In this document: piece after piece, positions 1-64,000 of the stretch
Layout of the letters: each line of letters begins with the position of its first letter
Position numbering within the stretch: position 1 is the first letter of the stretch
NCBI GenBank assembly: GCA_951800645.1
Contig: CATOIK010000003.1
Span: 62,001-126,000, forward strand
Length of the DNA: 64,000 nt
Reading direction: 5' to 3'
Source: an uncultured Eubacteriales bacterium
Lineage (GTDB): Bacteria > Bacillota > Clostridia > Lachnospirales > Lachnospiraceae
The notes under the pieces: model-generated
Seen by the model: only the letters and a program-made list of their open reading frames with translations
What the model was told of the DNA's origin: nothing
The model's database searches: none
Position numbers and translations under genes: made by a program

Positions 1-395
1 AGATTCCGCTCCAGCCCATCCAGGGTAGACGCACAGAACTTACAGCCCATACGGCATCCTACCTGGGAGGAAATGCAGACCGAGTTGCCGTGATGATACT
101 GCATCCACACACTCTCAATCACATTGCCGTCTGATAAACCGAACAGGTATTTCCGGGTGCCGTCAATTTTGGAGATTTTCACATCCACTGCCTTTAACAC
201 AGTCAGGGTAAACCGCTCCTTCAACTGTTCTCTCACAGATTTGGAAAGATTGGTCATCTCATCAAAGTCAGTTACCAGTTTCTCGTGGAGCCACTGGTAG
301 ATCTGCTTTGCCCGGAACGGCTTTTCCCCCATCTCCTTTAAAGCTGCTTCCAGCTCCGGAAGAAATAAGGATTTAATATCTGTCTTTTCTAACAT
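1..395 (-). CDS. rlmN: 23S rRNA (adenine-C2)-methyltransferase RlmN, partial (C-terminus outside window)
   Basis: Radical-SAM enzyme that methylates C2 of A2503 in 23S rRNA (and A37 in some tRNAs). Only the first about 131 residues are inside the window. They show the N-terminal accessory domain ([17 protein letters not shown]) and the radical-SAM cysteine motif CRMGCKFC, which binds the 4Fe-4S cluster. The ATG at 393-395 lies 7 bases after the rsmB stop and has a weak AAAGG site, so it is translated as part of the priA-def-fmt-rsmB-rlmN run. In related Firmicutes this run continues with a PP2C phosphatase, a PASTA kinase and rsgA; those would lie outside this window. Identification is firm; only the end is missing. 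Confidence 0.95.
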
Positions 396-402
396 AAACT
401 TC

Positions 403-1740
403 TTACTCTGCCTTTCTTAAGAAACCGGCGATAAAAAAACCGTCGCAGGGATAGACCCCCGGAAGCAGCTGGATATACCCATCCGCCATGGTTTCCTCGT
501 TTACAGCCTCACCCAGCCGCCCCTTAAGATTCACAGGAGAAAACTCCGGGAAGGTTTCCAAAAACCACTCCCTCTGCTCCTGGTTTTCCATAGGACTGAT
601 GGTGCAGGTGCTGTAGATCAACCTTCCGCCCGGCTTTACATACTGGCTTACTGCAGACAGCATTTCTCTCTGCAGCTTCGCCAGCTCCCGGATCTTCTCC
701 GGGGAAGCCTGATATTTAATGTCCGGCTTTTTCCCGATAATGCCAAGGCCGGAACAGGGCAGATCTGCAATGACAATGTCTGCCTTCTGAATCCAGGACG
801 AATCCAGTTCCAACGCATCCCAGACCTCAGCCCGGATGTTTTCATAGCCGGTGCGGGCGATATTGTCCTCGATCAGCGCCACTTTGGCTTCTGTCAAGTC
901 CCGTACCACCACCAGGCCAGTCCCTTTTAGCTTGTCTGCCAAGTGAAGGCTCTTGCCGCCGGGAGCGCCGCACACATCCAGAACTGTATCACCCGGTTCA
1001 GGTTCTGCCACATCCCCTACAAAGGAGGAGCTGGTATCCTGTACCTGAATCCATCCGTTTCGGAAAGCATCCAGACTTTCTAAATAGTCATAGCCGGAAA
1101 TCAACAGGCTGCGGGGGCTTAAGGGACTTTCCTCCACGGTAACTCCCTGATTTTTCAGAACTTCTGTAATTTCCTCTGCTGAAGCCCGGTCCAGATTCAT
1201 CCGGACTGCCGTAGGCTTTTCTGCCAGAAATGCCTCTAACATCTGCTCTACTGTATCCTTCGGATACTGCTTTAGCCACATGTCAAGAATCCACTGAGGC
1301 ATGGAATATTTAAGAGACCAGTCGGAAAAATCAAACTGGTCTTTCTGACGGATAATCCCTCTGAGAACGCCGTTGACAAAGCCTTTTAAACCGGCAAACC
1401 GGCGCTTCACTGCCAGATTCACCGCCTCATTGCAGACAGCCCGGTCCGGAATCCGATCCATCCAGAATAGCTGATACACACTCATCCGCAGAATGGTGCG
1501 GATAACCGGCTTCATCTTCTCCACCGGTGTTTTGGAACACTGATTTAAGATGGCGTCAATCGTCAGCCGGTACTCAATAGTGCCCTCTGTCACTCTGGTA
1601 ATAAAGGCCCGGTCCTGCTTTTCCAGATACTGGTATTTGCTTAATGCCTGACCCAGCACCACATGGCTGTAGCCGCCCTTTTCCAGAATTTCCATTAAAA
1701 TGTCCAGGATAAGCTCCCGGCTCTGGGTCGGCTTAGTCAT
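403..1740 (-). CDS. rsmB: 16S rRNA (cytosine-967-C5)-methyltransferase RsmB
   Basis: 445 residues, the normal length for RsmB/Sun. Residues 1 to about 140 form a NusB-like RNA-binding domain. The rest is a SAM-dependent m5C methyltransferase: SAM-binding loop [10 protein letters not shown] near residue 255, motif IV ADLPCSG near 326, and motif [13 protein letters not shown] near 377, whose cysteine is the expected nucleophile of this family. It methylates C967 of 16S rRNA. The start ATG overlaps the last 8 bases of the Zn-peptidase gene and rlmN follows after 7 bases, which points to translational coupling in the operon. Confidence 0.95.
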
Positions 1741-2446
1741 TGTTCCGGCTTCCTCTGGTCAGAAGCAGCAGACGCACCAGCTGCAGCACGGAAGCTGTCA
1801 CTGCCGCTACATAGGTAAGGGCGGCTGCACCTAAAACTTTCCGGGTTCCGGCTACTTCCTGGCCGGCTAAGATGCCCTGCTCCTCTAAAAGACGGATGGC
1901 TCTTCCAGATGCATTAAACTCTACCGGCAGAGTAATTACCTGGAAAGCAATCACCAGCACAAACATCCAGATGCCAATCTCAATAAAGGGGGTCAGTCCA
2001 ATCAGAATCCCCATAAGAATCAAAGGAATAGACAGCTTGCTTCCGATATTTGCCACCGGTACAAAGGCTGCCCGCAGCTTTAAAGGGGCATAGCCTACAT
2101 TGTCCTGAATCGCATGTCCGCACTCGTGGGCTGCCACACCGATGGCTGCCACAGAAGACGCGCCGTACACTGCCTCTGATAAGTTTACGGTCTTGGTTCT
2201 GGGGTCATAGTGATCCGTTAAGTTTCCCCGGACAGAACGAACCGTTACATCGTAAATACCCTGGGAATGCAGCAGGCGGGCAGCCGCCTCTGCGCCAGTC
2301 ATTCCTGTCATGCTCCGCACCTGAGAATACCGGCGGAAGGTAGAATTTACCCTGGACGACGCCCACATGGAAAGCACAACCCCAATCAGTACCAGTATAT
2401 ATGTGGGATCCCACATTATTCCATATCCATAGCCGTAATATGGCAT
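1733..2446 (-). CDS. membrane neutral zinc metallopeptidase (YugP-like)
   Basis: 237 residues. A hydrophobic N-terminal helix (ILVLIGVVLSMWAS), a zinc-binding HExxH motif (HECGHAIQ near residue 108) and further membrane segments after residue 120 match the YugP-like neutral zinc metallopeptidase family (Zn_peptidase_2). The substrate of this family is unknown. It sits between fmt and rsmB, a position where it recurs in Clostridia. Ribosome site AAAGGAG before ATG; its 3' end overlaps rsmB by 8 bases and fmt ends 4 bases upstream. An extremely Tyr/Gly-rich start (MPYYGYGYG) precedes the membrane anchor. A family-level call; function inferred only. Confidence 0.88.
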   Translation of the reverse strand: MPYYGYGYGIMWDPTYILVLIGVVLSMWASSRVNSTFRRYSQVRSMTGMTGAEAAARLLHSQGIYDVTVRSVRGNLTDHYDPRTKTVNLSEAVYGASSVAAIGVAAHECGHAIQDNVGYAPLKLRAAFVPVANIGSKLSIPLILMGILIGLTPFIEIGIWMFVLVIAFQVITLPVEFNASGRAIRLLEEQGILAGQEVAGTRKVLGAAALTYVAAVTASVLQLVRLLLLTRGSRNND

Positions 2447-2449
2447 AAC

Positions 2450-3397
2450 TTATTCGCTCCTTTCTAATACCATTCCTGCTTCCACAGGAAATCCCCGCAG
2501 GAATGCTGCGGCATCCATCCGCTTTTTGCCTTCTAACTGAAGTTCCAGAATTTTCAGACTGCCGTCTCCGGTCTGAACCTCAAAGCAATCCTTTTCCGCT
2601 TTCAAAATCCGTCCGCAGTCCTTCTTCTCTGCCTGAAAATCCTGCTGTATTACCTGGGCTTTCCAGATTTTAAGCATCTTTCCATTCAGTCTGGTAAAGG
2701 CGCTGGGCCAGGGATTTAATCCCCGCACCAGCCGTTCAATGGAAACTGCGTCCCTTGTCCAGTCAATGTCTCCCATTGACTTGGAAATCTTCTTTACATA
2801 GGTGGCTTCTGCATGGTTTTGAGGCTCCGGCTTCATGGTACCGTTTTCCAGTTTTTCCAGAGTGGAAAGAATCAGATCTCCCCCCAGCAGACTTAACCGG
2901 TCAAACAGGCTGCCTCCTGTTTCCTCTGCATCCAGCTTTACCACCGTTTTCTCTAACATGTCTCCGGTATCCATCTCCACATCCATCATCATGGTGGTGA
3001 TGCCGGTTTCCTTATCTCCGTTAATAACCGCCCACTGAATGGGAGCAGCTCCCCGGTATTTTGGAAGCAGGGAAGCATGGATGTTGACGCAGCCGTACTT
3101 AGGCACCTCCAAAAGCTCCCTGGACAGAATCTGCCCAAAGGCAATTACCACCATCACATCCGGCTTCAGGGCACGCATTTCCTCCACGAAAGAATCTTCT
3201 CTGGCACGCAGCGGCTGATAAACCGGAATATGATGAGCCAGAGCCGCCTCCTTTACCGGCGTCATCTGAATTTCCTTTCCCCGGCCCTTGGGCTTATCCG
3301 GCTGGGTCACCACCGCCACCACTTCATGGCTGGAAGCAGCCAGGCTTTCCAGGGTAGGAACAGAAAAATCCGGGGTTCCCATAAACACGATCCGCAT
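2450..3397 (-). CDS. fmt: methionyl-tRNA formyltransferase
   Basis: 315 residues, normal length. Transfers the formyl group of 10-formyl-THF to initiator Met-tRNA. The N-terminal Rossmann-like domain begins MRIVFMGTPDFSVP; the signature SLLPKYRGAAPIQWAVINGD near residues 110-130 carries the catalytic Asn/His region, and the C-terminal OB-like domain follows after about 205. Ribosome site GAGGAG 6 bases before ATG. It is immediately downstream of def, the enzyme that later removes the formyl group, and in the same transcription run as fhs, which makes the formyl donor. Confidence 0.97.
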   Translation of the reverse strand: MRIVFMGTPDFSVPTLESLAASSHEVVAVVTQPDKPKGRGKEIQMTPVKEAALAHHIPVYQPLRAREDSFVEEMRALKPDVMVVIAFGQILSRELLEVPKYGCVNIHASLLPKYRGAAPIQWAVINGDKETGITTMMMDVEMDTGDMLEKTVVKLDAEETGGSLFDRLSLLGGDLILSTLEKLENGTMKPEPQNHAEATYVKKISKSMGDIDWTRDAVSIERLVRGLNPWPSAFTRLNGKMLKIWKAQVIQQDFQAEKKDCGRILKAEKDCFEVQTGDGSLKILELQLEGKKRMDAAAFLRGFPVEAGMVLERSE

Positions 3398-3400
3398 GCT

Positions 3401-3874
3401 TTACTCCTCCTCTGCCTCCGTATCCATCAGCTCTCCTTCCACCCGCTCAACATACAAATGGCCGTGAAGATGCTCGCACTCGTGACAGATGCAGCGGGCT
3501 AAAAGTCCTTCGCCTTCAATCTGGATAGGCTCCATGTTTTCATCCAGAGCCTTTACAATGACATGATCCGGTCTGGTTACAGTGCCGTATTTTCCCGGAA
3601 CGCTTAAGCAGCCCTCCGTTCCGGTCTGGCTGCCGCTCTGCTCTATAATTTCCGGGTTAATCATCACATACTGATTTCCGTCGTCTACATCCATTACCAC
3701 GATCTGCTTTAAAATTCCAACCTGAGGAGCTGCCAGTCCTGCGCCGTTGGCTTCATAGAGGGTGTCGAACATGTCCTCAATCAGCTCCCGGAGACGAGGA
3801 GTCATCTCCTTTACCGGCTTGCATTCTTTTGTCAAAATCTCGTCTCCCATCGTTCTGATCTGCCTGATTGCCAT
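3401..3874 (-). CDS. def: peptide deformylase
   Basis: 157 residues. Removes the N-formyl group from nascent proteins; metal-dependent. All three family motifs are visible: GAGLAAPQVG (residues about 44-53), EGCLSVPG with the metal-binding Cys (about 92-99), and the HExxH motif in HECEHLHG (about 134-141). In the last motif the usual Asp (HExDH) is Glu, which keeps the zinc or iron ligands. The acidic tail (DTEAEEE) is extra. It is 3 bases upstream of fmt and downstream of priA. Confidence 0.96.
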   Translation of the reverse strand: MAIRQIRTMGDEILTKECKPVKEMTPRLRELIEDMFDTLYEANGAGLAAPQVGILKQIVVMDVDDGNQYVMINPEIIEQSGSQTGTEGCLSVPGKYGTVTRPDHVIVKALDENMEPIQIEGEGLLARCICHECEHLHGHLYVERVEGELMDTEAEEE

Positions 3875-3914
3875 TTTTCTTCCTGCTCCTTTTCTTATAT
3901 GATAAAGTACCGTC

Positions 3915-5933
3915 CTATGAAAAATCGTACTGGATAGTCAGGCGCTTACAGCTTTCCGTCTCATCCCACCGATTCTGGACATACTTCTGGATTCTTATTA
4001 GTATATCATAGTTTTCCTGTTTCATATATAAAATTTTTCTGTAAATATCATTAACTTTATAAACCGGAGCCGGAACCGGGCCGATAAAAGCGGCCTGATT
4101 CTGGAACCGGGCAGCTACGGACCGGGCGATAACATCCATCATATGGTTTACCAGCTCCTCGTCTTTTCCCGCCACCTGCATAGTCATCATATGACAGGAA
4201 GGAGGATAAGCCATCAGCTTCCGGTAACCCATTTCCTGGCTGTAAAACGCCTCATAATCCTGACTGACTGCCGCCTGAATGCTGTAATGCTCCGGCACAT
4301 AGGTCTGAATCAGGGCGGTTCCCGGCTTTTCTCCCCGGCCTGCCCGGCCCGCTGCCTGCACTAAAAGCTCAAAGGTCTGCTCAGCGCTCCGGTAATCCGG
4401 AGCATAGAGGGAAATATCTGCCGCCAGCACCCCCACCAGGGTTACTCCAGGAAAATCGTGGCCTTTTACAATCATCTGAGTACCGATCAAAATATCTGCT
4501 TCTCCTTTGGAAAAGGCGGAAAGAATAGCCTCATGGCCCCCTTTTTTTGAGGTAGTATCCAAATCCATCCGCAGAATCCGTGCCTCTGGAAACAGCTTCT
4601 CAGCCATCTCCTGAATTTTCTGGGTTCCGGTGCCGAATCCGGCCAGATAAGGAGATGCGCACTCCGGACAATGCTTTGGCATAGAGATGGTATAACCGCA
4701 GTAATGACACACCAGACGAGTCCGGTTGTGAAGCGTCAGGGTTACATCACAGTGAGGGCATTTTACTGCCTGACCGCAGGAACGGCAGGACACAAAGGTA
4801 GAATATCCCCGCCGGTTAATAAAGAGCATGGTCTGCTCTCCCTTGCTTAACTTATCCCCTATCAGCTCCTGCAGCCTTCTGCTGAAAATAGATTTGTTCC
4901 CCTCCTCCATCTCCCGGCGCATGTCAACCAACTCTGTAGAGGGAGGAAGGCTGCCAAAGACAGCCCTGCTTCCCAGGGTATACAGTTTATAAATTCCGGC
5001 TTTTGCCCTGCTATAGGCTTCCAAAGACGGGGTTGCAGAACCCATGACAAACGCGGCATCGTTCATCTGAGCCAGCTTTTGGGCCACCTCCCTGGCGTGA
5101 TACCGGGGTGTAGTCTCGCTTTTATAAGCTCCCTCGTGCTCCTCATCCATAATAATAAGCCCAAGCTTGGGAAAGGGCGTAAACAGCGCAGACCGGGCGC
5201 CGATCATCACCTGGGTTTTTCCCTGTCTGGCCCGCTCAAACTGGTCGTAGCGTTCTCCCGCCGCCAGCCTGGAGTGCATGACGCAGATTTTCTCCCCAAA
5301 TCTGCGGTAAAACCGCATCACGGTCTGATAAGTCAGGGAAATCTCCGGAATCAGCACAATTACCTGGCGGTCATTTTGTAATACATGGTCTATCAGTTCC
5401 ATGTAAACTTCCGTTTTTCCGCTGCCGGTAATGCCATGGATCAGAGAAGGCCGCCTCTCCCCCTTATCGTACTGCTCCTTAAAATCCGTGACTATGTTCT
5501 GTTGTTCCTGATTTAAAGCCACCCGGCCATAACGAATCTTTGCAGGCTCCTTCCCCAAAAGGGACTGAACCACCTGCTTATTCCGGGCCTTTATCTGCCG
5601 CTTCACGGGAAGCACGGTCTTTAGGGCCTGATTCATGGTAGAGCCATACTGCTCCTTCATCCACCAGGCCAGTTCAATCAGCCGGGTGTCTGCAGTGACG
5701 CTGCCGTTTACCAAACTTAAAATGGTCTTAATTTTTTCCGGGTCATAGTCCGGCTGTTCTGACAGCTCCACCACATACCCTTTCCGGCTTCGATTCCCAA
5801 AACCAAAAGGAACGCAGACCTGCATCCCAATCCGAACCTGCCCCAGAAGTTCTTCCGGGACGCGGTACTGGAATACACGGTCTACGCTTTCATGGGAAAT
5901 GTCTATAATTATACTGGCATACTGTTCTGCCAT
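3915..5933 (-). CDS. priA: primosomal protein N' (replication restart helicase PriA)
   Basis: Superfamily-2 3'-5' DNA helicase that recognises stalled forks and starts primosome assembly. I place the start at the ATG 5931-5933 (MAEQYASIII) because AGGAG lies 8 bases upstream; a longer frame begins 18 bases earlier without such a site. That gives 672 residues. Visible: N-terminal 3'-DNA-binding domain, Walker A GITGSGKTEVY, DEEH box in IIMDEEHEGAYK, and the zinc-binding cysteines CRSCG, CPHC, CHYCG, CPEC in two pairs near 390-430. Helicase motif VI VQAAGRAGRGE is intact. It lies between murF and def. Confidence 0.96.
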   Translation of the reverse strand: MAEQYASIIIDISHESVDRVFQYRVPEELLGQVRIGMQVCVPFGFGNRSRKGYVVELSEQPDYDPEKIKTILSLVNGSVTADTRLIELAWWMKEQYGSTMNQALKTVLPVKRQIKARNKQVVQSLLGKEPAKIRYGRVALNQEQQNIVTDFKEQYDKGERRPSLIHGITGSGKTEVYMELIDHVLQNDRQVIVLIPEISLTYQTVMRFYRRFGEKICVMHSRLAAGERYDQFERARQGKTQVMIGARSALFTPFPKLGLIIMDEEHEGAYKSETTPRYHAREVAQKLAQMNDAAFVMGSATPSLEAYSRAKAGIYKLYTLGSRAVFGSLPPSTELVDMRREMEEGNKSIFSRRLQELIGDKLSKGEQTMLFINRRGYSTFVSCRSCGQAVKCPHCDVTLTLHNRTRLVCHYCGYTISMPKHCPECASPYLAGFGTGTQKIQEMAEKLFPEARILRMDLDTTSKKGGHEAILSAFSKGEADILIGTQMIVKGHDFPGVTLVGVLAADISLYAPDYRSAEQTFELLVQAAGRAGRGEKPGTALIQTYVPEHYSIQAAVSQDYEAFYSQEMGYRKLMAYPPSCHMMTMQVAGKDEELVNHMMDVIARSVAARFQNQAAFIGPVPAPVYKVNDIYRKILYMKQENYDILIRIQKYVQNRWDETESCKRLTIQYDFS

Positions 5934-5982
5934 ACTTAAAACTCCTGTCATTCTTTTTTTAAGTCGGCCCAGGTTTCCATTC

Positions 5983-7356
5983 CTATGACTCCAGAAGCCA
6001 GGCGGCTACCTGCCCCAGCTTCATACTGTTGGAACCTTTTAAAAGCACACAGTCCCCAGGCTTTAACTCTGCCTTCAGAGCCTGAAAAAGCCCTTCCCTG
6101 TCTTCTCCTGCAAAATGGAAGAAACGGCAGTTTTCCGCCGGTGCAGCGCCTGCAGCAATCTCTGCGGCCAAATCTCCCAGAGTATAAAGGGCGTCAACCG
6201 GATGTTCGCCAATCCACGCTCCTACCTCACGGTGAAACTTGGGCGCGTCCGGCCCCAGCTCCTTCATATCAGCCAGAACTGCAATCCGGCGGCCGGCTCC
6301 CTTCATGGACTGAAGCACCTCCAGTCCTGCAAGCATAGACACAGGGCTGGCGTTATAGGTATCGTCGATGATGGTCACCCCATCCTTTTCATAGATCTGC
6401 TGCCGGTTCTGGAATCCGGTAAACTGCGCAAGCTTCTCTGCCGCCGCTTCTAAGGGCACTCCGTTTGCATCGGCTACTGCCAGGGCTACCATGGTATTTA
6501 ACACATTGTGGCGGCCCATGATCTTTAAAGCCACCGGAATCCGTCTGTCCCGGCACACTGCCGTAAACACCGGATAACCGTCCACAATGGAAATGTCCTC
6601 TGCCCGGTACTGGCTGTTGGCGCCGGTTCCGTAATATACAGTCCGACAGCCTGCTTTTGCCTCTGTATCTTTTAACATGGGATCGTCCCCATTTAAAAAC
6701 AGGATGCCGCCATCCTTTAATCCATCCTGGATGGTCATCTTCTCCCTGTAAATATTCTCCTGGCTGCCCAACTGTTCAATGTGGGTAACCCCTACATTGG
6801 TAATCACAGCCATGTCCACCTGGGCAATTTTTGCAATCACTGTCAGTTCTCCCGGCATACTCATCCCCAGCTCCAGAACGCCGATTTCATCACTCCTTTG
6901 AATCTCTGACAGGGTGATGGGAACCCCCACCTGGCTGTTGGAATTGCCCGGAGTTTTATAAACCTGATACCTTCCGGAAAGGGCTGCCGCCACCATTTCT
7001 CTTGTGGTGGTTTTTCCCACGCTTCCGGTAATTCCCACCAAGGGCAGGTTCAGCCGCTTCCGGTAGTACCGGCCAATATCCTGGAGAGCCTGTTTGGTGT
7101 CCTCCACCCGAATCCAGGGCCGCTTATCCTCCATAAAATCGTGTTCACTGGTCAGGGTCGCCACAGCTCCCACCAAGAAGGCCTGATCAATAAACCGGTG
7201 AGCATCTACCTTTTCTCCCACCAGAGGCACAAACAAATCCTGCCCCTTCATGGTCCGGGAATCAATGCTTATATGCACCAGCTCCACCTGGCCGTCTCCA
7301 CACAGCAGCCGCCCGCCGGTGGCCTCTACAATATCCCTTACTGTTATATGTTCCAT
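5983..7356 (-). CDS. murF: UDP-N-acetylmuramoyl-tripeptide-D-alanyl-D-alanine ligase
   Basis: 457 residues. Cytoplasmic Mur ligase that adds D-Ala-D-Ala to the UDP-MurNAc-tripeptide. Three domains: N-terminal substrate domain (1 to about 95), central ATPase with P-loop GITGSVGKTTTREM near 110, and a C-terminal domain after about 320 with the DDTYNASPVSM motif typical of MurF. Gap to murE is 21 bases, so the two successive steps of peptidoglycan precursor synthesis are co-transcribed. Confidence 0.96.
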   Translation of the reverse strand: MEHITVRDIVEATGGRLLCGDGQVELVHISIDSRTMKGQDLFVPLVGEKVDAHRFIDQAFLVGAVATLTSEHDFMEDKRPWIRVEDTKQALQDIGRYYRKRLNLPLVGITGSVGKTTTREMVAAALSGRYQVYKTPGNSNSQVGVPITLSEIQRSDEIGVLELGMSMPGELTVIAKIAQVDMAVITNVGVTHIEQLGSQENIYREKMTIQDGLKDGGILFLNGDDPMLKDTEAKAGCRTVYYGTGANSQYRAEDISIVDGYPVFTAVCRDRRIPVALKIMGRHNVLNTMVALAVADANGVPLEAAAEKLAQFTGFQNRQQIYEKDGVTIIDDTYNASPVSMLAGLEVLQSMKGAGRRIAVLADMKELGPDAPKFHREVGAWIGEHPVDALYTLGDLAAEIAAGAAPAENCRFFHFAGEDREGLFQALKAELKPGDCVLLKGSNSMKLGQVAAWLLES

Positions 7357-7377
7357 GACTGGTTTCCTTCTCTGACT

Positions 7378-8865
7378 TTACTCTAACCCTGCCACCACTT
7401 CTTCTACTACCGCCCGGTCTAAGAAGGGATAACGAACCCCTTCAATCTCCTGATAGTCCTCGTGGCCTTTTCCGATAATGGCAATCATATCCCCCTGCTC
7501 TGCATGGGTAATGCTGTAGGCAATCGCCTCTCTCCGATCCGGAATTTCTATGTATTTTCCTCCGGTCTTCTCAATGCTGCCCCGGATGTCGGCAATAATA
7601 TCCTCCACCTTCTCAAACCGGGAATTGTCTGCAGTGATGATAGACAAATCCGCCATCCTTCCGCCGATTTCGCCCATGGAATACCGCCGATCCTTAGAAC
7701 GGTTGCCGCCGCAGCCAAACACCACCACCAGCCGCCTGGGATGATACTCCCGCAAAGTTTCCAGCAGGCTTTCCATGCTGACTGCATTGTGAGCATAGTC
7801 CACAATCACACAGCATTTTTCAGAGGTATAGACAATCTCCATGCGGCCATTGATCTTCACCTGCTCCAGGGCGTGCTGAAGACGGCTTTCCTCCACACCG
7901 GCCCACAAAGCTACAATCGCTGCTGCCAGGCCGTTATATACATTAAATTTTCCTGGGATGCTGACCCGCACAGGAATCTCCCGCTCTCCCCGGATGTCAA
8001 ACTCAATGCCTACAAAATCCGGCTCCGACACATAGCGGATGTGCTCCGCCAGATAGCCGTTCACATCTTTTAATTTTGCCTGATTTCCTTCTTCCATCAG
8101 ACCGTAGCCGGTCCACTGACAGGGAATATCCTTTATGATTTCCTCAAAATGCTCATCGTCCAGATTCACCAAGGCCCGACGGCTCTGATGGAACAGTCTG
8201 GTCTTATAATACAGATATTCCTCAAAATCCGCATGCTCATCCGGCCCGATATGGTCCGGAGAAATATTGGTAAAAATGGCATAGTCAAACAGAATGCCGG
8301 CTACCCGGTACATTTTCATGGCCTGGGAGGAAACCTCCATCACACAGCACTGACAGCCTTCCTGAATCATCTGTTCAAAATACCGGTGCAGGTCATAGGA
8401 TTCCGGCGTAGTGTTGACGGTAGGATACCGCTCCTCTCCGATAAACACACCGTTCGTCCCAATCATGCCGGTTTTCTTTCCGGCAGCTTCCAGGATGGTC
8501 TTGATCATATGAGTGGTGGTAGTCTTTCCCTTGGTTCCGGTAACTCCAATCATGGTCATTTTCCGAGCCGGATAGCCAAACCTGGCTGCAGACAGCTTCG
8601 CCAACGCTTCCCGGCCGCTTTTTACCACCAGAACCGTTACATCCTCCGGCGCCTCCACTTCATGTTCTGCAACCAATACCTTAACCCCTGCTCCCAGCAC
8701 CTGGGGAATAAAACTGTGAGAGTCCGTCCGGGTTCCCTTCATGCAAAGGAACACCGCCCCGGCTGATGCTTTGCGGGAATCGTATACCAGCTCATTTACT
8801 TCCGCTTCCAGACTTCCCTGCTGCAGGGTATACTCCAGTCCTTCCAGCCAATCCTGAATCCTCAT
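7378..8865 (-). CDS. murE: UDP-N-acetylmuramoyl-L-alanyl-D-glutamate ligase MurE
   Basis: 495 residues. Adds the third amino acid of the stem peptide. P-loop GVTGTKGKTTTTHM near residue 113; Mur ligase motif YAHNAVSME near 350; GKGHEDYQ near the C-terminus. The third-residue recognition motif reads TADNSRFE: the Arg that contacts meso-diaminopimelate in DNPR-type enzymes is kept but Pro is Ser. This favours diaminopimelate over lysine as substrate, but that is inference. It lies 37 bases downstream of fhs and 21 bases upstream of murF. Confidence 0.94.
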   Translation of the reverse strand: MRIQDWLEGLEYTLQQGSLEAEVNELVYDSRKASAGAVFLCMKGTRTDSHSFIPQVLGAGVKVLVAEHEVEAPEDVTVLVVKSGREALAKLSAARFGYPARKMTMIGVTGTKGKTTTTHMIKTILEAAGKKTGMIGTNGVFIGEERYPTVNTTPESYDLHRYFEQMIQEGCQCCVMEVSSQAMKMYRVAGILFDYAIFTNISPDHIGPDEHADFEEYLYYKTRLFHQSRRALVNLDDEHFEEIIKDIPCQWTGYGLMEEGNQAKLKDVNGYLAEHIRYVSEPDFVGIEFDIRGEREIPVRVSIPGKFNVYNGLAAAIVALWAGVEESRLQHALEQVKINGRMEIVYTSEKCCVIVDYAHNAVSMESLLETLREYHPRRLVVVFGCGGNRSKDRRYSMGEIGGRMADLSIITADNSRFEKVEDIIADIRGSIEKTGGKYIEIPDRREAIAYSITHAEQGDMIAIIGKGHEDYQEIEGVRYPFLDRAVVEEVVAGLE

Positions 8866-8901
8866 TCTGTTCTGTTCCTTTCTAAATTCCCATGTTTCAT
8901 G

Positions 8902-10572
8902 TTAGAACAATCCGGTAATCTTTCCGTTTTCATCCACATCGATGCCGTCTGCCGCCGGTTTCTTCGGCAGTCCTGGCATAGTCATAATAGCGCCGGTTAA
9001 GACTACTACAAAACCTGCGCCTGCAGACACATAGACATCCCGGACATTGATGGTAAATCCGGCAGGACGGCCCAGCTTATTCTGGTCATCCGACAGAGAA
9101 TACTGGGTCTTTGCCATGCAGACCGGCAGATTCCCAAAGCCCATCTCCTCAATCCGAGCCAGAGCCCTGGAAGCTGCAGGAGCATAAGCCACACCGTCTG
9201 CACCGTAAATTTCAGCAGCCACAGTCTGGATTTTCTCTTTCAGGCTCATCTCGTCCGGATAGATGGGATGATAGCTGCTTTCCTTATTTTCCAGAGTCTC
9301 CAGCACCTTTCCGGCCAGAGCCTCACCGCCCTCGCCGCCTTTCGCCCATACCTCAGACAATGCAAACTCGCAGCCCCGCTCCTCACAGAAGTCCCGGATG
9401 AAAGCGTACTCTGCCTCTGTATCAGTAAGGAAGGAATTTAAGGTTACCACTACCGGAACCCCATATTTCTGTATATTCTCAATGTGCTTTTCCAGGTTCA
9501 CAATCCCCTTCCTCAAAGCTTCCAGATTTTCGGCGCCCAGCTCGGTCTTGGGTACGCCGCCATTGTATTTCAATGCCCGAACCGTAGCTACCAGCACCAC
9601 TGCATCCGGCTTTAAGCCGGCCATCCGGCACTTAATATCCAGGAATTTCTCCGCGCCTAAATCTGCGCCGAAACCGGCTTCCGTAACTACCACATCTGCC
9701 AGCTTAAGAGCTGTCTTGGTAGCACGCACACTGTTACAGCCGTGGGCAATGTTGGCAAAGGGGCCGCCGTGAACCAGTGCGCCGGTATGCTCCAGGGTCT
9801 GGATCAGGTTGGGTTTAATGGCGTCTTTTAACAGAGCTGCCATAGCGCCTACTGCGTTTAACTGCGCTGCCGTCACCGGCTCCCCAGCGTAATTATATGC
9901 TACAATAATCCGTCCCAGCCGTTCTTTTAAATCCTGCATGTCATTGGCCAGACAGAGAATGGCCATAATCTCCGATGCCACGGTAATGACAAAATGATCC
10001 TCCCGCACCACACCGTCAGCCTTTGCCCCTAAGCCTACTACAATATTTCTCAGGGCACGGTCGTTCATATCCATGCAGCGTTTCCACAAAATCTGCCTTG
10101 TATCAATCTGCAGCGCATTGCCCTGTTGGATATGGTTGTCTAAAAGGGCGGCCAACAGATTGTTAGCGGAAGTAATGGCATGAAAATCTCCGGTAAAGTG
10201 CAGGTTTAAGTCCTCCATGGGAACTACCTGGGCATAGCCTCCTCCGGCTGCTCCGCCTTTAATGCCGAAGCAGGGCCCTAAGGACGGCTCTCTGAGAGCC
10301 AGCATCGTCTTCTTTCCCAGTCTGGTAAAAGCGTCTGCCAGACCGATGCTGGTGGTAGTCTTTCCCTCTCCTGCTGGAGTGGGGTTGATGGCAGTTACCA
10401 GAATCAGCTTTCCGTCTTCCCGGTTCTTTACCTGATTCCACAGCTCGTCTGTCAGCTTGGCCTTGTACTTGCCATAAAGCTCTAAATCGTCCTCCCCGAT
10501 GCCGTAAGCCTCTGCCACCTCTTTAATGGGAAGCATCTTCGCCTCCTGGGCAATCTCAATATCGGTTTTCAT
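8902..10572 (-). CDS. fhs: formate-tetrahydrofolate ligase
   Basis: ATP-dependent synthesis of 10-formyl-THF from formate and THF, a one-carbon entry step used in purine synthesis, initiator tRNA formylation and, in acetogens, the methyl branch of the Wood-Ljungdahl pathway. The start is set at ATG 10570-10572 ([12 protein letters not shown]) because AAGGAGGAAG precedes it; the frame is open for 20 more codons upstream without a ribosome site. 556 residues, normal length. Signature nucleotide loop [14 protein letters not shown] near residue 63 and the conserved [19 protein letters not shown] (about 97-115) are intact. No methylene-THF genes are beside it. Confidence 0.97.
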
Positions 10573-10609
10573 CCTGCACTTCCTCCTTAATATGTAGTTA
10601 TTTGTGCGC

Positions 10610-10671
10610 TGCTGCAAAATTCGGGGCAGCATCTTTCTGCTATCATATGTCTGCAGCCGAATTTTGCAGCA
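10610..10671 (-). repeat. perfect 15-bp inverted repeat between ftsK and fhs
   Basis: TGCTGCAAAATTCGG (10610-10624) is the exact reverse complement of CCGAATTTTGCAGCA (10657-10671), with a 32-base loop that can form a small inner CTGC/GCAG stem. It begins right at the ftsK stop codon. No T-run follows on either strand, so it does not read as an ordinary terminator. It would form a long hairpin in the ftsK-fhs intercistronic RNA. Confidence 0.8.
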
Positions 10672-13503
<2,832 letters not shown>

Positions 13504-13534
13504 GAATTTCTGCCTCCTCTTTCCCAATGTAGAT

Positions 13535-13563
13535 AGTATACAAAAAAATAAAGGGAAATGCAA
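13535..13563 (-). promoter_or_regulatory. SigA-type promoter for ftsK
   Basis: On the minus strand, -35 TTGCAT (13558-13563), 17-base spacer, -10 TATACT (13535-13540), about 30 bases before the GTG start. The -35 box lies inside the 3' arm of the terminator hairpin of the upstream gene. Confidence 0.75.
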
Positions 13564-13602
13564 GCCACTCCCGGTTTTCTGAGAATGCTTCCATTTCCCT
13601 TG
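13541..13602 (-). terminator. intrinsic terminator of the TepA-like gene, T-runs on both sides
   Basis: AAGGGAAATG (13551-13560) pairs with CATTTCCCTT (13592-13601); after a C/C mismatch AAGC/GCTT extends it to 14 pairs. On the minus strand a TATTTTTTTG run follows (13541-13550); on the plus strand GTTTTTTC follows. It sits 20 bases after the protease stop codon. Confidence 0.75.
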
Positions 13603-13621
13603 TTTTTTCTTTTTCCAGCAG

Positions 13622-14332
13622 CTACTCTGCCTTCTTTTCATCAATCAATTCATACAGCTTTCTGAGGGCCTCCCGGATGCCGCCTACCTGGTCGATCAGA
13701 CCTTCCCGCACCGTTTCCGCTCCCACCAGCACCGTTCCCAGGTCGCGGGTCAGCATCTCTGTGTTTAACATCAGCCGTTTGACCTGGTCGTAGGCAATTC
13801 TGGCATGTTCGCTGACAAAGCTTAAAATCCGGTCCTGGATCATGTCAAAATATTCGTAGGTCTGGGAAGCGCCGATAACAGTTCCGTTCATCCGCACAGG
13901 ATGAACCATCATGGTTCCCGTAGGCACAATAAAGGAGTAATCTGTAGATACAGCCAGCGGCACGCCGATAGAATGGCTTCCCCCCAGCACCAGAGACACC
14001 GTAGGCATACTCATGGAGGCAATCATCTCAGCAATAGCCAGTCCTGCATCCACATCTCCGCCAGAGGTATTTAAAAGCACCAGAAGCCCCTCTACGCTGT
14101 CATCGTCCTCCAACTGGGCCAGTTGAGGAAGCACATGGTCGTACTTGGTAGCCTTGGAATTTCCCGACAGATTTTCATGTCCCTCCACCTCTCCGATAAT
14201 GGAAAGCAGATGAATTTTCCTGTGCCGCTGATTCCCTTCCAGAGTCATCTGGCCGTAGTCTTCCAGTTTTTGATTCTCCTTCTCCTCAATCTCCTGCTCG
14301 TCCTTGCGCTTTTGTGTATTCTTCTCTTTCAT
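13622..14332 (-). CDS. ClpP-fold serine protease, TepA/YmfB-like
   Basis: 236 residues. The core LLNTSGGDVDAGLAIAEMI, the GGSHSIG nucleophile loop (near residue 120) and TGTMMVHPVRMNG match the ClpP-class fold of TepA (Bacillus YmfB, linked to protein export and spore development). An N-terminal, highly charged segment (KEKNTQKRKDEQEIEEKENQ, residues 2-21) is outside the fold. The HSIG loop departs from the ClpP GxSAS consensus, as in the TepA branch. The gene is followed by ftsK, the same order as tepA-spoIIIE in Bacillus, which supports the call. No Clp ATPase partner is near. Confidence 0.85.
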   Translation of the reverse strand: MKEKNTQKRKDEQEIEEKENQKLEDYGQMTLEGNQRHRKIHLLSIIGEVEGHENLSGNSKATKYDHVLPQLAQLEDDDSVEGLLVLLNTSGGDVDAGLAIAEMIASMSMPTVSLVLGGSHSIGVPLAVSTDYSFIVPTGTMMVHPVRMNGTVIGASQTYEYFDMIQDRILSFVSEHARIAYDQVKRLMLNTEMLTRDLGTVLVGAETVREGLIDQVGGIREALRKLYELIDEKKAE

Positions 14333-14413
14333 ATTCCCATCTCCTTGCAGACATTCCAGTTCTGTGTTTCTATCTGTCTTAGTCTGCCCGAAGGCCGGGA
14401 AACCTATTCATTC

Positions 14414-16039
14414 CTACATCAAAGGCGCAAACAGCCGCAGTACCTGGCCTACAATCCGTTTTGGCAGAGGATAATTCCGGCAGTCCTCCACAGTAATCTC
14501 CTGGCACAGCTTCAGAGTATCCATAAAATCCTGCTCTGCCTGCTGCACTGCCTGATTTTTAAACAGATAAGCTGCGCACTCGAAATGAAGATGGAGACTG
14601 CGGTAATCCAGATTGATAGAGCCTACCACTGCCTTGGTATCATCGCTGGTAAACACCTTGGCGTGAATAAAGCCGGGGACATACTCAAAAATCCGGACGC
14701 CGGCCAGCAGCAGCTCCTCATAGTAAGACCGGGCCAGCACATAGGCGTACATCTTGTCCGGGATATGGGGCATGATGATGATGATCTCGATCCCCCGCTT
14801 GGCTGCAAAGGTCAAGGCTGTAATCATATCGCTGTCCAGTATCAGATAAGGCGTCATAATGTGCACATAGTATCTGGCTTCGTTCAAAATATCCAGATAC
14901 ACATGCTGCCCCACCGTCTCCTCGTCTAAGGGACTGTCGCTGTAGGGAATCACAAATCCATCGGTGTTAAGGCCAGCCGGAATCTTCCAGTCCGGGCCTA
15001 TCAGATAGCTTCCGTAATCGTCCGGCTTCCGCTCTGTAATGTTCCACATTTGGAGAAACATCATAAGGAAATTTTTCACGCCATCGCCTTTTAACATGAT
15101 GGCTGTGTCCTTCCAGTGGCCGAACCGCACCTTCCTGTTAATGTACTCATCTGCCAAATTCACGCCGCCTGTAAAAGCAGTGTGGCCGTCAATCACCACA
15201 ATTTTCCGATGGTCCCGATTGTTCTGGTAGGAACTTAAAGCAGGCCGCACCGGAGAAAACATTTTACAGCGGATGCCCAGCTCCTCCAACTGCCTGGGAT
15301 AGCCATAGGGAAGCAGCGTCAGACTGCAGGTGCCGTCATACATCACCCGCACCTCTACTCCTTCCTTTACCTTTTGCTTCAGAATTTCCAGAACTGCATT
15401 CCACATATCCCCACGCTCCAGGATAAAGAATTCCAGAAAGATGTATCGCTTCGCCTGGCTTAATTCCTCCAGAAGCCGGGGAAACATATCATCACCCAGA
15501 GGGAAATACTCTGCATAGGTGTTGTCATAAACCGGAAATCCGGCGTATTTTTGCATATAGAGAGCCAGATGGCCGTTTCCCCGGCTGACTTTCCAAAGCC
15601 GCTCCATCACTGCCGGATCCTGTCTCAGATAGGGTTCTGTCTCTTTCGTCACCTGCTGCAGCCGCCGGTTAATCATCCGGACGCCGGGCTGCAGCTCCAT
15701 AAACAGGTAAAACAATGCGCCAAACACCGGAAATACCAGCACAGGAATAATCCATGCCATCTGATAGGACGGATTCTTTCGGTTATTTAAAATGTAGATT
15801 ACCACCACCGCACTTAAGACAGTAAATCCGCCGTAAATATAAAATACATTGTCGCTAAGCCATTGGAAGGAGGCCATTAAAACTGCCAACTGTAAAAGCA
15901 CAGCCACCGCTACAAAGGCCGTCCGTCCAAAAATGATCCGCATGGGTTTTCCCAGGGTTTTCTTATTCAGTTTTTGGTCCTTCAGATCTTTTAGCTCTTT
16001 CAGTTCCACCTTGATACCTCGTTCTTCTGCTGCCTGCAC
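14414..16039 (-). CDS. cls: cardiolipin synthase (phospholipase D family)
   Basis: 541 residues. Joins two phosphatidylglycerols to cardiolipin at the membrane. Two to three N-terminal membrane helices (about 40-110: FVAVAVLLQLAVLMASF, VFPVFGALFYLF) and two HKD phospholipase-D motifs: HRKIVVIDGHTAFTGGVN near 270 and HAKVFTSDDTKAVVGSINLD near 462. The listed start is a GTG at 16037-16039 without a clear ribosome site; an ATG at codon 33 (MRIIFGRTAF) is an alternative that loses only a charged cytoplasmic leader. It begins 42 bases after the sulfhydrylase stop. Confidence 0.92.
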   Translation of the reverse strand: MQAAEERGIKVELKELKDLKDQKLNKKTLGKPMRIIFGRTAFVAVAVLLQLAVLMASFQWLSDNVFYIYGGFTVLSAVVVIYILNNRKNPSYQMAWIIPVLVFPVFGALFYLFMELQPGVRMINRRLQQVTKETEPYLRQDPAVMERLWKVSRGNGHLALYMQKYAGFPVYDNTYAEYFPLGDDMFPRLLEELSQAKRYIFLEFFILERGDMWNAVLEILKQKVKEGVEVRVMYDGTCSLTLLPYGYPRQLEELGIRCKMFSPVRPALSSYQNNRDHRKIVVIDGHTAFTGGVNLADEYINRKVRFGHWKDTAIMLKGDGVKNFLMMFLQMWNITERKPDDYGSYLIGPDWKIPAGLNTDGFVIPYSDSPLDEETVGQHVYLDILNEARYYVHIMTPYLILDSDMITALTFAAKRGIEIIIIMPHIPDKMYAYVLARSYYEELLLAGVRIFEYVPGFIHAKVFTSDDTKAVVGSINLDYRSLHLHFECAAYLFKNQAVQQAEQDFMDTLKLCQEITVEDCRNYPLPKRIVGQVLRLFAPLM

Positions 16040-16081
16040 AACTTCGCTGCGGCGCCGAAGTCCCCCAAAGGGAACTCTGTC

Positions 16082-17359
16082 TTATGCCAATGCCTGCTCC
16101 AGATCCGCAATAATATCTGCCGCATCCTCAATACCCACGCTCAGCCGGATTAAAGACGGGTCTACGCCAGCCTCCACTAGCTGCTCATCGTTTAACTGAC
16201 GATGGGTATGGCTGGCCGGATGCAGCACAGAGGTTCTGGCGTCTGCCACATGGGTAACAATGGCCGCCAGCTTTAACTTGTCCATAAATTCCGCCGCTGC
16301 CTGTCTTCCGCCCTTTAAGCCAAAGGAAATAACGCCGCAGGTGCCGGAAGGCATGTACTTCTGAGCCAGGTCATAATACCTGTCTCCTTTTAATCCTGGG
16401 AATTTCACCCAGGCCACATCGGTTCTTCCCTTAAGGTATTCTGCCACTTTCAGGGCATTTTCACAATGGCGGGGCATTCTCAAATGCAGCGTCTCCAGGC
16501 CGATATTTAACAGAAAGGCATTCTGTGGAGACTGGATAGAACCCATATCCCGCATCAGTTGGGCCGTAGCCTTGGTAATGTAGGCCCCTTTTCCGAACCG
16601 CTGGGTGTAAACCACGCCGTGATAGGATTCATCCGGTGTGGTCAGTCCCGGAAACTTGTCTGCATGGGCTTCCCAATCAAAGCTTCCGCTGTCCACAATG
16701 CAGCCGCCTACGCACATGGCATGACCATCCATATATTTGGTGGTAGAGTGGGTCACAATATCCGCTCCCCACTCAAAAGGACGGCAGTTGATGGGGGTTG
16801 CAAAGGTATTGTCCACAATCAGAGGCACGCCATGGCTGTGGGCTAAATCGGCAAACTTTTCAATGTCCAGCACTACCAGGGCCGGGTTTGCAATAGTCTC
16901 GCCAAACACCGCCTTCGTATTGGGCTGAAAAGCCTTTTCCAGTTCTTCTTTCGATGCGTCCGGGTCTACCAGGGTACATTCGATGCCGAACCGCTTTAAG
17001 GTGACGGTAAACAAATTAGAGGTTCCTCCGTAGATGGTAGCTGCGCTGACTACATGATCCCCTGCAGAGCAGATATTTAAGACAGCGTACATATTGGCTG
17101 CCTGGCCGGAGGAAGTCAGCATGGCTGCCGCCCCGCCCTCTAAGGCGCAGATTTTGGCTGCCACTGCATCGTTGGTAGGATTTGCAAGGCGGGTATAAAA
17201 ATATCCGTCTTCTTCCAAATCAAACAGACGGCCCATCTGTTCGCTGGTCTCATATTTGAATGTAGTGCTCTGATAAATGGGAAGCACCCGCGGCTCTCCG
17301 TTTTTCGGCTTCCATCCCCCCTGAATGCAGATGGTATCCAGTGATTGTTTCTTTTCCAT
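16082..17359 (-). CDS. metY: O-acetylhomoserine sulfhydrylase (Cys/Met metabolism PLP enzyme)
   Basis: 425 residues. PLP-dependent enzyme that makes homocysteine from O-acetylhomoserine and sulfide; length and the N-terminal TICIQGGWKP fit the MetY branch rather than MetB/MetC. PLP lysine in THSTTKYMDGHAM near residue 210; SSGQAANMYA phosphate-cup region near 82; C-terminal SVGIEDAADIIADLEQAL. Start ATG with AGGAGG 8 bases upstream. Its own promoter is visible; no SAM riboswitch (S-box) fold could be recognised in the 210 bases before it. Confidence 0.93.
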   Translation of the reverse strand: MEKKQSLDTICIQGGWKPKNGEPRVLPIYQSTTFKYETSEQMGRLFDLEEDGYFYTRLANPTNDAVAAKICALEGGAAAMLTSSGQAANMYAVLNICSAGDHVVSAATIYGGTSNLFTVTLKRFGIECTLVDPDASKEELEKAFQPNTKAVFGETIANPALVVLDIEKFADLAHSHGVPLIVDNTFATPINCRPFEWGADIVTHSTTKYMDGHAMCVGGCIVDSGSFDWEAHADKFPGLTTPDESYHGVVYTQRFGKGAYITKATAQLMRDMGSIQSPQNAFLLNIGLETLHLRMPRHCENALKVAEYLKGRTDVAWVKFPGLKGDRYYDLAQKYMPSGTCGVISFGLKGGRQAAAEFMDKLKLAAIVTHVADARTSVLHPASHTHRQLNDEQLVEAGVDPSLIRLSVGIEDAADIIADLEQALA

Positions 17360-17419
17360 GTCCGTATCCTCCTAAATGCTGACAATTTCCTGCAGAAATC
17401 GAAACAGAAATTTTCTTAC

Positions 17420-17448
17420 AGTCTATCACATCCCGGCCGTTTTCACAA
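17420..17448 (-). promoter_or_regulatory. promoter for metY
   Basis: Minus strand: -35 TTGTGA (17443-17448), 17-base spacer, -10 TAGACT (17420-17425), about 55 bases before the ATG. Back to back with the promoter of the DUF368 gene. Confidence 0.55.
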
Positions 17449-17498
17449 GCCTTCCAGCTTCCTTTACGCTTTCTTTACTTTCTATGAGCCTGCTTTCC

Positions 17499-17527
17499 TT
17501 GACTTTGCAAACTTCCCCTCGTATAAT
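17499..17527 (+). promoter_or_regulatory. promoter for the DUF368 gene
   Basis: -35 TTGACT (17499-17504), 17-base spacer, perfect -10 TATAAT (17522-17527). Start codon 44 bases downstream. Confidence 0.8.
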
Positions 17528-17570
17528 ACTCCATGAGTCTAATTTTATATGAAATGAGAAAGGAATTTCT

Positions 17571-18455
17571 ATGAATCGAATTATGGATATTGTCAAAGGC
17601 ATGGTCATCGGCATCGCCAACATTATCCCAGGTGTCAGCGGAGGCACCATGGCCCTGTCTATGGGGATTTACGACAAGCTGATCGGCGCTGTTTCCAATC
17701 TGTTTAAAGACTGGAAAAAAAGCATTGCCACTCTGTTTCCCATTCTGCTGGGCTGCGGTATCGGCATTATCGGCTTTAGCTACCTGATTGAATACCTGCT
17801 GTCGGAACAGACCTTTGCCACCTGCATGGCCTTTATTGGACTGATCCTGGGCGGACTTCCCATGCTGATTCGGAAATTAAAGGAAGAACAGAGGAAACAG
17901 GGCCGTTCCATCGGCATCTCCGGTATTTTGTCCTTCGTAATCCTGTTTGCCCTGTCAATCGGCATGTGCCTCATGGATTCCGGAAACGATGTCATGAAAA
18001 CCCTGACTGCCGCCCCAGGCACCATGATCGCCCTGTTTTTCATCGGCATCATTGCCTCAGCCACCATGGTAGTTCCCGGCGTCAGCGGTTCCATGGTACT
18101 GATGATCCTGGGTTATTACTACGGCATCCTGGATTCCATCACCAGCTTTTTGGACGCCCTGAAAACCTTCCAGGTTCCAGTCCTTGTGGATAGGGCCCTG
18201 GTTCTGGCGCCCTTCGGCGTCGGCATCCTTTTAGGGATTTTCCTGATTGCAAAGCTGATTACATTCCTGTTTGAAAAGTATGGAGTGCAGACCTATTGCG
18301 CAATCCTGGGGCTGATTCTGTCCTCTCCCATTGCCATTTTCTACAACACCGGTCTGTTTGAACAACTGGGACAGCTAAACCTTCTGCTGATCCTGTCCGG
18401 ACTGCTGATTGCTGTAGTATGCGGCGTAGCTGCCTATTTCCTGGGAGATCAATAA
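17571..18455 (+). CDS. DUF368 membrane protein (undecaprenyl-phosphate translocase family, PopT-like)
   Basis: 294 residues, about eight hydrophobic helices. The repeated signature IIPGVSGGTMALSMGIYD (near residue 20) and VVPGVSGSMVLMILGYYYG (near 166) defines the DUF368 family, with an inverted-repeat architecture. Members have recently been shown to recycle undecaprenyl phosphate across the membrane for cell-wall and envelope polymer synthesis; this specific role is transferred from the family. A monocistronic unit with its own promoter and terminator, divergent from metY. Ribosome site AAAGGAA. Confidence 0.88.
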   Translation: MNRIMDIVKGMVIGIANIIPGVSGGTMALSMGIYDKLIGAVSNLFKDWKKSIATLFPILLGCGIGIIGFSYLIEYLLSEQTFATCMAFIGLILGGLPMLIRKLKEEQRKQGRSIGISGILSFVILFALSIGMCLMDSGNDVMKTLTAAPGTMIALFFIGIIASATMVVPGVSGSMVLMILGYYYGILDSITSFLDALKTFQVPVLVDRALVLAPFGVGILLGIFLIAKLITFLFEKYGVQTYCAILGLILSSPIAIFYNTGLFEQLGQLNLLLILSGLLIAVVCGVAAYFLGDQ

Positions 18456-18467
18456 GATGATTTCTGC

Positions 18468-18499
18468 GGCGGATGGAGTGTTCTCCTCCGCCTGTTTTT
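18468..18499 (+). terminator. intrinsic terminator after the DUF368 gene
   Basis: GGCGGA (18468-18473) pairs with TCCGCC (18487-18492), extended by an inner GGAG/CTCC stem with one bulge, then TGTTTTT. Begins 12 bases after the stop codon. Confidence 0.85.
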
Positions 18500-18659
18500 G
18501 CTTCTTTCCCCTAAAAAACTTTGTTATTATTTTCTCTTTTCTAAATTTTTTTCTTCTTATTTTGCGCAATTCTGCGTATTTTGTGTAATCCCTCTGGGAA
18601 GTTGCTACCTATTTTCCCGAAATTACCAGTTAATTAAAAAACAAACAAATTATGAGGAG

Positions 18660-18687
18660 TTGACAAAAATTTTTAGCTCTATATAAT
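18660..18687 (+). promoter_or_regulatory. strong SigA promoter for the SDR gene
   Basis: Consensus -35 TTGACA (18660-18665), 16-base spacer, consensus -10 TATAAT (18682-18687), in an A/T-rich stretch. The start codon is 63 bases further on, so there is a leader of about 57 bases. The preceding 160 bases (18500-18659) hold no gene that I can see. Confidence 0.85.
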
Positions 18688-18695
18688 CATAGTTA

Positions 18696-18710
18696 TCAGA
18701 TATTATCTGA
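18696..18710 (+). promoter_or_regulatory. palindromic operator candidate at the SDR transcription start
   Basis: TCAGATA-T-TATCTGA is a perfect 7+1+7 palindrome placed 8 bases after the -10 box, right at the expected transcription start. This is a classic position for a repressor site; no regulator gene is adjacent. Confidence 0.5.
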
Positions 18711-18750
18711 AAATTTATACACAAATAAACAAATTTAAGGAGGGGTTTGT

Positions 18751-19521
18751 ATGCAGAAACTGAGAAGAATGGAAGGCCGTGTTGTACTGCTGACCGGAGG
18801 AGGCGGCGGAATTGCAAGGGGCGTTGCACGGGCATTTGCTGAGGAAGGGGCCAGCATGATCCTTACGGATCTGTTTATGGAAGGTATGGAAAAGACCAAG
18901 GCTGAATTAGAGCGGGATTACGGCACTGATGTGGTAATCTGCCAGGCTGACGGAGCCAAAGAGGAGGAAGTAAAGGCTGCTATTGAAAAAGGCATCGCCC
19001 ATTTTGGCAAACTGAATGTACTGATCAACAGCGCCCAAACCTCAGCTTCTGGCCTGACCCTGATCCAGCACACAGCGGCTGACTTTGACAAAGCCATCTA
19101 TTCCGGCCTTTACGCCACTTTCTTCTATATGAAATATGCGTTCCCCTACTTAAAAGAGACGGAAGGCTCTGTTATCAACTTTGCTTCCGGCGCAGGCATT
19201 TCCGGAAAACCGGGTCAAAGCTCTTATGCCGCTGCCAAAGAAGGCATCCGCGGCCTTTCCAGGGTAGCTGCCAACGAGTGGGGCGCCTACAACATCAATG
19301 TCAATGTAGTTCTGCCTCTGGTTATGACTGATAAACTGGCTCAGTGGGGTCAGGAAAATCCGGAAATGTTCAAAAAGAATCTGGACTCCATTCCTCTTGG
19401 ACGCTACGGCGATGCTCAGAAAGATATTGGAAAGGTCTGTGTATTCCTGGCCAGCTACGATGCCAAGTATGTTACCGGCGACACCCTCTTTATCCAGGGC
19501 GGCGTTGGAATGAAACCGTAA
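18751..19521 (+). CDS. SDR family NAD(P)-dependent oxidoreductase
   Basis: 256 residues, classical short-chain dehydrogenase length. Nucleotide-binding turn LTGGGGGIARGVA (about 11-23), NAG-like region reading INSAQT, catalytic Tyr-Lys in SYAAAKEG (about 157-164) and a C-terminal TLFIQGGVGMKP like other classical SDRs. The cofactor motif TGxxxGIG has Ala at the last Gly. Substrate cannot be told; 3-oxoacyl or sugar/polyol dehydrogenases and bile-acid or steroid dehydrogenases share this outline. AAGGAGG ribosome site, a single-gene unit with a strong promoter and its own terminator, so probably highly expressed under some condition. Confidence 0.88.
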   Translation: MQKLRRMEGRVVLLTGGGGGIARGVARAFAEEGASMILTDLFMEGMEKTKAELERDYGTDVVICQADGAKEEEVKAAIEKGIAHFGKLNVLINSAQTSASGLTLIQHTAADFDKAIYSGLYATFFYMKYAFPYLKETEGSVINFASGAGISGKPGQSSYAAAKEGIRGLSRVAANEWGAYNINVNVVLPLVMTDKLAQWGQENPEMFKKNLDSIPLGRYGDAQKDIGKVCVFLASYDAKYVTGDTLFIQGGVGMKP

Positions 19522-19549
19522 CAAAACTTTCTGCCTTTAAAAAATCTGC

Positions 19550-19580
19550 AACCCGGCGATTAAATTCCGCCGGGTTGTTT
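19550..19580 (+). terminator. terminator after the SDR gene
   Basis: AACCCGGCG (19550-19558) pairs with CGCCGGGTT (19568-19576), followed by GTTTCG. Between two convergent genes. Confidence 0.7.
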
Positions 19581-19607
19581 CGTCTGAGCATATCTTTATA
19601 TCCGATT

Positions 19608-20123
19608 TTATATTTCTTCTCTTAAAATCCCATATATACAAAGGTCATACAGATTTCCATTTTTCCAGACGCCATTCCGCAAGTTTCCTTCCATCTGAAA
19701 CCCGCTTTTCTCCAGCACACGGCGGGAAGCGGTATTGGGGGCATACACGCATCCGGTGATACGGGACAGGTTCAGTTCCCGGCTTTTAAAAGCCAGACGG
19801 CACATCTGCTTTACTGCCTCGGTCATGATTCCCCGGCCTTCCTGGGATTTCTCCATCATGTAGCCGATTTCCCCATCCCGCTGATAAACATCGTCTTTTT
19901 TCTCGATGGAAATGTTTCCCACACACTTCCCATCTGCGAAAACAGCCCGCCAAAGCCCTTCTTTTCCGTCCTTCTCCTCCACCATGTGAATCCACCACTC
20001 TGCATCAGCATCGGTGTAAGGATCCGGCAGACGGTTAGACAGATAAGACCGGTCTACCTGGCTGCACAGACTCCGGATGTCATCCTTTCCTTCCATAGTC
20101 CACTTTCTCAGTTCAATCTCCAT
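19608..20123 (-). CDS. GNAT family N-acetyltransferase (RimJ/RimL-like)
   Basis: 171 residues. Acetyl-CoA-dependent transferase fold: central GEIGYMMEKSQEGRGIMTEAV (acetyl-CoA pyrophosphate loop, with the R/QxxGxG-like QEGRGI) and the C-terminal CVYAPNTASRRVLEKSGFQMEG typical of the RimJ/RimL branch that acetylates protein N-termini or small molecules. Ends LYDLCIYGILREE. AGGAGG ribosome site; 29 bases downstream of the ABC exporter gene, possibly co-transcribed. Substrate unknown. Confidence 0.87.
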   Translation of the reverse strand: MEIELRKWTMEGKDDIRSLCSQVDRSYLSNRLPDPYTDADAEWWIHMVEEKDGKEGLWRAVFADGKCVGNISIEKKDDVYQRDGEIGYMMEKSQEGRGIMTEAVKQMCRLAFKSRELNLSRITGCVYAPNTASRRVLEKSGFQMEGNLRNGVWKNGNLYDLCIYGILREEI

Positions 20124-20152
20124 CCTTTTTCCTCCTCATGCATTACAATAAG

Positions 20153-21907
20153 CTACACTGCGAACTGGCTGTTATACAGGTTTGCATAGAATCCCTGCTT
20201 CTCCAGAAGAACCTCGTGGGTGCCCTGCTCAATAATGTGACCGTCCTTCATTACCAGAATTACATCCGCCTCCTTAATGGTAGACAGACGATGGGCCACA
20301 ATAAAGCTGGTGCGTCCTTCCATCATCTTGGCAAAGGCCTTCTGAATCCGTATTTCCGTTCTGGTATCAATGGAGGAGGTGGCCTCGTCTAAAATCAGCA
20401 TAGGCGGCAGGCACAGCATCACCCTGGCGATACACAAAAGCTGCTTCTGGCCCTGAGACAGATTGCCGCCGTCTTCGGAAATCACCGTGTCGTAGCCTTG
20501 GGGCATCCGGCGGATAAAGCTGTCTGCGTGAGCCTCTTTAGCCGCCTTGATAATCTCCTCATCTGCAGCGTCTGGTTTTCCATAGGCGATATTTTCCCGG
20601 ATAGTTCCGGATTTCAGCCAGGTTTCCTGCAGCACCATACCATAATTGGTCCGCAGGCTTTTTCTGGTCAGATGGCGAATATCCGTGCCGGACACCTGAA
20701 TAGAACCGCTTTTCACATCATAAAACCGCATCAGCAGGTTGATGATGGTGGTCTTTCCGCAGCCGGTAGGCCCTACAATGGCAATCCGCTGGCCTGGCTT
20801 TACATCCAGATTCAGATTCTCAATTAAGGGAATCTCCGGCACATAGGAGAATGCCACATGGTCTAAGGATACACTGCCGTCTGCCTCCTTTAAATCCACA
20901 GCGTCCGAATTCTCTGGGATGAAGGAAGGCTCGTCAATCAGTTCAAACACCCTGGCTGCACATGCCAGAGCATTCTGCAGCTCTGTTACCACGCCGGAAA
21001 TCTCATTAAACGGCTTGGTATACTGATTAGCATAGCTTAAGAAGATGGAAAGCTGTCCCACGGTCAAAAAGCCATGAATAGCAGCAAAAGCGCCTGCCAC
21101 GCCTACGCTGGCGTAGACCATGCTGTTTACAAAGCGGGTGGCCGGATTGGTGATGGATGAGAAGAAAATGGCCCGCAGGCTGTAGCCTCTAAGCCGCTGG
21201 TTGATTTCCTCAAACCGGGCCTGGGCGTCGTCCTCATAGCCGAAGGCCTGAACCACCTTTTCATTTCCCACCATCTCGTCCACCAGACTGGTCAGCTCCC
21301 CTCTGGTTTCCGACTGAAGCTTAAACATGGTAAAGGTCTTTTTTGCGATGTAACTGGCCACCCACAGCGACAAAGGCGTCACAACCACTACCACCAGAGT
21401 AATCAGGGGATTTACAGAAAGCATAAAGCCTAAAGTACCCAAAATAGTCAGCACACCGGTAAACAGTTGGGTAAAGCCCATTAAAAGACCTTCGGAAAAC
21501 TGGTCAATATCTGCGATTACCCGGCTGATAATGTCGCCGGACTGGTGGCTGTCCAGATAGCTTAATGGCAAAGTCTGCATATGGTTAAAGGCCTTCACCC
21601 GAATATCCTGCACCACCCGGTAGGTAATCTGGTTGTTGATGTGGTTCATCAGCCACTGGGTCAGGGCGGTAATTGCCACCACCATCACAATCTGTTTTAA
21701 AATAGAAAGCAAACCGGTAAAGTCTACCTGACCGGGGCCTAAAATCAGGTCCACGCTGCGGCCAATCAGAATCGGGGCATACAGGGTGGCTGCCACTGTC
21801 ACGGCTGCCAGCGCCAGAGAAAACAGCACCAGCCATTTATAGGCTCCGATGTAATCCAGTATCCGTTTTACGGCAGATCTGTGCTTTTTCATCCTTGCGT
21901 TTACCAT
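20153..21907 (-). CDS. ABC exporter half-transporter, catalytic (consensus ATPase) subunit
   Basis: 584 residues from the ATG at 21905-21907 (MVNARMKKHRS), with AGAGGAGG upstream inside the previous gene; the stop of the previous gene is 1 base away. Six membrane helices (about 30-315), then a nucleotide-binding domain: Walker A VGPTGCGKTT, Q-loop VLQETWL, Walker B ILILDEATSSID with the catalytic Glu, H-loop IVAHRLSTI. The signature is the altered LSQGQ. Paired with the next gene as a heterodimeric type IV exporter (BmrCD/TM287-288 type) for drugs, lipids or peptides. Cargo unknown. Confidence 0.93.
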   Translation of the reverse strand: MVNARMKKHRSAVKRILDYIGAYKWLVLFSLALAAVTVAATLYAPILIGRSVDLILGPGQVDFTGLLSILKQIVMVVAITALTQWLMNHINNQITYRVVQDIRVKAFNHMQTLPLSYLDSHQSGDIISRVIADIDQFSEGLLMGFTQLFTGVLTILGTLGFMLSVNPLITLVVVVVTPLSLWVASYIAKKTFTMFKLQSETRGELTSLVDEMVGNEKVVQAFGYEDDAQARFEEINQRLRGYSLRAIFFSSITNPATRFVNSMVYASVGVAGAFAAIHGFLTVGQLSIFLSYANQYTKPFNEISGVVTELQNALACAARVFELIDEPSFIPENSDAVDLKEADGSVSLDHVAFSYVPEIPLIENLNLDVKPGQRIAIVGPTGCGKTTIINLLMRFYDVKSGSIQVSGTDIRHLTRKSLRTNYGMVLQETWLKSGTIRENIAYGKPDAADEEIIKAAKEAHADSFIRRMPQGYDTVISEDGGNLSQGQKQLLCIARVMLCLPPMLILDEATSSIDTRTEIRIQKAFAKMMEGRTSFIVAHRLSTIKEADVILVMKDGHIIEQGTHEVLLEKQGFYANLYNSQFAV

Positions 21908-21908
21908 T

Positions 21909-23651
21909 TTACTGCACCTCCTCTCTGGAAAGCTGGGACAGGCAGATTTCCCGGTAAACCTGGCAGTTTTCCAGAAGCTCTCTGTGGGTTCCCAGACCTG
22001 CCAAAGCTCCGTCGTCCAGTACCAGGATCTGGTCTGCATTCCGAATGGTAGTCGCTCGTTGGGATACGATAAATACGGTCATGTCTTTTGTTCCCTCCTG
22101 GATAGCCTTTCTAAGGGCCGCGTCTGTGGCAAAATCCAGGGCAGAAGCGCTGTCGTCCATGATCAGGATTTCCGGATTTCTTACCAGCGCCCTGGCAATG
22201 GTAAGCCGCTGGCGCTGGCCGCCGGATAAATTCCGTCCGTTCTGTTCAATAGAAAGCTCCAGGCCTTTCCCTTTTTCGTCTACAAATTCCCGCGCCTGGG
22301 CCATATCCAGGGCGTGGTAAATCTCCTCATCCGAAGCGTCGGGTCGGCCCCATTTCATGTTGTCACGCAGGGTTCCTTTAAACAGCACCGCCTTCTGAGG
22401 CACCACGCCGATTTTATCCCGCAGCTCAGAAAGGCCGTACTGGCGCACATCTTTTCCATCCACCAACACTGCCCCTTCCCGCACATCGTAAAAGCGGGGA
22501 ATCAGGTTTACCAGGGTGGATTTTCCAGAACCGGTGCCGCCGATAATGCCGATGGTCTGACCCTTTTCCACCTTCAGATCGATGCCGGAAAGAGAATCTG
22601 CCTTAGCGTTTTTATAGGCGAAATTTACATGGTTAAACTGTACCTTCGGTACATCTTTTAAAGAAGCTGCCGCCTGGCCGCCATCTTCTTTTGATGGGTC
22701 TTTGATACTGGTCTCCTGCTCGAACACCAGACTGATGCGGTTTGCACAGGCCAGGGCTTTGGAGATGGACACGATCAGGTTTGCCAGCTTAATCAGCTCC
22801 ACCAGAATCTGAGACATATAGTTGACAAGAGCTACCGTCTCTCCCTGGGTAATGATTCCGGCGTCTACCTGTTTTCCGGAAATCCAGATGACTGCTGCAA
22901 TAGCCAGGTTGATAATTACATAGGTTACCGGATTCATCAGGGCGGAAATCTTCCCTACAAACACCTGGAATCTTACCAGTTGTCCGTTGGATTCCTCAAA
23001 CCGGGCCATCTCGCTTTCCTGCCGGTTAAAGGCCCGAACAACCCGCACTCCGGTTAAATTTTCCCTGGTGGCCCTGGTTACCGTATCAAGCTGCCTCTGC
23101 ACCTTCTTATATAAGGGCATACTGACAGTCATAATACCGAACACCACCAGGCTTAAAGCCGGAATGGCAACAGCAAACACCATGGCCGCCCTGGCATTGA
23201 CTGTAAATGCCATAATCATGGCGCCGAACACAATAAACGGAGACCTGAGAAGCAGCCGCAGGGTTAAGTTTACCCCGGACTGAACCTGGTTTACATCACT
23301 GGTCATGCGGGTAATTAAGGTGGCTGTTCCGATGGCGTCCTGCTCGCTGTAGGACAGGCTGTTGATGTGGCGGAACAGATCATTTCGCAGGGCTGTGGAA
23401 AAGCCTACGGCTGCCTTTGCGGCAAAATACTGAGCAGTCAAAGAGCAGGTCAGCCCCACCGCTGCCAGCAAAAGCAGCACGCCGCCCATCTTCATAATAT
23501 AGGACATATCCCTGTTTCGGATGCCTATGTCGATAATCTGAGCCATTACCAAAGGCACAAACAGCTCAAAGCTGGCCTCCAGCATCTTAAAGAGAGGGCC
23601 AAGCACACTCTCCAGCTTATAGTCTTTTAAATACCGCAATAATCGTTTCAT
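21909..23651 (-). CDS. ABC exporter half-transporter, degenerate ATPase-site subunit
   Basis: 580 residues: six membrane helices (about 15-300) and a nucleotide-binding domain with Walker A GIIGGTGSGKSTLVN, Q-loop VVPQKAV and a canonical signature LSGGQRQR. The Walker B end reads MDDSASALD (Asp in place of the catalytic Glu) and the H-loop reads IVSQRATTI (Gln in place of His). Together with the LSQGQ signature of the partner this is the classic arrangement of heterodimeric exporters, in which one of the two ATP sites does not hydrolyse. First gene of the pair; promoter at 23703-23731. Confidence 0.93.
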   Translation of the reverse strand: MKRLLRYLKDYKLESVLGPLFKMLEASFELFVPLVMAQIIDIGIRNRDMSYIMKMGGVLLLLAAVGLTCSLTAQYFAAKAAVGFSTALRNDLFRHINSLSYSEQDAIGTATLITRMTSDVNQVQSGVNLTLRLLLRSPFIVFGAMIMAFTVNARAAMVFAVAIPALSLVVFGIMTVSMPLYKKVQRQLDTVTRATRENLTGVRVVRAFNRQESEMARFEESNGQLVRFQVFVGKISALMNPVTYVIINLAIAAVIWISGKQVDAGIITQGETVALVNYMSQILVELIKLANLIVSISKALACANRISLVFEQETSIKDPSKEDGGQAAASLKDVPKVQFNHVNFAYKNAKADSLSGIDLKVEKGQTIGIIGGTGSGKSTLVNLIPRFYDVREGAVLVDGKDVRQYGLSELRDKIGVVPQKAVLFKGTLRDNMKWGRPDASDEEIYHALDMAQAREFVDEKGKGLELSIEQNGRNLSGGQRQRLTIARALVRNPEILIMDDSASALDFATDAALRKAIQEGTKDMTVFIVSQRATTIRNADQILVLDDGALAGLGTHRELLENCQVYREICLSQLSREEVQ

Positions 23652-23702
23652 GTTCTTTCATAACCTCCCAAAGCAAGAGATGACGCACAAACTATTCTAA
23701 GG

Positions 23703-23731
23703 ATTATACCATTTCCAAAATTTCCTGACAA
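23703..23731 (-). promoter_or_regulatory. promoter for the ABC exporter pair
   Basis: Minus strand: -35 TTGTCA (23726-23731), 17-base spacer, -10 TATAAT (23703-23708); about 50 bases before the start codon. Confidence 0.75.
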
Positions 23732-23750
23732 GGTCAATCCATCGGCCGTC

Positions 23751-23779
23751 TTGCTATTTTTCTGCCGCCATGGTACTAT
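23751..23779 (+). promoter_or_regulatory. promoter for the BrkB-like gene
   Basis: -35 TTGCTA (23751-23756), 17-base spacer, -10 TACTAT (23774-23779); divergent from the ABC exporter promoter. Confidence 0.6.
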
Positions 23780-23839
23780 ATTTTAATAATCGCAACTGTT
23801 CAGGAATCAATAATCCATTTGTAAAACAGGGGAATCGTT

Positions 23840-24670
23840 ATGAAACAGCTTTTTTCCAGTATCTATCAGCTTTGGAAAAAATATAAGGAGGATGAAATCA
23901 CCGTCTATGCGGCCCAGGCCTCCTTTTTTATCGTGCTGGCATTCTTTCCGTTTATCATGCTGCTTCTGACTCTGATCCAGTTTATCCCTCAGGTAGGAAA
24001 ATCTGACCTTTTGGCCATTCTGGTGCGGATTATGCCGGATATGCTGGATTCCCTGGTAATCGGCATTGTAGACGACCTCTATGTAAAGTCTCCGGGGACC
24101 ATCCTTTCCATTACCGCTCTTCTGGCCCTCTGGTCTGCAGCCCGGGGCGTTATGAGCATTGAACAGGGACTGAACCGGATCTATGAAACGCCAACCCAGC
24201 GGGGATACTTTGTCCGGCGGCTGGTCTGCAGCTTTTACACCTTTGTATTTATGATTGTGTGCATTGTCTCTCTGGTTCTTCTGGTATTCGGAACCACCCT
24301 GCAGAATTTTATCGTCCGGTGGATTCCGGTGATCGGAACCTTTATCCAGCACATCATCAGCCTTCGCACCCTGTTGGCTATGGTACTGTTTTTAATCTGC
24401 TTCGTAGGCCTCTACACCATTCTGCCCCAGAAAAAACAGGATCCCTGGAATCAGATTCCAGGAGCCATTTTCACCGCAGTGGGATGGGTGCTGTTTTCCT
24501 ACCTGTTTTCAATTTACTTTAACAATTTCAGCAATTACTCCTACATGTACGGAAGCCTGACTGCCATCGTTCTTTTAATGCTTTGGCTTTATGTCTGCAT
24601 CTGCATTCTGTTTATTGGCGCAGAGCTTAACTATTCCCTGGAAATGCAGGAGCGGGAGCTTCACAAATAG
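23840..24670 (+). CDS. YihY/BrkB family inner-membrane protein
   Basis: 276 residues, about six membrane helices. The family signature is present: AAQASFFIVLAFFPFIMLLL near residue 28, then SAARGVMSIEQGLNRIYE near 100, and the C-terminal YGSLTAIVLLMLWLYVCICILFIGAELN. The family was once called ribonuclease BN, which was a misassignment; its true function is not settled. Single gene, convergent with the NUDIX gene, with no clear terminator in the 9 bases between them. Confidence 0.9.
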   Translation: MKQLFSSIYQLWKKYKEDEITVYAAQASFFIVLAFFPFIMLLLTLIQFIPQVGKSDLLAILVRIMPDMLDSLVIGIVDDLYVKSPGTILSITALLALWSAARGVMSIEQGLNRIYETPTQRGYFVRRLVCSFYTFVFMIVCIVSLVLLVFGTTLQNFIVRWIPVIGTFIQHIISLRTLLAMVLFLICFVGLYTILPQKKQDPWNQIPGAIFTAVGWVLFSYLFSIYFNNFSNYSYMYGSLTAIVLLMLWLYVCICILFIGAELNYSLEMQERELHK

Positions 24671-24679
24671 CTTCCGGCT

Positions 24680-25159
24680 CTAGGGCAGTTCCATGGGGAT
24701 TCCGTCCAGAGCGACTTCTACCAAGTTATCTCCACCGTCATAAACCAGCTTCAAAGAAAAGAACTCCCGTCCTTCATTCAACAGGCGGAAAAAGATTTTG
24801 TCCCCTTCCCAGATATTTAAGGCAAGCACTTCTTCTTTATCAATCCACACCAGCTCCCCTTCATCGCAGGCAACAGGCTCGCCGGCAAAGCCGTCTGCCG
24901 TAAACAGAGACATATACTCTGTAACTCCGCCTCCGGACACAAAGGTAACCAGTCCCCGAAACTTCCAGGAAGTGAGCGTATATCCGGTCTCCTCCCGCAC
25001 CTCCCGCAAAAGGCATTCCTCCGGACTTTCGTCTGCCTCAAAATGGCCGCCAACGCCAATCCACTTATCTTTATTTATGTCGTTCTTCTTTACAGTCCGA
25101 TGCAGCATCAGATATTTTCCGTCCTGCTCCATATAGCAGAGTGTGCTGAGTGATGTCAT
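24680..25159 (-). CDS. NUDIX hydrolase (MutT/8-oxo-dGTP-type)
   Basis: 159 residues. Complete Nudix box: GGHFEADESPEECLLREVRE followed by ETG, fitting Gx5Ex7REUxEExGU (about residues 38-60), which binds Mg2+. The N-terminus (TTLCYMEQDGKYLMLHRTVK-like) and length resemble the 8-oxo-dGTP diphosphatases of Clostridia. AGGAG ribosome site. Its first 4 bases overlap the end of the MATE gene, so it is the second gene of a MATE-NUDIX operon. Confidence 0.88.
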   Translation of the reverse strand: MTSLSTLCYMEQDGKYLMLHRTVKKNDINKDKWIGVGGHFEADESPEECLLREVREETGYTLTSWKFRGLVTFVSGGGVTEYMSLFTADGFAGEPVACDEGELVWIDKEEVLALNIWEGDKIFFRLLNEGREFFSLKLVYDGGDNLVEVALDGIPMELP

Positions 25160-26505
25160 AGCTTTTCTCCTCCCATTTTCTTATAAAATTTCATCACAGG
25201 AATTACCCCGGTTATATCCGCTATAAGCCAGCCGATAGGAATAGACGCCCAGATACCGGTAACTCCCAGGGCCGGGATGGCGGATAAGCTGTAGGCCAGC
25301 ACCACCCGGAGGCCTAAGGAAATCACCGTCAGCACCACAGACATGCCGGGCCGCTCAACTGCCCGGAAAAATCCGTACAGCAAAAACAGCAGGCCGATAA
25401 GACAGTAAAAAGCGCCTTCAATCCGCAGATACCGGACGCCCTCCGCCAAAATGGCAGTTTCCTGCGGATTTACAAAAATCATCATCAGCGGCTTTGCAAA
25501 AATCCAAATGATCAGGCTGACGGTCAGTCCAAAGATCATGCTGGTCTTTACTGCGCTGACGACGCCTTCCTGAATCCGCTTTCCCTTTCCAGCTCCATAG
25601 TTCTGTGCAATAAAGGTGGAAAATGCATTTCCGAAATCCTGCACTGGCATATAGGCAAAAGAGTCAATCTTCACTGCTGCCGCAAAGGCCGCCATAACTG
25701 CAGGGCCAAAGCTGTTGACCCGCCCCTGCACCATCAGAATGCCAAAATTCATAATGGACTGCTGCGCGCTGGTGATAAAGGACAGATGAAACAGATTCTG
25801 CGCTGTCTGCCGGTTCCAACGCATATGCCGTCTGCCAATCCGAAACTCCGGCACCTTAACCACAGCATAAAGAGTTAAGCCGATGCCGGACAGCCACTGG
25901 GAAATGCTGGTGGCAAACCCGGCGCCCCATACGCCCCAGTCAAAGACCAGCACAAACACCAAATCCAGCACAATGTTCAGCACTGCCGAGCATCCCAAAA
26001 ACCAGAGAGGCACCACCGAGTTTCCCACTGCCCGCAAAAGGCAGGATAAATAATTATACAGAAAAGTTCCGCCGATACCGGCGAAAATCACCAGCAGATA
26101 CTCCCTCATCAGACCATAGATTTCATCCGGCACCTGCAAAAGCCCCATGATTTCGTCTATGCCCCAAAATGCAGTTATACTTAACAGAACCGCTGTCAGA
26201 CCAATCATTACAAAGGAAAGAAATACGCCCTGCTTAAGCTGCTCCAAATCCCCTTTTCCAAAAGAAATGGAAATGGCCACGCCGCTTCCCATAGACAGCC
26301 CCAAAAGGATTGATGTGAGAAAGGTCATCAGGGTGTAGGAAGATCCTACCGCCGCTAACGCATTTGCTCCCACAAACTGCCCGATAATCAGCGTATCTGC
26401 AATATTGTAAAACTGCTGCAGCAGATTCCCAATCGTCATAGGCAGGGCAAACAGTAATAAGGTTTTGGTAATGGATCCCTGGGTCAGATCCAGCTTTTGT
26501 TTCAT
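25156..26505 (-). CDS. MATE family multidrug efflux transporter
   Basis: 449 residues, twelve predicted membrane helices in two MatE halves. Family pattern FALPMTIGNLLQQFYNIADT near residue 18 and the repeat-half AQNYGAGKGKRIQEG near 300. Exports cationic drugs or metabolites by Na+ or H+ antiport; substrate unknown. Ribosome site AAGGAG. A 29-codon leader ORF ends 13 bases before the start, with a terminator-like hairpin inside it, so expression is probably controlled by attenuation. Confidence 0.92.
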   Translation of the reverse strand: MKQKLDLTQGSITKTLLLFALPMTIGNLLQQFYNIADTLIIGQFVGANALAAVGSSYTLMTFLTSILLGLSMGSGVAISISFGKGDLEQLKQGVFLSFVMIGLTAVLLSITAFWGIDEIMGLLQVPDEIYGLMREYLLVIFAGIGGTFLYNYLSCLLRAVGNSVVPLWFLGCSAVLNIVLDLVFVLVFDWGVWGAGFATSISQWLSGIGLTLYAVVKVPEFRIGRRHMRWNRQTAQNLFHLSFITSAQQSIMNFGILMVQGRVNSFGPAVMAAFAAAVKIDSFAYMPVQDFGNAFSTFIAQNYGAGKGKRIQEGVVSAVKTSMIFGLTVSLIIWIFAKPLMMIFVNPQETAILAEGVRYLRIEGAFYCLIGLLFLLYGFFRAVERPGMSVVLTVISLGLRVVLAYSLSAIPALGVTGIWASIPIGWLIADITGVIPVMKFYKKMGGEKL

Positions 26506-26518
26506 AATCCTGTACTCC

Positions 26519-26608
26519 TTAGCGCCATAATAAAGTTTTTTTCCACATCAATTTCCCGAAGTTTAAAAACATAAAAGAGCGGTCAACTGCCGCCCTTTTC
26601 CTGACCAT
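26519..26608 (-). CDS. candidate 29-residue basic leader peptide of the MATE gene
   Basis: ATG at 26606-26608 with GGAGG 10 bases upstream; reads MVRKRAAVDRSFMF, then LNFGKLMWKKTLLWR, ending at TAA 26519-26521. The stop codon abuts the AAGGAG site of the MATE gene. Nine of 29 residues are Lys or Arg and two are Trp. A hairpin (26573-26599) overlaps codons 4-13. The layout is that of an attenuator leader ORF before drug-resistance genes; there is no homology evidence, so it stays a candidate. Confidence 0.45.
   Translation of the reverse strand: MVRKRAAVDRSFMFLNFGKLMWKKTLLWR
26573..26599 (-). terminator. terminator-like hairpin in the MATE leader
   Basis: Minus strand: AAAAGGGCGG pairs with CCGCTCTTTT around CAGTTGA (one A/C mismatch), followed by ATGTTTTT. 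It lies between the promoter (26668-26696) and the MATE start, so it would stop leader transcription unless opened. It could also serve as the distant terminator of the protease gene at 26751. Confidence 0.6.
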
Positions 26609-26667
26609 TTGTCAAGTTCCTCCAGCCTCTCTCTAAGCTCCTGTACCACCTGCATTCTTATAGCTCA

Positions 26668-26696
26668 ATTTTATCGCAGCATACAAAAAAACACAA
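26668..26696 (-). promoter_or_regulatory. promoter for the MATE leader
   Basis: Minus strand: -35 TTGTGT (26691-26696), 17-base spacer, -10 TAAAAT (26668-26673). Predicted start near 26661, giving a leader of about 155 bases ahead of the MATE gene. Confidence 0.5.
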
Positions 26697-26750
26697 GAGA
26701 AAACATGGGAAAACGGCAAACCTTTTCCTGGCTTACCTAAAAAGAATATC

Positions 26751-28550
26751 CTACCCCTCTGGTATACTCTCCGCCACACACAGCGTCCCATACCCTACCA
26801 TCGGATTGGGATAAACAGAAATCCCAGGCAAGGGTCTGGCTCCCCGATGAAGGTAGGCTTTGACTTTCTCCCCATAGAGGAAAGGATCGTTTCCGTTTAC
26901 AATCCCCCACTGCATCATCAATGCGGCGCTTCCGGCTGCTACCGGGGTGGCAAAGGAAGTACCGGTGACAGACTGGTAACCGCCATTTCGTGCAGGAGCC
27001 ATCAGCCCCACTCCAGGGGCAACCAGATCTGGCTTTATCTGGTTGGTACGGCGGGTAAAGCCCCGGCCGGAAAAATCGGCATAAGACCCAACGGCGCTGT
27101 TGTAAGCGCCTACTGTAATAACATTGGCTGCAGTGGAGGGAATCGTCAGGGTGGTATCCGGGGCAGCGTGAAGGAAGCGGGTGTCAGAGTTTAAGATACC
27201 TGCTGCAGGAAGCCAAAAATCATAACGGCCCTCTACAATATACTGAGGCTCCAGCACAAAGGTCCAGAGACCGCTTTCCACAAACCGGCCCTCGTCCGGC
27301 ACAAAGTCAAAATAAATCTCCTGGGCCTGGCTGTAGGGGCTGGGCTTTCCGTAATAGATCAGAATGGTTGTCTCCCGGTAGCGGTATCGCAAAGGGCCAA
27401 GCTGTTCCGCCAGGGGACCTAAAACATCCCCGGATGGGTTCATCAGGCGAATGGAAAACTGGTCCGTATAGCTTTTCCAAAGCTGAACGCTGACTCCCGT
27501 TTCATAAGGCGCTATAGATAATTCCTCCCGGATGAAATTTCCGTATGCCGTCTGCCCAACACCTATGCCGGCGATACCTGCTCCTGCATTTCTTCCTCCT
27601 GAACTCTGCCTGCTTCCGCCAATTCCCGGATTTTGCATCACCCCAGACACATGCCCCGCCGCAGCTCCTTCATTTCCGCTGCCAACCAGCACTGTGGTTC
27701 TTCCGTAATTGCTGATGTCGTTTAAAAAGGTTTCCAGAAGACTGGTACCGTCGTGGGAGCCATATGTATTTCCAAAGCTGATATTTACCACCAGAGGCCG
27801 CCCCATCTCCACCGCCTTTTCCACCACAAAATTTACCGCCCGCATCAACTCCGTGGTTCTGGGAAATCCATTCGCCCGGGCAGTTCCCAGCTTTACCACC
27901 AAAAGCTGGCTTTCATAGGCGATGCCTCGGTATAAAGCCCCGCCTTCTCCTCTGCCTCCCCCTGCCAAAATCCCGGCCACAGCAGTTCCGTGACCGCTGG
28001 CGTCCACAGACGGCACAATCTGTCTGGCTGCTGCCCTGCTGCCTGACTGAATGGCCTGGTTGATTTCCTCCTGGGTAAACACCCGGTTCAGAGTCTGGTC
28101 CCACAAAGCGGCAATCCGGGTGGTTCCCTCCTCTGTCTGAAAGTCCGGATGAAGATAGTCAATGCCGGAATCCAACACAGCCGCCAACACGCCCCGGCCA
28201 GTCAGGCCAAAAACCGATTCCTGCAAAATGTTAATGCAAGAGGCCGCCTTTGCCTGATTTACGGCAAAGAACAGCCTCTTTGGTTTTTCCACATATTCAA
28301 TTTGAGGAAGGGCGCTTACCTGATCGATCAAATCCTCCGGTACCGTCAGAATGGCATACTCGTTTCGCATTTCCTCCACCTGAACTCCCATCTGCCGCAC
28401 CGTTTCCAGACTGCCGGAGTATTTTACAATCAATTCCCAGGCCCGCTCCTCCGGCAGATAGCCAGTTTCCAGCTCCGAAGATCTGGCCCGCTCCTCCGGC
28501 GAAACATCCAGGGCAAGATTTAACAGGTTTTCCAGTTTCTGATTCGGCAT
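26751..28550 (-). CDS. subtilisin-like (S8) serine protease, Csp germination-protease type
   Basis: 599 residues. N-terminal prodomain (about 1-95), then the triad: Asp in AVLDSGIDYLHPDF (about 128), His in SGHGTAVAGIL (about 187) and Ser in TGTSFATPVAAG (about 530), plus the oxyanion Asn in VGSGNEGAAAGH. Between His and Ser is an inserted beta-rich region (about 320-455, LSIAPYETGVSVQLWKSYT onward) that matches the jelly-roll insertion of the clostridial CspA/B/C family, which converts pro-SleC into cortex lytic enzyme during spore germination. There is no signal peptide. The triad is complete, so it should be active (CspB-like). No sleC or csp partner is adjacent. A CATAAGATA sequence lies 31 bases upstream. 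Confidence 0.85.
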   Translation of the reverse strand: MPNQKLENLLNLALDVSPEERARSSELETGYLPEERAWELIVKYSGSLETVRQMGVQVEEMRNEYAILTVPEDLIDQVSALPQIEYVEKPKRLFFAVNQAKAASCINILQESVFGLTGRGVLAAVLDSGIDYLHPDFQTEEGTTRIAALWDQTLNRVFTQEEINQAIQSGSRAAARQIVPSVDASGHGTAVAGILAGGGRGEGGALYRGIAYESQLLVVKLGTARANGFPRTTELMRAVNFVVEKAVEMGRPLVVNISFGNTYGSHDGTSLLETFLNDISNYGRTTVLVGSGNEGAAAGHVSGVMQNPGIGGSRQSSGGRNAGAGIAGIGVGQTAYGNFIREELSIAPYETGVSVQLWKSYTDQFSIRLMNPSGDVLGPLAEQLGPLRYRYRETTILIYYGKPSPYSQAQEIYFDFVPDEGRFVESGLWTFVLEPQYIVEGRYDFWLPAAGILNSDTRFLHAAPDTTLTIPSTAANVITVGAYNSAVGSYADFSGRGFTRRTNQIKPDLVAPGVGLMAPARNGGYQSVTGTSFATPVAAGSAALMMQWGIVNGNDPFLYGEKVKAYLHRGARPLPGISVYPNPMVGYGTLCVAESIPEG

Positions 28551-28618
28551 ACTAATCCCCTGTACATAATAAATTCCCTTTATCTTATGACAGGAGCCAG
28601 GCTGTCAGCACTATCCGG

Positions 28619-30187
28619 TCAATTCTCAATCTGATACAGCCGCCCATACTTCTCCTTCAGATACTTCACATAGTATTTCGGGTCAAAATCCTCCCCAGTC
28701 ATGTCCTTTAACAGCTCCTTGCTGGTTTTCAGCTTTCCAAACCGATGGATATGCTCTCTTAAATATTCCCGGATTTCTTCAATATGGCCGCTTTCCAGAG
28801 CGCCGTCAAAATCCAGAACCTTTCGCATATGGAAGTACATCTGGGCGCCGAAGGCGCTGCCTAATGCGTAGGAGGGGAAATATCCGAAAGAACCCTGAGC
28901 CCAGTGAATGTCCTGCAGTACGCCTTCCGTTTCATTTTCCGGACGAACCCCCAGATACGCCTCATACTTGTCCGCCCAAAGCCCTGGCAACTGCTCTACA
29001 TCCAGGTCTTCCTCAATCAGCAGCTTTTCCAGCTCATAGCGCACCAGCACATGAAGGCTGTAGGTCAGCTCATCTGCTTCCGTACGGATCAGTCCCGGCT
29101 CCACCCGGTTAATTGCCTTTACAAACATTTCCCGGCCTACGCCCTTTAGCTGTTCCGGAAACAGCTCCTTCACTTTCCCATACAGTGGAACCCAGAAAGC
29201 TTCACTGCGTCCGATGATATTTTCAAAGAATCGGGACTGGGATTCATGCATACCCATGGATGCTCCCTGACCGGCCAGGGTCTGAGTAAGGCTGTCGTCA
29301 ATTCCCATCTCATAAATCCCATGACCAGCCTCATGGATCACGGAGAAAAGAGAGCTGTCCATCTGCTCCTTATAATGGGTGGTAATCCGCACATCCCGGT
29401 TGTGAAGGGCCGTAGTAAAGGGATGGGCGCTGACTGCCAGCACACCCCTTGAGAAGTCAAAGCCTACATACTCTGCCAGGTATTCCGCCAGCTTCCGCTG
29501 ATCTTCCTCCGAATAATTTCCGGTAAGGAAATCATCCGGGATACGCACCGGGCTTTCCATCACCTTTCTGAGAAAGGGTACCAGCTCCGCCTTCAGAATT
29601 CCGAAAAATTCATCCAGCTCCTTCATGCCGAAGCCTTTCTCGTAGGTGTCCAGCATTACATCGTAAAGCTTCTGCCCATTTCTGGCCCGGTAACCGGCAA
29701 ACTTTTTCTGGTAATCAACAATTTTCTTAAGAGTGGGAGCAAAAGCCTCAAAATCACCCTGCGCCCTGGCTTTGGCCCAGATTCTGGCAGATTCACTGAC
29801 CAGTTCCTGATAAGCCCTGTATTCCTCTGGCGGAATGCAGGAAAGCTGACGCAGTTCCTCCGCTGCCTCCCGGACAACGGCCCGCTGTGCTTCCGTATAA
29901 GCCTGGCCATCGCCGTCCTTCTGAATTTCATCCTGGCACCGGCCAATCAGCTCTGCCGCCTTCGGTTCTGTCAGCGCCTTCTGATAAGCCGCCGATAAGG
30001 TTCCCTGGACTCTTGCCGTATTTCCGCCTGCTGCCTCCGGCGCCAGAGTTTCATTATCCCACTCTAAAAGAATCAGGGCCGTCTGAAATGCCATAGCCTG
30101 TTCTAAATATCCTTCCAGTTCCCGATACGCTTCCGTTCCGGAACCCTTATTTCCATTATTTTTTCCTGACAAACAGTTCTCTCCCAT
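28619..30187 (-). CDS. M32 family metallocarboxypeptidase (Taq carboxypeptidase type)
   Basis: Start at ATG 30185-30187 with AGGAGG 9 bases upstream (a longer frame has no ribosome site); 522 residues, about the usual 500. Cytosolic zinc carboxypeptidase that trims C-terminal residues. Zinc motif HExxH in VIHEAGHGIYEMG near residue 275 and third-ligand region MGMHESQSRFFENIIGR near 305; also the family HPFTTALHNRDVRITT and IRTEADELTYSLHVLVRYELE. Unlike shorter members it has a 25-residue polar N-terminal extension. Lies 81 bases downstream of the ATPase gene. Confidence 0.92.
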   Translation of the reverse strand: MGENCLSGKNNGNKGSGTEAYRELEGYLEQAMAFQTALILLEWDNETLAPEAAGGNTARVQGTLSAAYQKALTEPKAAELIGRCQDEIQKDGDGQAYTEAQRAVVREAAEELRQLSCIPPEEYRAYQELVSESARIWAKARAQGDFEAFAPTLKKIVDYQKKFAGYRARNGQKLYDVMLDTYEKGFGMKELDEFFGILKAELVPFLRKVMESPVRIPDDFLTGNYSEEDQRKLAEYLAEYVGFDFSRGVLAVSAHPFTTALHNRDVRITTHYKEQMDSSLFSVIHEAGHGIYEMGIDDSLTQTLAGQGASMGMHESQSRFFENIIGRSEAFWVPLYGKVKELFPEQLKGVGREMFVKAINRVEPGLIRTEADELTYSLHVLVRYELEKLLIEEDLDVEQLPGLWADKYEAYLGVRPENETEGVLQDIHWAQGSFGYFPSYALGSAFGAQMYFHMRKVLDFDGALESGHIEEIREYLREHIHRFGKLKTSKELLKDMTGEDFDPKYYVKYLKEKYGRLYQIEN

Positions 30188-30268
30188 CAATCTGCTTCCT
30201 CCTGTTTTCTCTCGATGCTTTGTCTTCTTTGATTCCAGTCTCTCCCATCGATGCAAAACTATACATCC

Positions 30269-31951
30269 TTACTGCCCGCGGTAACGATTTAAACAGGCAA
30301 AAATCTCCTGTCTGCGGGGCCTTGCCAAACCGCAGGGCACAAAGGAGCCGCAAAACGGTTCCCAGCCCTTTTTATCCAGGGTATCCATAAGCACCTGAAC
30401 CACCTGACGCAAAGAACGCCGTCCGTCTGCAGCCTGCTCCAATGCATAGCGGAGCAAAGATGCCAGCGCCTGAGTCTGCTCTCCGTCTGCCAGCTGCTCC
30501 ACATACCGCAGATCTACGGTTTCACGGTCAATGGAAAAGGAATCCCGGCCAAAGGTTTTTACCTTGACCCGATCCGATGGAAGCTTTCTTACCTGAAACG
30601 GAAAATCATAGGATGGAAGCTGAAATCCCGGCGCCTGGATACGAGGCGCCTTATGATCCCTGCACAGTCCTTTCACCTTCTCTGTAATATCCACCGGTTT
30701 GTATGCGTCCATCTGAAGAATCTTGTCTGCAATGTAGAAGAAAGCCCCGGAGCTGCCTGCTACCAGAATGGTGGAAATCCCGGCCTGTTCATACAAATCT
30801 CTGGCCCGCTCCAGAAACGGCGTAATAGGTTCCTTATCCCGGCTGATCACCTGCTGCATAAAATCATCCCGCACCATAAAATTGGTAGCAGAGGTATCCT
30901 CATCAATCAAGAACAGATTAGAGCCTGCTTCTATGCTTTCCATCACCCCTGCAGCCTGAGAGGTGCTTCCGCTGGCATCCATAGTAGAAAAGCAGGCAGT
31001 ATTTTTTTTATTGGGCAGGTCGTTGATAAACAGGGAAATATCCATCCGGCGGATAAACCGTCCTTCCTCTGCCCGCAGCTTCACTGCCGTGTCATCGGTA
31101 ATCACAAATTCCCGGCCATCTCCTGCCACATGGTTGTATACCCCCATCTGCAGCGCAGAAAGCAGGGTGGATTTTCCGTGATACCCGCCGCCTACAATCA
31201 GGGTAATACCCTGAGGAACAGCCATGCCGGTTACCTTCCCCCGATGAGGCAAAACAAGGGTCTGCTCCATGGATACTGGAGAAACAAAGGGCACGCTGCC
31301 GTTCATAGGCTGGTCAGACACGCCGCTTTTCCGAGGCAGAATGGAGCCGTTGGCCACAAAGGCAGACAGCTTCTCCTTCTTTAACAATTCCCGCACTGCC
31401 TGCTGGTCTTCTGCCAAATACACTGCCGCCTGAACGGCCTTTTGGTCCAGACACCTGTAAAAAAAGCTGTTCTCCACACACTTGGGAAGAAACCCAAACA
31501 GAATCTTCTCCAGCCCACCTGCATCGATAGTCCGGCCAAAAGCAGGAAATCCTACAAGAAACCGGGCAGTGACTTTTCCGCCGCCAATCTGACAGGCGCT
31601 TCGTTCCAGTACCTCCTGCCCACACCGGGCAGTAGAGATCAGGCCGCTTTTCCCGGAACCCTTTGCCTTGAAATTGTAGGCCTCCACCTGCTTTGCAAAC
31701 TGTCTGGTAAGATAGTCCTGCAGTGCAATCCTTCCCCAGTCCTTCTCATAAAGCTCTGTCGGAAATCCGGCCAGCTTTAAGGGGATCTCCACATGAACAC
31801 TGGATGGGGAAGCAAACGGGTCTCCCTGCACATGGTCGATAACCAACTTATAACTTCCGAACTCATATGCCCCAGAAAGGGATTTATAAGCCGGATAGCT
31901 TTTCCTGTCAATGGAGCGCAGCATAGTACGCAGTTCATTAGATGATCTCAT
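30269..31951 (-). CDS. ABC-class P-loop ATPase (PF09818 type, function unknown)
   Basis: Start set at ATG 31949-31951 (MRSSNELRTML) because AAAGGAG lies 8 bases upstream; 560 residues. Walker A is GGGYHGKSTLLSAL (about 255), and Walker B with its DEDTSATNFM switch follows (FLIDEDTSATNF, about 345). LVLPHRGKVTGMAVPQGITL precedes the P-loop. These identify the predicted ABC-class ATPase family, soluble proteins with no membrane partner. A eukaryotic relative is found in an RNA-editing complex, so a nucleic-acid role is possible but unproven. Its 5' side carries the 121-bp structured repeat. Confidence 0.88.
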   Translation of the reverse strand: MRSSNELRTMLRSIDRKSYPAYKSLSGAYEFGSYKLVIDHVQGDPFASPSSVHVEIPLKLAGFPTELYEKDWGRIALQDYLTRQFAKQVEAYNFKAKGSGKSGLISTARCGQEVLERSACQIGGGKVTARFLVGFPAFGRTIDAGGLEKILFGFLPKCVENSFFYRCLDQKAVQAAVYLAEDQQAVRELLKKEKLSAFVANGSILPRKSGVSDQPMNGSVPFVSPVSMEQTLVLPHRGKVTGMAVPQGITLIVGGGYHGKSTLLSALQMGVYNHVAGDGREFVITDDTAVKLRAEEGRFIRRMDISLFINDLPNKKNTACFSTMDASGSTSQAAGVMESIEAGSNLFLIDEDTSATNFMVRDDFMQQVISRDKEPITPFLERARDLYEQAGISTILVAGSSGAFFYIADKILQMDAYKPVDITEKVKGLCRDHKAPRIQAPGFQLPSYDFPFQVRKLPSDRVKVKTFGRDSFSIDRETVDLRYVEQLADGEQTQALASLLRYALEQAADGRRSLRQVVQVLMDTLDKKGWEPFCGSFVPCGLARPRRQEIFACLNRYRGQ

Positions 31952-31984
31952 AACCTTCACTCCTTTATTTTCAAAATTATGAAA

Positions 31985-32105
31985 GAGTCCGGTTCACCGG
32001 ACTCTCGCGCCGGAGCGCGTCTGCGTCAGCAGACATTTTCCTTAAGCGCGAAGTGCGCATCCCGCGGAGCGTTTTTGTTTCATAGGGCGAACTTTCCTAT
32101 GAAAC
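31985..32105 (+). repeat. 121-bp multi-hairpin repeat, copy 1
   Basis: Five consecutive stem-loops can be drawn on the plus strand: GAGTCCGG/CCGGACTC (loop TTCA), CGCGC/GCGCG (loop CGGA), GTCTGC/GCAGAC (loop GTCA), GCGC/GCGC, and a 10-bp GTTTCATAGG/CCTATGAAAC. A second copy at 49224-49344 has the same length and differs at 9 positions. Lies between the ATPase start and the NUDIX terminator. No ORF. Class unknown; it could be a REP-like intergenic element or a structured RNA. Confidence 0.8.
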
Positions 32106-32106
32106 A

Positions 32107-32144
32107 AAGAAAAAACCAGCCAGAGCCCTCCGCCCTGCCTGGTT
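32107..32144 (-). terminator. intrinsic terminator of the second NUDIX gene
   Basis: Minus strand: AACCAG-G-CA pairs with TG-G-CTGGTT (32114-32122 with 32136-32144), followed by a T-run TTTTTTC. Begins 24 bases after the stop codon. Confidence 0.8.
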
Positions 32145-32168
32145 CTTCCTCTGTCTGGTCATTTAGTT

Positions 32169-32621
32169 TTAGAAATATTTTTTGTTTCCCCAAAGGTTTG
32201 CCTTCTTCAGGTCCAGATACTCATTATACGCCTTTTCCAGAATCTGCTTTTCATTGGAAAACTTCAGCAGATGGTAAGCCTCGTAGAATTTATAATATCC
32301 AGAATCTACAAAATGTTCTTCCCGCTGCGGTTTACTGTAATAGCTGTCAGCCATCATCAAGTACCAATGTACATCCTTCTCCACCATATCCTGAGGCGTG
32401 TTGAAGGAATAGGAGCTTTTCCCGATATACTTAATAATGGAGGCACTGACGCCGGTCTCCTCTTTTACTTCCCGGAGAGCAGTTTCCTTGTATTCCTCTC
32501 CTGGCTCTACAGTTCCCTTCGGCAAAACCCAGCCCTCATATTTATTCTTATAATTCTTATAAAGGACTAAAATCTTGCCGCGAAAAATGACCACACCTCC
32601 ACAGCTCGTTGCTTCTATCAT
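32169..32621 (-). CDS. NUDIX hydrolase (Ap4A-hydrolase-like)
   Basis: Start at ATG 32619-32621 (MIEATSCGGVVIFRGK) with AGGAGG 9 bases upstream; 150 residues. Nudix box GTVEPGEEYKETALREVKEE-TG (about 38-60), preceded by WVLPKG, which fits diadenosine polyphosphate hydrolases and related phosphohydrolases. It lies 74 bases downstream of the molybdenum hydroxylase gene and may share its transcript. Substrate not determinable. Confidence 0.88.
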   Translation of the reverse strand: MIEATSCGGVVIFRGKILVLYKNYKNKYEGWVLPKGTVEPGEEYKETALREVKEETGVSASIIKYIGKSSYSFNTPQDMVEKDVHWYLMMADSYYSKPQREEHFVDSGYYKFYEAYHLLKFSNEKQILEKAYNEYLDLKKANLWGNKKYF

Positions 32622-32695
32622 TGCAATTCCTCCTGGTCGCACAGTGCCGGGCAGCACTGGCTTGGTGTGTCACATAGACTGCTTTTAGTATACCT

Positions 32696-34990
32696 CTATT
32701 TGATAGAAGATGCAAGCTCTCTGAAAATTTTTTCCGGAGTAACAGGCAGTTCCCGAATCTGTACGCCGGTAGCTGCTGCCACTGCTCCTGCAATAGCCGG
32801 AGACGGGGTGTTGATAACCACCTCTCCTACAGACTTTACGCCGAAGGGACCGGTAGGCTCGTAGCTGCTCTCAATTTCCACCCGGATATTTCCTGTATCC
32901 ATCCGGGTCGGCAGCTTGTACTGCATAAAGGAATTTTCGTATACCCGGCCTCGCTCAGAACGGGTCACATCCTCAAACATCGCCATGCCGATGCCCTGTC
33001 CTAAGCCGCCCTCTGTCTGCACTCGTACCAGATTGGGGTTGATGGGGGTTCCGCAGTCGATAACGCCTACATAATCTACCAGTTCAAAGGCACAGGTTTC
33101 CTTGTCCAGCTCAATCTCTGCCATACCTACCATAAACGGAGGCGGAGAAACCGGGGAAGAATGGGATTCTGTTACTTCCAGAGCCTTTCCGTTATTGCAC
33201 ATAACCTGGTTCCCGATGTCTTTCAGACTGATGAAAGCATCTCCGTCTACACAGTATACCCGGTCGCCGTCAAAGTCTACATCGTCTGCGGTTAAGCCCA
33301 GATACTCTGCGCCTTTCTCCTTAATCTTTTCCACCATGGACTGGCTGGCCTTTACCACAGCCATACCGGTCAGGTAAGCCGTACTGGAAGCATAGGAGCC
33401 GGAGTCATAGGGAGATACATCCGTATCTACGCCGTGAGTAACAATATTGTCCAGGTCGCAGCCAAGACAGTCTGCAGCTACCTGAGCCAGGGTGGTATCG
33501 CATCCAGTACCCATATCGGACGCGCCAATCATCAGGCTGTAGAAGCCGTCGTCGTTTAATTTTAAGGTAGCGCCTGCCACATCCACCTTGGAAATGGAGG
33601 AGCCCTGCATAGCCATAGCTACGCCTACAGCCCGGACTTTGCCGTTGCCCATATCCTTACAGGGCCATTTTTCATCCCAGCCAATCATTTCCTTGGCCCG
33701 CTTCATACAGCGGTCCAAAGCGCAGCTATTGGCAGTCTCCCCATAATAGGCCGGCATTACATCCCCTTCGTGAACCATGTTCATCTCACGAAGCTTTACC
33801 GGATCCATATGAAGCTCCATAGCCATTTCATTTACAGCAGATTCCAGAGCAAAGATTCCCTGGGTGGCTCCGTAACCCCGGTAAGCGCCGGCAGACATGG
33901 TATTGGTGTAGACCACATCGTAGTGGAACCGGAACGCCTTTATAGTAGAATATAAGGGAATGGACTTATGTCCTGACAGGCCTACGGTGGTAGGGCCGTG
34001 CTCTCCGAATGCGCCGGTGTTGGACAGGGTATACAGATCCACTGCCTGGAACACGCCATTTTTGTCTGCTCCTAAGCGAACGGTCACTTCCATCTCATGA
34101 CGGGGCGAAGAAGCAATCTGGGATTCATAACGGCTGAAAATCATCTTGGAAGGCTTGCCGGTCTTCCAGGTGACAAATGCAGGATACATCTCGGAAACTG
34201 CCGTCTGCTTGGCGCCGAAGCCGCCGCCGATACGAGGCTTGATCACCCGCACTTTGGATTTTGGAATGTCCAGGGCATTGGCCACAATGCGGCGCACATG
34301 GAAGGGAATCTGGGTGGAGGATGTTACCACCAGCCGTCCATAAGCGTCCAGCTCTGCATATGTGCGGAAGGTTTCCATCATTGCCTGCTGATTGGCCTTG
34401 CAGTGATAGGTCCGCTCAATCACATGGTCGCAGGAGGCTAAAATACTGTCCACATCTCCGTGAGCCTCCTCTCCTGCAGCACAAAGGTTCCGTTTGTTAT
34501 CTGCTCCTACCGTACACAGGCTCTGCCAACTGTCCTCCGGATGAATTAACACCGGGTTGTCTTTGGCCGTGCGGAAATCCAGCACCGGCTCCAGCACCTG
34601 GTATTTGATTTTAATCAGCTTTAAAGCCCGGTCTACTGCTTCCTCGGTTGCGCCGGCTACAATGGCAGCCGCATCTCCCACAAACCGCATCCGCCTATCC
34701 AGCACCAGCCGGTCATAAGGGCTGGGCTCCGGATAGGTCTGGCCTGCCAGGGTAAACCGTTTCTGGGAACAGTCTTCCCAGGTAAATACTGCTTCTATTC
34801 CCGGATAAGCCGCAGCTTTTGAGGTATCAATCTCCTCAATCCATGCATGGGCGTGAGGACAACGCAGCACCTTCACCACCAGGCAGTCCCTGGGAGCGAT
34901 GTCATCGGTGTAAACCGGCTTTCCGGTTACCAGCGCCCGGTAATCCTTTTTGGAAACGGAACTTCCTACAAAGGTTTCTTTTTTCTCCAT
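32696..34990 (-). CDS. xanthine dehydrogenase family, molybdopterin-binding subunit
   Basis: Start ATG 34988-34990 (MEKKETFVGSSV), with AAAGGAGG 10 bases upstream; 764 residues. N-terminal a/b-hammerhead domain (about 20-130), then the large Moco-binding domain with RIGGGFGAKQ (about 235), MSAGAYRGYGATQ (about 350), QTEGGLGQGIGMA (about 670) and SVGEVVI, whose Glu is the expected catalytic base (about 730). Large subunit of a three-part molybdenum hydroxylase with the next two genes. The natural substrate may be xanthine, another purine or an N-heterocycle. Confidence 0.92.
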   Translation of the reverse strand: MEKKETFVGSSVSKKDYRALVTGKPVYTDDIAPRDCLVVKVLRCPHAHAWIEEIDTSKAAAYPGIEAVFTWEDCSQKRFTLAGQTYPEPSPYDRLVLDRRMRFVGDAAAIVAGATEEAVDRALKLIKIKYQVLEPVLDFRTAKDNPVLIHPEDSWQSLCTVGADNKRNLCAAGEEAHGDVDSILASCDHVIERTYHCKANQQAMMETFRTYAELDAYGRLVVTSSTQIPFHVRRIVANALDIPKSKVRVIKPRIGGGFGAKQTAVSEMYPAFVTWKTGKPSKMIFSRYESQIASSPRHEMEVTVRLGADKNGVFQAVDLYTLSNTGAFGEHGPTTVGLSGHKSIPLYSTIKAFRFHYDVVYTNTMSAGAYRGYGATQGIFALESAVNEMAMELHMDPVKLREMNMVHEGDVMPAYYGETANSCALDRCMKRAKEMIGWDEKWPCKDMGNGKVRAVGVAMAMQGSSISKVDVAGATLKLNDDGFYSLMIGASDMGTGCDTTLAQVAADCLGCDLDNIVTHGVDTDVSPYDSGSYASSTAYLTGMAVVKASQSMVEKIKEKGAEYLGLTADDVDFDGDRVYCVDGDAFISLKDIGNQVMCNNGKALEVTESHSSPVSPPPFMVGMAEIELDKETCAFELVDYVGVIDCGTPINPNLVRVQTEGGLGQGIGMAMFEDVTRSERGRVYENSFMQYKLPTRMDTGNIRVEIESSYEPTGPFGVKSVGEVVINTPSPAIAGAVAAATGVQIRELPVTPEKIFRELASSIK

Positions 34991-34995
34991 GCCGA

Positions 34996-35454
34996 TCACG
35001 CCTCCTTTTTCCGGTTTAAATATTTCTCAATGGCCCGCATCTGGCCTGCATAGCCAGTGCAGCGGCATAAGTTTCCTGCCAGGTATTCCCGGATTTCATC
35101 CATAGCAGGGCTTTCCAGCTCCCGCTCCATAGCCAGCACATTCATGATCAGACCGGGGCTGCAGAATCCGCACTGGTCTGCTCCCTCTGCCGCCAGAAAT
35201 GCGCCGAAAGCCTCTGCTTCTTCTCTTACGCCCTCCAAAGTAGTAATCTCATGTCCGTCTGCCCTGGCTGCCAGCACAGAACAGGACAGAGTAGGAACGC
35301 CGTCCATCCAAACGGTGCAGAGACCGCAGTTAGAGGTTTCGCATCCCCGCTTTACACTGTAGCAGCCAAGGCTTCGCAGAAGGTCTAACAGCAGGGTTCC
35401 CGGCTCAATTTCTGCTTTCGCCAGTTTTCCATTTAATGTCATTTCAATATTCAT
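34996..35454 (-). CDS. xanthine dehydrogenase family, 2Fe-2S subunit
   Basis: 152 residues, normal for the separate iron-sulfur subunit. N-terminal ferredoxin-like cluster (GCETSNCGLC, then TLSC) and C-terminal four-helix cluster (CGFCSPG, then CRCTGYAGQ); eight cysteines in the family spacing carry two 2Fe-2S clusters that pass electrons from Mo to FAD. Overlaps the FAD-subunit gene by 4 bases and the Mo-subunit start by a 5-base gap: one operon in the order FAD, FeS, Mo. Confidence 0.95.
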   Translation of the reverse strand: MNIEMTLNGKLAKAEIEPGTLLLDLLRSLGCYSVKRGCETSNCGLCTVWMDGVPTLSCSVLAARADGHEITTLEGVREEAEAFGAFLAAEGADQCGFCSPGLIMNVLAMERELESPAMDEIREYLAGNLCRCTGYAGQMRAIEKYLNRKKEA

Positions 35455-36227
35455 TTCTGCTCCTCCCCCTTAAGCTGCTCCATCAGCCGTCTCACATACA
35501 CCCCGGCCAGATATTTCCGGTACTGGCCGCTGGCCCGCAGATTATCTCCGTAGGCAAACTGCTCTGCTGCCGCCTGTGCCTGCTCTGCAAGAGAGCTTTC
35601 CCCTGCAGTCAGTTTTACAAGGGCTGCCTTTCCCGGTCTGGCTCCAATGGACACATACCAGCAGTCCTCCTTCTTTGCAACGCCGCAGGCGATAACCGGG
35701 AAATCGGTTTTAGAAGGACGCTGGGAAACATAGGCTGCCTTCCGTCCATCCTTTTTAATGATTACCCGCACCAGAATATCCCGGTTATAAGGCATCTTTG
35801 CAAATTCCTCCAACGATACAATGCCGCCCTTGTAAAGCTCTACCTGGGTATCCAGCATCATCATACAGGTCAGAATGTCGGAAAATCCGTAACGGCCGAA
35901 AACACTTCCTCCTACGGTAGCGCCGTTGCGGAACTGGGTTCCTACAATGTGGCGGGTACACGCTTTAAACACACCGCCGAAATACTCGTTCAGCCCTTTA
36001 TGCTGCTCTAACTGCCGCAGGCTGCACATACACCCGATTCGGAATTCCTCTTCTGTTTCCTCAATTTTATCAAGGCCCAGGCCGGATAAATCAATGGCTG
36101 TCATTTTGTAGTTGCTTCCCATTTTCAGCCACATCATACCACCTAAAAGCACATTGCTTTTTTTCTGATTCAACTGGTATGCCTCTTCCAGGCTTCCTGC
36201 TTTCACATACTCTTTTACTCGAAACAC
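35451..36227 (-). CDS. xanthine dehydrogenase family, FAD-binding subunit
   Basis: Starts at GTG 36225-36227 (reading MFRVKEYVKAGSLEEAY), with AAAGGAGG 9 bases upstream; 258 residues. FAD-binding PCMH-type domain (LGGMMWLKMGSNYKMTAIDLSG-like segment at 28-50), then CMCSLRQLEQHK and TQFRNGATVGGSV (about 95-110), the isoalloxazine-contact loop; CO dehydrogenase flavoprotein C-terminal domain after about 155. First gene of the operon. Slightly shorter than typical (about 280-290). Confidence 0.9.
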   Translation of the reverse strand: MFRVKEYVKAGSLEEAYQLNQKKSNVLLGGMMWLKMGSNYKMTAIDLSGLGLDKIEETEEEFRIGCMCSLRQLEQHKGLNEYFGGVFKACTRHIVGTQFRNGATVGGSVFGRYGFSDILTCMMMLDTQVELYKGGIVSLEEFAKMPYNRDILVRVIIKKDGRKAAYVSQRPSKTDFPVIACGVAKKEDCWYVSIGARPGKAALVKLTAGESSLAEQAQAAAEQFAYGDNLRASGQYRKYLAGVYVRRLMEQLKGEEQK

Positions 36228-36287
36228 CGGATTTCCTCCTTTGTACGCGTCTGTTTGCTGTATTTCAAATCTATCACAATCTTTTTC

Positions 36288-36317
36288 AGTATAGCACAAA
36301 CAAATCTGGCTTGTCCA
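36288..36317 (-). promoter_or_regulatory. promoter for the molybdenum hydroxylase operon
   Basis: Minus strand: -35 TGGACA (36312-36317), 18-base spacer, -10 TATACT (36288-36293); about 60 bases before the GTG start. Confidence 0.6.
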
Positions 36318-36349
36318 TGGGTCTGACCTTTTCTGTCACAATCTCTCCC

Positions 36350-37792
36350 TTATCTGGAAAAATAAAGGTCAAACAGGGTTCTGGCAATGGGAGCAGCCAC
36401 CTGCCCGCCGGCGCCCCCTTCCTCTACAATGACGGTTACCACCAGACGAGGATCCTCTGCCGGAGCAAAGCCGGTAAACCAGGCGTGGCTTTCTTTTCCG
36501 GTTTCAAATTCTGCAGAGCCGGTTTTTCCTGCCACTGCATAATCTTCAGTCCGCACAGCAGAACCAGTTCCGTCTGTCACCACCTTCCGCATCAGCCCAG
36601 ACAGAATATCTGCCTCCTCAGGCTCCATCAAGCTGCCGTAAGCAGATGGCAGAAACTTCTTTACTTCCTCCCCTGCCTCACTCTCTACATGGTCGATCAG
36701 ATAAGGCTTCATGGCTACGCCGCCGTTGGCAATGGCCGATGTCAAAATAGCATTGTGAATAGGCGTCATCTGAGTATTCCCCTGTCCGATGGAAGTCTGC
36801 AGCCGCTCCCAGTCGTCTGCTCCGCTGCCCATGGCATAGGAGCTTTTACTGTAAGCGATGGCAAGAGGCAGTTCCCGGTTAAACAGAAGCTGACCGGTTA
36901 AATCCATCATCTTGTTCAGGTTCAGTTCCAGACCCAGACTGGCAAAGGCGCCATTGCAGGAATTGGCAAAGGCCTCCTCCAGATTCTGGGTTCCGTGGAC
37001 ATTTTCATGGTAGCAGGAAATTTTGTAGTCCTTCCATTCAAAAGTACCATCGCAGTCAAAGGTAAAATCCTGCCAGTCTGTTGGATATTCCCGCATATAG
37101 GCCAGAGCTGTAACCATCTTAAAGGTAGAGCCAGGCGGGTACACCCCCTGGGTTGCCCGGTTCAACAGTTGGGCCTCCTTGTTGTCTCCGGAAATCAGCG
37201 CTTCCCAATCCGCCCTCAGGGTGTTTGGATTAAATCCCGGCTTGGAAACCATAGCCAGGATTTTCCCAGTGTCCGGCTCCATTGCCACTACGGCCCCTTT
37301 CCGGTCTCCCAGTGCCTCCGACGCTGCCTGCTGCAAATCCACATCCAGAGTAGTAACCACATTGTCTCCGATGTTTTTCACACCGGAAAGCTCATTGATG
37401 GTCTGTTCCACCAGATTCATATGGGAAGACAGCAGATAGAAATTCCCCAGAGCTTCCAGACCAGTTTTTCCATAGTCGGAATATCCTACCACATGGGCAA
37501 ACAGGGAGCCGTAGGGGTAATTACGAGTCTCGCTGCCATCCTCCCCCACTAAGGTTTCCGCCAGTACCCGGCCGTCACTGCTTAGAATCTCCCCCCGCAG
37601 AATCCGGTCAGAAAAGCGGTCCAGCCTTGCATTGTAGGAATTGTTGATGACAGTCTCGCTTTTCACCTGAAGAAAATATCCCATATAGCCTAACAGACAG
37701 ACAAAGATTCCCACTACCCCATAGGTAATGATCATAATGCTTTTGTTGGCTTTTGGATTTGGCGCCTTTCTATTCATAGTCCTCCTCGTCAT
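36350..37792 (-). CDS. penicillin-binding protein, class B transpeptidase (PbpA/FtsI-like)
   Basis: 480 residues. One N-terminal membrane helix (SIMIITYGVVGIFVCLLGYM), a short pedestal, and a transpeptidase domain with SxxK in GSTFKMVT (about 215), SxN in ANSCNGAF (about 275) and KTG in VAGKTGSAEF (about 425). Cross-links peptidoglycan outside the membrane with its SEDS partner next door. The start overlaps ftsW-like by 23 bases. A second ATG at 37775-37777 has AGGAGG but only 3 bases before it, so the exact start is open. Short compared with PBP2 or FtsI (550-700), like the PbpA of Clostridia and actinobacteria. Confidence 0.92.
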   Translation of the reverse strand: MTRRTMNRKAPNPKANKSIMIITYGVVGIFVCLLGYMGYFLQVKSETVINNSYNARLDRFSDRILRGEILSSDGRVLAETLVGEDGSETRNYPYGSLFAHVVGYSDYGKTGLEALGNFYLLSSHMNLVEQTINELSGVKNIGDNVVTTLDVDLQQAASEALGDRKGAVVAMEPDTGKILAMVSKPGFNPNTLRADWEALISGDNKEAQLLNRATQGVYPPGSTFKMVTALAYMREYPTDWQDFTFDCDGTFEWKDYKISCYHENVHGTQNLEEAFANSCNGAFASLGLELNLNKMMDLTGQLLFNRELPLAIAYSKSSYAMGSGADDWERLQTSIGQGNTQMTPIHNAILTSAIANGGVAMKPYLIDHVESEAGEEVKKFLPSAYGSLMEPEEADILSGLMRKVVTDGTGSAVRTEDYAVAGKTGSAEFETGKESHAWFTGFAPAEDPRLVVTVIVEEGGAGGQVAAPIARTLFDLYFSR

Positions 37793-39086
37793 CCCGCTTC
37801 AGAATATAAAGTCCCTGAATCACTGCAAAAACAATAAAGGTGCTTAAAATGGAACTGCCTCCGTAGCTGACAAAAGGCAGGGTCACTCCAGTAGAAGGAA
37901 TAAACTTGGTTACGCCGCCTGCCGTCAAAAGCACCTGAGTGCCGTAAACCATGCCAAGGCCAAAAGCAATCAGCTTGTAAAACATGGCCTCCATCCGGGC
38001 AGCCAGCATCATAAACTGCAGAAAACAGCCCAGACATACCAGCAGCACACAGATGGCAAACACGCCTCCCAGTTCTTCGGAAATGGCAGCAAACACAAAG
38101 TCCTTCTCTACCACCGGAATCTTGTAGGGCATTCCCTGGTAAAGCCCCATGCCGAACCATCCGCCGGTTCCGATGGCAAACAGAGACTGGGTAATCTGAT
38201 ACCCCTGGTTGTCAATGTCTGCCCATGGATTACTCCAGGCTGTCACACGCACCCGCACATGGGAAAACAGGGCATAGGCCAGCACTGAGGCCACACAGCC
38301 TCCAGCCAGTCCTGTTCCCAGATAAAGCCAGTTGGTGGTGGCTACAAACAGCATGGTCAGATAGGTCAGGAAAAAAATCAGTGCACTGCCCAGATCCTTG
38401 GACAGCACCAGAACCAGCACATGGGCCGCAGCCATGGCCGTAGTAACTGCAATCGTCTTAAAATCCGTGGAGCGGTAAAACATGGCTGCCACAAAGAAGA
38501 CAAAGCTGATTTTTACAAATTCCGACGGCTGGAACTGAAATCCGGCAATGCTTAAGGAAAGCTGGGCGCCGAAACTGTTGTTGCCCACAATCCAGACCAG
38601 AATTAAAAGTCCCAGTCCAAGGCTTCCGTAAACCCAGGGAATCCGGGCTAACTGCCATGCCCGGTCCAGAATAAACGGAATAATCCAGGTCACCAGAGCC
38701 GCAGCCGCCACAATCACAAACTGCCGCACTGCCTTCTCAAAAGAAAGCCGGGTCAGAATAATAAAGCCGATGGTAAGCAGCATGCACATGTTATTTACCA
38801 GAATCCGGGACATCTTCCGGTAAAACAGCCGGTACAATCCCAGATATACGCCAAAGAAGATTACCTGGGCAATGTAAAACAGCACCACACGCTCATCCTC
38901 TGATTTTAAATACAGCACCACATAGGCCACAAAATGCATCAGAAACATGGCTGCATCCTGCCGCCCGCACACCCGGTTCTGCTGCCATTCCTCACGAAAC
39001 CGGAAATAGCTGAAATTCCAATAAGTATAAAGTGCCATAAGCAGTACCAAAAGGTACTTGGACACTTCAATAATTACATTTACCAT
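37770..39086 (-). CDS. FtsW/RodA/SpoVE (SEDS) family peptidoglycan polymerase
   Basis: 438 residues, mostly membrane helices. The SEDS core starts near residue 110 (ILTRLSFEKAVRQF) and holds the active-site loop VEKDFVFAAISEELGG (about 325) and the C-terminal FIPSTGVTLPFVSYGGSS. Polymerises lipid II glycan strands together with the class B PBP. Residues 1 to about 105 add roughly three extra membrane helices before the core. AGGAG ribosome site; the gene's DDEEDYE tail encodes the start region of the PBP gene in another frame. Confidence 0.93.
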   Translation of the reverse strand: MVNVIIEVSKYLLVLLMALYTYWNFSYFRFREEWQQNRVCGRQDAAMFLMHFVAYVVLYLKSEDERVVLFYIAQVIFFGVYLGLYRLFYRKMSRILVNNMCMLLTIGFIILTRLSFEKAVRQFVIVAAAALVTWIIPFILDRAWQLARIPWVYGSLGLGLLILVWIVGNNSFGAQLSLSIAGFQFQPSEFVKISFVFFVAAMFYRSTDFKTIAVTTAMAAAHVLVLVLSKDLGSALIFFLTYLTMLFVATTNWLYLGTGLAGGCVASVLAYALFSHVRVRVTAWSNPWADIDNQGYQITQSLFAIGTGGWFGMGLYQGMPYKIPVVEKDFVFAAISEELGGVFAICVLLVCLGCFLQFMMLAARMEAMFYKLIAFGLGMVYGTQVLLTAGGVTKFIPSTGVTLPFVSYGGSSILSTFIVFAVIQGLYILKRDDEEDYE

Positions 39087-39104
39087 ACTCCTCCTGTTTC
39101 TGCC

Positions 39105-41348
39105 CTATTCTACGCCCCGCTTCAAATGGCCTCTGGTAAAATCCTCTACCGGAGACGGGGAGTCTGTTCCCCGCAGGAAATGAGCACCGTAGGCATTTAT
39201 GATGGCCTCAACCTGTTTCGGCTCCTCTACAGTAAAGGAAAGCCGCAAACTCTCCGGAGAAAGCCGTCTTACAATATCCTCCTGTCCTAAAAGAGATAAG
39301 GGACTGGGATTATAAATGGTGTTGTAACAGAACCGGCAATGATTCTTTACCGGAAGCTCCGCTCCCTTCCGGTCCTTTAATATCAGAAGCTCCGGCTCAT
39401 GTTTACAGCCCTTCGTGGTTCTTACAATGCACTGAGCCGACACCATAGCCGGATAATGGCCATACACTACCATCTCCCAGGGAAGACTCTCCTCCGCCTG
39501 TTTCAGCAGTTCTTCCAGTTCCCGGCTGTTAAGCTCCAACGGCAATGTCAGCCGGGACGCCCCCAGCTCCTTCATCCTGTCTGCTGCCCTGTGATTCATC
39601 ACATACAGATTGGCGTCAAAAATCATGGCTGTATCCCTAAGTCCCATCTGACGCAAAAATTCCGGTTCCTCCATGGAGCGGATCACAAAGCAGTCAAATC
39701 CGGCGGCCTTTAAGGCAGTCTCCTGCTTTTTCAGATACTGCTCTGCCTCCCGGCGGAAAATCTGAGGTAAAATAAGCCCGCAGGATTTTCCTTCCTGATG
39801 ACAGTATTTTACTGCTTTTTCCCAGGTTTCTGCTCCAAAACCGGTACTGTCTAGATAAACCGCACTTACATCCGGACTGTTTACTGCTGCTTCCAGGGTG
39901 TGGGGATTTTCCAGAGAAACGACAAAGCCCGGTAATGTCTCTTTCGATGGCCGTTCTGTCCTGCTGCAAAATTCCTTCCGTTCCCTCCAGTCAGGCGTCT
40001 GCCTCCGGTACTGACTTAAAACAGCCTGCTCCAACTGCTCCATGCCCTGCCGCCGAAGCTGATTCAAAGCCTGTACCGGAAGGAAGCATTTTCCTTCAAG
40101 CTCTGCAGTCAGCTTTTCAAAATAAAAGGCGGAACCTCCGGTTTTATTGATCTGCTTTAACAATTTTTCTTCTGTCAGCGGCTGATTCTTGGCAGTTTGA
40201 ACCAGATTTCCAAATACTTCTGCCTGGATTTCCCCGGCAGCTTCCGAAGAAATCCCATGAGCAGCCGCAAAGGTAAGGGAAAGTTTCGCCGGTTCTCCTT
40301 CCTTTAAGGTTACATGCCCCATTACCGGCTCCTGCTTTGAAACATTCACAAACTCTGCATCCAGCCGGTCAAACAGTTGCTGGTTCCCTTCCCGGAATGC
40401 CGGCTTCTCCTTTAAGGCCACCATATCCCGGCCATTGTGCTGCTTATAATAACCGTCTGTAAAGCCGCCCCGGTCAAACAGATCCAGAAGAATCCGCCGG
40501 TCTGCCGGGTCCACCTGATAACCGTCCCGGCCCTGCTTCAGATACTGATCCACATATTTCCGGTAGATACTTACCACCCCGGCTGTGTAACGGGGACTTT
40601 TCATCCGTCCCTCTATTTTTAAGGAGTATACCCCCGCCTCGATAATATCCGGCAGAATATCCAGGGTGCACAAATCCTTCAGGCTTAAAACATGGCGGTT
40701 GTCTTTGGTCTTTGCACCCGGCGCCTGTTCCCCTCCTGATGTCTGATAAGGCAGTCTGCAAGGCTGGGCGCACCGTCCCCTGTTTCCGCTTCTTCCTCCA
40801 ATCAGGCTGCTTAACAGGCACTGGCCGGAATAGCAATAACAGAGCGCTCCATGAACAAAGCTTTCAATTTCAATGTCTGTATGATTCCGGATTTCCCGAA
40901 TTTCTGCCAGAGAAAGCTCCCTGGCTGTTACGATACGGTTGGCTCCCATCTCCTTCAGCATCCTGGCGCTGCGCCACCCGGTAACTGTCATCTGAGTGCT
41001 GGCGTGAACCGGAAGGTCCGGAAAACACCTGCGCACCAGATCAAACACTCCCAAATCCTGGACAATCACTGCATCCAGCCCCCGCTCATAGTATGGAAGC
41101 AAAAAATCATAAAGCTGGTCCAGCTCGCCTTCTTTTACCAGGGTATTTACCGTCATATAAAGCTGGACACCGTGAAGATGGGCATAGTCTATGGCCTCTA
41201 AAAACTGGTCTTCTTCCGGATTATCTGCGTAGGCCCGTGCTCCAAACCGGCTGCCGCCCATATAAACTGCGTCTGCCCCCGCATTGATAGCCGCCTTCAT
41301 ACTTTCCATTGACCCGGCCGGCGCCAGGATTTCCACTTGTGGTTTCAA
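39105..41348 (-). CDS. U32 family peptidase with DUF3656 domain (RlhA-like)
   Basis: 747 residues. N-terminal U32 domain (VEILAPAGSMESMKAAINAG; DAVYMGG), the U32 signature EIESFVHGALCYCYSGQCL (about 160) with GRCAQPCRLPY supplying Cys ligands for an iron-sulfur cluster, then the C-terminal DUF3656 region (about 400-500) and a second barrel half with cysteine-containing CKHEPELL and NHCRFCYN. The architecture matches RlhA, which hydroxylates C2501 of 23S rRNA in E. coli. The start is TTG (41346-41348), with AGGAGG 6 bases upstream. The protease name is historical. Confidence 0.88.
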   Translation of the reverse strand: MKPQVEILAPAGSMESMKAAINAGADAVYMGGSRFGARAYADNPEEDQFLEAIDYAHLHGVQLYMTVNTLVKEGELDQLYDFLLPYYERGLDAVIVQDLGVFDLVRRCFPDLPVHASTQMTVTGWRSARMLKEMGANRIVTARELSLAEIREIRNHTDIEIESFVHGALCYCYSGQCLLSSLIGGRSGNRGRCAQPCRLPYQTSGGEQAPGAKTKDNRHVLSLKDLCTLDILPDIIEAGVYSLKIEGRMKSPRYTAGVVSIYRKYVDQYLKQGRDGYQVDPADRRILLDLFDRGGFTDGYYKQHNGRDMVALKEKPAFREGNQQLFDRLDAEFVNVSKQEPVMGHVTLKEGEPAKLSLTFAAAHGISSEAAGEIQAEVFGNLVQTAKNQPLTEEKLLKQINKTGGSAFYFEKLTAELEGKCFLPVQALNQLRRQGMEQLEQAVLSQYRRQTPDWRERKEFCSRTERPSKETLPGFVVSLENPHTLEAAVNSPDVSAVYLDSTGFGAETWEKAVKYCHQEGKSCGLILPQIFRREAEQYLKKQETALKAAGFDCFVIRSMEEPEFLRQMGLRDTAMIFDANLYVMNHRAADRMKELGASRLTLPLELNSRELEELLKQAEESLPWEMVVYGHYPAMVSAQCIVRTTKGCKHEPELLILKDRKGAELPVKNHCRFCYNTIYNPSPLSLLGQEDIVRRLSPESLRLSFTVEEPKQVEAIINAYGAHFLRGTDSPSPVEDFTRGHLKRGVE

Positions 41349-41448
41349 ATCTGCCTCCTATTGTCACTGCTCCCTGTTTCCCCAGTGTTCTCCTATCAAA
41401 AACACATGGGGATGTCCCGATTTTACCGGAAAACACCCCCTGCTATTC

Positions 41449-41874
41449 TTACCGTCTGCCCTTTTTGCCGGAATCTCCATGGTTCCCTGTCTGGGAAGCT
41501 GCCGCCTCCTGACCGGCTTCCGGCTCTTTCTTATCCTTTGCCGCTTCCAGCTCCTTCTCCAGTGACTCCAGCTTCATCTGCGTTGTGATCAGCTCATGTT
41601 TCAGGCTGTAGGCTTCCTTCTCCAGAATCCCCTTCTGGGCCTCTAAGGTATCTGCCCGCTCCTGCTCCTTAAAATAGTCGTCTGCCAGATTCAACTGCAC
41701 CATCAGCGTCTGATAATCTGCGTTCATCCGGGAAAAACCAGGCACCTTCTTCACTTCCCCGATTTTTTCATTTAAGTAGGCTGCCACCCGGCGCAGATAC
41801 CCTTCGTCCTCGGTTCCTGCCAGAGTAAATACAGTGCCATCTATTAAAACTTCTGCGTAGTTCTTATCACTCAT
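41449..41874 (-). CDS. zapA: cell division protein ZapA
   Basis: 141 residues. N-terminal ZapA fold (AEVLIDGTVFTLAGTEDEGY, LRRVAAYLNEKI) followed by a coiled coil (about 75-125) and a low-complexity charged tail (KDKKEPEAGQEAAA). Promotes FtsZ filament bundling at midcell. AGGAG ribosome site. Its leader carries a perfect 7-bp hairpin (41908-41924). Between ruvB and the U32 gene. Confidence 0.88.
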   Translation of the reverse strand: MSDKNYAEVLIDGTVFTLAGTEDEGYLRRVAAYLNEKIGEVKKVPGFSRMNADYQTLMVQLNLADDYFKEQERADTLEAQKGILEKEAYSLKHELITTQMKLESLEKELEAAKDKKEPEAGQEAAASQTGNHGDSGKKGRR

Positions 41875-41907
41875 GTTTTTGACTCCTGATTTTTTTCTTT
41901 CTGTACT

Positions 41908-41924
41908 GCCGATACCTTATCGGC
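41908..41924. promoter_or_regulatory. 7-bp perfect hairpin/palindrome before zapA
   Basis: GCCGATA (41908-41914) and TATCGGC (41918-41924) around a 3-base loop. 34 bases before the zapA start, in the stretch 41875-41996 that has no gene. Plus-strand side is followed by TTTTAT. Could be a weak terminator, a leader hairpin or an operator. Confidence 0.4.
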
Positions 41925-41996
41925 TTTTATACATACAAAAACAGTCTACCATATTTGCCGGGAATCAACAAGCCAAAAATCTGCAGGATGGCACCA

Positions 41997-42995
41997 TTAT
42001 CCCTCAAAGGGAATTCCCAGATGATGATAAGCGCTCTCCGTAGCCACCCGTCCTCTGGGGGTTCGGTTAATAAACCCATTCATCAGAAGATAAGGCTCAT
42101 ACACATCTTCCAAAGTGCCTGCATCCTCTCCCAAAGCTGCAGCCAGAGTGTCCAGTCCTACCGGGCCGCCGCCGAACTTTTCAATCATCATAAGAAGGAT
42201 GCTCCGGTCATTGTTGTCTAAGCCCCGCTTGTCTACATCCAGAATGTCCAGGGCAAACTCTGCCACCTCTTTTGTGATAATGCCGCTATATTTTACCTGT
42301 GCAAAATCCCGCACCCGCTTTAACAGCCGGTTAGCCAGACGAGGGGTCCCTCTGGACCGGCGGGCAATTTCCGCTGCCCCATCCGGGTCAATCTCCACGC
42401 CTAAAACACCGGCAGACCGTTCCACAATGATCTGAAGCTCCGAAGGCTGATAAAATTCCAGCTTCTGCACCACTCCAAACCGGTCCCGCAATGGCGCCGT
42501 TAAAAGTCCCGCCCTGGTAGTAGCTCCCACCAGGGTAAAATGAGGTAAATCCAGCCGGATGGAACGGGCCGAGGATTCTTTTCCCAGCATAATATCAATG
42601 GCAAAATCCTCCATAGCCGGATAAAGCACTTCCTCCACCTGACGGTTCAGCCGGTGAATCTCATCTACAAACAGTACATCTCCCTCCTGGAGGTTGTTTA
42701 AAATAGCTGCCATCTCCCCCGGCTTTTCAATAGCCGGGCCTGAGGTCACCTTCATATGCACTCCCATTTCATTGGCAATAATCCCGGACAAGGTGGTTTT
42801 TCCCAGTCCGGGCGGGCCGTAAAACAGCACATGATCCAGGGACTCTCCACGAGCCTTGGCCGCCTCCATATACACCTTTAGATTGTTTTTGATTTTTTCC
42901 TGACCGATGTAATCCTCCAGCATCTGAGGCCGCAGATTGGGCTCAATATATTTATCTTCCTGGGTAATCTCCGTTGTGATAATTCTTCGTTCCAT
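41997..42995 (-). CDS. ruvB: Holliday junction branch migration ATPase RuvB
   Basis: 332 residues. AAA+ motor: Walker [13 protein letters not shown] (about 57), Walker [13 protein letters not shown] (about 108), sensor [17 protein letters not shown] (about 155), and a C-terminal winged helix ([21 protein letters not shown]) with RTPRGRVAT. Drives branch migration with RuvA. Follows ruvA by 49 bases; ruvC is not adjacent, which is usual in Firmicutes. Confidence 0.97.
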
Positions 42996-43044
42996 GTTTC
43001 TCTCCGTTATCTGTCATTCCGCCTGCACGCTTAAAGGGCCTGGA

Positions 43045-43671
43045 TTAAAACGCCAAAAATTTCAGGGATGCCTTTAACACGGCCTCCACTGTCATATCCT
43101 CTGTGATTTCCACCTGGCGCACTGCCTTTGCAGACTCTGTAAGAGAATAGCCAAGCGCTGTCAGTGCCTCTACTGCATCCTTTCCAACACCCTCTACGCC
43201 GGAAACGGCTGTATTTGCTTCCGGAACTGCTGCTCCTCCAAAAGATTCCGGCAGTACATCCTCCATGCGGATCCGGTCTTTCAAATCCAGAATGACCCGC
43301 TTTGCCGTTTTGGGACCGATGCCCGGCGCTTGGGAAATGGCCTTTGCATCCTCAGAAAGAATCGCCATCCGAAGATCATCCGGCCGCAGTGCGGACAGGA
43401 TTCCCAGCGCCGCCTTAGGCCCTATTCCGCTTACCCCCAGAAGCTGATGAAACATCTTTAAATCCTGGCGGCTGAAAAAACCGTACAGAGTCATGGCATC
43501 CTCCCGCACCTGAAGGGATGTATAAATTTTTACCTCTGCTCCGATTCTGGGCAGACGGTCCAGCACCGCCAGCGGCACATGGATATTCCAGCCGATTCCT
43601 CCTGACTCTACCACGATCATGTCCTCCCACAGTTCCGTAAGAGGGCCTTTTATATATGAAAACAATCTCAT
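43045..43671 (-). CDS. ruvA: Holliday junction DNA helicase subunit RuvA
   Basis: 208 residues from ATG 43669-43671 (MRLFSYIKGPLTEL), chosen by family conservation; GGAGG is only 2 bases upstream, so a TTG 9 bases earlier is an alternative. OB-fold (1-62), two helix-hairpin-helix motifs (LLGVSGIGPKAALGIL and ISQAPGIGPKTAKRVILDL) and a C-terminal RuvB-binding domain (AVEALTALGYSLTESAKAVRQ). A promoter and a LexA-like box lie upstream. Confidence 0.95.
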   Translation of the reverse strand: MRLFSYIKGPLTELWEDMIVVESGGIGWNIHVPLAVLDRLPRIGAEVKIYTSLQVREDAMTLYGFFSRQDLKMFHQLLGVSGIGPKAALGILSALRPDDLRMAILSEDAKAISQAPGIGPKTAKRVILDLKDRIRMEDVLPESFGGAAVPEANTAVSGVEGVGKDAVEALTALGYSLTESAKAVRQVEITEDMTVEAVLKASLKFLAF

Positions 43672-43733
43672 TACCTCCAAAATCCTGCCAGCAGCGGTTT
43701 CCTGCCTTTCCAGTTACCTCTGCTCTTTGAAAA

Positions 43734-43762
43734 AGTATATCATATGGCAGAAATGAATGCAA
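43734..43762 (-). promoter_or_regulatory. ruvAB promoter
   Basis: Minus strand: -35 TTGCAT (43757-43762), 17-base spacer, -10 TATACT (43734-43739); the start codon is about 65 bases downstream. Confidence 0.75.
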
Positions 43763-43771
43763 GACAAATAC

Positions 43772-43785
43772 CGAACAAACATTCG
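43772..43785. promoter_or_regulatory. LexA (SOS) box candidate between ruvAB and the nuclease gene
   Basis: CGAACAAACATTCG matches the Gram-positive SOS box CGAAC-N4-GTTCG with one mismatch. It lies 9 bases upstream of the ruvAB -35 box and 6 bases upstream of the -35 box of the divergent nuclease gene, so one repressor dimer could cover both. Confidence 0.6.
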
Positions 43786-43791
43786 TTTTTG

Positions 43792-43820
43792 TTGACTTTC
43801 TTTTTCCTGTCCCTTATAAT
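43792..43820 (+). promoter_or_regulatory. promoter for the RNase H-fold nuclease gene
   Basis: -35 TTGACT (43792-43797), 17-base spacer, consensus -10 TATAAT (43815-43820); the start codon is 46 bases downstream. Confidence 0.8.
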
Positions 43821-43865
43821 CATATTATCTGAAACAGTTGCTATTTTGAACATAAGAGGCCCCCT

Positions 43866-44960
43866 ATGCTTACCATACGCAAACAACTAGAGCTTCCGGA
43901 CACCTATCCCTTAGAGCGGATTGGCGCCTTGAAAGACCTGCTTTTTTTTGATATTGAAACCACTGGTTTTTCCGGAGATTATGCAAATCTGTATTTGATC
44001 GGCTGCACTTATTTTCAGGACAACTGCTGGAATTTGATCCAGTGGTTCGCCGACACAAAGGAGTCGGAACCGGAGCTTTTAGACAGTTTTTTCTCCTTTC
44101 TGGAAAACTACAAGATCCTGATTCACTTTAACGGAGACGGCTTTGATATTCCGTTTCTTTTAAAACGCTGCAAAAAGTATAAAAAGCCCTACGACTTTTC
44201 TTGTGTCCAGAGCGTAGACATTTATAAAAAGATCAAGCCCTACCGGAAGCTTTTAGGCCTGGACAGCTTAAAGCAGAAATCCATTGAGCAGTTTCTTGGC
44301 ATTTCCCGGACAGATAAATACTCCGGCGGAGAGCTGATTGAAGTCTACCATCGTTACCTGTCCACCCACGACCAGCACCTGTACGATCTTTTAATGCTCC
44401 ACAACGAAGATGATTTAAAAGGCATGCCGGTCATCCTCCCCATTTTAAACTACCCGGATTTTCTGGAGCATCCCATGCGGCTTTTCAGTCAGCAGATTCT
44501 TATTGAAACCTACCCGGACGGCAGCTTCCGCCACCTGCTGGAGCTGGTCTGTGAAACCGACTATCCAGTGCCGGTTTCCTTTTCCCAGACTGCAGAGCCG
44601 GTTACCTGCCAGGTAAACCAAAACCGCGTCACCTTCCTGGTAGCCCTTTACGACGGAACCCTGAAGCACTTTTATCCCAACTACAAGGACTACTACTATC
44701 TGATTCACGAGGACCGGGCTGTTCACAAAAGCATTGGAGATCTGGTAAGCAAGGACGCCCGGATAAAAGCTACTGCCAAAACCTGCTATACCCCCATGGA
44801 AGGCTGCTTTGTGCCTCAGTTTGAGCCCATCTGGGAGCCGGCCCTGAAAGAGGATTTCAAAGACAAAATTTCCTACGCTGCTCTGACCGATGTGTGCCTG
44901 AAAGACGCTCAGTGCTTCCAGTCCTATGTCAGTCAGCTTTTAAAGCATTTGCGGGGATAA
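43866..44960 (+). CDS. RNase H-fold 3'-5' exonuclease domain protein (YprB-like)
   Basis: 364 residues. DEDD-type exonuclease signatures: FFDIETTGF (about 29), ILIHFNGDGFDIPFL (about 90) with Asn-Asp, and a C-terminal YDLLMLHNEDDLKGM (about 175) with His and Asp, consistent with the PF13482-like RNase_H_2 family (Bacillus YprB). The second half (200-364) has no motif that I recognise. Nucleic-acid substrate unknown. Its possible LexA box shared with ruvAB hints at a DNA-repair role, by inference. Ribosome site is poor (AAGAGG). Confidence 0.82.
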   Translation: MLTIRKQLELPDTYPLERIGALKDLLFFDIETTGFSGDYANLYLIGCTYFQDNCWNLIQWFADTKESEPELLDSFFSFLENYKILIHFNGDGFDIPFLLKRCKKYKKPYDFSCVQSVDIYKKIKPYRKLLGLDSLKQKSIEQFLGISRTDKYSGGELIEVYHRYLSTHDQHLYDLLMLHNEDDLKGMPVILPILNYPDFLEHPMRLFSQQILIETYPDGSFRHLLELVCETDYPVPVSFSQTAEPVTCQVNQNRVTFLVALYDGTLKHFYPNYKDYYYLIHEDRAVHKSIGDLVSKDARIKATAKTCYTPMEGCFVPQFEPIWEPALKEDFKDKISYAALTDVCLKDAQCFQSYVSQLLKHLRG

Positions 44961-44978
44961 ACCGCTCCCCTTCTGTTC

Positions 44979-45007
44979 TTGCAATTTCCTTTTGGAAATG
45001 ATACCAT
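44979..45007 (+). promoter_or_regulatory. promoter for the DtxR-like gene
   Basis: -35 TTGCAA (44979-44984), 17-base spacer, -10 TACCAT (45002-45007); a TTTCC-TTTT-GGAAA palindrome (44985-44998) fills the spacer and could be an operator. Confidence 0.45.
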
Positions 45008-45039
45008 AATAAAAACAGGACTGATTAAGGAGGAATTTC

Positions 45040-45423
45040 ATGGGGTACATTAAACATAAATCTGAGGAATCTGTGGAAGATTACTTAGAGACAATCCTGA
45101 TTTTAAGTCAGCGCCTTCCCGGCGTCCGCTCCATTGATATAGCAAACGAGCTGTCCTACTCCAAGCCCAGCGTCAGCGTTGCCATGAAGAATTTAAAAAG
45201 CAAACAGTATATCACCGTTGGAGAAGACGGCTACATTCAACTGACCCAGGAGGGGAAAAAGCTGGCATCCGAAACATTGGAACGCCACACCCTAATCAGC
45301 CGCTGGCTGGTCAGCCTGGGAGTTTCTCCAGAAACCGCCTCCGCAGACGCCTGCCGGGTAGAACACGATTTAAGCACAGAAAGCTTTGAAGCCTTAAAAA
45401 AACATATTCTGGGCAATGCCTGA
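45040..45423 (+). CDS. DtxR/MntR family metal-dependent transcriptional regulator
   Basis: 127 residues. N-terminal winged helix (SVEDYLETILILSQ; VRSIDIANELSYSKPSVSVAMKNL, about 10-55) and the dimerisation/metal domain ending in ACRVEHDLSTESFEALKKHI, which carries the conserved Cys/Glu/His metal-ligand cluster (ETASADACRVEHD). There is no SH3/FeoA-like third domain, so it is MntR-sized or smaller. Likely senses Mn2+ or Fe2+; no transporter gene is adjacent. AAGGAGG ribosome site. Confidence 0.9.
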   Translation: MGYIKHKSEESVEDYLETILILSQRLPGVRSIDIANELSYSKPSVSVAMKNLKSKQYITVGEDGYIQLTQEGKKLASETLERHTLISRWLVSLGVSPETASADACRVEHDLSTESFEALKKHILGNA

Positions 45424-45440
45424 CAGACATTTTATCCATC

Positions 45441-45478
45441 AAAAAGGGAGCTGCTAATTGCAGCCCCCTTCTTTTTTA
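45441..45478. terminator. bidirectional terminator between the DtxR and PFOR genes
   Basis: AAGGGaGCTGC (45444-45454) pairs with GCAGCcCCCTT (45460-45470) around TAATT; T-run CTTTTTT on the plus strand and an A-run on the other side, so it can stop both converging genes. Confidence 0.85.
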
Positions 45479-45486
45479 TCTGTTTA

Positions 45487-48400
45487 TTAGTTGTTTCCGT
45501 ACAGAGCAACCAGCTTGGACAGATACTCGTATCTCTCCTTAGCCTCAGCCTCGTTCTTAGCGAACAGGTTTGCAGCTCTCTCCGGATTCTTCATAGCCAG
45601 AGATGCGTAACGAACCTCGCCCTTTAAGAAGTCCTGATAGCCTTCCATGTTCGGAGCCTTGCTGTCCAGAGTGAACTTGTTCTCTGCAGCCGGGTTGAAG
45701 CGGAAGTTATTCCAGTAACCGGTCTCAACAGCCAGCTTCTCCTCAGTCTGAGCCTTGCTCATGCCCTTCTTGATGCCGTGGTTGATACACGGAGCGTATG
45801 CCAGGATTAAGGACGGACCCGGATATGCCTCAGCCTCAGCAATAGCCTTAACAGTCTGAGCGTAGTCAGCACCCATGGAGATCTGTGCTACATATACATA
45901 ACCGTAAGACATTGCAATGCTTGCCAGGTCTTTCTTCTTGGTATCCTTACCGCCTGCTGCGAACTGAGCAACAGCGCCGGTCTTGGTAGCCTTGGAGGAC
46001 TGACCGCCGGTGTTGGAGTAAACCTCGGTATCGAATACCATAATGTTTACATCCTTGCCGCTTGCCAGAACATGGTCAACGCCGCCAAAACCAATATCGT
46101 AGGACCAGCCGTCACCACCGAAGATCCACTGAGACTTCTTAGCCAGGTAATTCTTATTGGCAACGATATATCTGCAAGCGTCGCAGTCAACGCCGGACAG
46201 AGTCTCTACCAGCTTATCGGTAGCAGAACCGTTCAGAGCGCCAATACCAAAGGTATCCAGCCACTCTTTGCAAGCTGCCTTCACTTCCTCAGAAGCGTTC
46301 TCGTTTGCTGCAACAGCCTCTACCTTCTCCTTTAACTCATCACGGATTGCGTTCTGAGCCAACAGCATACCGTAACCGAACTCTGCTGCATCCTCGAACA
46401 GGGAGTTATCCCATGCCGGGCCCTGACCCTTAGCGTTTACCGTGTAAGGAGTGGACGGTGAGGAGTTACCCCAGATGGAAGAACATCCGGTTGCGTTTGC
46501 AATATACATTCTGTCACCGAACAACTGGGTGATCAGCTTTGCGTACGGAGTCTCGCCACAGCCTGCACATGCGCCGGAGAACTCAAGGAGCGGCTGCTTG
46601 AACTGGCTGCCCTTAACAGTATTCTCTTTGAACTTCTCAATAACATCCTGCTTAACCGGCAGCTTCACAGTGTAATCAAATACAGTCTGCTCGTCTAAGT
46701 GGTTTGCCAGCTTGTCCATGGTAAGAGCCTTCTCGCCCTTCTTGCCAGGACATACATTTGCACAGGAACCGCATCCGGTACAGTCAAGAGCAGAAATGCT
46801 CATGGTGAACTTGTACTGGGGCATACCGGTCATAGGAAGCACCTTGGTGCCCTCCGGAAGTGCAGCTGCCTCTTCCTCAGTCAGAGCAACCGGACGGATA
46901 ACTGCGTGCGGGCAGACATAGGAACAGAAGTTACACTGGATACAGTTGTCGGAATTCCAAACCGGAACATCTACAGCAATACCGCGCTTCTCGTAAGCGG
47001 AGGAACCGGACGGAGTATCGCCGTCTACATAAGCCTTAAATGCAGATACCGGCAGGTTGTTTCCTTCCTGAGCAGAAACCTTGGTCTGAATGTTATTAAC
47101 GAAATCAACAACATCCTTGCGGCCCTCAGTTACTACCTGATAGTCCAGACCTTCGTCTGCTGCGTTCTTCCAGGACTCCGGAATCTCTACTTTTACTACG
47201 CCCTGAGCGCCTGCGTCGATAGCTGCCCAGTTCTTCTTAACAACATCCTCACCCTTACGGCCGTAGGTCTTCTGAGCTGCGTCCTTCATAAGCTGGATAG
47301 CCTTCTCCTCCGGGATAATGCCGGTCAGCTTGAAGAATGCAGACTGTAAAATGGTGTTGATACGGGTCGGACCCATGCCGGTCTCGATACCGATCTTTAC
47401 ACCGTCGATGGTGTAGAAGTTGATGTTGTGGTCAGCCATGAACTTCTTCACCTGACCCGGAATGTGCTGCTCTAACTCCTCAGCGTTCCACGGGCAGTTT
47501 AACAGGAAGGTGCCGCCGTCAACCAGCTCCTGAACCATGTTGTACTTGCGGATGTATGCCGGGTTGTGGCATGCAACGAAGTTAGCCTGTTTGATCAGGT
47601 AGGTGGATTTGATCTTCTTATGGCCGAAACGCAGGTGAGACATGGTCACACCGCCGGATTTCTTGGAGTCATAATCAAAGTATGCCTGTGCATACATATC
47701 GGTGTTGTCGCCAATGATCTTGATGGAGTTCTTGTTAGCGCCTACGGTACCGTCTGCACCCAGACCCCAGAATTTACAGTTGGTGGTTCCCTCCGGAGTG
47801 GTAACCAACGGAGCGCCCAGCTTCAGGGACAGGTTGGTCACATCATCCTCGATACCGATGGTAAATTTCTTCTTCTTATCGTTGTTATAAACTGCAACGA
47901 TCTGAGCCGGAGTGGTATCTTTGGAGCCCAGACCATAGCGGCCTGCAAAGATCTCAATGCCATCGAACTTGGTGCCCTTTAATGCAGCCACAACATCTAA
48001 GTACAGCGGCTCGCCCAGAGCGCCCGGCTCTTTGGTTCTGTCAAGAACGGTAATCTTCTTTACAGAATCCGGAATTGCATTTAACAGCGCCTCTGCGCAG
48101 AACGGTCTGTACAGACGAACTTTTACTACACCAACCTTAGCGCCGGTGGTCTTTACCATGTAATCGATGGTCTCCTCAATGGTATCGTTTACGGAACCCA
48201 TAGCGATGATCACATGCTCAGCATCTGCTGCGCCGTAGTAGTTGAACAGCTTGTAGTCAGTACCAATCTTAGCGTTTACCCTGTCCATGTACTCCTGCAC
48301 GATAGCCGGCAGAGCCTCATAGTAGGTGTTGCAGGCCTCACGAGCCTGGAAGAAAATATCCGGGTTCTGAGCGGATCCCTTCTGAGACGGATTGTTGGGG

Positions 48401-49026
48401 TTCAGAGCGTTTTTACGGAACTCTGCAATAGCATCCCAGTCAGCCATTTCAGCCAGATCTGCGTAATCCCATTCTTCGATCTTCTGAATCTCGTGGGAGG
48501 TACGGAAACCATCAAAGAAGTTGATGAACGGAACTTTGCCCTTAATAGCTGCCAGATGAGCAACCGGGGTTAAGTCCATAACTTCCTGTACACTGGACTC
48601 ACACAGCATAGCGCAGCCGGTCTGACGGCATGCGTATACATCAGAGTGGTCGCCAAAAATAGAAAGTGCATGGCTTGCAATCGCACGAGCGGATACATTG
48701 AATACGCCCGGAAGCTGCTCGCCTGCAATCTTGTAAAGGTTCGGGATCATCAGTAACAGACCCTGAGAAGCGGTATAGGTGGTAGTCAGAGCACCTGCAA
48801 CCAGAGAGCCGTGAACAGCACCTGCTGCACCTGCCTCAGACTGCATCTCCGTAATCTGAACCGTGCGGCCGAAAATGTTCTTTCTGCCTTCGGTAGCCCA
48901 CTCGTCCGTATGCTCAGGCATTACGGAAGAAGGGGTGATGGGATACATAGCTGCTACTTCGGTAAACGCATAGGATGCGTGAGCGGCAGCCTGATTACCA
49001 TCCATGGTTTTCATTTTTCTTGCCAT
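45487..49026 (-). CDS. nifJ: pyruvate:ferredoxin (flavodoxin) oxidoreductase
   Basis: 1179 residues, the single-chain homodimer type. Oxidises pyruvate with CoA to acetyl-CoA, CO2 and reduced ferredoxin. Domain order: alpha domain with AMYPITPSSVMPEHTDEWA (about 26), beta/CoA domains, a 2x4Fe-4S ferredoxin insert (CIQCNFCSYVCP about 695; CTGCGSCANVCP about 750), and the C-terminal TPP domain with GACAGCGETPYAKL (about 822) and GGDGWSYDIGFGGVDHVLAS (about 970), then VFDTEVYSNTGGQSSK. Codon use looks like a highly expressed gene. AGGAGG ribosome site; a structured leader and good promoter precede it. Confidence 0.98.
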   Translation of the reverse strand: MARKMKTMDGNQAAAHASYAFTEVAAMYPITPSSVMPEHTDEWATEGRKNIFGRTVQITEMQSEAGAAGAVHGSLVAGALTTTYTASQGLLLMIPNLYKIAGEQLPGVFNVSARAIASHALSIFGDHSDVYACRQTGCAMLCESSVQEVMDLTPVAHLAAIKGKVPFINFFDGFRTSHEIQKIEEWDYADLAEMADWDAIAEFRKNALNPNNPSQKGSAQNPDIFFQAREACNTYYEALPAIVQEYMDRVNAKIGTDYKLFNYYGAADAEHVIIAMGSVNDTIEETIDYMVKTTGAKVGVVKVRLYRPFCAEALLNAIPDSVKKITVLDRTKEPGALGEPLYLDVVAALKGTKFDGIEIFAGRYGLGSKDTTPAQIVAVYNNDKKKKFTIGIEDDVTNLSLKLGAPLVTTPEGTTNCKFWGLGADGTVGANKNSIKIIGDNTDMYAQAYFDYDSKKSGGVTMSHLRFGHKKIKSTYLIKQANFVACHNPAYIRKYNMVQELVDGGTFLLNCPWNAEELEQHIPGQVKKFMADHNINFYTIDGVKIGIETGMGPTRINTILQSAFFKLTGIIPEEKAIQLMKDAAQKTYGRKGEDVVKKNWAAIDAGAQGVVKVEIPESWKNAADEGLDYQVVTEGRKDVVDFVNNIQTKVSAQEGNNLPVSAFKAYVDGDTPSGSSAYEKRGIAVDVPVWNSDNCIQCNFCSYVCPHAVIRPVALTEEEAAALPEGTKVLPMTGMPQYKFTMSISALDCTGCGSCANVCPGKKGEKALTMDKLANHLDEQTVFDYTVKLPVKQDVIEKFKENTVKGSQFKQPLLEFSGACAGCGETPYAKLITQLFGDRMYIANATGCSSIWGNSSPSTPYTVNAKGQGPAWDNSLFEDAAEFGYGMLLAQNAIRDELKEKVEAVAANENASEEVKAACKEWLDTFGIGALNGSATDKLVETLSGVDCDACRYIVANKNYLAKKSQWIFGGDGWSYDIGFGGVDHVLASGKDVNIMVFDTEVYSNTGGQSSKATKTGAVAQFAAGGKDTKKKDLASIAMSYGYVYVAQISMGADYAQTVKAIAEAEAYPGPSLILAYAPCINHGIKKGMSKAQTEEKLAVETGYWNNFRFNPAAENKFTLDSKAPNMEGYQDFLKGEVRYASLAMKNPERAANLFAKNEAEAKERYEYLSKLVALYGNN

Positions 49027-49063
49027 TTTGATTTCCTCCTACATAAAATATGTATATGCTTGT

Positions 49064-49138
49064 CCCGGACAGGCGCTCCGGGAATGGTTTTCGGCCAAAA
49101 AGGCCGAACTTTCAAGTCCCTCTTGTTAAAGAGGAACT
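49064..49138 (-). promoter_or_regulatory. three-hairpin structured 5' leader of the PFOR gene
   Basis: In the minus-strand transcript, from its 5' end: AGTTCCTCTT/AAGAGGGACT (49115-49138, one mismatch, loop TAAC), TTCGGCC/GGCCGAA (49090-49108, loop of five T) and CCCGGA/TCCGGG (49064-49082, 7-base loop). They fill most of an approximately 117-base leader. No known riboswitch consensus could be recognised. The last hairpin ends 37 bases before the ATG. Confidence 0.55.
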
Positions 49139-49149
49139 GACCTAAGCAT

Positions 49150-49177
49150 ATTATATCAACTTTTACCGGAAATGCAA
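49150..49177 (-). promoter_or_regulatory. PFOR promoter
   Basis: Minus strand: -35 TTGCAT (49172-49177), 16-base spacer, consensus -10 TATAAT (49150-49155). The gene starts 117-124 bases downstream. Confidence 0.75.
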
Positions 49178-49223
49178 ATAAGAAAACAGTAAAATCAAGT
49201 ATTATTTTGCATACAAGAACAAC

Positions 49224-49344
49224 GAGTCCGGTTTACTGGATTCTCGCGCCGGAGCGCGTCTGCGTCAGCAGACATTTCCATTAGGCGCGAAGTGCGCATC
49301 CCGCGAAGCATTTTTGTTTCATAGGGCGAACTTTCCTATGAAAT
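49224..49344 (+). repeat. 121-bp multi-hairpin repeat, copy 2
   Basis: Same length as copy 1 (31985-32105) with 9 substitutions. Four of them fall in stem 3' arms or loops in ways that keep G-U pairing if the plus strand is transcribed (CCGGACTC becomes CTGGATTC; the last C of the 10-bp stem becomes T). As in copy 1, it lies between the 5' end of a minus-strand gene and the terminator of the next minus-strand gene. No ORF. Confidence 0.8.
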
Positions 49345-49389
49345 AAAAAACAAAAGTCGGACAAACATATATTCCTGTCTGTCCGACTT
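49345..49389 (-). terminator. terminator of the VanW gene
   Basis: AAGTCGGACA (49354-49363) pairs with TGTCCGACTT (49380-49389), a perfect 10-bp stem, followed on the minus strand by TTGTTTTTT. It starts 21 bases after the stop codon and directly abuts the 121-bp repeat. Confidence 0.85.
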
Positions 49390-49409
49390 ATCTTTTTCTT
49401 AACCATATT

Positions 49410-51263
49410 TTATGCTGTAGGGCCTGGAGATACTATCTGGGCTCCGTCTCCCGGCGCCGCTGCCGGAGCAGTAGGTGCTTCCGGCTGGACAGGCGCTGCA
49501 GTAGGCGCAGTAGTGGGAGCCGGATTGGTGGGTGCAGGAACCGTAGGCTGTGTCTCCACCGGTGCGCCCGGGCCGCTTACTGCACCGGAACCGCTTCCGC
49601 TGTTATCCGCTGCGCCAGGGCCGTTTGCCACGCCGGGGCCGCCGTTTGGACCGATTGCCGGAGCGCCGGCTGTAGTCTCATCCGGAGAACCGGAAGGCAG
49701 CGTATTGGGGTCTACAATGGTCTCCGTAGACGGTATAGTTGCTGCCGGATCCATAGTTTCAGAGGTGTTTCTGAGAATTACAGGCGCATGCCCTTTATAG
49801 GTTGCATTGTGGTCAACCTCCTGGCTGATGACCTCGCCGTCCTTGGTAATAACCAGGCGGGTCTCCCAGTAGCTTCCCTTGCTTCCGGAGCTCTTTACCT
49901 TCTCAGTACCCGGCAGCAGTGTACCGTCCTCCTCATAGGTGGGAGCCGGCGGATCAATATCCTTTAATTTCGTAGATTTCAGAGAGTAGGTTACACCCTC
50001 CTCCAAAACCGGGATTCCGTAAATGGAGATCGTGCATTTCTGGTCAGCGTAGCTGGCCTGAATACCGATGGCAGTGCTGGAGTTGTTTACAAACTTATAA
50101 TCCGGGCCGCCCCAGCTTACGGTTGCGTCCGTTCCCGGCGTCACATAGGACGGCTCAAAGGTGTGGGACCGGCGCATGGTGGTTTTAAGGCCGGCCTTCA
50201 GCACAGCGTTATACAGGGTGGAGGATGTCTGGCAGACGCCGCCGCCAATTTCCTCTACTACCTCGCCGTTATTGTAAGCTGCCGCGCCCTTGTAGCCCTT
50301 GGCCTCCGTCCGCTCTCCTACCCGCTCGTTAAAAGAAAATTCCTCTCCCGGCTGCAGCACGATGCCGTTGATAGCCTCGCAGGACAGCCTCACATTGGTG
50401 TTTCTCCTGGAGTTGGAAGTGGTCTTTGTGGTAACGCTGGAAATAGTCTTGTATTTCTCCCTGGCAGTCGCCTCGGAAATCTCCGGCTCTACAACAGACA
50501 CAGCCGCCTGAATCTGAGCGTCAAAATCCTTGGCGTTTACGGCTGCCAGCATATCCTGCTTTAACAGCTCCTGATCCACGGCCTGACCGTTTTCTGCACC
50601 TGCAAATGTAAAGGTATTGTTTTCCTTGTCATAGCCGGAAATGGAACCGTTTTTCGGTTTTTTATCCAACTGCTCCGCCACCTTGGCTACCTCTGCAGTC
50701 ACTGCGTCTTCTAAACCGCTGGTATCCAACGAATAACTTTCCTTCGGCTCCCCTGCATAAATTTCTTCCAGCAGGGCGTCAATATTTCCAGCCATCAAAT
50801 CCGGAATCCGGAAGTTCTGATCCTCCCAGACCACCTGCATCTCCCAGCTAAATTTGGCTGTAAGAGCCTCTTTTGCTTCCTCTCTGGACATGCCGGTGAT
50901 GTTGATGCCTTCCACCATAACCTCCCGCTGAAGCTCTGTTTCCGGCGGAATTGTGGTTTCCGTCTCTTTTTCGCCAAATCCGGCGTTTCCCATGCCCTTC
51001 ACCAGATACACGATGCATACAATAGCTAAAATCAGCACTACGCCGCCGATAGCCAGCTTAAAATATCCGGAGTCCGAACCGTTTCTCCGGCCTCCGTTTC
51101 CCCTTCCGGCGGAAGTATTTCTGTTATAAGATGTTCTTCCTGCCCCGGATCCTGCGCTGCTCCGGCTGCCTTTCCCTGAAGCGCCCCGGCCTGCGTTCCG
51201 GGAACTTCCTTTTGCTCTGGAGCGACCTGCTCCGGAACCTCTTCCGTTTTCATATTGACCCAT
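49410..51263 (-). CDS. VanW family membrane-anchored cell-envelope protein
   Basis: 617 residues. Residues 1-70 are Gly/Ser/Arg-rich and cytoplasmic; a membrane helix follows (LAIGGVVLILAIVCIVYLV). Outside are a putative peptidoglycan-binding-4-like domain (about 110-260), the VanW domain (NTNVRLSCEAINGIVLQPGE to VCQTSSTLYNAVLKAG, about 285-365), a G5-like domain (about 410-500, ITKDGEVISQEVDHNATYKG) and a Pro/Thr/Ala/Gly-rich tail of about 110 residues. VanW-containing YoaR-like proteins are envelope proteins of unclear role; the vancomycin name is only historical. An extended -10 (TGTTATACT near 51315) lies upstream. Ribosome site AGGTGG. Confidence 0.85.
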   Translation of the reverse strand: MGQYENGRGSGAGRSRAKGSSRNAGRGASGKGSRSSAGSGAGRTSYNRNTSAGRGNGGRRNGSDSGYFKLAIGGVVLILAIVCIVYLVKGMGNAGFGEKETETTIPPETELQREVMVEGINITGMSREEAKEALTAKFSWEMQVVWEDQNFRIPDLMAGNIDALLEEIYAGEPKESYSLDTSGLEDAVTAEVAKVAEQLDKKPKNGSISGYDKENNTFTFAGAENGQAVDQELLKQDMLAAVNAKDFDAQIQAAVSVVEPEISEATAREKYKTISSVTTKTTSNSRRNTNVRLSCEAINGIVLQPGEEFSFNERVGERTEAKGYKGAAAYNNGEVVEEIGGGVCQTSSTLYNAVLKAGLKTTMRRSHTFEPSYVTPGTDATVSWGGPDYKFVNNSSTAIGIQASYADQKCTISIYGIPVLEEGVTYSLKSTKLKDIDPPAPTYEEDGTLLPGTEKVKSSGSKGSYWETRLVITKDGEVISQEVDHNATYKGHAPVILRNTSETMDPAATIPSTETIVDPNTLPSGSPDETTAGAPAIGPNGGPGVANGPGAADNSGSGSGAVSGPGAPVETQPTVPAPTNPAPTTAPTAAPVQPEAPTAPAAAPGDGAQIVSPGPTA

Positions 51264-51354
51264 ATTTCCACCTGTTATGTTTAATCTTACTGTGTTCCAA
51301 ATTTATACTAAGACAGTATAACATAAATTCCCCGAAAAGAACTAGCAAATTTCT

Positions 51355-52413
51355 TTAAATTTCTCTTGCTTTTTCTGTATATTTTGGATAGACCTGAGAA
51401 AGCCCATACCGGACGGTTCCCTGATAACCTGTTGTAGTCTCAGCAGATGCCAGAGAATTTAAAATTGCTTCCTCTGTGGCCTCTGCCGCTGCCCGAAACG
51501 CCGCTTCCAGCCGGTCCTCCCGCAGAACCTTCACAGAAAGGATTTCCCTGCCGGAATTTACCGGTATCCGGTTAGCTGTAGTAAATCCAATCGCAATATC
51601 TCCGCTGCCATGGCCCATATAGGAACCGCACCGGGAAAGGCCTACGCCGGCCCGCTTGATGATTCGCTTTAACTGCCGGTCACTGACCGGAAGATCTGTA
51701 GCGACAATCATCATAATGGAACCTGCATCCAGTTTCGCCTCCTCAATCCGGCCAGCCAGCTCCTTCCCCTCATGCTTCCCGCCTAACATAAAATCTGCAG
51801 TCTTTCCAAAATTAGACTGAACCAGCACTCCCAGGGTGTATTCCGTCCCATCATAGGTCATTATCCGGGACGCAGAACCGATACCGCCCTTTAACCCAAA
51901 GCAGACTGTACCGGTTCCGGCTCCCACACATCCTTCTTCAAAATCTTTGCAGGCCGATGCAATGGCCTTATTTACCTGGACTTTTCCCACAGCCCGCTTC
52001 TGAATCCGGCTTAAGCTGCCGTCGTTGCACTCTCCTACCACCGGATTGACGCTGGTAAGTTCTATGCCGTCCCGGCTGCATCGGTCAATCATGTAATCCA
52101 CCAGAGCGTCGTGAACCAGACCTACATTTAAGGTATTGGTAAGGGCAATAGGCGTTTCCAAAGCCCCCAGCTCTTCCACCTGCAAAAGCCCCTGCGTCTT
52201 TCCGAAGCCATTGTGGACATAGGCGGCTGCTGTCAGCTTGTTTGTGAAGGGATTATCCTCACAGGGCAGTATCACCGTTACTCCTGTTTTGTGCTCTTTC
52301 GTATCCACCGTACAGTGGCCTACCATCACCCCCGGCACATCCGTAATCTTATTCATAGGCCCGGTCTGACCGGAGCCAATCACAATACCATAATCCCGAA
52401 TCCCTTTTTTCAT
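51355..52413 (-). CDS. P1 family peptidase (DmpA/BapA-type aminopeptidase)
   Basis: 352 residues. Ntn-like self-processing aminopeptidase. Signatures: GPMNKITDVPGVMVGHCTV (about 18), VGAGTGTVCFGLKGGIGSASR (about 165) and the processing site HGSGDIAIGFTTANR (about 285), where the Ser after Gly becomes the N-terminal nucleophile in family members. Acts on N-terminal residues of small peptides or amides; physiological substrate unknown. GGAAAGGAAC ribosome site; ends 91 bases before the VanW start. Confidence 0.92.
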   Translation of the reverse strand: MKKGIRDYGIVIGSGQTGPMNKITDVPGVMVGHCTVDTKEHKTGVTVILPCEDNPFTNKLTAAAYVHNGFGKTQGLLQVEELGALETPIALTNTLNVGLVHDALVDYMIDRCSRDGIELTSVNPVVGECNDGSLSRIQKRAVGKVQVNKAIASACKDFEEGCVGAGTGTVCFGLKGGIGSASRIMTYDGTEYTLGVLVQSNFGKTADFMLGGKHEGKELAGRIEEAKLDAGSIMMIVATDLPVSDRQLKRIIKRAGVGLSRCGSYMGHGSGDIAIGFTTANRIPVNSGREILSVKVLREDRLEAAFRAAAEATEEAILNSLASAETTTGYQGTVRYGLSQVYPKYTEKAREI

Positions 52414-52457
52414 TGTTCCTTTCCTTTCTCAAAAACAGAGGGAAAGGGCGGGAGCCG

Positions 52458-53612
52458 TTACAGCTCCTGCCCTTTTTCAGCTTCCTGCGCCGCCTTCTTT
52501 CGCTCCAGCCTTGCATTTACATTCTCCCGCAAAAGAGCGTAAAATACAGAGGTCAGAGGAATAAAGATCAACATGCCTACCAGGCCCATCAGACTGCCGC
52601 CCAGGGTTACTGCCACCAGCACCCAGATAGAAGGAAGTCCCACAGAACCGCCTACTACATAAGGGTAGATCAGGTTGCCCTCCACCTGCTGCAGCACCAA
52701 AAACACGGCAATAAAAATCAATGCCTGTACCGGACTTACCAGAAGAATAAGGAATGCGCCTACCGCACATCCGATAAATGCGCCGAAAATAGGAATCAGC
52801 GCAGTAAAGGCAATCAGTACGCCGATCAACAATACATAAGGCATCCGCAGAATACTTAAGGTCACAAAGAACATGCTTCCCAGTATGACCGCTTCCAGAC
52901 ACTGGCCGGTCAGGAAATTGGAAAAAATGTGTTCAGTCAGGGCTGCCACCTTCACAACCTGGAAAGACATCTCATCCGGCAGAAAAGCATGGCACAGCTT
53001 TTTTACCTGGCGGGACAGGGATTCCTTCTGAAGCAGAATGTAAATGGCAAACACCAGGCCGATACCAAAGCTGGTAACGCCGTTTGCAATGCTGACTGCT
53101 GCAGATACAGTGTTGAAAAGCACGGTACCAGCGCCGTGGCCTAAAAAGGTCAGCAGTTCCTGCATCAGTGTTCCCCAGTCTACCTGAACACTGCTGATGT
53201 AATACTCAACTTCCGGATAATCCACAAACACCCGCTCCAGTTTCATCTGCAGTTTGGAAAAGAATAGAGGCACGCTTTTCTCCAGGCTCATAACAGTGCG
53301 GAACAGCTCCGGAACAACCAGCACCATCACAATGGCTATCAGGCCGATTACCAGAAAAATAGTCAGCACCAGACACAATGGCCTGACCGCCTTTTTATGC
53401 TTCATTTTAGGGCTGATGTGCTTCTCCAAAAACCGCATAGGCACATTCAGCACAAAGCCGATAGCTCCACCCACTAAAAATGGCGTTAAAATTTTCAGGA
53501 GATAGGTGCAGATTAACAGCACAACCTGATAATTGACTGCCGCCACCACTACGGCTACGGCAAACAGAATCAGCCCGCGGATTTTGCGGACTGTGTCTTT
53601 ACTCAGTTCCAT
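52458..53612 (-). CDS. AI-2E family transporter
   Basis: 384 residues, about eight membrane helices. Family features: LLKILTPFLVGGAIGFVLNVP (about 38-58), VLGS-FFVTLSILRMPYVLLIGVLIAF (about 245-275), and the C-terminal GSVGLPSIWVLVAVTLGGSLMGLVGMLIFIPL (about 315). The AI-2E (YtvI/PerM-like) family is named from one member thought to export autoinducer-2, but others are ion antiporters, so substrate is open. Charged C-terminal tail. Followed by the P1 peptidase gene after 44 bases. Confidence 0.9.
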   Translation of the reverse strand: MELSKDTVRKIRGLILFAVAVVVAAVNYQVVLLICTYLLKILTPFLVGGAIGFVLNVPMRFLEKHISPKMKHKKAVRPLCLVLTIFLVIGLIAIVMVLVVPELFRTVMSLEKSVPLFFSKLQMKLERVFVDYPEVEYYISSVQVDWGTLMQELLTFLGHGAGTVLFNTVSAAVSIANGVTSFGIGLVFAIYILLQKESLSRQVKKLCHAFLPDEMSFQVVKVAALTEHIFSNFLTGQCLEAVILGSMFFVTLSILRMPYVLLIGVLIAFTALIPIFGAFIGCAVGAFLILLVSPVQALIFIAVFLVLQQVEGNLIYPYVVGGSVGLPSIWVLVAVTLGGSLMGLVGMLIFIPLTSVFYALLRENVNARLERKKAAQEAEKGQEL

Positions 53613-53722
53613 AAGCGTTTCCCTCTTTCTGTATCATTTATTTCCAGTCTATTCCTAATTATACACTGCCTGTCCTTTTCTGCAACCGAAAAAAATAAAC
53701 TTTTTTTCACAAAAACATGGCA

Positions 53723-53750
53723 ACTGTGACAGGCTGCCTGACATAAGATG
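53723..53750 (+). promoter_or_regulatory. SigK-like sporulation promoter candidate for the Cys-rich gene
   Basis: AC (53723-53724), 17 bases, CATAAGATG (53742-53750) resembles the mother-cell SigK consensus AC-N16/17-CATANNNTA with one mismatch at the last base. No SigA -35/-10 pair was found in 53613-53766. Start codon 31 bases downstream. Confidence 0.4.
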
Positions 53751-53781
53751 GAGTGTAAATAAGTTTTTGGAGGAACAAATT

Positions 53782-54000
53782 ATGAGTGATTTAGCAGCTA
53801 CCAACTGCGGATGTGGATGCGAGTGTAATGCTGGAGGAAACAGCGGCAACGCAATCTGGCTGATTCTGATCCTGTGCTGCTGCTGCGGTAACGGCTTCGG
53901 AAGCAGCGGCGGATGTGGATGCGAACATAACGGCTGCGACTGGATCTGGATTATTCTGCTGCTGTGCTGCTGCGGCGGACACAACAATTTCTTCTGCTAA
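53782..54000 (+). CDS. small cysteine/glycine-rich protein with internal duplication
   Basis: 72 residues from ATG 53782-53784, with GGAGG 9 bases upstream. 15 cysteines. It contains two tandem units of the same plan: GCGCECN...AIWLILILCCCC (residues 10-35) and GCGCEHN...WIWIILLLCCC (44-64), each a CxC-rich head and a short hydrophobic stretch ending in a run of Cys. Similar small proteins occur in Lachnospiraceae and have been named after insect chorion proteins by composition only. Cys/Gly-rich and possibly made under a sporulation sigma factor, it may be a spore-coat or crust protein. This is inference. Confidence 0.75.
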   Translation: MSDLAATNCGCGCECNAGGNSGNAIWLILILCCCCGNGFGSSGGCGCEHNGCDWIWIILLLCCCGGHNNFFC

Positions 54001-54024
54001 ATTGAAAGCAGTCTAAAACGGAAC

Positions 54025-54056
54025 AAGGGCCCCCTCCAAACGAGGGGGCCCTTTCC
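54025..54056. terminator. strong hairpin terminator after the Cys-rich gene
   Basis: AAGGGCCCCCTC (54025-54036) pairs perfectly with GAGGGGGCCCTT (54042-54053), 12 bp, loop CAAAC. Only a short T-run (CTTTCC) follows on the plus strand; on the minus strand it also lies after the 52-residue gene, with CTTGTTCC. Serves both converging small genes. Confidence 0.75.
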
Positions 54057-54071
54057 CTGTTATGACAGCCG

Positions 54072-54230
54072 TCATTTCTCTCTGGTGTTTTCCTGCCTTT
54101 CTCCCCTGCCCCGGCTCCACTTCTGTTTCCGGCTCTCTGCTGTCTCCTCTGCAAACCGTTTCTTTCCGGCCTCGCAGGCTTCATCAATCTCGTACACGGC
54201 ATTGCCATCTATAATCAATCGGGTACTCAT
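54072..54230 (-). CDS. hypothetical 52-residue charged protein
   Basis: ATG at 54228-54230 with a full AGGAGGAG site 7 bases upstream; stop TGA at 54072-54074, then the shared hairpin terminator. Reads MSTRLIIDGNAVYEIDEACE, then a Lys/Arg/Glu-rich helix (GKKRFAEETAESRKQKWSRG) and a polar tail. I do not recognise the family. Convergent with the Cys-rich gene and divergent from the next gene. CATAAGATG, the same sequence as in the Cys-rich gene promoter, lies 22 bases before its start (54252-54260, minus strand). Confidence 0.65.
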   Translation of the reverse strand: MSTRLIIDGNAVYEIDEACEAGKKRFAEETAESRKQKWSRGRGERQENTREK

Positions 54231-54251
54231 AATATTCTCCTCCTGTACTTA

Positions 54252-54295
54252 CATCTTATGCTTCCGCATGTTTCTGGGAAACGGTGCATATATTG
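54252..54295. promoter_or_regulatory. divergent sporulation-type -10 candidates
   Basis: Minus strand CATAAGATG (54252-54260) faces the 52-residue gene; plus strand CATATATTG (54287-54295) faces the 111-residue gene. Both fit CATANNNTR. No matching AC element at exactly 16-17 bases was found for either, so the evidence is partial. Confidence 0.3.
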
Positions 54296-54323
54296 TTTCA
54301 AAGCAGAAAAGGATTGTCTCTCT

Positions 54324-54659
54324 ATGAATGAAGAAAAAACACCAAATATTCAGATGACAGAATTTGATTCCATGGTGGCAGAGCCCAGGCTACAGATGAT
54401 CAAGGCGGCCATCCCCTACCTTCCCCTGCCTCAGCAGCGGCTCATGTCCATAATGGTAAAAATGCAGGAATTAAACCATATTCGTTCCCTGTATGCAGAA
54501 GGAGAACTGTCGGCCATGGGCCTGTCATCAGGTTCCCGCCAGACCTCTTTTGTAGAAATCATCCAGGCTATGAAACCTTACGCAGGCCCAAAAGAGCGTG
54601 AAATGATTGAGATGTTTGAAAATCTCCAGATCATGCTTCAGGCCATGCAGACCACATAA
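54324..54659 (+). CDS. hypothetical helical protein, 111 residues
   Basis: Start at ATG 54324-54326 (MNEEKTPNIQMTEFDS); AAAAGGA is about 11 bases upstream, and the frame upstream has no better site. No signal peptide or membrane segment; largely helical with many Met (PQQRLMSIMVKMQELNH; MIEMFENLQIMLQAMQ). I do not recognise the family. The phrase EPRLQMIKAAIPYL resembles DPRLQQMDPEKLQYI in the next gene. The stop is 14 bases before the next start, so the two are an operon. Confidence 0.7.
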   Translation: MNEEKTPNIQMTEFDSMVAEPRLQMIKAAIPYLPLPQQRLMSIMVKMQELNHIRSLYAEGELSAMGLSSGSRQTSFVEIIQAMKPYAGPKEREMIEMFENLQIMLQAMQTT

Positions 54660-54673
54660 TTTCAGGAGGAGCC

Positions 54674-54961
54674 ATGAATTTTGAACAGTTAAAAAAAGAC
54701 CCCCGTTTACAGCAGATGGATCCGGAAAAGCTTCAGTATATTACCGGTTTCGCCGAGCGCATCTCCACCATGCCCAAGGAGCAGATTCTTCCTGCCTTCT
54801 TAAACCTGCAGATGGACGCTTCCAATAAGCACATCCGCTTTTCCGACGCTGAGACAGAGGTTCTGGTGTCCATTCTAAGCTCCGGCATGACGCCGGCGGA
54901 AAAAAAGAAGCTGGAAACCCTTCGCATGTTAGCTAAAAAACTGGCTGCCAGGTCTTCCTGA
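54674..54961 (+). CDS. hypothetical helical protein, 95 residues
   Basis: ATG with AGGAG 7 bases upstream. Soluble, helical, with no cysteine: MNFEQLKKDPRLQQMDPEKL at the start, a middle SDAETEVLVSILSSGMTPAE and a Lys-rich C-terminus (KLETLRMLAKKLAARSS). Unknown family. It shares the PRLQxM phrase with the preceding protein, and its tail overlaps the terminator hairpin. Confidence 0.75.
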   Translation: MNFEQLKKDPRLQQMDPEKLQYITGFAERISTMPKEQILPAFLNLQMDASNKHIRFSDAETEVLVSILSSGMTPAEKKKLETLRMLAKKLAARSS

Positions 54962-54974
54962 CAGCCAGTTTTCC
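54938..54974 (+). terminator. terminator after the two helical genes
   Basis: ACTGGCTG (54940-54947) pairs with CAGCCAGT (54962-54969), flanked by an A-run before and TTTT after, so it can act in both directions. The stop codon of the 95-residue gene lies in the loop. Confidence 0.7.
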
Positions 54975-54998
54975 ATGCTGCTGTTTCTGCACTCTTGT

Positions 54999-55814
54999 TT
55001 ACTCCAGTACAGCCCCGGTAACTTCCGGCAAAATTACAATCTTTGCCGCTCCGTCCAGCTGCCGTGCCAGGGGCTTCATATTTGCCTCCGGAATGGCAAT
55101 ACAGCCTTCCGTCCAGGTCTTCCAATCGTGATAGCAGTGCAGGAATATGGCAGAGCCTTTTCCCGGCGTCCGCTCCTGGGTGTTGTAGTTAAGAGCCAGA
55201 CTGTAACGATACTGCGGCACTACGCTCATCAGATGCTCTGCAGACTTCCAGTCTTTTTCCACCTGTCTGGTGCTCACCATCTGATTGTAGTAGATGCTGT
55301 CAGAATCATCTACCCAGTAGTCATACTGGTCCAGCTGCTTATAAGGCAGCTTCGCCCCCGGATTTTCCAGGGTTCCGAAAGCCTGGATAAAGCTGTAGGT
55401 GCCAACCGGCGTCCGCCGGTCTCCCTCCCGCTTATCCACAGACATGCCGTTATGGCCGCAGTAGCCGTCTACTACAAATTCTTCGTTCCAGTCAGCCGAG
55501 TTTTCCCTGTTTTTTACATAGTACCCCAGCTTCACCTGGGAGCTGTCCATGCCGTTTCCAACTACCACCACCAGCTGTTCTACAGCCGGATCCTTTGCCG
55601 CATCCAATTCCTCCAGCCGGATTCCAAGTCCATTTAAAGCTGCCATTTCCGCTTCCTCCTGTGTACTCTGAACCGCCGCCGGCTCCGCCTGTCTTTTGGC
55701 TCCCTGCCCAGATACAATGACCGGAGATGAAGCTGCAAATGCTGCCATTCCCCAGACTGCAAGGCTGCCAAAAGCCAGGACAAAAGCTGCTGCCTTCTTT
55801 CCGAATTTTCTCAT
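54999..55814 (-). CDS. L,D-transpeptidase family protein (YkuD-like), secreted
   Basis: 271 residues. Sec signal peptide (KKAAAFVLAFGSLAVWGMAA, cleavage probably after AFA near residue 28). Catalytic region FLHCYHDWKTWTEGCIAIPE (about 225-245), with the Cys of GCIAIP as nucleophile and an upstream His, as in murein L,D-transpeptidases. It may form 3-3 cross-links or act on another envelope peptide; this branch (with TPVGTYSFIQAFG) is often only called L,D-transpeptidase family. Downstream of leuS by 12 bases, so possibly co-transcribed. Convergent with the small-gene cluster. Confidence 0.85.
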   Translation of the reverse strand: MRKFGKKAAAFVLAFGSLAVWGMAAFAASSPVIVSGQGAKRQAEPAAVQSTQEEAEMAALNGLGIRLEELDAAKDPAVEQLVVVVGNGMDSSQVKLGYYVKNRENSADWNEEFVVDGYCGHNGMSVDKREGDRRTPVGTYSFIQAFGTLENPGAKLPYKQLDQYDYWVDDSDSIYYNQMVSTRQVEKDWKSAEHLMSVVPQYRYSLALNYNTQERTPGKGSAIFLHCYHDWKTWTEGCIAIPEANMKPLARQLDGAAKIVILPEVTGAVLE

Positions 55815-55826
55815 GCAATTCCTCTC

Positions 55827-58238
55827 TTACCTGCAAACGATGTTGATAATCCGTCCCGGAACATAAATCTCTTTTACAATAGCTCCGGTAATCTTATCTG
55901 CTACGGCTGCCTTACCTGCTGCAATGGCGTCCTCCCTGGACACATCTGCCGGCAGGGACACAACGCCGCGGGCCTTACCGTTTACCTGCACGCCGATTTC
56001 AATCTCATCGTCCTTCATTTCATCCTCGTTCCACTCCGGCCACTGAGCATGGAATACGGTGTCTGTGCCGCCCAGCTGCTGCCACAGCTCCTCGCTGATA
56101 TGAGGCGCAAAGGGAGCCAGAAGGATTACAAAGGTCTTTAAGGTCTCTTTATCGATGCCGCCGGTCTTCTTAGCCAGTTCAATAAACTTGTTATTGTACT
56201 CCATAAAGCCGGAAACTACAGTATTTAAGTTAAACTGATCAAAGCGCTGTTCAATGTCGTATACCAGCTTGTGACGCAGTCGAACCATCTCTTTCGTAGC
56301 CATAATATCTTTATCCAGGCTGTCCTGAATCAGGTTGTAGAACCGGCTTAAGAACCGGGAAACACCTTCGATGCCCCGCTCATCCCACTCTGCATCCAGC
56401 TCCGGCGGGCCTACAAACAGCTCGTACATTCTTAAAGCATCACAGCCATAATCCCGTACCAGGTCATCCGGGGAAACCACATTTCCTTTGGATTTACTCA
56501 TCTTGATGCCGTTCTTGCCGGTAATCATGCCCTGGTTAAACAGCTTCTTAAACGGCTCGTCAAAATCTACCACGCCGATGTCATGCAGGAACTTGGTGTA
56601 GAACCGGGAGTACAGAAGGTGCAGTACTGCATGCTCTACGCCGCCGATATACATGTCTACCGGCAGGTACTTGTCTGCCTTCTCTTTGGAAACCAGAGCT
56701 TCCTTGTTGTGGCTGTCCACATAGCGCAGGAAATACCAGGAAGAACCTGCCCACTGAGGCATGGTATTGGTCTCCCGTTTTGCCGGGCTTTTGCACACCG
56801 GACAGGTACAGTTTACCCACTCCTCAATATCTGCAAGGGGAGATTCGCCGGTGCCGGTAGGCTGATAGCTTTCTACTTCCGGTAAAGTCAGGGGAAGCTG
56901 GTCCTCCGGAACTGCCACATTGCCGCATTTCGGGCAGTGGATGATCGGGATAGGCTCGCCCCAGTAACGCTGTCTGGAGAATACCCAGTCCCGCAGCTTA
57001 TAATTAACAGTCTTTCTGCCCAGGCCTCTGGCCTCAATCATAGCCGGAGCTTCTTTTTTAAGCACAGCAGATTCCATGCCGTTCCACTCGCCGGAGTTAA
57101 TCATCACGCCGTTTGCCTCGGTGTAGGCCTCGGTCATATTCTCAATCTCCTTGCCGTCTCTGGCAATAACCTGGATAATCGGAATATCAAATTTCTTTGC
57201 GAAAGCAAAGTCACGGTCATCGTGAGCCGGAACGCACATGATAGCGCCGGTGCCGTAATCTGCCAGCACATAGTCAGAAAGCCAGATAGGCGTCTTTGCG
57301 CCGTTTAAGGGGTTGATCGCATAGGAACCGGTAAATACGCCGGTCTTCTCCTTATCCTGCATACGGTCTACATTGGAGCGCATGGAAGAATCAAAGATAT
57401 ACTTCTCCACTGCCTCTCTGGTCTCGTCCGTAGCCAGGCTCTTTGCCAGAGCATGCTCCGGAGCCAGTACCATAAAGGTAGCGCCGTGAAGCGTATCCGG
57501 TCTGGTGGTATAAACGGTGATCTTCTCATCCCTTCCCTCTACCGGGAAATCTACCTCTGCACCGTAGGAGCGGCCAATCCACTCGGTCTGCATCTTCTTT
57601 ACCTTCTCCGGCCAGTCCAGCTTATCCAAATCGTTTAAAAGCCGGTCTGCATAAGCGGTAATCTTAAGCATCCACTGACGCAGGTTTTTCTTGGTTACCG
57701 CAGTGCCGCAGCGCTCGCAGCAGCCGTTTACTACTTCCTCGTTGGCCAGGCCGGTCTTACAGGAAGGACACCAGTTGATGGGGAACTCTTTTTCGTAAGC
57801 CAGACCCTTCTTAAACATCTGTACAAAAATCCACTGGGTCCATTTATAAAATTCCGGATCCGTAGTATTTACTTCCATATCCCAGTCGTAAATGGCTGCG
57901 ATTTCACTGATCTGACGCTTGAAGTTTTTAATGTTCTCCTCTGTGGATTTTGCCGGATGAACCCCCATCTTGATGGCATAGTTCTCTGCCGGCAGACCAA
58001 AGGCGTCCCAGCCCATGGGATGGATGACATAGTGGCCCTTTAACATCTGGTAACGGCTCCATACATCAGAGATAACATAGCCTCTCCAGTGGCCTACATG
58101 GATTCCGCTGCCGGACGGATATGGGAACATATCCAGACAGTAGTATTTCGGCTTCTTGCCGTCATTTACATTGATGGGATGTTTTTCCCAGTTTTCGCGC
58201 CACTTCTTTTCAATAGCGCTGTGGTTGTAGTTTGCCAT
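55827..58238 (-). CDS. leuS: leucyl-tRNA synthetase
   Basis: 803 residues, class I synthetase. HIGH motif as HVGH in SGIHVGHWRGY (about 44-54), editing domain (TTRPDTLHGATFMVLAPEH, about 250), zinc-like cysteines (CPSCKTGLANEEVVNGCCERC), KMSKS in GIKMSKSKGNVVSPDD (about 578), and a C-terminal anticodon-binding domain ending VPGRIINIVCR. AGGAGG ribosome site. Expression is under a leucine T-box. Confidence 0.98.
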   Translation of the reverse strand: MANYNHSAIEKKWRENWEKHPINVNDGKKPKYYCLDMFPYPSGSGIHVGHWRGYVISDVWSRYQMLKGHYVIHPMGWDAFGLPAENYAIKMGVHPAKSTEENIKNFKRQISEIAAIYDWDMEVNTTDPEFYKWTQWIFVQMFKKGLAYEKEFPINWCPSCKTGLANEEVVNGCCERCGTAVTKKNLRQWMLKITAYADRLLNDLDKLDWPEKVKKMQTEWIGRSYGAEVDFPVEGRDEKITVYTTRPDTLHGATFMVLAPEHALAKSLATDETREAVEKYIFDSSMRSNVDRMQDKEKTGVFTGSYAINPLNGAKTPIWLSDYVLADYGTGAIMCVPAHDDRDFAFAKKFDIPIIQVIARDGKEIENMTEAYTEANGVMINSGEWNGMESAVLKKEAPAMIEARGLGRKTVNYKLRDWVFSRQRYWGEPIPIIHCPKCGNVAVPEDQLPLTLPEVESYQPTGTGESPLADIEEWVNCTCPVCKSPAKRETNTMPQWAGSSWYFLRYVDSHNKEALVSKEKADKYLPVDMYIGGVEHAVLHLLYSRFYTKFLHDIGVVDFDEPFKKLFNQGMITGKNGIKMSKSKGNVVSPDDLVRDYGCDALRMYELFVGPPELDAEWDERGIEGVSRFLSRFYNLIQDSLDKDIMATKEMVRLRHKLVYDIEQRFDQFNLNTVVSGFMEYNNKFIELAKKTGGIDKETLKTFVILLAPFAPHISEELWQQLGGTDTVFHAQWPEWNEDEMKDDEIEIGVQVNGKARGVVSLPADVSREDAIAAGKAAVADKITGAIVKEIYVPGRIINIVCR

Positions 58239-58252
58239 GATTTTTTCCTCCT

Positions 58253-58560
58253 AAAAAGCCCTGCGTCCCCGGGCTTATTTCCCAGAGACGCAGGGCTATA
58301 CATTTACCTCTGCGCGGTACCACTCTGATTCACACATGTGCCGTGTGCTCTTATGGGTCTGCTAGTTTTAACAAACCGCTTCTCCTGTAACGGGGAGAGC
58401 CCGTCCTGCACTACTAAGAACAGCAGAGATTCTGCCTGTACCGTTCGCCCGGCTGCTCCGGGACCAGTTCAGCTGCCTTCCATCTCCGCCTTGCACCACC
58501 CGGCGGCTCTCTGTCCGTGTCTGTACAGCCTACTTCCTTCCCATCACTGCATTTACGCTG
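58253..58560 (-). promoter_or_regulatory. leucine-specific T-box riboswitch of leuS
   Basis: Minus-strand leader. The T-box sequence AGAGTGGTACCGCGC lies at 58312-58326. The terminator stem AGCCCTGCGTC/GACGCAGGGCT followed by TTTTT is at 58253-58297; the antiterminator would pair across the T-box region. A Stem I region with the GTGGTGCAAGGCGG distal part precedes the specifier loop candidate CTG (Leu), followed by A, at 58470-58472. Uncharged tRNA-Leu would stabilise the antiterminator and switch leuS on. T-box and terminator are certain; the exact specifier is inferred. Confidence 0.92.
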
Positions 58561-58566
58561 ATTCTT

Positions 58567-58595
58567 AATGTATCACAATCATGAGCCGGTGTCAA
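58567..58595 (-). promoter_or_regulatory. leuS promoter
   Basis: Minus strand: -35 TTGACA (58590-58595), 17-base spacer, -10 TACATT (58567-58572). Leader about 320 bases, as needed for the T-box. It starts only 15 bases from the end of the ABC ATPase gene. Confidence 0.8.
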
Positions 58596-58609
58596 GATTC
58601 TTCTGCCGC

Positions 58610-59572
58610 CTAGTACAAATGGCACATTACCTTATGACCCGGCGCTGCCTCCCGCTCCTCAGGCATTTGCTGGCGGCAGATGTCCATTGCGTGGGGACAG
58701 CGGGTTGCAAAGGGACATCCGCTTCTGGATACCTCCGAAATTTTTCCAATTCCCTGATAGAGCGCATTCTTGTCTTCCATTATCACAGGCTTGGGCACTG
58801 CTGCCATCAGCACCTTGGAATAAGGATGAAGGGCATTTTTAAAGAACTCTCTGGTCTCTGCCAGCTCCACAATGCGGCCTGCATACATCACTCCTACCCG
58901 GTCGCTGATAAACCGGATAACTGACAAATCGTGAGAGATAAAAAGGTAGGACAGCTTCCGCTCCTCCTTCAGCCGTTTCATCAGGTTCAGCACCTGAGCC
59001 TGCACCGACACATCCAGTGCAGATACCGGCTCGTCGCAGACCACAAACTCCGGCGATACGGAAATGGCCTTTGCAATTCCAATTCTCTGCCGCTGTCCGC
59101 CGGAAAACTCGTGAGGATATTTCTTCTTATACATGGGAGAGAAGCCTACTTCCTCCATGATAGTGTCGATCTTGTCATCCAGCTCCCCTTTGCCGATGCC
59201 CGGATTGTGTAGTAGAATAGGCTCTGCCAGAGACCGTTCCACTGTCCACCTGGGGTCCAGACAGGAGTTGGCGTTCTGGAACACCATCTGCATTTTCTGA
59301 CGGTAGGGCCGCATCTCGTCCTCGCTTAAATCCAGGATGTTGGTTCCCCGAAACAGCACCTCTCCTGCAGTAGGCTCATGAAGCCGCAGCACCGCCCGCC
59401 CGGTGGTGGACTTGCCGCAGCCGGACTCTCCCACAATGCCCAGGGTCTCCTGCTCATCTACATGAAAGGAAATGTCATTGACTGCCTTTACTGTCTCCGG
59501 AGTGCCGCCGAAAATTCTCTTTTTATTGATGTAAAACTTGCTTAAATGCTTTACTTCCAGTAATGTGCTCAT
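58610..59572 (-). CDS. oligopeptide/dipeptide ABC transporter ATP-binding protein (OppF/DppF type)
   Basis: 320 residues from ATG 59570-59572 (MSTLLEVKHLSK), with GGAGG 9 bases upstream; overlaps the previous gene by 4 bases. Walker A GIVGESGCGKSTT, signature FSGGQRQRIGIAKA, Walker B FVVCDEPVSALDVS, and the OppF-type C-terminus with Cys-rich SGCPFATRCPHAMDIC (iron-sulfur or metal-like motif of this family). Energises the importer with the D subunit. Confidence 0.94.
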   Translation of the reverse strand: MSTLLEVKHLSKFYINKKRIFGGTPETVKAVNDISFHVDEQETLGIVGESGCGKSTTGRAVLRLHEPTAGEVLFRGTNILDLSEDEMRPYRQKMQMVFQNANSCLDPRWTVERSLAEPILLHNPGIGKGELDDKIDTIMEEVGFSPMYKKKYPHEFSGGQRQRIGIAKAISVSPEFVVCDEPVSALDVSVQAQVLNLMKRLKEERKLSYLFISHDLSVIRFISDRVGVMYAGRIVELAETREFFKNALHPYSKVLMAAVPKPVIMEDKNALYQGIGKISEVSRSGCPFATRCPHAMDICRQQMPEEREAAPGHKVMCHLY

Positions 59573-60543
59573 TTCCCGCCCTCCAGTACATACCAGCACC
59601 GGCAGCTATGGCCCTCAGAAACGGGCTCCAACTGCGGCATGCTGTGTCTGCATTTTTCCATACATTTGGAACACCGGGGCGCAAAAGAACAGCCCTCAAT
59701 CTTCTCCGTCACAGCAGGAACCATGCCCGGTATGGTATTTAACAGTTCTTCGTCCTCATCCAGCTTGGGAATACATCCCAACAGCCCTTTCGTATAGAAG
59801 TGTCTGGGATTTTCAAACAGCTCCTTCACCGGCGCTGTCTCCACGATCTGACCGAAATACATTACTGCAACCCGGTCGCAGATCTGGGCCACTACCCCTA
59901 AGTTATGGGTGATCAGGATAATGGAAGTATCGTACTTTTCTTTCAGCTCATTCATCAGCTTTAAGATCTGGGCCTGAATGGTCACATCCAGGGCTGTGGT
60001 AGGCTCGTCGGCAATCAGGATCCGGGGATTGCAGGATAAACTCATAGCGATCATGACCCGCTGCAGCATACCGCCAGAAAGCTGAAAGGGATAGGATTTC
60101 ACGATCCGCTCCGGCCGCTCAATGCCCATGTCCGTCAAAAGCTTTACTGCACGGGCCAGTGCCTCTTTCCTGGAGATTTTCATGTGCGGCAGCATCATCT
60201 CCACCATCTGGTTTCCGATGGTGAAAAGAGGATTTAAGGCTGTCATAGGCTCCTGAAAAATCATGGAAATCTTTCCGCCCCGCAGCGCCCGTTTTTCCGC
60301 CTCCGGCAGATGAAGAATGTCTCTGCCTTCAAAAATGGCCTGGCCCTGGGACACCCGTACCTTGGGTCCTAACAGGCCCGTAAGGGAAAGGGATGTCAGG
60401 CTCTTTCCGCAGCCTGACTCTCCCACCAGTCCTAAGGTCTCTCCCTTCTGAAGTTCAAAGTCCACCCCATTTACAGCCTCAAAAGTGCCGTAATCCATTT
60501 TTATCTCTGTATGCAAATTCTGTACCTTTAAAATCGGTTCCAT
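59569..60543 (-). CDS. oligopeptide/dipeptide ABC transporter ATP-binding protein (OppD/DppD type)
   Basis: 324 residues. Walker A GLVGESGCGKSLTS, signature LSGGMLQRVMIAMS (Met in place of Gln is common in this family), Walker B ILIADEPTTALDVT, and the C-terminal Cys motif CSFAPRCSKCMEKC. Ribosome site GAGG before ATG; 34 bases after the substrate-binding protein gene. First of the two ATPases of the operon. Confidence 0.94.
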   Translation of the reverse strand: MEPILKVQNLHTEIKMDYGTFEAVNGVDFELQKGETLGLVGESGCGKSLTSLSLTGLLGPKVRVSQGQAIFEGRDILHLPEAEKRALRGGKISMIFQEPMTALNPLFTIGNQMVEMMLPHMKISRKEALARAVKLLTDMGIERPERIVKSYPFQLSGGMLQRVMIAMSLSCNPRILIADEPTTALDVTIQAQILKLMNELKEKYDTSIILITHNLGVVAQICDRVAVMYFGQIVETAPVKELFENPRHFYTKGLLGCIPKLDEDEELLNTIPGMVPAVTEKIEGCSFAPRCSKCMEKCRHSMPQLEPVSEGHSCRCWYVLEGGK

Positions 60544-60577
60544 AGCCTACCTCAAATTTTTGTATAGTTGCTCCGGT

Positions 60578-62227
60578 CTATTTGGAAATCTCTGCAAAGC
60601 GAATGGATCCATCCGGATAGTATTTGTATCTGGACAGGTTCTTGTCCATAACGACAATGTTGGCCTTCTCGTATAACGGCGCCCAGGCCGCGTCTCCGGC
60701 TACAATCATCTGAGCTTCCTGGTAAAGGCTGTAGCGGTCCTCTAAATCATTGGAAGCCTCTGCTTCTTCCCAGATGGCATCAACCCGGTCGCTTTTGTAG
60801 GAGCCGTAGTTATACTCGCCCTTGGAATACAGGCAGTTTCCGAAGAAATAGCCCGGATCGTTTACAAAGGAAGAATAGGCGGAAATTGCCATGTCAAAGT
60901 TGTGGCTGCTGGTAGCCTCCAGATACTGGGGCCGCTCCATCTTTTCAATGTTGACGGTCACGCCAATCTTGGATAAAGCGTCCTGAACCAGAATGGCAGT
61001 ATCGGCGTTGTCCTGGTTTCCGCTGCTGACCAGCAGGTTTAACTCCAGGCCGGATGCATAGCCTGCTTCCTCAAGCAGCGCCCTGGCTTTTTCCAGATCC
61101 TGGGTGTAAACCCCTTCATCCGTATCTAAGTGTCCCGGCATTGCACTGGGGATAACATGATCAAGCTTTTTGGCATGGCCGCTTAACACATCGTTTACGA
61201 TGGAATCGTAAGGCATTGCGTAGTTGATGGCCTGGCGCACCTTTACATTACTCAGCGCCTCGTTTTCATTGTTTAAAGACAGATAGGTAATGGATACGCT
61301 TTCATAGGAACGGCAATCCAGATCCTCATTATCAGCCAGAGTAACCAAATCCTTCGGCGGAATTACCATGGCAATGTCTACATCGCCCTTGTCTGCCAGC
61401 AGCACCCGGTTGGAAGCCTCCGGAATAATCTTAACCAGAACCTTGTCCAGGTCTGCTTTCCCCTTCCAGTAGTCCTCTCTGGCATTTAAGACCGCCTCTG
61501 TGGTAGCCTCCCACTTTTCAATCTCAAATGCGCCGGAGCCTGCAGTAGCCGTTGTTAAATAGGCGTCGATTTCCTCGTCCGTCATACCCTCTAACTCTGC
61601 CGGGTTTAAGATGGAGAAAATGTGCATCTGCAGCAGGTTGAAGAAAATGGTGCAGGGCTTGTTTAAGTGGAAGATTATGGTTAAATCATCCACCTTTTCC
61701 ATGGTGTCGATGTTTGCCAGAGTGTATAAAAATCCGGTGTAATTGGAGTTCTTTACATGCTCAAAGGAAAAGATAACCGCATCTGCCGTTACTGGGTCTC
61801 CAGTTGCAAATTTGGCGTTCTCATCCAGGTGAATGGTATAGGTCATGCCGTCTTCAGACACTTTCCAGGATTTTGCCAGAGAAGGCTGAATGTCGCTGGT
61901 GTCAGCCACCTCGTAGCCTTCTGCGTTGGTGGTGCTGCCGTAGGTTACCAGCTGGTCATAGGCTGCGTTGATAAATACAGCGGAAGTAGCGTCAGTAGCC
62001 TGGCTGGGATTTAAAGTTCTTCCCCCCTCTGCAAAGGCTACGGTCAGGATCTTATCTCCTGCCTCTGCTTCGCCAGCAGCGGAGGTTTCTCCGTTTCCTG
62101 CTGTCTCAGAGCCTGCAGCAGCGTTTCCACTGTTGGCGTTAGCATTGGCGTTGGCATTGGCTCCGCATCCGGCCAGAGAAAGGGCCAGAACTGCTGAAAG
62201 TGCCATAGCTGTCAGTTTTCTTTTCAT
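60578..62227 (-). CDS. ABC transporter substrate-binding lipoprotein (SBP family 5, peptide type)
   Basis: 549 residues from ATG 62225-62227, with GGAGG 9 bases upstream. Lipoprotein signal MKRKLTAMALSAVLALSLAGC with the lipobox LAGC at residue 20 of the signal. A low-complexity linker (five Asn-Ala repeats, then Gly/Ser/Ala/Glu-rich) leads to the SBP_bac_5 domain (AFAEGGRTLNPSQATDATSA, about 75; YDQLVTYGSTTNAEG; DTAILVQDALSKIGVTVNIEKM). Binds peptides, nickel or similar ligands outside the membrane and delivers them to the permeases. Ligand class is not clear. Confidence 0.92.
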   Translation of the reverse strand: MKRKLTAMALSAVLALSLAGCGANANANANANSGNAAAGSETAGNGETSAAGEAEAGDKILTVAFAEGGRTLNPSQATDATSAVFINAAYDQLVTYGSTTNAEGYEVADTSDIQPSLAKSWKVSEDGMTYTIHLDENAKFATGDPVTADAVIFSFEHVKNSNYTGFLYTLANIDTMEKVDDLTIIFHLNKPCTIFFNLLQMHIFSILNPAELEGMTDEEIDAYLTTATAGSGAFEIEKWEATTEAVLNAREDYWKGKADLDKVLVKIIPEASNRVLLADKGDVDIAMVIPPKDLVTLADNEDLDCRSYESVSITYLSLNNENEALSNVKVRQAINYAMPYDSIVNDVLSGHAKKLDHVIPSAMPGHLDTDEGVYTQDLEKARALLEEAGYASGLELNLLVSSGNQDNADTAILVQDALSKIGVTVNIEKMERPQYLEATSSHNFDMAISAYSSFVNDPGYFFGNCLYSKGEYNYGSYKSDRVDAIWEEAEASNDLEDRYSLYQEAQMIVAGDAAWAPLYEKANIVVMDKNLSRYKYYPDGSIRFAEISK

Positions 62228-62259
62228 AAATATATTCCTCCATTTCATTTTTTACGATG

Positions 62260-63120
62260 CTACTGAATCCGGTAATCCAATGCGTCCCGCAGGCCGTCTC
62301 CAAACAGGTTGAAAGACAGCACCAAACTGGCAATGGCCAGGCCGGGGAAGAAAATCATCCACCATTCTCCTGTCAGGATGTAGCCTCTAGCCTCGGAAAT
62401 CATGTAGCCCCACTCCGGAGTAGGCGGCTGTACGCCGATGCCTAAGAAGCTTAAGCTGGAGATGGTTAATATGGCACTGCCCAGGCTTAAAGAAAGCCGC
62501 ACCAGAATAGGTGTAATACAGTTGGGCAGAATGTGCCGAAACAAAATCTGCCTTCTGGGAAGTCCGATGGCGTGCTCTCCTTCTATAAATGCGCTCTGCT
62601 TTACAGAAAGAGTCTGGGCGTACATCAGACGGGCAAAGTTTGGAATGCCGGCAATGCCTACAGCCAGCATGGCGCTGAAGCTGTTGCGGCCCAATGCCAC
62701 GGAAATGGACATAACCAGAATCAGCATAGGAAATGCCTGCAGGGAATCCATAACCCGCATAATCAGGCCGGATAACTTTCCCTGGTAGTAACCGGAAAAA
62801 GCGCCTAAGGGAATGCCGATGCACAGGGAAATGGACACAGCCACAAACCCCAGCAAAAGAGAGATTCTGGCGCCGCACATCATACGGCTTAAAATATCCC
62901 GGCCAAAGTTATCGGTACCCATCAGATGGGCCATGCTGGGCGCTAAAAGCTTGTCTCCCATGGCAACCTCTGTAGGGCTGTAGGGGGTGTAGAAAAAGGA
63001 TACTACACCAATCACCAGCCAGGCCAGAATACAGACGCCTCCGGCCAGGGCCATTTTCTGCCGAAGCAGCTTCTGAAAGAAGGAGGGTCTGTCAAACCCT
63101 GCATTATTCTGTTTCTTCAT
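62260..63120 (-). CDS. ABC transporter permease (OppC/DppC type)
   Basis: 286 residues. N-terminal helix (AGGVCILAWLVIGVVSFF), then the BPD_transp_1 domain with the EAA loop ALGRNSFSAMLAVGIAGIPNF-like and FRHILPNCITPILVRLSLS (about 190); C-terminal ends DALDYRIQ. Partner of the next gene. Lies 17 bases downstream of the B-type permease. Confidence 0.93.
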   Translation of the reverse strand: MKKQNNAGFDRPSFFQKLLRQKMALAGGVCILAWLVIGVVSFFYTPYSPTEVAMGDKLLAPSMAHLMGTDNFGRDILSRMMCGARISLLLGFVAVSISLCIGIPLGAFSGYYQGKLSGLIMRVMDSLQAFPMLILVMSISVALGRNSFSAMLAVGIAGIPNFARLMYAQTLSVKQSAFIEGEHAIGLPRRQILFRHILPNCITPILVRLSLSLGSAILTISSLSFLGIGVQPPTPEWGYMISEARGYILTGEWWMIFFPGLAIASLVLSFNLFGDGLRDALDYRIQ

Positions 63121-63137
63121 CTTCCGTCCTCTGCCTC

Positions 63138-64000
63138 CTAATATGTAATTCTTGGGTCAACCACCGTGTACAGAATATCCAGAATCAAGTTGATAAACAT
63201 GTAAATCAGAACACTGATAACCGTAAACGCCTGTACCGGCGCATAATCTGTCTGAAGAATAGACTGGGTTATGTAGCTTCCTATACCGGGCCAGTTAAAG
63301 ATGGTTTCCACCACTACTGCATTACCGATCAAGCCGCCTAACTGGGCGCCGATAACCGTCAGCACCGGAACCAGAATATTCCTAAAACCATGTTTTCCGA
63401 TGACCTTGCTCTCCTTAATGCCTTTGGACCGGGCAGTGCGGATATAATCCAGATTCAGCACCTCAATCATATTGCTGCGGGTCATTCTGGAAATAATAGC
63501 CAGGGAACCGAAGCACAGGCACAGTGCAGGAAGGAAAATGTGGGAAATGGCGCTTTTAAAAGCCACAATATCCCCAGTCAGAATACTGTCCAGCAAATAC
63601 AGTCCGGTAATGTGGGTAGGCGGAAAAATCTCATCAGAAATCCGCCCGAAAGGTGCGGGAATCATCTCAAATTTGGCGTACAGTAGATAAATCAGCATAA
63701 AGCCCAGCCAGAACACCGGCACACTGGTTCCCAGCAAGGTAATGACCCTGGAAATGTGATCCACTGCTGAATCCTTTTTCGCTGCCGCATAGATGCCTAC
63801 TGGAACGCCAATCAGCACTGCCAAAAGCAGGGCGCACAGCGCCAGCTCAAAAGATGCAGGAAAGCGCATGGCAAAGTCCTCCGCAACCGGCCGTCCGGTG
63901 TGCCAGGCAGTTCCTAAATCTCCTCTTGCCACCTCGCTTACATAAACCACAAACTGTTCCGGAATGGGCTTGTTAAGCCCCATTTCTTCCCGAATCCGTT
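63138..64000 (-). CDS. ABC transporter permease (OppB/DppB type), partial at its N-terminus
   Basis: The frame runs unbroken to the window edge (about 287 codons), so the true start is outside. BPD_transp_1 domain with EAA loop KVIGKHGFRNILVPVLTVIG and C-terminal YTVVDPRITY, typical of the OppB family. The N-terminal part visible (RIREEMGLNKPIPEQFVVYV) matches the periplasmic loop that follows the first helix of DppB. First gene of the operon that follows in the order permease B, permease C, binding protein, ATPase D, ATPase F. Confidence 0.92.
   Translation of the reverse strand, partial: RIREEMGLNKPIPEQFVVYVSEVARGDLGTAWHTGRPVAEDFAMRFPASFELALCALLLAVLIGVPVGIYAAAKKDSAVDHISRVITLLGTSVPVFWLGFMLIYLLYAKFEMIPAPFGRISDEIFPPTHITGLYLLDSILTGDIVAFKSAISHIFLPALCLCFGSLAIISRMTRSNMIEVLNLDYIRTARSKGIKESKVIGKHGFRNILVPVLTVIGAQLGGLIGNAVVVETIFNWPGIGSYITQSILQTDYAPVQAFTVISVLIYMFINLILDILYTVVDPRITY

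Follow-up and report, generated by a model that had tools for sequence, protein, structure and literature searches.

The window analysed here, a stretch of 64,000 nucleotides from an uncultured member of the Lachnospiraceae, contains four small genes, g1 to g4 (Table 1). A divergent AI-2E-family transporter gene lies to their left, and a convergent L,D-transpeptidase gene followed by leuS (assigned by reading its sequence) lies to their right. The host genome assembly, of whose contig C3 the window covers positions 62001-126000, is incomplete (2.42 Mb, 83% complete). An earlier note on this DNA had called coding sequences of 72, 52, 111 and 95 residues, and these open reading frames are present, with exactly those lengths, and conserved as coding sequence. 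pN was lower than pS in every pair compared among the named near-group loci (210 pairs each for g1 and g2, from 21 loci, and 231 each for g3 and g4, from 22), and the median pN/pS was 0.25 for g1, 0.53 for g2, 0.36 for g3 and 0.42 for g4. Judged by these substitution patterns, g1–g4 are real genes under purifying selection.

Table 1 Genes, promoter elements and terminators of the four-gene locus, in positions of the window
Feature	Position	Strand	Details
g1 promoter, sigma-K type	53722-53750	+	AAC (53722-53724) - N17 - CATAAGATG (53742-53750)
TGNCANGC element in g1 promoter spacer	53727-53734	+	conserved
g1 CDS	53782-54000	+	72 aa, Cys/Gly-rich
Hairpin terminator common to convergent g1/g2	54025-54053	both	fold z -5.8 (+), -5.0 (-); terminator scan, - strand
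g2 CDS	54072-54230	-	52 aa
g2 -10 box CATAAGATG, mother-cell-like	54252-54260	-	CATA box in 73/78 loci
g3-g4 promoter, sigma-E type	54268-54295	+	ATG (54268-54270) - N16 - CATATATTG (54287-54295)
g3 CDS	54324-54659	+	111 aa
g4 CDS	54674-54961	+	95 aa; operon partner of g3
Hairpin terminator overlapping g4 end, facing convergent L,D-transpeptidase gene	54937-54972	+	fold z -5.1

The signals around the genes agree in part with that first description. Read by eye, the ribosome sites it had given to every gene are clear at g1, g2 and g4 and weak at g3. Strong hairpin terminators, which it had placed between all of the genes, were found between g1 and g2 and at the 3' end of g4; by eye there is none between the divergent g2 and g3, nor in the 14 nt that separate g3 from g4. 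Elsewhere in the window (26751-28550, minus strand) lies a gene for a 599-residue subtilase-like protein, which we take to be reminiscent of the Csp germination proteases.

Conservation of the cassette

The adjacency in Lachnospiraceae for which the earlier note had proposed a search was found. Among the named loci, the best 80 of 184 matches, all four genes occur in the order g1> <g2 g3> g4>, with the same strands, in 73. The remaining seven are without one or two genes: L105, L123 and L153 reach contig ends, and L134, L149, L150 and L157 lack only g1, with no obvious contig break. The cassette is kept across Enterocloster, Hungatella, Lacrimispora and Brotaphodocola, and parts of it are traceable to other families. 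The AI-2E transporter and L,D-transpeptidase genes are not always beside it in the named loci. In a search of 61 relatives, the window's own genome counted, the g1 profile matched 34, once per genome except for G052, where the match fell into two pieces; g3 was present in 36, g4 in 31 (24 of 24 in the genus) and g2 in 23 (23 of the 24 in the genus, the miss being G006, at a contig end).

When leuS genes beside g4 within one genus were compared (L015, L021, L022 and L027 against L025, L028, L030, L031 and L033), they were either 86–87% or only 46–48% identical to the leuS of the window. This suggests, from sequence identity, that leuS was replaced in situ in some species of the genus.

For the deeper history we read 42 stretches, taken from other genera and families, that surround g1, g3 or g4. 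L254 has the order g1> <long g2 g3> g4> <leuS, matching the window. L280 keeps this order, with leuS 1.9 kb further away and a protein at the g2 position that retains only DGVYE, and L255 also keeps it, with g1 recognised only at E 0.05. In L246, g1, g3 and g4 are present and the g2 position is taken by a module protein that lacks the motif; leuS is absent from the stretch read. Several families of the class have g3-like genes and no recognisable g1 or g2. The parts can also lie separately: g1 and g3-g4 are on different contigs in G046, and in G032 about 3 kb separates g1-g2 from g3-g4.

Promoters and the link to sporulation

The three CATANNNTR sequences that had been placed in this region all lie exactly where the earlier note put them (Table 1). 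Its statement that no SigA-type pair serves these genes also holds, since a simple scan of 4 kb returned 2 promoter-like sites (4.3 expected), neither of them upstream of g1–g4. Its reading of every box as a SigK promoter stands for g1, whose promoter is of the sigma-K type, and needs correction for g3-g4, which has a sigma-E type promoter; g2 has a mother-cell-like −10 and no consistent −35.

This distinction comes from the spacing. The bare 9-mer CATAAGATG is not enriched genome-wide (17 occurrences against 18 for the reversed control), and the g1 and g3 boxes stand above chance because their distance to the −35 is conserved. Among the best 80 of 184 matches, AC-N16/17-CATA precedes g1 in 72 of 74 loci and the ATA/ATG form in none, which is the sigma-K arrangement (AC −35, 16–17 nt, CATANNNT/A −10), whereas ATR-N16/17-CATA precedes g3 in 73 of 80 and the AC form in 1, the sigma-E arrangement (ATA-like −35, 16–18 nt, CATA −10); the loci are related, and these counts are not independent and give no strict probability. 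The background, taken from every CATA box in these loci with the promoters themselves counted in, is 11% for AC and 9.6% for ATR. For g2 and g3 any box 24–90 nt from the start was allowed, and for g2 a −35 of either kind was found in only 20 of 78 loci (19 AC, 2 ATR, 1 both), 53 of the 73 boxed genes fitting neither form. The g3-g4 transcript is expected to start a few nucleotides past CATATATT.

As a reference we used spoIVA, a sigma-E gene: in 20 genomes of the genus its upstream region has ATR-N16/17-CATA in 19 and the AC form in 1. The −35 elements given in an excerpt of PMC3789822 are ATA for sigma-E and AC for sigma-K, and the Epulopiscium boxes, as excerpted from PMC3416734, agree in form with the two types. 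The corresponding sigma-K control, dpaA, was unusable, as none of 24 genomes gave a match over the family cut-off, so the sigma-K assignment of g1 takes the published consensus as its sole reference. In 15 genomes of the genus, 14 of them with a spoIVA match, dpaA gave three weak matches only, none over the cut-off, and another route to dipicolinate may be used in the genus.

Beyond the 80 loci, where start codons are uncertain, AC-N16/17-CATA precedes 11 of 11 further g1 genes of the family. Of 6 g1 genes from outside the family, 2 have it, both in L254 and one at a distance of 117 nt from the start; g3 has the ATR form in 5 of 29 and the AC form in 9 of 29. By this count of promoter forms, g1 has the sigma-K form throughout the family, and for g3 the sigma-E form is secure in the nearer clade alone. 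A secure split in timing is confined to that clade too, given the low numbers for g3 ATR and for out-of-family g1 AC.

The spacer of the g1 promoter holds a further conserved element, TGNCANGC. Searched with up to one mismatch, the pattern GAAACNNTGNCANGC-N7-CATANNAT has a single copy in each of 23 of the 24 genomes of the genus, the exception being G006; elsewhere it was found only in G026, beside its g1, and once in G049. The copy in the window carries the one mismatch. A [ACG]CA[AT]GC core, or a sequence close to it, is present in 71 of 72 g1 spacers among the best 80 of 184 matches. This core resembles a SpoIIID site, a reading that was rejected after scoring against the SpoIIID consensus, with at least 8 of 10 positions matching in 36% of the spacers as against 47% of AC-N-CATA sites overall.

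We then compared the presence of the genes with that of sporulation markers. TIGR02846 was rejected as a test for sigK, as it matched all 61 relatives and 11 of 14 control genomes, other sigma factors included; since it is unspecific, spoIVA was used as the marker. In the host genome spoIVA is present, and a sigK-like gene scores slightly below the family cut-off. Among family members outside the genus, g1 is present in 8 of 8 genomes with spoIVA and 0 of 5 without (Fisher P 0.0008). For g3 or g4 the corresponding numbers are 8 of 11 and 0 of 11 (P 0.001), a count that pools single-sequence searches of one set with profile searches of another and in which G281, with a weak spoIVA match (E 5e-4), is scored as lacking spoIVA. 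G032, which is among the three genomes with spoIVA that these searches missed, did yield g3-g4 in a later scan of higher sensitivity. Presence with spoIVA and absence without it, in family members outside the genus, is the distribution of a sporulation-specific gene set. Over 37 family members, g1 occurs in 30 of 31 genomes with spoIVA and in 1 of 6 without. The exceptions are G006, where a contig end truncates the locus, and G007 (82% complete), which has all four genes and no spoIVA match.

The association extends to a sample of 291 genomes of the class, where g3 was found in 21, 20 of them with spoIVA (209 of 291 overall; P 0.011). The one g3-bearing genome without it, G161, is 78% complete. 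The g4 profile reached only 6 of the 291, and g4 therefore either diverges fast or is narrower in range.

The sigK-family matches of G005, G008, G011, G013 and G021 are half-length pieces, those of the other genomes of the genus being whole. Both halves are present, apart from each other, in G008, G011 and G021, and the first half only in G005 and G013. These split matches look as if interrupted by a skin-like element.

Protein families of the cassette

The cysteine/glycine-rich protein singled out by the earlier note is g1, with 15 Cys and 14 Gly in 72 residues. It has two short hydrophobic segments, with a cysteine cluster after each of them (IWLILILCCCC and IWIILLLCCC), and its cysteine content is 14–25% over 74 loci among the best 80 of 184 matches. 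The distant g1 proteins of L254 and L280 keep both hydrophobic segments and have lost most cysteines, so cross-linking cannot be the ancestral role. Searches of Pfam and NCBIfam gave no family for g1 at E ≤ 1 and no meaningful match for any of g1–g4; scanning the g3 and g4 alignments, 59 members of each, gave weak, scattered family matches only.

The g2 protein has a conserved N-terminal RLIIDGNAVYEIDE motif followed by a variable tail. The pattern [IV][DE][GD]N.VYE[ILV]D is kept in 77 of 78 loci among the best 80 of 184 matches, and median pN is 0.07 in columns 1–18 as against 0.56 in the tail, which is slightly basic on median (+0.11 per residue). L253, L254 and L255 have long g2 proteins, in which an N-terminal helical module precedes the g2 motif (VYEVDEDC, IYEIDKEC and IYEIDEAC). 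Since these long proteins share the motif of the window g2, the latter is a short form of a longer family.

Comparison of profiles connects the long g2 proteins to g3. Their module, represented by five sequences, was compared with the C-terminal half of g3 by hhalign. The clean alignment gave a score of 29.4, with none of 60 shuffles above 12.1, and a wider alignment gave 35.0. Rechecked on the clean alignment, the N-terminal half of g3 scored 7.0 against long g2, with 6 of 60 shuffles as high. By these profile scores, the long-g2 module is homologous to the C-terminal half of g3.

Within g3 there are probably two tandem copies of a module of about 38 residues (LQMIKAAIPYLPLPQQR... and VEIIQAMKPYAGPKERE...). 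On the clean 59-row alignment the two halves scored 24.2 in hhalign, and none of 100 column shuffles exceeded 19.0; on this result we grade the repeat as probable. The wider, less clean alignment gave a score of 35.2 (100 shuffles, none above 9.4), which may be inflated, since that alignment also took in distant pieces that include single modules. Among the matches listed, relatives of g3 that are 44–62% identical come from Candidatus Ventrimonas, Brotaphodocola catenula and other Lachnospiraceae, and those that are 35–46% identical from Hungatella, Enterocloster, Lacrimispora and Lachnoclostridium. A phage origin of g3 was considered and rejected, with no g3 match in 50,697 phage records. Families f28, f47 and f65 (L257, L259-L260, L264-L265, L267-L271) have g3-like proteins in open frames of up to ~380 aa; the genes often adjoin a small g4-like or module-like gene, g1 and g2 being absent, and in the protein from L271 the module looks, by eye, to be present three times.

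The gap between g3 and g4 is 14 nt in the window and 34 nt on median where the cassette is complete (73 of the best 80 of 184 matches), and the genes overlap by 4 nt in seven and by 8 nt in one of the 79 loci that have both. AlphaFold2 predicts g4 to be all-helical (mean pLDDT 76.5, helices only). Comparison of this model with PDB structures gave no informative match, and PDB sequence searches returned mostly designed helical proteins and unrelated chains. Compared as whole profiles, g4 and g3 match weakly (probability 4.7%). On the wider alignments, the C-terminal half of g3 scored 22.9 with the C-terminal end of g4 (at most 11.2 in 60 shuffles), and the N-terminal half 8.5 with the same end and 5.7 with the N-terminal part of g4. 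The case for homology between g4 and g3 is suggestive only.

A possible role in the spore envelope

The closest known proteins that g1 resembles in how it may work are spore-surface proteins. CotY/ExsY of Bacillus cereus and CsxA of C. sporogenes are reportedly Cys-rich subunits of an ordered spore-surface layer, and they are made late in the mother cell; g1 is likened to them by how they work, and differs in having no Pfam family at E ≤ 1. The CotY/CotZ family of Cys-rich coat proteins has a Pfam model, which g1 did not match at that threshold. The YjcZ-type proteins, linked to sporulation in name, are small, Gly-rich and hydrophobic with a short hydrophobic stretch, like g1, which is set apart by its two segments with cysteine clusters and by matching no family model. 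'Chorion class high-cysteine HCB protein 13' is presumably a database label for short Cys/Gly-rich proteins of this kind; the one paper found to contain the label concerns silkworm material. CdeC and CdeM, Cys-rich proteins of the Clostridioides difficile exosporium, build a spore surface layer according to the excerpted source, and g1 may work in a similar way. They are set apart from it by their range, CdeC occurring only in Peptostreptococcaceae and CdeM only in C. difficile according to that excerpt (PMC6101409), and g1, unlike them, is short, consists largely of hydrophobic segments with cysteine clusters and loses its cysteine in far relatives. A search of the open-licence literature, supplements excluded, found no description of the cassette. 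A 66-gene sporulation signature includes uncharacterised genes, as stated in an excerpt of PMC8340488, and one of g1–g4 might be among them.

The earlier note had proposed an uncharacterised mother-cell module. The adjacency in 73 of the 80 loci, the tracking of spoIVA and the promoters of g1 and g3 favour this by inference, with the correction that the module is not all sigma-K. That the cassette is regulated in the mother cell appears highly probable to us. We also think it fairly likely, on comparative grounds, that the four genes form a conserved mother-cell sporulation cassette building a spore-surface layer, and we put a role in the spore envelope on a similar, better-than-even footing. 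The cassette probably represents mother-cell spore-envelope genes from protein families for which no Pfam or NCBIfam model was found.

We propose the following order of events. Going by the promoters, sigma-E RNA polymerase would transcribe g3-g4 early and sigma-K RNA polymerase would transcribe g1 late. The g1 protein might then self-assemble and become disulphide cross-linked into the coat or exosporium, a guess from its composition. As the weakest step, g3-g4, together with g2 as a reduced docking hairpin, could provide a pre-made scaffold or chaperone for g1; we regard this scaffold-and-cargo step as tentative. More doubtful still is an extension of it, in which an ancient system of the clostridial spore envelope would use a sigma-E-made family of helical modules (g3, long g2, perhaps g4) that waits at the forespore surface and templates the sigma-K-made g1, the g2 of Lachnospiraceae being a bare YEID docking peptide. 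We lowered our estimate for this extension in view of the weaker score of the g3 repeat on the clean alignment and of a promoter split that was not seen far outside the family.

The genes could instead act in the mother cell without being structural, with g2–g4 as regulators or signalling adaptors (for example in sigma-E/sigma-K timing, cortex or germination) and only g1 reaching the spore. The place of g3-g4 before g1 in the inferred sigma cascade, the small size of the proteins with no recognised enzymatic domains and the slightly basic tail of g2 would suit such adaptors, but DNA-binding or anti-sigma family matches were absent at useful E-values, and the tight adjacency to a structural-looking gene also speaks against it; we consider the regulatory reading unlikely. 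Chance neighbourhood, in which unrelated small sporulation genes merely share the leuS area where rearrangement is rare, would account for the separated parts in G046 and G032. It is improbable given that the cassette is intact in 73 of the best 80 of 184 matches although the flanking genes vary, that its gene order recurs in other families and that long g2 and g3 have a homologous module in common.

The least probable alternative, very improbable in our estimate, has nothing to do with sporulation: a vegetative operon of stress, membrane or metal-binding peptides, in which the CATA boxes are incidental. The 9-mer CATAAGATG is indeed not enriched in the genome and the cysteine clusters of g1 could bind metal, but the spacing-specific conservation of the promoters is far over background, the presence of the genes is tied to spoIVA, and the simple scan found no SigA-like site.

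To our knowledge, few of the proteins that make up the coat and exosporium in gut Lachnospiraceae have been characterised. On the preferred reading, as spore-envelope genes of the mother cell, the four-gene locus offers direct targets for what surrounds the spores of these bacteria, and g1 is usable as a single-copy sequence marker of sporulation within the family. If the scaffold-and-cargo proposal is true, one leuS-adjacent locus would specify an entire envelope layer together with the order of its assembly.
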